Shown piece by piece: positions 1 through 20,767 of a stretch of 20,767 nucleotides of DNA (position 1 is its first letter; every line of letters begins with the position of its first letter). The translations under genes and the position numbers were made by a program. The notes under the pieces were generated by a model that saw nothing but the letters and a program-made list of their open reading frames with translations, ran no database searches and was not told the origin of the DNA. Location: contig JAFYDO010000206.1 in NCBI GenBank assembly GCA_017544745.1, positions 1-20,767 on the forward strand. Reading direction: 5' to 3'. Source of the DNA: Treponema sp. (lineage in GTDB: Bacteria > Spirochaetota > Spirochaetia > Treponematales > Treponemataceae).

Positions 1-12
1 AGCAGCCTTCCA

Positions 13-33
13 CAGATTTTCTATTAAAATCTG
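13..33. other. Perfect hairpin, unknown role
   Basis: An 8-bp perfect inverted repeat (CAGATTTT, 5-nt loop, AAAATCTG) sits at the left edge. No T-run follows on either strand, so it is not a standard terminator. The rest of bases 1-108 shows no gene I can support. Confidence 0.3.
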
Positions 34-108
34 GGTATTCCGTGAAATTTGGTTGGAATTACTTGGCATTGCGTACACCCTGTTGTAGCCTCTTTTTATG
101 CAAAGGAA

Positions 109-246
109 ATGTCGAAAACCCGATTGGATAAGCCGATGTATTTAAAAAAAGCTCCACGACAGAAGACAGAGAATATAAAAAGGAAAGTCTCTACACCTCA
201 AGGATGTCCGATATATCTGAATAAAACAATATACAATGATAACTAA
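109..246 (+). CDS. Small basic ORF, hypothetical (45 aa)
   Basis: This would be a 45-residue Lys/Arg-rich peptide starting at an ATG at 109 and ending 38 nt before dnaN. A purine-rich AAAGGAA lies directly against the ATG, which is closer than ideal for a ribosome binding site. I see no domain, membrane segment or recognisable family. It is on the same strand as dnaN and could be a leader gene of that unit, or chance coding in an otherwise empty 284-nt stretch. Confidence 0.25.
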   Translation: MSKTRLDKPMYLKKAPRQKTENIKRKVSTPQGCPIYLNKTIYNDN

Positions 247-284
247 CACCGAAGCCGACGGAATACAAACAGGCAGCAACGAAT

Positions 285-1424
285 ATGAAGTTTATAATTT
301 CAAGCAAGGAATTGGGTGAAGTATTGGTCAATATGAACCGAGTTATTAACACCAAAAACTCTCTACCTATATTGGCAGATATTATTTTCAGTGTGAAGGA
401 GAATAACCTGAACCTAAAAGCTTCTGACGGCGACATCATTCTGGAATCTGATGTTACACTGACAGAGCGTGAGGGTGAAGGCATATTGGCTGTCAACGGT
501 AAAAATATCATGGATGCTGTCAGCAACCTGCCTGACACTCCATTGACATTTGTAGTGAGCGAAGATAAAAAATCATTGAATGTAGGTTATACTGCCGGGT
601 CTTTCTCTATGCCTATAGATGATGCCCTTAGCTTTCCTGTGTTTAAGGAAACAAACGCCGGAGCTGGAATATCGTTTGAAATAAACGAGGGGCTGCTACA
701 GGAAAACATCGCACGGACAATATTTATGACTGCCGACGATGAGCTGAGAATCGTGATGAACGGCATCTTCTTCGGTCTAACAACAGAAGAGTTGTCTGTG
801 GTTGCATCTGATGGTAAGCAACTGGTACGGAACAGAATCATGTCTGTTAAGGCACCCAACCAGGAAAGAGCCGGAAACTTTATTCTTCCCAAGAAAGCCG
901 CAAATATACTGAAAGCCATTCTAAAAAAGAACACTTTGGATAGCGTAGTAGTTGTTTCAGACGAGACCCAGCTCCAGATCTATGCTGAGAACTTTAAGTT
1001 TTCTTGCAGACTGATTGAGGGACGCTACCCTAACTACATTGCTGTAATACCAAAGGATAATCATAATGTCGCAACGGTGGACCGTGATGCACTGGCCGCC
1101 GCCCTGAAGCGCGTTTCTCCCTTCTCTAATCTTTGTACACAACTTGTACGTATTCGCGTGCAGGAGGGAGAAATGCAGCTGTTTGCTGAAGATGATAACT
1201 TTGGAAAGGCGGCTAAGGAGCGACTGGCGTGTGATTATAGCGGTGAAGCTATGAGTATTGGTCTGAACGGCTACAAAATAATGGAGATTCTTAACAAGAT
1301 TGCAGCCGAAAAGGTGGAGTTCAAGCTGGCAGAGCCATCAAGGGCTGCAGTCATCGTTCCGTCTGAGCAGCCTGAAGATGTGGATATAACAATGCTTCTA
1401 ATGCCGCTACTGCTTTGTGATTAG
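285..1424 (+). CDS. dnaN: DNA polymerase III beta subunit (sliding clamp)
   Basis: This is the ring-shaped processivity clamp that tethers the replicative polymerase to DNA. The 379-aa length fits the family (about 370), and the three-domain pattern is visible. It opens with MKFIISSKEL and an N-terminal NTKNSLPILADI stretch (about residues 22-33). The middle domain includes DGKQLVRNR, and the C-terminus ends DITMLLMPLLL, matching the usual VMPMRL-like end that closes the clamp fold. It starts a short rightward unit that converges on the minus-strand gene train and is closed by the hairpin at 1880-1906. Bacterial chromosomes carry their own dnaN, and the primase, DUF4373 proteins and methyltransferases nearby suggest that this copy belongs to the element and serves its own replication. 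I cannot exclude from the window alone that it is the host gene. Family identity is firm. Confidence 0.93.
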   Translation: MKFIISSKELGEVLVNMNRVINTKNSLPILADIIFSVKENNLNLKASDGDIILESDVTLTEREGEGILAVNGKNIMDAVSNLPDTPLTFVVSEDKKSLNVGYTAGSFSMPIDDALSFPVFKETNAGAGISFEINEGLLQENIARTIFMTADDELRIVMNGIFFGLTTEELSVVASDGKQLVRNRIMSVKAPNQERAGNFILPKKAANILKAILKKNTLDSVVVVSDETQLQIYAENFKFSCRLIEGRYPNYIAVIPKDNHNVATVDRDALAAALKRVSPFSNLCTQLVRIRVQEGEMQLFAEDDNFGKAAKERLACDYSGEAMSIGLNGYKIMEILNKIAAEKVEFKLAEPSRAAVIVPSEQPEDVDITMLLMPLLLCD

Positions 1425-1504
1425 ATAAAACGGGAGCCCTGCCTTTGGGACGGGACTCTTTGCTTAATTCCTTATTAAAAAAGTATAACTATAAGAATAA
1501 AGAT

Positions 1505-1726
1505 ATGGATTGGAAAGTTGTTTATGCAAAGTTTGACGGATGTAAAACCTTTAAAGCCGTTGATGTCGTAGAAGGTAAACAGGTAGGAAATATTATTTTT
1601 GCCTCACTTCTTGTTGACTCAAAAGAGAATCGTAAGAAGCTTCAAAATCTGGCAGATCTAAACAAGAAATGCCACCTCGTGCTGCAGTTGAGACAAAAAG
1701 GAAAGATCTGTTACCAAACATCATAA
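1505..1726 (+). CDS. Small hypothetical protein (73 aa)
   Basis: A 73-residue basic protein begins MDWKVVYAKF and shows alternating beta-like segments (KVVYAKFDG, KTFKAVDVV, NIIFASLLVD), followed by a Lys-rich half. An in-frame start at 1445 would add 20 residues, but it would place the start inside a GC-rich imperfect hairpin just after the dnaN stop, so I prefer the ATG at 1505. It lies 80 nt downstream of dnaN on the same strand. I do not recognise the family. Confidence 0.55.
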   Translation: MDWKVVYAKFDGCKTFKAVDVVEGKQVGNIIFASLLVDSKENRKKLQNLADLNKKCHLVLQLRQKGKICYQTS

Positions 1727-1771
1727 AAAGGAAACAGACGGCCTAACCAGCCGCCTTTAATGCTTATAATT

Positions 1772-1870
1772 ATGAGTTTAAACAAGAAGAAAGAACAGAT
1801 AAATGACCTGATAAAGAAAATGAAACAGGAGGGTAAGCCGGTTGACTGGGCTACCATGGTGTTGTGTTAG
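1772..1870 (+). CDS. Small Lys-rich peptide (32 aa), hypothetical
   Basis: A 32-codon frame, MSLNKKKEQINDLIKKMKQE and onward, could form one amphipathic helix. It ends with DWATMVLC, 10 nt before the terminator stem. It would be the last gene of the dnaN unit. Its composition (KKMKQEGKPVDW) looks like real coding sequence, but its length leaves the call uncertain. Confidence 0.4.
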   Translation: MSLNKKKEQINDLIKKMKQEGKPVDWATMVLC

Positions 1871-1879
1871 TTATTATTC

Positions 1880-1906
1880 GATTGTCGCATCTATAGTGCG
1901 ACAATC
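1880..1906. terminator. Strong bidirectional-looking hairpin terminator
   Basis: A 10-bp perfect stem (GATTGTCGCA / TGCGACAATC) with a 7-nt loop is followed on the plus strand by a T-rich run (ctgtttatatttctt). It ends the dnaN unit. On the minus strand it also lies just past the terminal repeat of guide array A, so it could stop the guide RNA transcript as well, though that side lacks a clear T-run. Confidence 0.7.
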
Positions 1907-1932
1907 TGTTTATATTTCTTCTACAACTCGTG

Positions 1933-2033
1933 GCTGTTGTAAGTAATAAACGTTATGCATTCACATCGTTTACGCCCGAGATACGATGCGTCCTAAAGCT
2001 GTATGTTGCTTACAAATGTTATGCATTCACATC
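1933..2033 (-). CRISPR. Mini-CRISPR array A: repeat, 30-nt spacer, degenerate repeat
   Basis: Read on the minus strand, a 36-nt repeat (2033-1998, starting GATGTGAATGCATAAC and ending GCAACATACAGC) is followed by a 30-nt spacer (1997-1968). A second repeat (1967-1933) keeps the first 16 bases exactly and the terminal CAGC but has diverged between, as terminal repeats often do. The full repeat is identical to the first repeat of array C at 12847-12882. It lies directly 3' of its scaffold at 2034-2125, which is the order scaffold, repeat, spacer expected for Cas12f-type guides. Confidence 0.8.
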
Positions 2034-2125
2034 TCATTTGTCGCAACACGCCGAGAATGAACGCTTTCAAGCAACTTCATGAGTGGTCAAGCCCTCACGA
2101 TAAGGCCGTGCAGCCGGCCCGAAAG
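2034..2125 (-). ncRNA. Guide-RNA scaffold (tracr-like) A
   Basis: Minus-strand order: hairpin 1 (2119-2104, GGCCG pairing with CGGCC), hairpin 2 (2099-2078, CGTGAG with CTCATG around an inner GG/CC pair), then anti-repeat GTTGCTT (2075-2069), which pairs with AAGCAAC in the repeat. A second, longer anti-repeat follows at 2048-2035 (TGTTGC and ACAAATG pairing with CATTTGT and GCAACA of the repeat, 6 + 7 bp around a small internal loop). The unit begins about 11 nt after the stop of the radical SAM gene. Bases 1998-2125 differ from 12847-12974 at only two positions. The tracr role is inferred from structure and from the effector gene beside copy C. Confidence 0.75.
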
Positions 2126-2135
2126 AGTGGTGGTC

Positions 2136-3488
2136 TTATATACCATCATTATTATTTTCGGCAGCAATAGACCCAAAGGGTTCTATATAGTCTGCCTTTT
2201 TTTTCAATACGCGGGCAAGGGAAAGGAGCTTTTCCGTCAGTCCTATAAGCTTGGACAGAATAAGGGGGTTATCCTGTACTATAGCTTCAGGAAGAGAAAA
2301 ATCGTCTTCATTATGAGTTTTCAAAAAGCCGAGAAAAGCCCTTGCCTCAGACTCTAACCAGGCTACTTCCCTGAACAAGGGGGCGTGCCAGGTTCCGGTG
2401 CATGCGTTGGCTTGAAAAATATGACTATGGATGTCTTCTTTTAAAATCCATCCGAATTTCATGGCGAACATCCGAAAAAGGAAGATATCCTCATTCACAT
2501 CAGACGAATCTAAATATTCATAATGGTGCAAGAGGCCATTGTGCCGGTTCAACGTATATAGTGCAAGGGTTGCCGAAACAAGGAGGCTTGATTCGCTGGC
2601 AGGAATGGAATAAACATCCTTCAGCGGAAGAATTTTAGGGTATTTTTCTTTTTGGTATAATCTGTCCAGAGTGGCAGAAAAAGCTTTTCTGGCACTGTGT
2701 TTGTAATACACCTTAATACCCATGATCTGATGAAGATAATAGATCCTATTAAAGAACTTGGACCCTTCTGCAGACGTTTTGTAATAATCCTTGATGTGGC
2801 TCATCAATCCTATCATATACAGGTCACAAAAGCCAAGGGTGGACTTGATCATGCGAAAGCTGCTTTCAAAGTCCACAACGGGCTCTATAGAAGCAAAGGT
2901 CTTAAAACCTTCCTCGTGAAGGCGGTGCATCATTTTAATACGGCTTTCGTTTGGACTGGCATTAGGCTCCCAGTCATCACAGCCGGTAAGAGTGAAGCCG
3001 AAAGAAACTAATTGTTTTTTTTCAGGAGATAAAAAACCATACTGCCATACAACATCCTGCGGCCAATCCGTGTTCTTGGTAAGAATGCGGACCGGAACCC
3101 CACGTGAAATGGCATACAGACTGGTCTTACAGGTCAGCCAGGCACACTCGGGGCACATTGGATCTGTGGAGAAAGAATAGAAGATTCCGGTCTGACGAAG
3201 ATAGTCTACTTCCTTCTCCAGCTCCTCAACGAAAGCCATAAATGCATAGTCCTTTGGAGAATAATTACGATATTTCTTACGCCGATACTTGGGGTAGGTA
3301 AACTTGCTTTCCAGTACGGCATGGTCTACGCCCATCACTCTGGCTGTTAAGCCTTTTCGGTTATAGCAATACCTGCATTGGTAAGGGCAGCCACGATAAA
3401 AATTACAACCTACGGCTGCATATTCCCTGGCTGCGCCTTTGGGGGTGTATAGACATACCCCGTCTAATGTTTTGTTCGTTGTAGTCAT
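2136..3488 (-). CDS. Radical SAM protein, SplB-like, with C-terminal extension
   Basis: The CxxxCxxC cluster motif (Cys34, Cys38, Cys41 in GCPYQCRYC) marks a radical S-adenosylmethionine enzyme, where an iron-sulphur cluster cleaves SAM to make a 5'-deoxyadenosyl radical. The core to about residue 270 (FYSFSTDPMCPEC, VRILTKN, FASIEPVVDF) resembles the COG1533/SplB-like group. The substrate cannot be read from sequence. About 150 further residues (from ESSLLVSATLALYTLNRHNG on) form an extension I do not recognise. Its ATG overlaps the stop of the preceding gene as ATGA, so it is the last coupled gene of the train. Guide scaffold A begins about 11 nt after its stop. Confidence 0.8.
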   Translation of the reverse strand: MTTTNKTLDGVCLYTPKGAAREYAAVGCNFYRGCPYQCRYCYNRKGLTARVMGVDHAVLESKFTYPKYRRKKYRNYSPKDYAFMAFVEELEKEVDYLRQTGIFYSFSTDPMCPECAWLTCKTSLYAISRGVPVRILTKNTDWPQDVVWQYGFLSPEKKQLVSFGFTLTGCDDWEPNASPNESRIKMMHRLHEEGFKTFASIEPVVDFESSFRMIKSTLGFCDLYMIGLMSHIKDYYKTSAEGSKFFNRIYYLHQIMGIKVYYKHSARKAFSATLDRLYQKEKYPKILPLKDVYSIPASESSLLVSATLALYTLNRHNGLLHHYEYLDSSDVNEDIFLFRMFAMKFGWILKEDIHSHIFQANACTGTWHAPLFREVAWLESEARAFLGFLKTHNEDDFSLPEAIVQDNPLILSKLIGLTEKLLSLARVLKKKADYIEPFGSIAAENNNDGI

Positions 3489-4012
3489 TTTTGTGTTGGT
3501 TGATTGGTAGTTTCAAGGCCACATGAGACCAAGGTATCATGAATCATACTACGAATATATGGATGTTCGGTGACCAGCGCTCCATGGTTACGGCACCATC
3601 GGAGGAGGGTCTTTTTATCTATTTCAGAATTACCGTGACCAAAGTAAGTGCCAACAATACCCGTTTTAGATTTTGTGTCCTTGGTCAATACACCAATAAC
3701 CTTGCTTTCTCCTCTGGGTATTCCGTAGAGCTTGGCCACATTTCCGGCCTGGACAATATCAAGGACAGATTCATATTTCAGCCCTTGGACAAGACTAAGG
3801 GCTTTCTTATAGGCAAGCCAAGCCTGATGGGTCGAGCCGTTTAAGGTGGAAATAATTGTAGCGAGCTCTCTGTCTGTAGCGTCGTCGTAACTCTTTTCCA
3901 CAACTGGTTCGTTGATGACCCATTCAAGCCAACGGTCAGCCTCGACAGTGCAGAGGTGTGCCGAAATGGCAGCCTTGGCTATTTCTAATCGTATAGTAAT
4001 GTCTTTTTTCAT
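3485..4012 (-). CDS. Hypothetical protein (175 aa)
   Basis: I choose the ATG at 4012 (MKKDITIRLEIAKAAISAHL) because the longer frame to 4093 would run back across the stop and last 70 bases of the upstream gene. The N-terminal half is helical, with a conserved-looking DRWLEWVINEP segment. The middle (GNVAKLYGIPRGESKVIGVLTKD) looks like alternating strand and helix. No catalytic motif or family is recognised. It is translationally coupled to the radical SAM gene through an ATGA overlap, which suggests the two work together. Confidence 0.65.
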   Translation of the reverse strand: MKKDITIRLEIAKAAISAHLCTVEADRWLEWVINEPVVEKSYDDATDRELATIISTLNGSTHQAWLAYKKALSLVQGLKYESVLDIVQAGNVAKLYGIPRGESKVIGVLTKDTKSKTGIVGTYFGHGNSEIDKKTLLRWCRNHGALVTEHPYIRSMIHDTLVSCGLETTNQPTQK

Positions 4013-4022
4013 ATTTGAAAAT

Positions 4023-4502
4023 TTAATAACGAAATTTTGTGAAATGAATGATGGCCATCGGTTTGGAACAAGAACTGCCTCTAAACCAGTCATTCCAATC
4101 TTCTGTGGATAGTCCGTCGTTCATGGCTAAAACGCGGATAGAAGGCTGGCTTGCGTTCTCTATAACAACAACACGCTGGTTGTTTGCGCCAACGACAAAT
4201 CTGAACTGCTGCAGACCTATGCCATCCTCACGGGTTAGGCGAGCAATCTCGTGTTGCGTAGACCCTTTACCATAGGGCTTGCCTATCCATTCACGGACAG
4301 ACAGACACGCCTCACCGGCAGCTATCTTCTTAAAGCGTTTTGCCCAGAAGTCATAGTTCGCTCGGATAGTGTGCAGCTTGTTCCAGTAGTCTGCATTTCC
4401 TGTAATAGCTGCATGTAGTTTGTCGCGGAAAAATGTATGTTTCCCTGCCTTCGGATGGGAAGCCGGAAACTTTTGTGAAAGTGTCAGATGGTACGTTTTC
4501 AT
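4023..4502 (-). CDS. Hypothetical protein, possibly ASCH/PUA-like (159 aa)
   Basis: It starts MKTYHLTLSQKFPASHPKAG and carries HTIRANYDFWAKRF, then LSVREWIGKPY and LTREDGIGLQQFRF. This order (a TIR-containing strand, a Trp-rich helix, a strand ending in W.GKPY) is reminiscent of ASCH/PUA-like RNA-binding folds, and I recall similar proteins in Bacteroidota phages. That fold call is inference. It sits between unknown genes with gaps of about 10 nt on each side, in the same train. Confidence 0.6.
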   Translation of the reverse strand: MKTYHLTLSQKFPASHPKAGKHTFFRDKLHAAITGNADYWNKLHTIRANYDFWAKRFKKIAAGEACLSVREWIGKPYGKGSTQHEIARLTREDGIGLQQFRFVVGANNQRVVVIENASQPSIRVLAMNDGLSTEDWNDWFRGSSCSKPMAIIHFTKFRY

Positions 4503-4514
4503 TTTATAATCAAT

Positions 4515-4853
4515 TTATCGGTGATAACTCAATTTCTCTTCCTGTTCGCACTCCTCTCGATGGCGGCGGACAGTCTCGGAAGCCTCCAGATCCTGGGCTT
4601 CGTCCTGCTCAGAAGACAAAAGTTCAAAAACTTGGGAAAGCAGGGCTGACATGCGCTGACCATGTGCCCCACCCTGCCGGATGCTTTGGACAATAAAGTC
4701 TGCACCGGCATCTATGTCATTCATATTGATGCTGGCACTGCCGATGGTGGCTTCATCGCCACTATTTACAACGGTAAGGAAGTAATCACATCCGCTGTTA
4801 TTGAGCAGCGAAAGAACACTGTCCATAAGGGTGTTCATCTGTTCTGTATTCAT
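4515..4853 (-). CDS. Hypothetical protein (112 aa)
   Basis: The ATG at 4853 overlaps the preceding stop as ATGA. That favours it over an in-frame TTG four codons upstream. The protein starts MNTEQMNTLMDSVLSLLNNS and contains FLTVVNSGDEATIGSASIN, followed by a helix with Gly-His and a strongly charged Glu/Arg tail (ASETVRRHREECEQEE). No family is recognised. Its position suggests a partner of the 354-aa protein just upstream. Confidence 0.6.
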   Translation of the reverse strand: MNTEQMNTLMDSVLSLLNNSGCDYFLTVVNSGDEATIGSASINMNDIDAGADFIVQSIRQGGAHGQRMSALLSQVFELLSSEQDEAQDLEASETVRRHREECEQEEKLSYHR

Positions 4854-5914
4854 AGGCTTGTACAATTAACAATTTTCTTTTGAGGATTGTTGTCGGCTTT
4901 TAAAGCCTTCCCATAGTCCTCTGGCAGACTCCCATAAAGGGCAAGAAACTGCGAGGACAAGTTCTTGGTTTCTGTCGAACCTAACTTTTCCTGTAAGGAA
5001 AGAATAGACTGAGCAAGGCTCTTAACCGCTTTCTCCTCCTTGGTAGGATGAAAAAAAACAGCTTTTCCACCAAAATTTGACGGGTTGGCGGGTAAGGGTG
5101 GAGTTGAAGCGGGTTTGGAGTCTACAAGCCTGTAGTCCAGGGAAAAGTCGGGGAATGTTTCCCTCCAGAGAGGGGCAAGGAAGTCAAGATACTTGCTTGC
5201 TATCTGATCCGACACTTCTTTGGTGACGGCCAGCAGCAAAGAACGCTTGGCAATATCAACGTGGTAAAGGTAGATACTTTCAAAGGCTTTACGCTGTTCC
5301 TCGCTCTGGCTTCTTTGACAGAGATCCTGATGGAACTCAAACCATTTAAAGGAAACTTCATCCCGTAAACGGGACTCTTCCTGTTGGCGGGCTAAAAATT
5401 CTTCCTCCTGGTACTGAAACATTTTTTCCTTGCAGGAGGCAATAAAATCCTTCAAGGAACAGGTAATGACCATAGGGTCAATCTTGCCGTAGAACTTGCC
5501 GAAATCGCCCAGCTTAAACCTGTAGAAAAACAACATAAAAACAGAGAACTTCATTCCTTTATACTCTTGGGCAACAATTTGGGCAAGTTCTTTTGTTTGT
5601 GGATCAGAAAGATTCTTTGTGCCAGCAAACTTGTTAAGATTGGCAATATGTAGGGTCAGCCAGGAAGCGGAAGAGTTAGGGCCGTAAGTAAAATCAAGGA
5701 TTTCAAGCGTCGAATAATCTTCCATGATGGCATGCCGTTCAAAACGGGCCATTGCTGCCTGGGCTGCCGGACTGAACTCCTGATTAAAGGCTTCAAGCGA
5801 CGGGTAATGTTTTCGAAGGTTCTGGATTTTCTTCTCGAAGCTCTTTGTAAATGTTGATTGCGCCGCGGATGATGTCTTCGTCAGTCCGATAGCCGTTGTT
5901 GTTTTCTTTTCCAT
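4850..5914 (-). CDS. Hypothetical Bacteroidota mobile-element protein (354 aa)
   Basis: The central region (about residues 105-160) has a distinctive pattern, FKLGDFGKFYGKIDPMVITC, that I recall from uncharacterised proteins on Bacteroidota plasmids and conjugative elements. Around it are long charged helices (EEEFLARQQEESRLRDE) and a Pro-rich linker (SKPASTPPLPANPSN) before a C-terminal helical part. Its first 122 nt overlap the end of the DUF4373-like gene in another frame, so a shorter internal start is possible, but none is obviously better. Its stop overlaps the next start as ATGA. The association with the replication protein upstream suggests a replication role; function is unknown. Confidence 0.65.
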   Translation of the reverse strand: MEKKTTTAIGLTKTSSAAQSTFTKSFEKKIQNLRKHYPSLEAFNQEFSPAAQAAMARFERHAIMEDYSTLEILDFTYGPNSSASWLTLHIANLNKFAGTKNLSDPQTKELAQIVAQEYKGMKFSVFMLFFYRFKLGDFGKFYGKIDPMVITCSLKDFIASCKEKMFQYQEEEFLARQQEESRLRDEVSFKWFEFHQDLCQRSQSEEQRKAFESIYLYHVDIAKRSLLLAVTKEVSDQIASKYLDFLAPLWRETFPDFSLDYRLVDSKPASTPPLPANPSNFGGKAVFFHPTKEEKAVKSLAQSILSLQEKLGSTETKNLSSQFLALYGSLPEDYGKALKADNNPQKKIVNCTSL

Positions 5915-6764
5915 TATTTTTGGTTTTGATAAATTTTTCTTCCTGAATAATCATCCACTTTGCGAAATGATTCTTTGCATCACCAAGGTTGATGTGTTGT
6001 TTTGAGGAAATTTTCACCTCCTGAGCCCATCGCAAAAGAAAACCTTCCAGAAACTCTTCGTTTCCTTGAAGGAAGACGAAACGCTCAAAGACCGTATTTT
6101 TCCAAGCATTCTGATTCAACAACTCCGAGACCTCTTCATCCACGTCACTAAAGACTTTTTCGTCAGATTGAGAAACAGAAATTCCTGTTGTCTTTCGCGT
6201 GCGCAGGCGATGATAATCGCCCGAAGGGAGATTATCTTTTCTTTTCTTTTCTTTTCTTTGTGTACTTTTTGCGGAATTTATTAGGGTTTCTTCCGAAATA
6301 ACTGCCGTTTCTTCCGAAGTAATAAAGGTTTTTGTTTCAGAAACTTCCTTTTTATCAGATGTAACCGAATTTTGAGACGGTTCCTGAAGCAAATACGGAA
6401 TATCGTTGGAAATCTTACGCTTGGCAACGGAACAGATGTTAAAATATCGCTCTTGGATGCCATAAGATGTTAGAACCTTATGGCTGTCAAACATGGTCTG
6501 GTCAAACAGACCTATACTAAGAGCATAGTTGATAACATCCAATACAGTATCTTCCTGTAAATTAGACACTTCCGATATAACAAAGGGAAGATCATCGTCC
6601 CATTCAAGGTAATAGCCGACGGCATAAATCTGACATAGAAGAATATCATAGACTGATACAGCCTGAATACCTTTATGGCGTATCATTTTCCTTATCTTCA
6701 GGTCTTGATAGAAGTTCACGTTTTTCGTGAAATATTCAAGACCTTGCTTCCTGGGTCGTGCCAT
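5793..6764 (-). CDS. DUF4373-type replication-associated protein (323 aa)
   Basis: The N-terminus (ARPRKQGLEYFTKNVNFYQD, then KIRKMIRHKGIQAVSVYDIL and GYYLEWDDDLPF) is the hallmark of the DUF4373/Lin1244-like domain, a winged-helix-like module of phage and plasmid replication or helicase-loading proteins. A Ser/Thr/Glu linker (about residues 135-175, repeats of SEET) joins it to a C-terminal helical part (FLLRWAQEVKISSKQ, HFAKWMIIQEEKF) like the second conserved block in such proteins. It overlaps the upstream paralogue by 29 nt and the downstream gene by 122 nt. The domain call is fairly secure, the exact role inferred. Confidence 0.75.
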   Translation of the reverse strand: MARPRKQGLEYFTKNVNFYQDLKIRKMIRHKGIQAVSVYDILLCQIYAVGYYLEWDDDLPFVISEVSNLQEDTVLDVINYALSIGLFDQTMFDSHKVLTSYGIQERYFNICSVAKRKISNDIPYLLQEPSQNSVTSDKKEVSETKTFITSEETAVISEETLINSAKSTQRKEKKRKDNLPSGDYHRLRTRKTTGISVSQSDEKVFSDVDEEVSELLNQNAWKNTVFERFVFLQGNEEFLEGFLLRWAQEVKISSKQHINLGDAKNHFAKWMIIQEEKFIKTKNNGKENNNGYRTDEDIIRGAINIYKELREENPEPSKTLPVA

Positions 6765-7236
6765 AATGGTATTTTTTCTGAGTTAATATACTGCTATTGT
6801 GCGTTTTCTCTGAATAAACATTAGTTTCTTCCGAATTAACTGCCGTTTTCTCCGAAGTAATTTGTTTTTTACGCGATATTGTGACAGAATAAAGCAAGGA
6901 AGAACTGTGTTTTGTTCCTTCTGAAAGAACGTTCCAAGAAGGAAAAACCAGTAAATGGTACGACGGATGCTTTATCTTCCTTAGAAGAAGTTGGTTGACC
7001 ATGCGGTGAACAACCATATCAACAAGGCGCTCTGACACGTTGTTGCGCAAGGCAATACGTTCCCTGAACGTCTTACAATAAACACATTCTGCACTTGAGG
7101 AAGCAACCTCAAGCAGAATGTCCAAAAGCAGTTTAGATCCCTTGAAGCCAAACTCCTTTTCAATGGCTTTTACAGACGGAGAATCGAAAAAACCACAGGA
7201 AAGACTTAATGCTTCGACTTTTTGAGTACTGTTCAT
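6736..7236 (-). CDS. DUF4373-like short paralogue (166 aa)
   Basis: The sequence VEALSLSCGFFDSPSVKAIE, then FGFKGSKLLLDILLEVASSS and VSERLVDMVVHRMVNQLLL, follows the same strand/helix plan as the DUF4373 N-terminal domain of the next gene but lacks its C-terminal half. Its tail carries the same kind of linker (ITSEKTAVNSEETNVYSEKT). It overlaps the next gene by 29 nt. The pair looks like a duplicated winged-helix replication-protein module. No catalytic residues are visible. Confidence 0.6.
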   Translation of the reverse strand: MNSTQKVEALSLSCGFFDSPSVKAIEKEFGFKGSKLLLDILLEVASSSAECVYCKTFRERIALRNNVSERLVDMVVHRMVNQLLLRKIKHPSYHLLVFPSWNVLSEGTKHSSSLLYSVTISRKKQITSEKTAVNSEETNVYSEKTHNSSILTQKKYHYGTTQEARS

Positions 7237-7265
7237 AATAATAAAATTTTTAATTGGAAACTTCG

Positions 7266-7481
7266 TCAGGGCCGGTCATCCATAATACCGGAAACCAAAA
7301 GGTGCATACCCACTTCCTCGGCAGCTATAGGTGATAGACCGGCAAGACGCTGACGCTCGATCTCTTCCTCAGCTTCCCTGGCTCGCGTTTCAATGAAACC
7401 TGCGTCAGAGGCAAGCGGGGATTTAATCTCGCGGAGAATAACCTTTAGGTACATCTCATAATAAGAGAAATCTTTATTCAT
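7266..7481 (-). CDS. DUF1896-like small protein (71 aa)
   Basis: The pattern SYYEMYL, LASDAGFIETRA, EIERQRLAGLSPIAAEEVGM, LLVSGI matches the small all-helical DUF1896 family found on Bacteroidota plasmids and conjugative transposons. Its function is not known. It is the first gene after guide array B, and its start lies 56 nt past the last recognisable repeat. Confidence 0.65.
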   Translation of the reverse strand: MNKDFSYYEMYLKVILREIKSPLASDAGFIETRAREAEEEIERQRLAGLSPIAAEEVGMHLLVSGIMDDRP

Positions 7482-7537
7482 ATATTTACATATTTATAGT
7501 AATACTTTATTACGTATTTTCTTATAATATTTTTATA

Positions 7538-7671
7538 TCATTTGGAGTGTATCTACACCTCCTGAAGGAAGTTTGTATCCAGAGGAAAAGCTGAATATTA
7601 CTCTCATTTGTAGTGTATCTACACCATTATGCTCAAAAACATTACAATATATCGAGCTGTATATTACTCTC
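7538..7671 (-). CRISPR. Mini-CRISPR array B: half repeat, spacer, repeat, spacer, degenerate repeat
   Basis: On the minus strand a 16-nt repeat 3' half (7671-7656, GAGAGTAATATACAGC) is followed by a 30-nt spacer (7655-7626) and a full 36-nt repeat (7625-7590, starting GGTGTAGATACACTAC and ending GTAATATTCAGC). A second 30-nt spacer follows (7589-7560), then a terminal repeat with only its first 22 nt conserved (7559-7538). Repeat and spacer sizes equal those of arrays A and C, but the repeat sequence is a different family. The 5' half carries a GTGTAGATACAC palindrome. Confidence 0.82.
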
Positions 7672-7731
7672 TTGGAGCAACTTCGCGAGTGGTGAAACCC
7701 TCGCGTTAAGGCCGTGCAGCCGGCCCGAAAT
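7672..7731 (-). ncRNA. Guide-RNA scaffold B, fused directly to a half repeat
   Basis: It has the same two-hairpin plan as scaffolds A and C: hairpin 1 (7725-7710, GGCCG with CGGCC) and hairpin 2 (7705-7684, CGCGAG with CTCGCG, closing GG/CC around TGAAA). The anti-repeat GTTGCTC (7681-7675) pairs with GAGTAAT of the fused repeat across a very short loop. The long second anti-repeat of A and C is absent. The scaffold starts about 9 nt after the stop of the gene ending at 7740. This looks like a natural single-guide RNA. Confidence 0.75.
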
Positions 7732-7739
7732 ATAATTTT

Positions 7740-8387
7740 TTATTTAAATGCATCTGACTTGTCGTTAATGCAATGCTCGGTGTCTGGGTCGTCCTTAATT
7801 CCAAAACCGCCCTCTTTGACAGAGGCACAATGAGAACACAGGCTTGGCAACACCCAAGAACAATTACCGTAATGTGGGTGATAGCATGGATTATAATAAG
7901 TGCAGCCACATACACGGCAGACACCGGGAACAGGCTCCTCTAAGGCGGCAAAAAGATCTTCCTCCTTGTGGAAATAGCCGTCGAAGGTCAGATACATCAG
8001 TTCAGGTTTCGCCTTGGAGCTGTAATCCATAACATATACACGCTTTCCGTCACCGGCCATATAACCGGCTTCTACATGGGCGCTCCTTCCGCAAGGAAGA
8101 CACAGAACACAAGTGTCTGCGTCGCTCATGGCATTAAAATGCTCTTTAAAACGCTCGTTGGCGGTCTGGTCTGCCAACATACTGTCAAAGTCAGAAGGAC
8201 GTAGGTTCCCGGTAAGGTACGCCTCCTTCAACTCTCTGCTTTTGGCGACGCTGTCCCAGACGTTCTTGTCGTTACGACCGAACGGGTGTCTGAAGTCATA
8301 GACTTTGTGACCTCGCTTACGGAGCTCTTTAACCAAGGTGGGCTGACTCCCGTTCTTCCAGCTGCTTGCAATATAAATTCTTGACAT
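7740..8387 (-). CDS. Nucleoside deoxyribosyltransferase-like protein with C-terminal Cys cluster
   Basis: Residues 1-150 follow the nucleoside 2-deoxyribosyltransferase-like Rossmann pattern: MSRIYIASSW with GHKVYDFRHP, then SDADTCVLCLPCGRSAHVEAG, where Glu106 sits at the usual catalytic glutamate position, and PELMYLTFDGYF. Residues 157-187 add seven cysteines (CRVCGC, NPCYH, GNCSW, SLCSHC), a probable zinc ribbon of a type seen in phage proteins. Family members exchange bases on deoxynucleosides or act in nucleotide signalling, and which applies here is unclear. The start at 8387 lies 4 nt after the probable original stop of the frameshifted gene upstream. Guide scaffold B follows its stop. 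Confidence 0.7.
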   Translation of the reverse strand: MSRIYIASSWKNGSQPTLVKELRKRGHKVYDFRHPFGRNDKNVWDSVAKSRELKEAYLTGNLRPSDFDSMLADQTANERFKEHFNAMSDADTCVLCLPCGRSAHVEAGYMAGDGKRVYVMDYSSKAKPELMYLTFDGYFHKEEDLFAALEEPVPGVCRVCGCTYYNPCYHPHYGNCSWVLPSLCSHCASVKEGGFGIKDDPDTEHCINDKSDAFK

Positions 8388-8391
8388 AATA

Positions 8392-8491
8392 TTATTTTTT
8401 TTGTTTTTTTATTATAACATGATAACCATTATCGTCGACGGTAAATCCAAAAACAGAAAAAGAATTTAGTTCCCAAAAAAGGTCTTTTTCA
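8392..8491 (-). pseudogene. Frame-shifted C-terminal coding of the upstream gene
   Basis: Removing a single A from the AAAA run near 8507 lets the upstream frame read on as KYCPINDEKDLFWELNSFSV and through FGFTVDDNGYHVIIKK to a TAA at 8392. That stop lies 4 nt before the next gene's ATG, the tight spacing typical of this train. The total of 421 nt from 8812 is one base more than a whole number of codons. A real one-base insertion, a sequencing error or a programmed shift would all look like this. Confidence 0.5.
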
Positions 8492-8812
8492 TCATTTATA
8501 GGACAATATTTTAAGTATAAAATTTACTTCTTCTTTCGTGGCAGGACGAATGTTTGAATCAATTGGACAACCAAGAAAGTCACAAGTCCATTGACGATTA
8601 TAAACTCCATTTTCATCAGGCTCTCCCATTGATCCATCACGCATACAATTTATTGCTACCTTAAAAAACCCATTAGGATAACAAAGAGCAATAGCGCGAA
8701 GTGTTATCTCGTTATTACGAACAAAATAATTGTTGTCCCATGACATAAAAGTCAATACCTCAAGTTGTGGTAATGAGTCTATTTCCTTAATGTTAACATT
8801 TTTATTTTCCAT
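8492..8812 (-). CDS. Hypothetical protein (106 aa as read), probably truncated by frameshift
   Basis: It starts MENKNVNIKEIDSLPQLEVL and contains ITLRAIALCYPNGFFKVAIN, then WTCDFLGCPIDSNIRPATKE. The frame ends abruptly at ILKILSYK, while good coding sequence continues in another frame to 8392. The intact protein would be about 139 aa. I do not recognise a family. Strand and helix alternation suggests a small globular domain. Its base composition is more AT-rich than the methyltransferase gene upstream. Confidence 0.6.
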   Translation of the reverse strand: MENKNVNIKEIDSLPQLEVLTFMSWDNNYFVRNNEITLRAIALCYPNGFFKVAINCMRDGSMGEPDENGVYNRQWTCDFLGCPIDSNIRPATKEEVNFILKILSYK

Positions 8813-8824
8813 AAATAATTCGTC

Positions 8825-9643
8825 TTAAAATAATCTATTTTCTATCTTATAATTATATACCAGCACTTCCTGTTTCCTTTTTACCCCCCCCAATATATGA
8901 TTTGCAACCCTGAGAGGCATATCCCTGACGGTGTAATGCCATCCTTGGCGTTGCACATATTCTTCCAGCATATCGCTGGAAAAGTTACAGAGGATGAATT
9001 TTCCCCTGACGGAGGAAAGCGTTTCAAGAAGTTCCTTAAAATGCTCGAAGGTAAAACCGCTATAATGTTTCTGAACACAACCGGGATAAGGAGGGTCAAG
9101 GAAAAAGAAAGTGTCTTCGGTATCTCGCTGACGGATAACTTTAATAGCATCGCGGCAGCTGATCTGCACGAGCTTCAGGCGTTCATGCACCTTATAGGTA
9201 AACTGATTGCGGTAGTTTTCCATCACCACACCAGAGTGACTTCCGCTGGTGCCGTTGTCCCACTTCCAGCCTCCTTGCGGAGAGCCGCCATAACCCATAT
9301 TGCACAACAACCATACTGACCAGGCCAATTCAACGCTGTCTCTTGCAGTCTTGGGGTTGCGCCAGACTTTGTCTGCTCTCAGAAATTCCCTCTCTGCATT
9401 CAGGGTGTTCTGAATTTTCTTCTGAAGCCGGTTAAACAGCGTTTCGTCCTGGCAGACATCATAAAAGGTGACAATCCTATCATCTATATCATTTATAACC
9501 TCGCAAGGACTTTTTCCCTTGGCAAAGAATACAGCACCACCACCAAAGTACGGCTCACAATAAACCCTGTGAGTCGGCATCATGGCAATAATCGTGTTCG
9601 CCAACAGCTGTTTGCCTCCGTAATAGGTGATGGGTGTACGCAT
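8825..9643 (-). CDS. D12-class adenine-N6 DNA methyltransferase
   Basis: It methylates adenine in DNA using SAM. The N-terminus TPITYYGGKQ and the FGGGAVFF segment form the SAM-binding motif of the D12/Dam class, and DPPYPG at about residues 183-188 is the catalytic DPPY motif. The 272-aa length is normal for Dam-like enzymes. No restriction partner is next to it, so it is probably an orphan enzyme used for protection from host restriction or for regulation. The target site is unknown. About 50 nt of a diverged second copy of its 3' end survive at 17615-17664. The gene overlaps nothing and starts 4 nt after the stop of the sigma4/alpha-CTD gene. Confidence 0.88.
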   Translation of the reverse strand: MRTPITYYGGKQLLANTIIAMMPTHRVYCEPYFGGGAVFFAKGKSPCEVINDIDDRIVTFYDVCQDETLFNRLQKKIQNTLNAEREFLRADKVWRNPKTARDSVELAWSVWLLCNMGYGGSPQGGWKWDNGTSGSHSGVVMENYRNQFTYKVHERLKLVQISCRDAIKVIRQRDTEDTFFFLDPPYPGCVQKHYSGFTFEHFKELLETLSSVRGKFILCNFSSDMLEEYVQRQGWHYTVRDMPLRVANHILGGVKRKQEVLVYNYKIENRLF

Positions 9644-9647
9644 GAGC

Positions 9648-10571
9648 TTATGTGTTTAAATGTGAAATCCTTATATTTTCCTGGACAATGGCAGTAACAT
9701 CCATGCCAAAATGAAGACCGAAGCTGTCCAGAAAATCAATAGTCTCAGTAAGACAACGTTTACCAAAGTTCCGGAACCTTAAAAGAACCCGTTGATCCAG
9801 CTGAACAAGGTCTCCGACGGTATTAACGTCAGCAGACTTCAATGAATTAAGGGTGCGAATGGAAAGATCCGTGTCAGCAAGACGGAAAGAAAACAAATCC
9901 ATCAGCTGGGCCAGTCCGTCCTTTCCCTGATAGCGGGAGGGGACAGATTTCTTGATATAGTCGGCTCTACCGGCTTGGGCTTCTGCCAGCTCCCCTACCC
10001 TTTTACTTAACAGAATAGACTGATTTCTTAATGCAAGGTTCTCCTTTCGTAGCTCTAAACACTCCTTACGGAGATCGCTGTAGTTTTTCATTGCCGACAT
10101 CTTCCGGAAGGCCTTATGAATAATCAAAAGAATCCGTTCGCGGGAAAGGCCGAATTTCTGACTTTCCTGACCAATCGTGTTTCCGTTATTGATGTCGGAA
10201 AGAATTTCGTCTTCGCGTTCAGACAGGACATCTGAACCGGCTACAGAAAGAATGGCCGAAAAGACAGACGCAATAAACCATTGAGGCATGGAAGTTGGGA
10301 CAACAGCCTCTGCCTTGGAAATTTCTTCAATGCGTCTGTCAAGGGCGACCTCTCTCTTCTCGGCCTCCTGCAGCTTGGCAGCAAGGCGCTTGTCCGTCTG
10401 CTCCAGCTGGAGGAAGGTGTCAAAATGACTGACAAGGGTCTCTTTGTCGACGTATTGGCGACGTTTTAACGTGTGGGCTGTAATAAGACCAGACGCTATC
10501 CAGTTGGAAATGGTCTGTTCTTCCACACCCAGCAGACGGGCTGCTTCCTGTCTGGAAATCAATCGTGCCAT
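9648..10571 (-). CDS. Composite HTH / sigma-region-4-like / alpha-CTD-like protein
   Basis: Residues 1-50 (ISRQEAARLLGVEEQTISNW) are a MerR/excisionase-type helix-turn-helix. Residues about 55-90 are a charged coiled coil. Residues about 115-160 (LSEREDEILSDI, FGLSRERILLIIHKAFRKM) match sigma-70 region 4, the part that reads the -35 element. After another coiled coil, residues about 232-292 (LSIRTLNSLKSADVNTVGDL, LLRFRNFGKRCLTETIDFL, FGLHFGMDV) closely follow the helix-hairpin-helix C-terminal domain of RNA polymerase alpha. The protein therefore combines DNA-binding and polymerase-mimic parts and very likely acts on transcription. It sits between two DNA methyltransferase genes, 2.4 kb downstream of the Cas12f-like gene on the same strand. 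Confidence 0.75.
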   Translation of the reverse strand: MARLISRQEAARLLGVEEQTISNWIASGLITAHTLKRRQYVDKETLVSHFDTFLQLEQTDKRLAAKLQEAEKREVALDRRIEEISKAEAVVPTSMPQWFIASVFSAILSVAGSDVLSEREDEILSDINNGNTIGQESQKFGLSRERILLIIHKAFRKMSAMKNYSDLRKECLELRKENLALRNQSILLSKRVGELAEAQAGRADYIKKSVPSRYQGKDGLAQLMDLFSFRLADTDLSIRTLNSLKSADVNTVGDLVQLDQRVLLRFRNFGKRCLTETIDFLDSFGLHFGMDVTAIVQENIRISHLNT

Positions 10572-10587
10572 GTTCTATATAATTAAA

Positions 10588-12243
10588 TTAAGCTGTTTTC
10601 TGATTCAGCGCTTCTAATGAGGCGGCAAGAGACTCGCAAAGAACACGCGACATATTAACCTCTACGGCGTTGCCGATGTACTTTTTCTGCTCCGACTGGT
10701 TGCCGATTAGAACGTAATCTTCAGGGAAGCCCATGATGCGTTTCAGCTCACGGATATTCAACATGCGCATCTTGATGTCTATAATACCATATAGAGACAT
10801 AAACTCCTTAATCTTACGAGTCATAGGAGAATCATTGTTATAAACGGCAATGCCGATTTCACCCTGCTCTGTGTAAATAAGATAAGGGGGCATCTTGTCC
10901 ATCCTCGCTATGAGGGTGAAACATGGCTTTTCGATGCTGCCTCCGGCACTTTCAAACTGAGGATTCATCAGATAGCGGTCAGCAGAAACAAGTTTCTGTT
11001 TAGGTATGCACAGCACAGCGGGGTTTGCCGTTTCTATTGACCCCACTTGTCCGCCGCCGCTGTATTCATTTGCAAGAAAATGGCTTGCCTGGATCCGGAC
11101 CTTATCCAAGGGTACATCCGGCATGGGCTCGTTTAGGTTAAGATTCACCAGACCAAACCGGTCTTTGGTAAGAACGGTAGGCATTGGCTTCTGAATGTCT
11201 GCGTTGAAGCCGTTGCCGTAATAGGCGGTAATAAACGCCTCATGGGGAATCGTTGTTATAGTTCCGGCAGGCAAGTCTATGCTTTGGTTCTTTGACATGG
11301 GATGTCCGCTGAACTGCTTGGAAATAAACTGCGCCTTAGCCTTGGCAAAGCGGTTGCCGCAGGTAAGCACACCACAAGGTTCATCAATACCCTTGACAGT
11401 GTCCTGTGGACGGACACTGTTGTAGCGGACAAGGAAATTGTCCTTTCCTCCTGCCACAAACTTCACAAGACCGGCATAAATGCGCTCCAGTGTTTTTTCT
11501 ACCAATGGCTTTCTCCTGCAGAAAATGGACTCACCTTCGTCGTTGAGGTCCAAGACCTCACGGACGGGCTTCCATTTCTTGTACGCCGTGGAAGCCGAAT
11601 CCTCGTCACCAAATTTGGCATAGGAGGGTTTGGGAAAGGTAATGGGCAACCCGTGCTTTGCAAACTGCCCAAAGAAGCGCTTGCGGCTTGTATAAGCCCC
11701 AAAGTCGGCAGCGTTAAGGATCCGGTAATCAAAGTCATAGCCGTAACAGCATACATTTCTCACCCAGTTCAGATAACAGCGCCCTTTGTCTTTACTGATT
11801 GGCTTGCCAAAGGCGTCCAAGTCGCCCCAACACATAAATTCCTCAACATTCTCAATCTGAATGAAGTGGGGGTTGATGGCTTCAATGTATCTGAAGAGGT
11901 GCTCGGCCAGGGTGCGGCTATCAGCATCTCTGGGCTGGCCTCCCTTGGCCTTACTGAAATTCGTACACTCCAAGCTGGCCCACAGAACAACACGCGCTTG
12001 CGGGTACTTTGTTCTTTCTTTTTGAAGGTGGGCAACGAGGGGTCGCAGATCCAAGGTTCTAATGTCTTCTGTAAAATGTAACGTGTCCGGATGATTTGCC
12101 TGATGGGAAGCAATGGCGTTGGCATCGTGGTTGACACATGCCACAACCTTGGCACAAGGCTGCCCAAACAGCCGTGCCTTGCTGACTCCCGTAGAGGTGC
12201 CACCGGCACCGCAGAACAAATCAATATATAATAGGCTTATCAT
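10588..12243 (-). CDS. DNA (cytosine-5) methyltransferase
   Basis: It transfers a methyl group from SAM to cytosine C5 in DNA. Motif I is ISLLYIDLFCGAGGTSTG. The catalytic loop is SLECTNFSKAKGG, with ECTNFS in place of the usual PCQxFS, a variant I recall in phage-type enzymes. Motif VI is IENVEEF, and the C-terminal motifs are LNIRELKRIMGFPEDY and YIGNAVEV. The long middle contains several imperfect repeats of a P..T(I/L)T type pattern. I take the ATG at 12243 because the longer frame to 12318 runs into the upstream gene and only adds sequence before motif I. The protein is 551 aa and probably orphan, as no endonuclease is visible. Confidence 0.9.
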   Translation of the reverse strand: MISLLYIDLFCGAGGTSTGVSKARLFGQPCAKVVACVNHDANAIASHQANHPDTLHFTEDIRTLDLRPLVAHLQKERTKYPQARVVLWASLECTNFSKAKGGQPRDADSRTLAEHLFRYIEAINPHFIQIENVEEFMCWGDLDAFGKPISKDKGRCYLNWVRNVCCYGYDFDYRILNAADFGAYTSRKRFFGQFAKHGLPITFPKPSYAKFGDEDSASTAYKKWKPVREVLDLNDEGESIFCRRKPLVEKTLERIYAGLVKFVAGGKDNFLVRYNSVRPQDTVKGIDEPCGVLTCGNRFAKAKAQFISKQFSGHPMSKNQSIDLPAGTITTIPHEAFITAYYGNGFNADIQKPMPTVLTKDRFGLVNLNLNEPMPDVPLDKVRIQASHFLANEYSGGGQVGSIETANPAVLCIPKQKLVSADRYLMNPQFESAGGSIEKPCFTLIARMDKMPPYLIYTEQGEIGIAVYNNDSPMTRKIKEFMSLYGIIDIKMRMLNIRELKRIMGFPEDYVLIGNQSEQKKYIGNAVEVNMSRVLCESLAASLEALNQKTA

Positions 12244-12268
12244 AGTTGTTATAATCAGATAATGAAAT

Positions 12269-12721
12269 CTATTTATTGTCTTCTGTTTCTTCAGGAACTT
12301 CATACTTGATAATATCAAGAATATTGGTTTCCTTCAGCTGTGCCTGCTCCCAATCGCCAAGGGTACCCTTCATTCCTTCCTGAATGGCAGAACGAGCATC
12401 GTCAAAGTCCTTGGCAAGAACCATGACAAGCTGGGTGATTTTCTTTTCCTTTCCTTTCTTCTCGTCTACAGTTATAAACGACAACTTGGCCGAATACCAA
12501 CGGTCAGCAGAAGAGTCAGAACTGTAGAACAGCTCGCTGACTTTCAGGCGACGAATGGCACAGATGTCATATTCGCCTGAGACGTAATCAGTAATATACT
12601 CGGCAGCACGTGTCTCTGCCTCGGCGAAGCTAACAGCTTCAACCAGGTATTTCTCGGTGACGTTCTTGATAAGACCGTCTTCCATGGTCTTATCAAACTT
12701 AATTGAAACTTCGTAATGCAT
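12269..12721 (-). CDS. DUF4494-like protein (150 aa)
   Basis: The opening HYEVSIKFDKTMEDGLIKNV, the YLVEAVSFAEAETRAAEYI helix, YDICAIRRLKVSELF, WYSAKLSFITVDEKKGKEKK and the C-terminal FDDARSAIQEGMKGTLGDWE closely follow the DUF4494 pattern of Bacteroidota mobile elements. Its role is not known. It is the first gene after guide array C, and its start lies 60 nt past the last clear repeat. Confidence 0.75.
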   Translation of the reverse strand: MHYEVSIKFDKTMEDGLIKNVTEKYLVEAVSFAEAETRAAEYITDYVSGEYDICAIRRLKVSELFYSSDSSADRWYSAKLSFITVDEKKGKEKKITQLVMVLAKDFDDARSAIQEGMKGTLGDWEQAQLKETNILDIIKYEVPEETEDNK

Positions 12722-12750
12722 CTTATCTATTTTTAATTATTTTTTTGGAC

Positions 12751-12882
12751 GTATTCGCCAAGATGAATAGAAATAGCCACGCTACATGTTGCTTACAAAT
12801 GTTATGCATTCGCATCATCCCCAAAAAGAGAAGACCGATTCTCAGTGCTGTATGTTGCTTACAAATGTTATGCATTCACATC
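12751..12882 (-). CRISPR. Mini-CRISPR array C, next to the Cas12f-like gene
   Basis: On the minus strand a 36-nt repeat (12882-12847), a 30-nt spacer (12846-12817) and a second 36-nt repeat (12816-12781) are clear. The second repeat differs at three positions (GATGC for GATGT, and ATGTAGC for ATACAGC). Bases 12780-12751 are a possible second spacer, but no third repeat follows, so the true end may be 12781. The first repeat is identical to that of array A, and the spacers differ. No cas1 or cas2 is present in the window. Confidence 0.82.
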
Positions 12883-12974
12883 TCATTTGTCGCAACACGC
12901 CGAGAATGAACGCTTTCAAGCAACTTCATGAGTGGTCAAGCCCTCACGATATGGCCGTACAGCCGGCCCGAAAG
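12883..12974 (-). ncRNA. Guide-RNA scaffold (tracr-like) C
   Basis: It begins about 8 nt after the stop of the Cas12f-like gene and reads on the same strand. Hairpin 1 is 12968-12953 (GGCCG with CGGCC), hairpin 2 is 12948-12927 (CGTGAG with CTCATG and an inner GG/CC). Anti-repeat GTTGCTT is at 12924-12918, and the longer anti-repeat TGTTGCGACAAATG is at 12897-12884, pairing with the repeat just downstream by 6 + 7 bp. Effector, then scaffold, then array is the locus order known for Cas12f systems. Confidence 0.78.
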
Positions 12975-12981
12975 ATTTTTT

Positions 12982-14232
12982 TTATTCATCATCTTTTTCT
13001 TTGTCGGAAACAACTTTGATGCCGGCCAACTTTGCCTTATACTCAATCAGGGTCTTAAAGCCATAATAAGACCAGTTGCGAAGCATAAAAAAATCTCCTT
13101 TCTGGTTTTCTTCCTTAGCCTGGATCTCGCGGGCTTCCTGGTTGATTAGCATGATGGTGCTGCATTTGTTCTTTATAGCCCTATCTACCAAAGCTCTGGA
13201 ATATATATGGAGCTTGGTGTGGACATAGTTTTTCTCCAGTTCTGTAAAACGTTCAATGGCTTGTAGCTTGCGCTTGCGGCCTTTACCTCCATTTGTCCAA
13301 CGGGAATTGAGCTGACAGCGACGTAAGGCGGCCTGGATCTGAAGGCGACGATACAAAAATTCCTCGGCAGTTCCAATGCTCCCCCACTTAATTCCGCTGT
13401 CATAGATGTTCTTGGCGCAAACCTCGTAGTTATATTCTACGGGGTGTGCAAGGCCCAAATAACAGTACATGGTTTTCTTGGAATCAAGCTTAACTTCTTG
13501 CTTGGGAATATCAACACAAAGCAAAAGGAAAAGCTTCTGTTTTTTCCTACCAGTTGTACGATCTGCCACCTTCTGGAAGGCAATCGAAGAAGAACAAAGC
13601 TTGTATTCGCCATTAATACAGCGGTCAATTATAGAAGCGTTGTTGCTTCTATCCTGACCTAACATACAGGCAAAAGGTATTCCAAACAGGGTAAAATAAT
13701 ACCGCTTTACCTTCTTTGTCTTTCCTGTTTTCTCGTTCAGCGTTTCTTCTTCAACGCTGTGAATATTGGCAAGAGCAATAGCAGAGAAGGGTATAGGAAT
13801 ATTGTTCTTGTAACTTCGTAAAGTACTTTCACCTTTGTTAAGGTCAGGCAGAGTTTCCTTAAATGTCTTGGACACAGCCTGGTTCAGACAACTGTAAATA
13901 TCGGCAGGAACATTACCCTTTAACATTGAACTGATAAGACGATACGTGGTATTCTGCTCGCTCATACCAGGCCCTTTTTCAAGGGTGTCCGAAACGTTAT
14001 ATTTTACTTTCTGCTTACCAGTCTTTTCGTCGGTAACCATAAAGCGCTCGCGAACATCTTCCTGCAGATACATAAAATCCCTTACGTTCTGCTGCACGAA
14101 CTTGTGCGAGACAATAAGGTTGGCGGCCTTACGAATCGCATCACGCCATTCAAAAATGGTGTGCATATAGTTGCTCTTCATTTCTTTGTCCTCTTCGTGG
14201 ACATAGATTTCGATTTTTCTTGTAATAACCAC
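12982..14232 (-). CDS. Compact Cas12f/TnpB-like protein, predicted nuclease-dead
   Basis: The protein is 416 aa, shorter than nuclease-active Cas12f (about 400-700) when its missing end is counted. The C-terminal third carries TnpB/Cas12f signatures: FLYRRLQIQAALRRCQ and GGKGRKRKLQAIERF (bridge-helix-like, about 292-328), HIYSRALVDRAIKNK (342-356), and LRNWSYYGFKTLIEYKAKLAG (384-404). The RuvC-I position, where GIDLG is expected, reads YCYLGLAH, with Tyr258 in place of the aspartate. The RuvC-II strand reads TIMLINQEARE without the expected glutamate. The frame ends at 416, before the zinc finger and RuvC-III aspartate. It should therefore bind RNA and DNA without cleaving. Known relatives of this kind are TnpB-derived repressors (TldR) and dead Cas12f regulators reported in Bacteroidota. 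Scaffold C and array C follow its stop. Confidence 0.75.
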   Translation of the reverse strand: MVITRKIEIYVHEEDKEMKSNYMHTIFEWRDAIRKAANLIVSHKFVQQNVRDFMYLQEDVRERFMVTDEKTGKQKVKYNVSDTLEKGPGMSEQNTTYRLISSMLKGNVPADIYSCLNQAVSKTFKETLPDLNKGESTLRSYKNNIPIPFSAIALANIHSVEEETLNEKTGKTKKVKRYYFTLFGIPFACMLGQDRSNNASIIDRCINGEYKLCSSSIAFQKVADRTTGRKKQKLFLLLCVDIPKQEVKLDSKKTMYCYLGLAHPVEYNYEVCAKNIYDSGIKWGSIGTAEEFLYRRLQIQAALRRCQLNSRWTNGGKGRKRKLQAIERFTELEKNYVHTKLHIYSRALVDRAIKNKCSTIMLINQEAREIQAKEENQKGDFFMLRNWSYYGFKTLIEYKAKLAGIKVVSDKEKDDE

Positions 14233-14253
14233 GGCGAAATATATTTTATGTTA

Positions 14254-14835
14254 CTATTTTACTAAACCTTGGCAAAGGTTCTCGATATATGTAATAGAAT
14301 CTTTCAGGAGCCTGAACTGTTTCTTTGTAAGCTTGGAATGCTTAAGAAGATCAAGAAGCTGACGGAAAGAGTTCTTGTCGTCCTTGTATTCACGAAGGAG
14401 AAAATACCGAAACCATTTGGGGGCTATCTGGCGGGGTAAAGGAAGGTCTAAGAACCTAACGATCAAAACTGATAGGTTCATCTGGTAGGTCGAAAAAAGA
14501 TAAAAACACTTTCCTTCCTTGTAGTCGTACCAATCGAAAAGCATACGCGCCTGATTCTGGCGACGGTTGATGCTGATCTGAAAGCAGTCAATGGTACACT
14601 CTTCTTTTATCTTTACGGCCAAGGCGCGAAGCTGCTCCAGTGTCGTTGTGCTCTTGATGCGGAAGATTCCCTCACGTATAAACTGCATGTTCGGGGAAGG
14701 GGGAAACCCTGTCTTATGCTCGATGAAGGACAATATCTTGTCCCGTCTCGAAGCAAAGGATTCCCCAATCCACATTTCGGTTGCAGATTTCAAATCTTTC
14801 TTGCCCTTTGAAAATTTAATAATATCTTCGGTCAT
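14254..14835 (-). CDS. Hypothetical protein (193 aa), directly upstream of the Cas12f-like gene
   Basis: It starts MTEDIIKFSKGKKDLKSATE and is rich in Arg/Lys and helices in the C-terminal half (LLDLLKHSKLTKKQFRLLKD). The middle (QISINRRQNQARMLFDWYDY, CFYLFSTYQMNLSVLIVRFL) is mixed strand and helix. No catalytic motif or family is recognised. Its ATG overlaps the stop of the small membrane protein gene upstream as ATGA, and its stop is 21 nt before the Cas12f-like start, so it is co-transcribed with the effector. A role as its partner is possible but unproven. Confidence 0.6.
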   Translation of the reverse strand: MTEDIIKFSKGKKDLKSATEMWIGESFASRRDKILSFIEHKTGFPPSPNMQFIREGIFRIKSTTTLEQLRALAVKIKEECTIDCFQISINRRQNQARMLFDWYDYKEGKCFYLFSTYQMNLSVLIVRFLDLPLPRQIAPKWFRYFLLREYKDDKNSFRQLLDLLKHSKLTKKQFRLLKDSITYIENLCQGLVK

Positions 14836-14960
14836 TTTCTTTCCTTCGTTTTAGGGTTCTTGAATAATATAACGGCTACAACGACTGTGGTCAGCACCAT
14901 AATCAGAGCAATCCATGTTAGGATGAATGCCGTTAAATATTCAATATAAACATGTATCAT
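14832..14960 (-). CDS. Small single-span membrane protein (42 aa)
   Basis: The frame MIHVYIEYLTAFILTWIALI continues with a long hydrophobic stretch to VAVILF and then a basic tail (KNPKTKERK), consistent with one membrane helix and a cytoplasmic positive end. The stop overlaps the next ATG as ATGA, which supports real translation. Function unknown. It resembles small holin-like or accessory membrane peptides only in general layout. Confidence 0.55.
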   Translation of the reverse strand: MIHVYIEYLTAFILTWIALIMVLTTVVVAVILFKNPKTKERK

Positions 14961-14967
14961 ATCTTTG

Positions 14968-15078
14968 TTAGTCTTCGTTTTCGGGGGTGTCTTCGCGGGG
15001 TTCTATAATAATCGGAATAAGCGATAGAATTAGAAGGATAGAGCTACAGACACCAAAAATTATCATTCCTGAAGCCAT
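14968..15078 (-). CDS. Small single-span membrane protein (36 aa)
   Basis: The peptide MASGMIIFGVCSSILLILSL continues IPIII and then an acidic tail (EPREDTPENED). One membrane helix is clear, with opposite tail charge to the neighbouring 42-aa protein. The gap to that gene is 7 nt, and the stop of the 261-aa gene lies 2 nt upstream, so spacing fits an operon. The pair could form a small complex. Confidence 0.5.
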   Translation of the reverse strand: MASGMIIFGVCSSILLILSLIPIIIEPREDTPENED

Positions 15079-15080
15079 AA

Positions 15081-15866
15081 TCAATAAATAACATTAAGGT
15101 TGGAGCGGTTTTGGCAGGAAGTCAAATCCTCTATTCTTGGGGTTGGGAAATGAAATCTGCTAAAGTCCACAACGCATGGCTCTCTTCTTGACTTCAGGGT
15201 GAGAAGAAGTGTTGCGCCAACATCGTCCTTGGGAAAAACACAGTAGACCTTTTCGTAGTTCTCGCTGTCAATAATAAAATCAAGAAAATTGCAGGGGTTG
15301 TTCATGACCAGACAGTCACAGTCAACCATATCAGGATCTTGGAGTTGGCGCAAACGTGACTGGTAGCCAAGGAAGGATAAAAAATCAACAAACAGACAAC
15401 ATTCCCTTGTTCTGGAGGCTTTGCTTTTTGGGAAATGGCAAAGCCCTGGATATTTTAACGTAACAGGAGAGTTGTGTTCGTCGATACCGGTTGCAGTTTC
15501 TTCTTTGAGCTGAGAAAGCAGCTTCTCAACTTCCTTGTCCGGGGTTGGAAGGGCTTTCGAAACTGGACGGCGGGGCGCCTCTGGTTGAAAGGTGGCGAAC
15601 AGCGTGGGATTGTTCTTGGGGCGCTCCTCCAAAAAAATGTTAAGCTGAGGGCTGAAAAATTCAACTCCTCCGTTTTGGTTACAAACACCAACTCCATGAA
15701 AAGCGCGGTTAAAAATGATAAGCTTGATTGATTTCATGCAGCTGGGGATGACAGCAGGATTGATTCCTGCCGTCTGAAGCGTAGCTATTGACGCGTTGTC
15801 TATATAAGACTCGCGGAGAACGCCTTTGTCAATGACGTTTGATGGAATAATGGTAGATAAACTCAT
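15081..15866 (-). CDS. Degenerate TOPRIM-like partner of the primase (261 aa)
   Basis: Residues about 156-225 (ECCLFVDFLSFLGYQ, CDCLVMNNPCNFLDFI, YEKVYCVFPKDDVGATLLL) follow the strand order of Toprim_2-like domains found in Bacteroidota plasmid primase and LtrC-type proteins, where family members have EG, VLNS and LDNDxAG. The usual glutamate is replaced (FVDF) and the DxD is altered (FPKDD), so catalysis is doubtful. The N-terminus (VCNQNGGVEFFSP) also looks like the primase-type fold that precedes such domains. It lies 8 nt after the primase stop. The comparison is by eye and may be wrong. Confidence 0.6.
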   Translation of the reverse strand: MSLSTIIPSNVIDKGVLRESYIDNASIATLQTAGINPAVIPSCMKSIKLIIFNRAFHGVGVCNQNGGVEFFSPQLNIFLEERPKNNPTLFATFQPEAPRRPVSKALPTPDKEVEKLLSQLKEETATGIDEHNSPVTLKYPGLCHFPKSKASRTRECCLFVDFLSFLGYQSRLRQLQDPDMVDCDCLVMNNPCNFLDFIIDSENYEKVYCVFPKDDVGATLLLTLKSRREPCVVDFSRFHFPTPRIEDLTSCQNRSNLNVIY

Positions 15867-15874
15867 GGCTTATG

Positions 15875-16909
15875 TTAGTTTTTTGTTAAAGTTATATTGA
15901 TAAGGTCAATAAGCTCCTGGCGGGTGTGGCCCAGCCTGAAAAAATCACTGATATCCTTTTCTTTCTTGTTTCCGGCAAGGGGTAGTACAAGACGGCTGAC
16001 AGGGTATCGTTCGCCAAACTCAGATACTCTTTTTTGTGAGTCTTTTAAGCCGGGTGGGTCACAGTCATATAAAATGACAATGTTTTTATATTTACCCGAG
16101 AGGGACCGGATGGTCTCTTCGGAAATGAAGGCGCTCTCGCTGTTCGGTGCTATGGCACAGAATCCGTGGGAGGCAAGGGTCATAACGTCTTTCTCGCCAC
16201 CGGTGATGAAGATATAGTTTTCAAGTTGTTCTGATGCCGAAAGCTGGTCCATTCCGAAAATATAAGGTTTCGGAAGGGTTCCAGCATACATGAACCGTAC
16301 ATTCGAGAAGGGGCGGTAAACTTTGACACCTTTTCCTTCGTTAAAGAAATAGCCGTACATGGGTTCCAAGTAACTGCTGTGGATGGTATAGCTGCTGTCA
16401 TCCTGCCGGTAAAAGGTGCAGGAACGTAAGCTGCGTACACAATATCTCTCCAAGGTTTCCTTGGAAATTCCGTAGCGTAGCCAATATTGCAGCTCACTTG
16501 GCCGGAAGGTCTGCCATGCCGCATAGAAGCGGAGAGGTTTGTCTGGCAAGAAAGCTGTGGGTATAACCTTCTGAAGAGAAGGAGTCTGAACGGGGGTGTC
16601 TTCGGATAATGATAGGTTCAAGTCCTGGTTGATGGCTTTCAGAAGCACTGGAAAGTCGGACCTAAGGTTCAGGTTCTTGATTTTGGCGGCTATTGTGAAA
16701 CAGTCGCCACACCAGTCAGAATCGCCATAATCAACCATGTAATAGATTCCTGTGGATTGTTTCTCGCGATAATGCAGACGGCATGACGGTGCTCTGTCTT
16801 CCCGGAACGGATTGCAAAACGACTTCTTTTTGACAACATCACCTACATAGTGGGTGAAGATGTCAAGGCCGTTATTAGTGTGATGTAATATCTTATCGCG
16901 CATCGTCAT
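15875..16909 (-). CDS. DNA primase with CHC2-like zinc domain and TOPRIM domain
   Basis: It makes RNA primers for DNA replication. The N-terminus has the CHC2-like block (FCNPFREDRAPSCRLHY, then YMVDYGDSDWCGDCF, about residues 31-72), with cysteines placed for zinc. The TOPRIM domain shows the glutamate motif (YIFITGGEKDVMTLASHG) and the DxD motif (IVILYDCDPPG). At 344 aa it is shorter than DnaG and has no visible helicase, so it may use a host or element helicase. An inner ATG at 16903 is an alternative start. The first 17 nt overlap the small gene upstream. It acts with the clamp and DUF4373 proteins in element replication. Confidence 0.88.
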   Translation of the reverse strand: MTMRDKILHHTNNGLDIFTHYVGDVVKKKSFCNPFREDRAPSCRLHYREKQSTGIYYMVDYGDSDWCGDCFTIAAKIKNLNLRSDFPVLLKAINQDLNLSLSEDTPVQTPSLQKVIPTAFLPDKPLRFYAAWQTFRPSELQYWLRYGISKETLERYCVRSLRSCTFYRQDDSSYTIHSSYLEPMYGYFFNEGKGVKVYRPFSNVRFMYAGTLPKPYIFGMDQLSASEQLENYIFITGGEKDVMTLASHGFCAIAPNSESAFISEETIRSLSGKYKNIVILYDCDPPGLKDSQKRVSEFGERYPVSRLVLPLAGNKKEKDISDFFRLGHTRQELIDLINITLTKN

Positions 16910-17174
16910 TACACTCTACAATCTTGAATGAAATACAAGGTTTTCTTCTGTTATTATACAGAACAAGTTCGTGTTCTGTCTGCTGAATATAAACCTTATC
17001 TGTTGTCCGGTTCTTGAAAAGAAGGTAGGCGCAGAATCTTAAATATCTGATAACTACTTGGCAGCAGGATAAGGATAGGCTGGTACCTATCAACATGGGC
17101 TTACATCTGATAAGCAAGGAAACAAGCCATTTGGGGCGCTTGTTGGTCATCTCTGTTTTTACAACCTTATACAT
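16893..17174 (-). CDS. Small basic hypothetical protein (93 aa)
   Basis: A clear Shine-Dalgarno sequence (GAAAGGAG) lies about 6 nt before the ATG, unusual in this window and good support for the gene. The protein has a hydrophobic Cys-rich middle (LIGTSLSLSCCQVVIRYLRF) that might insert in membranes, and a C-terminal strand-rich part (DKVYIQQTEHELVLYN). It overlaps the primase start by 17 nt. No family recognised. Confidence 0.5.
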   Translation of the reverse strand: MYKVVKTEMTNKRPKWLVSLLIRCKPMLIGTSLSLSCCQVVIRYLRFCAYLLFKNRTTDKVYIQQTEHELVLYNNRRKPCISFKIVECNDDAR

Positions 17175-17210
17175 AAGGAACTCCTTTCTTTGTAAAGGCG
17201 GTTAGATGGA

Positions 17211-17585
17211 TTATTTCTTTGGGACAAAGCTGCCAATACTTCCATACTTAACAATATAATAGTCCAGGCTGTCGGCAGGGATTTCTTTAACTGGCTCAAA
17301 ATCCATGCTTCGGTATTCGTTCAGCTCTGACTTTAAGCCGACCTTATAAGAAATGATGACAGGTTCGGTTAGGACATAGGCAAAATAGATAAGGAAAGAA
17401 ATGACAACAACCACCATACTGATTGTGTAAATGGAGGAGCTTGTAAAGAAGTCTGGTTGTTCGGAGTTCTTAGGAGCTCTAAAGTAAATTATACCACAGA
17501 TAATAAAGAAAATGAAAAACACTATTGCCATAAAAAATAGATTATGCCAGTGGTTTAAAACATTTTTTAAAAGAACAAATTCCAT
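17211..17585 (-). CDS. Two-span membrane protein (124 aa)
   Basis: Two hydrophobic segments are clear: FFMAIVFFIFFIICGIIYF (about residues 17-35) and ISMVVVVISFLIYFAYVL (about 55-72). They are followed by a soluble C-terminal part ending IVKYGSIGSFVPKK. No catalytic motif or family is recognised. It heads the block leading to the primase and is separated from the small HTH genes by the remnant region 17586-17770. Confidence 0.6.
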   Translation of the reverse strand: MEFVLLKNVLNHWHNLFFMAIVFFIFFIICGIIYFRAPKNSEQPDFFTSSSIYTISMVVVVISFLIYFAYVLTEPVIISYKVGLKSELNEYRSMDFEPVKEIPADSLDYYIVKYGSIGSFVPKK

Positions 17586-17614
17586 AATTATAAATTTTAA
17601 ATGTTGGACATTAT

Positions 17615-17664
17615 GTTAAAATAGTTTATTCTCTAAGTTATAATTATATACCAGCACTTCCTGT
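17615..17664 (-). pseudogene. Remnant of a second D12 methyltransferase 3' end
   Basis: Read on the minus strand it codes QEVLVYNYNLENKLF and stop, against QEVLVYNYKIENRLF at the end of the gene at 8825-9643. Nucleotide identity is high across about 50 bases and stops at the fragment's edge. The differences are scattered, so it is an old copy. It lies inside the 185-nt stretch without intact genes. Confidence 0.6.
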
Positions 17665-17726
17665 TAAATAATAGAAGGCGGTTGGGTTCAGGAATGTCGG
17701 ATGTTTGTTTAGCCAAGTGCTGGTAT
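17648..17726. repeat. 12-bp perfect inverted repeat around 55 nt
   Basis: ATACCAGCACTT (17648-17659) is repeated inverted as AAGTGCTGGTAT (17715-17726). The left arm is part of the methyltransferase remnant, so the right arm may come from an inverted copying event, or the two may form a long stem in the transcript leading to the membrane protein gene. Confidence 0.5.
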
Positions 17727-17770
17727 TGTGTAGTAGGATTTAACGTTTATGTTTTTAGGTTGTTTTTGGT

Positions 17771-18043
17771 TTATAAATAGTCCTGTACACGCTTTTGACA
17801 TTGTTGCAGGTCGGTGAATCGGTATTCAATCTTTCCTGGGCGTTTGGCAACTGGTGATAAAAGCTGGTTGCGTAACCACCGGTTGACGTTTGCTTTTCCG
17901 AAAAGTCTGTATGCTTCGTTCTGCGAAATAATGTTCCCAGGATGAGAGAGGGCCTCCACCAGCTTCGGAACGAGAGCGGTAGAAAGGTCGTCGAGGAAAG
18001 TTTCGTACTCGACGCATTTGTCTTGGAAACACAGTTGGAGCAT
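17771..18043 (-). CDS. Small HTH protein (90 aa)
   Basis: The segment IISQNEAYRLFGKANVNRWL (about residues 38-58), followed by GKIEYRFTDLQQC, looks like a winged helix-turn-helix of the excisionase/MerR-like type common on Bacteroidota mobile elements. It starts 3 nt after the stop of the upstream gene. The overlapping longer frame at 17755-18222 has a poor composition and is a shadow. Likely a DNA-binding regulator; target unknown. Confidence 0.6.
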   Translation of the reverse strand: MLQLCFQDKCVEYETFLDDLSTALVPKLVEALSHPGNIISQNEAYRLFGKANVNRWLRNQLLSPVAKRPGKIEYRFTDLQQCQKRVQDYL

Positions 18044-18046
18044 ATC

Positions 18047-18268
18047 TTATAAATTGAAGTTGTAAAAGATCTTATCACAGGCCTGGCGCCAGGCAAAAGA
18101 GGATTTGAAATTTGAAAGGACGGTGGCAGACTTGTATTTCTTTCCTGCCATGGCCAGATAGGCGGTGGCTTGCTTCTTGGCTTCCTCAACATCCTTGCAG
18201 GATGCTTCCCAAAGCATGGCAAGCTCTGAGTCTTCTTCCGGAGAAAGTAGAATCATAAACTTTTCCAT
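18047..18268 (-). CDS. Small hypothetical protein (73 aa)
   Basis: It starts MEKFMILLSPEEDSELAMLW and is largely helical (SCKDVEEAKKQATAYLAMAG), ending FKSSFAWRQACDKIFYNFNL. No family recognised. Its spacing to both neighbours (3 and about 23 nt) fits the operon. Confidence 0.55.
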   Translation of the reverse strand: MEKFMILLSPEEDSELAMLWEASCKDVEEAKKQATAYLAMAGKKYKSATVLSNFKSSFAWRQACDKIFYNFNL

Positions 18269-18291
18269 AATATATGTTTTTAGGTTTTTTA

Positions 18292-18600
18292 TTATAGAGT
18301 TTGTGAATCCGAAGAAACAGGGTCGGCTTGCATAAAGGGCAAAATGCCCTGCTTTACCTTGTCGTTTTTTTGAACGACTGGTTCTTTTTTTCCGTTATAT
18401 ACACCAGCTCTTTTGAGAATCATGGTAATACCATAACGAGACATGTCGTATCGCTGTGCAAGAACCTCCATAATGCGATGAGATGTTGTTTTGCCAGACA
18501 GGATATCTGCGGATCGGCGTAAATACTCACTTATAATACTCTCGTTTCTTTCCCGAGTAAAACGCTGGTAGTCGGTTTCGTATTCGTTAATTTTTTCCAT
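18292..18600 (-). CDS. Small HTH protein, first gene of the minus-strand train (102 aa)
   Basis: The block SHRIMEVLAQRYDMSRYGIT, then MILKRAGVY, is a resolvase-type helix-turn-helix of the kind that binds DNA. The C-terminal tail is charged and disordered. As the first gene after the switch region it is a good candidate for an early regulator of the train. No enzyme motif is present. Confidence 0.6.
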   Translation of the reverse strand: MEKINEYETDYQRFTRERNESIISEYLRRSADILSGKTTSHRIMEVLAQRYDMSRYGITMILKRAGVYNGKKEPVVQKNDKVKQGILPFMQADPVSSDSQTL

Positions 18601-18640
18601 ATTTTTATGTATTGATTCTTTTTTATTTCAAATTTTTGAG

Positions 18641-18648
18641 TAACTTTG
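18641..18648 (+). promoter_or_regulatory. Candidate rightward -7 box TAACTTTG
   Basis: This matches the Bacteroidota TAnnTTTG -7 consensus and would drive the XRE repressor gene at 18787 through a leader of about 130 nt. The -33 element is not convincing. Confidence 0.45.
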
Positions 18649-18709
18649 CGCCCGTATCTGCGTTTGAAAAAATAATGCAATTTCGGCTGGATTTGCTACT
18701 TTTCTTTCG

Positions 18710-18743
18710 CAAAGGTAAACATAAATGTTGATACATACAACAT
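18710..18743 (-). promoter_or_regulatory. Candidate leftward promoter and operator of the long gene train
   Basis: On the minus strand TACCTTTG (18717-18710) fits the TAnnTTTG -7 box, with TTG placed 20 nt upstream as a -33 element. An inverted repeat ATGTTG-atacata-CAACAT (18725-18743) covers the -33 region and is a likely binding site for the XRE protein encoded just to the right. Confidence 0.55.
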
Positions 18744-18786
18744 CTGCGTTTAGTTTTAACGTAGTTTAACATAATAATAAACAAAA

Positions 18787-19143
18787 ATGGGAATAATAAT
18801 AAAACAATTTCATGTAGGAAACGCTATAGCAAAAAGACTAAAGGAAAAAGGTTTAACACAACGTGCGTTCAGTGAAAAACTTGGCGTTGCACAACAGGAA
18901 GTAACAAGGCTGCTTCGCAAAAACAGCCTTGACACAGAGAAGCTGAGTGCAATCTGTGTTATTCTTGATTACAATTTCTTTAAGGATTTCTGTGCCATTG
19001 GAACAACCGAAAACTCAGCTTCGATTGATGCTGTTCTTGATAAGGTGGTAAAGCTGGGGGTCGAAAACAATCGTCTTCAGGAAACTATAAAGGAAAAAGA
19101 AGAATATATTCAAGAGCTTGAAGGCCGACTGGCAGAGAAGTAA
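18787..19143 (+). CDS. XRE-family repressor with C-terminal coiled coil (118 aa)
   Basis: Residues about 12-62 (GNAIAKRLKEKGLTQRAFSE, then KLGVAQQEVTRLLRKNSLDT) form a classical XRE/Cro-type helix-turn-helix. The C-terminal part (LGVENNRLQETIKEKEEYIQ, ELEGRL) is a heptad coiled coil for dimerisation. It is divergent from the minus-strand train and next to the inverted repeat at 18725-18743, so it probably represses that train and perhaps itself. Typical of a phage or plasmid immunity switch. Confidence 0.8.
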   Translation: MGIIIKQFHVGNAIAKRLKEKGLTQRAFSEKLGVAQQEVTRLLRKNSLDTEKLSAICVILDYNFFKDFCAIGTTENSASIDAVLDKVVKLGVENNRLQETIKEKEEYIQELEGRLAEK

Positions 19144-19190
19144 AAGGGATTCATCTTGAATATATTCTTGTGTTTTAGCTGGGGTGATAA

Positions 19191-19667
19191 ATGGATACAT
19201 ACACCGTTGATAAAGCCAAAGAGCTTATCGTTTTAAGCAATCCGCTCTGGAATAAATATATATCCCTGTGCGGAAGGTTTGAGCGTGACAGTAACGGATA
19301 TATGTATCTTGTTGGCGAAAATGAGAACACAAGAATAAGAATAGATGACAACTTCTCGGACAAGGCGGCAGAAGACGAAATTGAGGATGGCGATATTGTA
19401 ATGATAGAAGGCTTCCTCAATTTCGGTGGAGTTAATCAGAAAACAAAAGACGACAGATCGTCGAAGGCTGCAAACGTGAACCTGGCAAACAGCAGCTTCT
19501 ATGTTTACCTTACACCAAAAAGAACAAAGAGGGTTGAGGTAGAAGGAAATGGTGAAGTAACAGAAGGCATGCAGCCTAAGCCAAATGGGTGTTCGTCCGC
19601 GGGGTGTTGTCTTCTTTTTGTTTTCTTTATAATAACATGTATAGTCGTGTTTAAGCTAAATCACTAA
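19191..19667 (+). CDS. OB-like protein with C-terminal membrane anchor (158 aa)
   Basis: Residues about 20-110 have a beta-rich pattern (YISLCGRFERDSNGYMYLVG, NTRIRIDD, GDIVMIEGFLNFG, SSFYVYLTP) like an OB fold. The C-terminus has a Cys pair and a hydrophobic span (GCCLLFVFFIITCIVVF) followed by a short basic end, so it is probably tail-anchored in the inner membrane. It follows the repressor gene by 47 nt. OB fold and role are inference. It might link nucleic acid to the membrane or be an exclusion-type protein. Confidence 0.55.
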   Translation: MDTYTVDKAKELIVLSNPLWNKYISLCGRFERDSNGYMYLVGENENTRIRIDDNFSDKAAEDEIEDGDIVMIEGFLNFGGVNQKTKDDRSSKAANVNLANSSFYVYLTPKRTKRVEVEGNGEVTEGMQPKPNGCSSAGCCLLFVFFIITCIVVFKLNH

Positions 19668-19709
19668 AAAAATAAAGTTAAAATAAAAATAGTAAGATTT
19701 TTCACCTGA

Positions 19710-19817
19710 ACAGAATTATATATAAATTTGTTTAGAAATAGTTTAGAGATTAAGCCCGAAGTTACGATAAACACTGAAAATATTGCTGCCGCCCAGGCAG
19801 CTGTCGAAGAGTAGTTT
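19710..19817 (+). pseudogene. 3' end of a truncated gene
   Basis: An open frame without start codon ends with EIKPEVTINTENIAAAQAAV EE and TAG at 19815-19817. The composition is good coding sequence, and a strong terminator follows. It may be the tail of a host gene at an integration edge. Bases 19668-19709 are AT-rich and hold nothing else I can support. Confidence 0.35.
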
Positions 19818-19847
19818 TAATAGGCTGATATACAACTAGTTAATTAC

Positions 19848-19891
19848 AAGGAGTTAAAGTGATTCTATAACACTTTGACTCCTTGTTTTTT
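19848..19891 (+). terminator. Rho-independent terminator
   Basis: A 14-bp stem (AAGGAGTTAAAGTG with CACTTTGACTCCTT, one G-U pair) with a 9-nt loop is followed by GTTTTTT. It fits the end of the truncated gene before it. Confidence 0.8.
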
Positions 19892-19917
19892 GTTATAATA
19901 ACCCTATAAAAATAGCC

Positions 19918-19966
19918 GCTATTCCGTGTGCCAATCGCAAATCATAGCAAACGGGATAGCTTTTTT
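19918..19966 (+). terminator. Second terminator-like hairpin
   Basis: GCTATTCCGT pairs with ACGGGATAGC (one G-U) around a 23-nt loop, followed by TTTTTT. The long loop makes this weaker than the terminator at 19848. It could be a small RNA 3' end. Bases 19967-20028 show nothing further. Confidence 0.5.
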
Positions 19967-20028
19967 AAGATTTTACACAAAATACCATCCACAGTATAAT
20001 TAGCTAGACGAGATATTGCAAAAGATAA

Positions 20029-20604
20029 TTGCAAATTGGATTCAGCTTCGTGGACAGCACGCCGCTGCGTGTGTGCAAAAACCAGCACATTCACATTCAC
20101 AAGGTATTCAAAGGCATCGCCCAGCGCGGGAAATGCTCAATGGGATGGTTTTTCGGCTTCAAGCTCCATCTTATCTGCAACGAGATGGGCGAATTGCTCA
20201 ACTTCATGATTACGCCTGGGGATGTGGATGACAGAAAGCCGCTGGAGTACAAGGCATTTACGGATTTCCTATACGGCAAGCTGGTCGGCGACAAAGGATA
20301 CATTAGCAAGGAGCTCTTCAGGAAACTCTTTGTGGACGGGATACAGCTCATCACAAAGCTAAAGAGCAATATGAAAGGTGCTCTGATGAGTGTCTCGGAC
20401 AAGGTGCTGCTGCGCAAGAGAGCGATTATTGAAAGTGTCAACGACGAACTCAATAACATCGCACAGATTGAACACTCAAGACACAGGTCAGTCTGCAACT
20501 TCGCTGCCAACCTGTTGGGAGCTGTTGCTGCCTATTGCTACTTCCCTAAGAAACCATCCATACAGGTGGTCAGAGTGTTTGATAATCAGCTTTCTCTCTT
20601 ATGA
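20029..20604 (+). pseudogene. IS982-type transposase, 5'-truncated
   Basis: The sequence FSFVDSTPLRVCKNQHIHIH, KVFKGIAQRGKCSMGWFFGF, then GDVDDRKPL, LVGDKGYISKELF, DGIQLITKLKSNMK, LLRKRAIIESVNDELNNIAQ is the catalytic part of an IS982-family DDE transposase, with Asp in FVDST and GDKGY and Glu in the IESVNDEL helix. About 130 N-terminal residues are missing, and a stop codon (20026-20028) sits just before the frame, so it should be inactive. No terminal inverted repeats are recognised. It lies outside the proposed element edge. Confidence 0.8.
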
Positions 20605-20629
20605 ATCAATTTCGTCGAACTCACGTTAA

Positions 20630-20767
20630 TTACTTCCCCACAAACTCGCTGGGGGTGAGTCCCGTGATGCGCTTGAACAGGCGGGTGAAATGGTGAGGGA
20701 AGTCAAAACCCAACAGGCGGGAGGTCTCGCTGATGTTATGACCTTGCATCAGCAGACTTTTCGCCTG
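20630..20767 (-). CDS. AraC-family regulator, C-terminal end (partial)
   Basis: The 45 visible residues ([20 protein letters not shown], then [25 protein letters not shown]) are the second helix-turn-helix of an AraC-type DNA-binding domain. The rest of the gene lies beyond the window. Confidence 0.85.

Follow-up and report, generated by a model that had tools for sequence, protein, structure and literature searches.

The window, that is, the whole 20,767-nucleotide stretch of DNA analysed here, probably belongs to a Bacteroidales-type mobile element. It holds a dead Cas12f effector together with three scaffold-plus-array units, and the analysis confirms this observation. We propose that dead Cas12f and the three guide units would form a complex that shuts down the genes of competing mobile elements by binding and not by cutting. 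The proposal is drawn from sequence comparisons, and we put its probability at about 0.6.

Effector and guide units in the window

Judged by its sequence, the gene at 12982-14232 encodes a Cas12f homologue without the DNA-cutting residues. The best PDB sequence match of the 416-aa protein is 9n9c, a nuclease-deactivated Cas12f (E 8.9e-63, identity about 33%). Likewise, 9n9m and 9n9c are the top PDB entries in the fold comparison, and the PADLOC Cas12u3/Cas12f models (type V-F/V-U3) match at E about 1e-50. So the Cas12f/TnpB-like identity given in the initial annotation is borne out by sequence, by profile and by fold. Its description of the effector as dead also holds. More precisely, the Cas12f/TnpB fold and sequence similarity are present, and the RuvC nuclease residues and the zinc ribbon are absent. 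The RuvC Asp and Glu are both substituted in the window effector and in 120 of the 120 homologues listed. No CxxC occurs within the last 110 residues of these same proteins.

The features are as follows.

12982-14232, minus: nuclease-dead Cas12f effector, 416 aa, GTG start (sequence and fold matches, lost catalytic residues)
12927-12968, minus: unit 3 scaffold, stem 1 12953-12968 and stem 2 12927-12948 (covariation, 42 scaffolds)
12918-12924, minus: unit 3 anti-repeat GTTGCTT, pairing with AAGCAAC of the repeat (pairing test and position)
12847-12882, minus: unit 3 repeat 1, 36 nt (repeat comparison, position)
12817-12846, minus: unit 3 guide 1, 30 nt, no target found (position)
12781-12816, minus: unit 3 repeat 2, 92% to repeat 1 (repeat comparison)
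12751-12780, minus: unit 3 guide 2, possible (position only)
9648-10571, minus: possible partner, 307 aa, with HTH_17, a sigma-70 region 4-like stretch and an RNA polymerase alpha C-terminal domain (Pfam)
7684-7725, minus: unit 2 scaffold, stem 1 7710-7725 and stem 2 7684-7705 (covariation)
7656-7681, minus: unit 2 anti-repeat 7675-7681, short loop and half repeat 7656-7671 (fold, position)
7626-7655, minus: unit 2 guide 1, 30 nt (position)
7590-7625, minus: unit 2 complete repeat, differing from those of units 1 and 3 (repeat comparison, position)
7560-7589, minus: unit 2 guide 2, 30 nt (position)
7524-7559, minus: unit 2 last repeat, degenerate (position)
2078-2119, minus: unit 1 scaffold, stem 1 2104-2119 and stem 2 2078-2099 (covariation)
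2069-2075, minus: unit 1 anti-repeat GTTGCTT (pairing test and position)
1998-2033, minus: unit 1 repeat 1, same sequence as repeat 1 of unit 3 (repeat comparison)
1968-1997, minus: unit 1 guide 1, 30 nt, no target found (position)
1932-1967, minus: unit 1 repeat 2, degenerate, 69% (repeat comparison)
1902-1931, minus: unit 1 guide 2, possible (position only)

All three units share the effector's strand (minus), and each sits behind a gene. Unit 3 trails the effector, unit 2 a 215-aa gene (7740-8387) and unit 1 a 450-aa gene (2136-3488). The scaffold model starts 11, 12 and 14 nt past a stop codon in the three units, in agreement with the earlier statement that the two units away from the effector come right after gene stops. 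The layout is regular and CRISPR-like, with 36-nt repeats and 30-nt spacers. Repeat comparison, covariation and positions together uphold the two-hairpin scaffold, anti-repeat, repeats and spacers that had been annotated.

The repeats at 1998-2033 and 12847-12882 are identical. Compared with them, the repeat at 12781-12816 reaches 92%, that at 1932-1967 69% and that at 7590-7625 64%. Units 1 and 2 each have a degenerate last repeat, and the end guides at 1902-1931 and 12751-12780 are uncertain. In the folded model of unit 2, the anti-repeat and half repeat form a compact single-guide form. The half repeat (7656-7671) is fused to the scaffold, so unit 2 holds two guides.

Conservation of the RNA and its carriers

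Covariation indicates that scaffold pairing and anti-repeat/repeat pairing both exceed chance, and the units are predicted RNAs. In the scaffold stems of 42 units, 97.6% of the pair cells contain a pair; shuffles reach 72.7%, and slid partners no more than 50.9%. Double changes in these stems number 106, compared with 34.1. The anti-repeat pairs with the repeat at 5.78 of 7 positions (37 units), against 4.49 +/- 0.19 in shuffles, none of which was as high (0/2000). A profile of the window's three units scores them at 5.8e-43, 1.4e-42 and 2.6e-35, which is circular, being built from the same units; it also detects units in homologous loci. Rfam gave no match.

By homology, the window system is a member of a recurring family found in tailed phages and in at least one conjugative element. 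Homologues of the effector number about 1,300. A unit begins 8-18 nt past the effector stop in 16 of 19 dead-effector loci, and of 24 sequences that carry units, 17 contain between two and six. The initial annotation had presented an arrangement that it did not know as described. One effector with several units stands; the lone locus does not, and scaffold and effector occur together elsewhere. The spacing is shorter or irregular in some relatives. Guides differ widely among carriers, with some common or drifted (L008/L009, L011/G004).

The closest relative of the window is colinear and conjugative. It agrees with the mobile-element setting given earlier, and on its account our initial assumption of a phage origin of the window was abandoned. 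A weak similarity to a PHROG terminase (1.1e-10) was seen as well for the TraG protein of this relative. The earlier statement that adaptation genes are lacking is in line with the records: a profile search of 17 records other than the window, several being fragments, found no Cas1 on the contigs that carry an effector.

A scan of IMG/VR with the single effector protein gave 0 relatives, whereas the effector alignment as query gave 16. Plasmid records matching the effector number 101, all below 60% identity, and those in Enterococcus and Bacillus are 24-28% identical among the matches listed. A scaffold-core scan yielded 38 further contigs (L023-L060), which lie outside the analysed set.

Guide targets and proposed function

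The window's six guides have no target in 348 genomes (1 weak match) nor in 180 genomes, so the function proposed for the window rests on its relatives. The 18-nt starts of unit 1 guide 1 and unit 3 guide 1 occur in 0 IMG/VR contigs each. The 19-nt start of unit 2 guide 2 occurs in two viral contigs of the same sequence, with 20 of 30 nt matching, and this was taken as chance.

Of the 61 guides of the relatives, seven, belonging to five relatives, have matches in integrated islands: five agree at 27-30 of 30 nt, and two align with a one-base gap. The island matches include the L021 guide (29/30), guides A (29/30) and B (27/30) of L013/G005, guide C of L019/G009 (29/30) and guide F of L010 (30/30). 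Five of the seven, from three carriers, fall in or beside one DUF3127-like/primase module. The targets found are islands and not one host gene. From these seven guides, a candidate Y-Y-R motif upstream of the match was put forward post hoc. In all, 20 guides match 26 of 150 genomes, against 1 of 150 for reversed guides, a control made on one guide set only. A convincing target is absent for the other 54 of the 61 guides. Guide A was found in IMG/VR only on its own carrier contig, and 71 guides gave 0 matches to INPHARED phages.

Two sets of weaker matches were left aside. Those of guide C are merely the TAACTTTGCAC box in unrelated genes (the four examined have only this in common), so only G533 was counted. 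Guide D (G004, GTGTATGCC...), which matches the 150 genomes at six sites over about 20 nt, was left out of the count. Its flanks were read for four sites, and the one site with gene context is intergenic.

From the match of relatives' guides to rival mobile islands, silencing of competitors by RNA-guided binding is predicted. Each unit would be transcribed together with the gene in front of it and released as a natural single-guide RNA or a short array. Any unit could load the one effector, as the scaffold common to the three units suggests. The RNA-guided complex would then bind the DNA of a rival mobile element without cutting it, and the binding would block transcription of the target module. 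Genes follow sites C and H, the site of the L021 guide is at a gene start, and the other four sites (A, B, F and G) fall within genes. Sites A and F are at gene ends, where the benefit of a block is less evident.

The sites inside genes argue against an activator, in which dead Cas12f would recruit RNA polymerase, perhaps via the 307-aa protein, to switch on guide-matched sites. This protein shows HTH_17 (3.3e-6), an RNA polymerase alpha C-terminal domain (7.3e-15) and a sigma-70 region 4-like stretch below the cut-off (1.1e-4). Its place in the gene order is the same in the window as in L019, and such a sigma/alpha-CTD protein nearby leaves room for the role. The dCas12f chain of 9n9c is also in entry 9n9q, which includes RNA polymerase alpha. 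Nevertheless, a full-length homologue is present in only 2 of 19 records, with a partial one in a third (several records being fragments). This count does not bear out an obligate sigma/alpha-CTD partner; judged by these homologues, there is no constant link to a sigma-type gene. We consider activation unlikely.

At 94-124 nt ahead of a DUF3853 gene, guide C spans a TAACTTTG box that may be a promoter. This promoter-like box, and the guides common or drifted between relatives, would also suit a TldR-like regulator whose fixed guides tune host chromosomal promoters or the carrier's own genes to its benefit. Phage-borne dead TnpB relatives do so for flagellin (PMC13418256, in the portion available). 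However, the convincing targets sit in mobile islands, and guides vary widely among carriers. Furthermore, 152 guide candidates have no own-contig target (2 sites against 1.0 in shuffles; contigs partly fragments), by which self-regulation was ruled out. Such tuning seems quite improbable to us. The initial annotation had pointed to dead TnpB/Cas12f relatives that act as RNA-guided regulators. Because the guides of relatives match rival islands but not the contigs that carry them, interference between mobile elements is favoured over gene regulation.

Inactive CRISPR remains, or RNA decoys against a host Cas12f, are very improbable: the degenerate last repeats in the window, the absent or decayed guides of the L002 and G010 units and the repeat-based RNA anti-CRISPRs of phages (PMC10651486, as far as its available text goes) point that way, but the effector is kept across a large family with always the same residues lost, the RNA covariation is strong and guides match other elements almost exactly.

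Known systems and significance

Roles assigned to dead Cas12 proteins so far are interference with plasmids (Cas12m), homing of transposons (Cas12k) and regulation of genes (TldR, dCas12f with RNA polymerase). Entries 9n9c, 9n9m and 9n9q are presumably the dCas12f-sigmaE RNA-guided transcription system. The window effector resembles this dCas12f, its best sequence and fold match, in being dead, shortened and without the zinc-ribbon end. In contrast, identity is about 33%, no sigma-E-type gene was seen beside the window effector, and the guides of relatives are directed at mobile islands, in many cases within genes.

Dead Cas12m (type V-M) on plasmids blocks the transcription of rivals, according to the available parts of PMC11656645 and PMC12669027. 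The pairing of a dead effector on a mobile element with guides to other elements was found here too. Nevertheless, the window effector is of another Cas12 branch, with a far lower fold match to 8hhm, and its family has dispersed scaffold units, unlike Cas12m as described in those parts. TldR is also a phage-borne dead TnpB-type protein with a guide RNA (PMC13418256, same portion), whereas the window family has repeat arrays, several units per effector and island targets. Virus mini-CRISPR arrays and the ICP1 phage CRISPR against the PLE island likewise let a mobile element aim guides at a rival (PMC6858448 and PMC8263062, available sections). As presented there, those need a cutting CRISPR of host or phage, whereas here a dead Cas12f has its own units. 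PADLOC Cas12u3/type V-F and the Enterococcus and Bacillus plasmid relatives are of the same sequence family, compared by effector only. Literature searches, with bioRxiv preprints outside their coverage, returned no title or abstract describing a dead Cas12f with dispersed scaffold units.

A broader reading, which we hold tentatively at somewhat less than even odds, concerns Bacteroidales conjugative elements and tailed phages. These may carry one dead Cas12f along with two to six sgRNA-plus-array units that are scattered behind genes, each having its own repeat and anti-repeat. The system would switch off replication modules of integrated islands, many beside anti-phage or anti-plasmid defences, and clear the way for the carrier's own entry. 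It would be a distinct, binding-only class of weapon.

The family would offer a programmable DNA binder of very small size that occurs naturally in several single-guide forms, and concrete guide-target pairs are available for testing. A direct question is then how guides could be renewed when adaptation genes are lacking. If the proposal is true, this dead Cas12f branch would serve phages as well as conjugative elements as a competition tool, its guides being distributed among separate units in gene tails. It might also be a route for large elements past defence-carrying islands.

The deactivated effector and its relatives

The following window features enter the analysis:

12982-14232 (-): effector, a 416-aa dead Cas12f relative
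9648-10571 (-): 307-aa protein with HTH_17, a sigma-region-4-like stretch and an RNA polymerase alpha C-terminal domain
8825-8874 and 17616-17665: 50-nt direct repeat, 90% identical, adjoining gene ends
20029-20604 (+): right-end ORF fragment resembling a transposase, presumably IS-type

The top PDB match of the effector is 9n9c, "Nuclease-deactivated Cas12f" (E 8.9e-63, residues 4-408), and the Cas12f nucleases rank after it. Its AlphaFold2 model (42-sequence alignment; mean pLDDT 80.5, pTM 0.65) has 9n9m and 9n9c as best fold matches, followed again by Cas12f nucleases. PADLOC returned Cas12u3 (4.1e-51) and Cas12f (8.6e-51) over residues 1-408.

We checked residues in a 146-row alignment of the window protein, 120 listed homologues and 25 locus proteins. 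D occupies the RuvC-I Asp position in 9 of 146 rows and E the RuvC-II Glu position in 6 of 146. All these rows are distant loci (L014, L022, L110-L112, L114-L117). D, E, the zinc-ribbon cysteines and the final Asp motif are kept in the distant, full-length relatives L022, L110, L111, L112 and L114. None of the best 120 of 1,315 homologues has the RuvC-I D, the RuvC-II E or a CxxC within the last 110 residues. Judged from sequence, the putatively dead branch is large, with 1,315 proteins at E <= 1e-3 among 5,301 candidates. Distant effector relatives are also encoded by 101 plasmid records, 87 of them Enterococcus; those listed have 24-28% identity.

Guide units and their carriers

The units have in common a scaffold of two stems. 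In 42 scaffolds, hand-picked from those detected (window and 17 other loci), 97.6% of pair cells were paired; shuffling lowered this to 72.7%, and sliding the partners to 50.9% or less. Double-change cells numbered 106, against 34.1 +/- 4.4 for the shuffles; RNAalifold gave 15 pairs, 13 of them with a double change. A 7-nt anti-repeat lies 3' of stem 2, and its partner is the 7 nt preceding the ATACAGC-type handle of the repeat. In the 37 of 42 units with a handle under a pairing-blind rule, 5.78 of 7 positions pair, versus 4.49 +/- 0.19 when repeats are redistributed among units (0/2000 as high). Because own Watson-Crick pairs exceed foreign ones within loci (4.74 versus 3.68; 34 and 78 comparisons), the units look self-contained; exchange between them may be possible. 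In window unit 2, scaffold and half repeat are fused into a compact single-guide form.

The scaffold profile found 58 units in 24 of 31 sequences, which include near duplicates (L006/L007), two loci of one contig (L022/L113) and, as in the comparisons generally, many fragments. At least two units occur in 17 of the 24, with a maximum of six in L018. The unit strand is that of the effector, with the sole exception of G007:C2:83222. Counted by hand and leaving out L007 and L113, one unit begins 8-18 nt past the effector stop in 16 of 19 dead-effector sequences.

Some arrays deserve separate mention. The six units of L018 (3360-5880) are successive, with varying repeats and some very short guides (~14-20 nt). 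The related carriers L011 and G004 have several guides in common, arranged differently in the array and next to other neighbours, perhaps through reshuffling without cas1. In L008 (1260) and L009 (735), the final guides ahead of the effector differ by just two bases, a hint that guides may drift along with the target.

Three carrier genomes are tailed phages, given their matches to terminase and portal (G004), portal (G001) and tail protein (G005). The closest relative of the window effector (L019, 72% identity) lies on contig G009:C5, which matches TraG (7.8e-120), TraM, a Mob_Pre relaxase and DUF4138, which we take to be TraN. Thirteen of its ORFs (95,896-126,286) match the window, and the gene order from primase via effector to replication gene is the same in both. 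No transfer genes were seen in the window. Since this colinear relative is conjugative, the window most likely derives from a conjugative element. G009:C5 also has an unbroken ORF of 10,654 codons (40417-72381 (-), L071-L072), with MutS_I, ArdcN and DUF6926 matches in its last 3,999 residues.

Guide targets and the targeted islands

We extracted 152 guide candidates. E-values are per genome, and only the top candidates of each genome were scored (two in the 399-genome search). In their own contigs outside the unit regions, the best guide matches were two sites with two mismatches within the leading 17 nt, against 1.0 in shuffles; no site had fewer mismatches. The six window guides gave no target in 348 and 180 genomes. 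Among 13 guides searched in six MAGs with effector contigs, the L021 guide matched 29/30 at G011:C15:11618-11647. With 71 guides, 10 of 399 genomes matched at E <= 0.02, one being the carrier itself. With 20 guides (G005, G009, G004), 26 of 150 genomes of the G250 genus matched at E <= 0.05, with six matches at <= 1e-3; reversed guides gave one genome (E 0.011). Some of these 26 genomes hold no true target, as the weaker C matches and those of D are doubtful. A further 41 guides matched 13 genomes, with eight matches at <= 1e-3, the reversed control covering the 20-guide set only. Altogether, 7 of 61 guides have convincing targets.

Table. Convincing guides, upstream triplets read at the best sites, and site position
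Guide (source); triplet; site
L021 guide; TCA; within a DUF6291 gene at its start, with a tyrosine integrase ahead of it
A (L013/G005); CCA or TCA; inside a 130-165-aa gene adjoining the DUF3127-like gene
B (L013/G005); TCA in most, CAG in two; inside the DUF3127-like gene
C (L019/G009); TTG; 94-124 nt upstream of a DUF3853 gene, on a TAACTTTG box, with DUF3987 and integrase near
F (L010); TTA; inside the DUF3127-like gene
G (L004); GCC or TCC; inside the DUF3127-like gene (recognised by eye), only with a one-base gap
H (L010); TCG; 28-58 nt upstream of the 130-165-aa gene, only with a one-base gap

Pfam gave no name for the gene hit by B, F and G, which we take to be DUF3127-like. A BT4734-like/DUF3987 primase adjoins the targets of A, B, F, G and H.

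Defence-family genes lie within 8 kb of the site in 5 of 8 target regions. They are type IIG R-M (L177, L178), type III R-M (L182), AbiE (L180) and Cas9 (L183:1607-5266, near the targeted DUF3127-like/primase module). Region L179 has a WYL regulator, L181 gave no defence match for two proteins tested, and the L124 match falls outside the island. As the tested proteins were picked by hand, without a random control, it is a lead only that targeted islands may often carry nearby defence genes.

Possible blocking or activation of transcription

Being RNA-guided, nuclease-dead and supplied with guides against rival islands, the effector family fits a role in blocking transcription. Such blocking is described for Cas12m on plasmids in PMC11656645, PMC12669027 and PMC11013384.

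The main rival is activation together with RNA polymerase. PDB entry 9n9q contains the dCas12f chain of 9n9c together with polymerase alpha, and the window encodes the 307-aa protein, whose domain fusion is unusual. However, a full-length homologue of this protein occurs in only 2 of 19 records, and 4 of 7 target sites are inside genes, with a fifth at a gene start.

To the boldest reading we give a probability of 0.45. In it, dead Cas12f with two to six dispersed units may be a binding-only weapon of Bacteroidales conjugative elements and tailed phages, which would turn off the replication modules of islands and so clear the way for entry.
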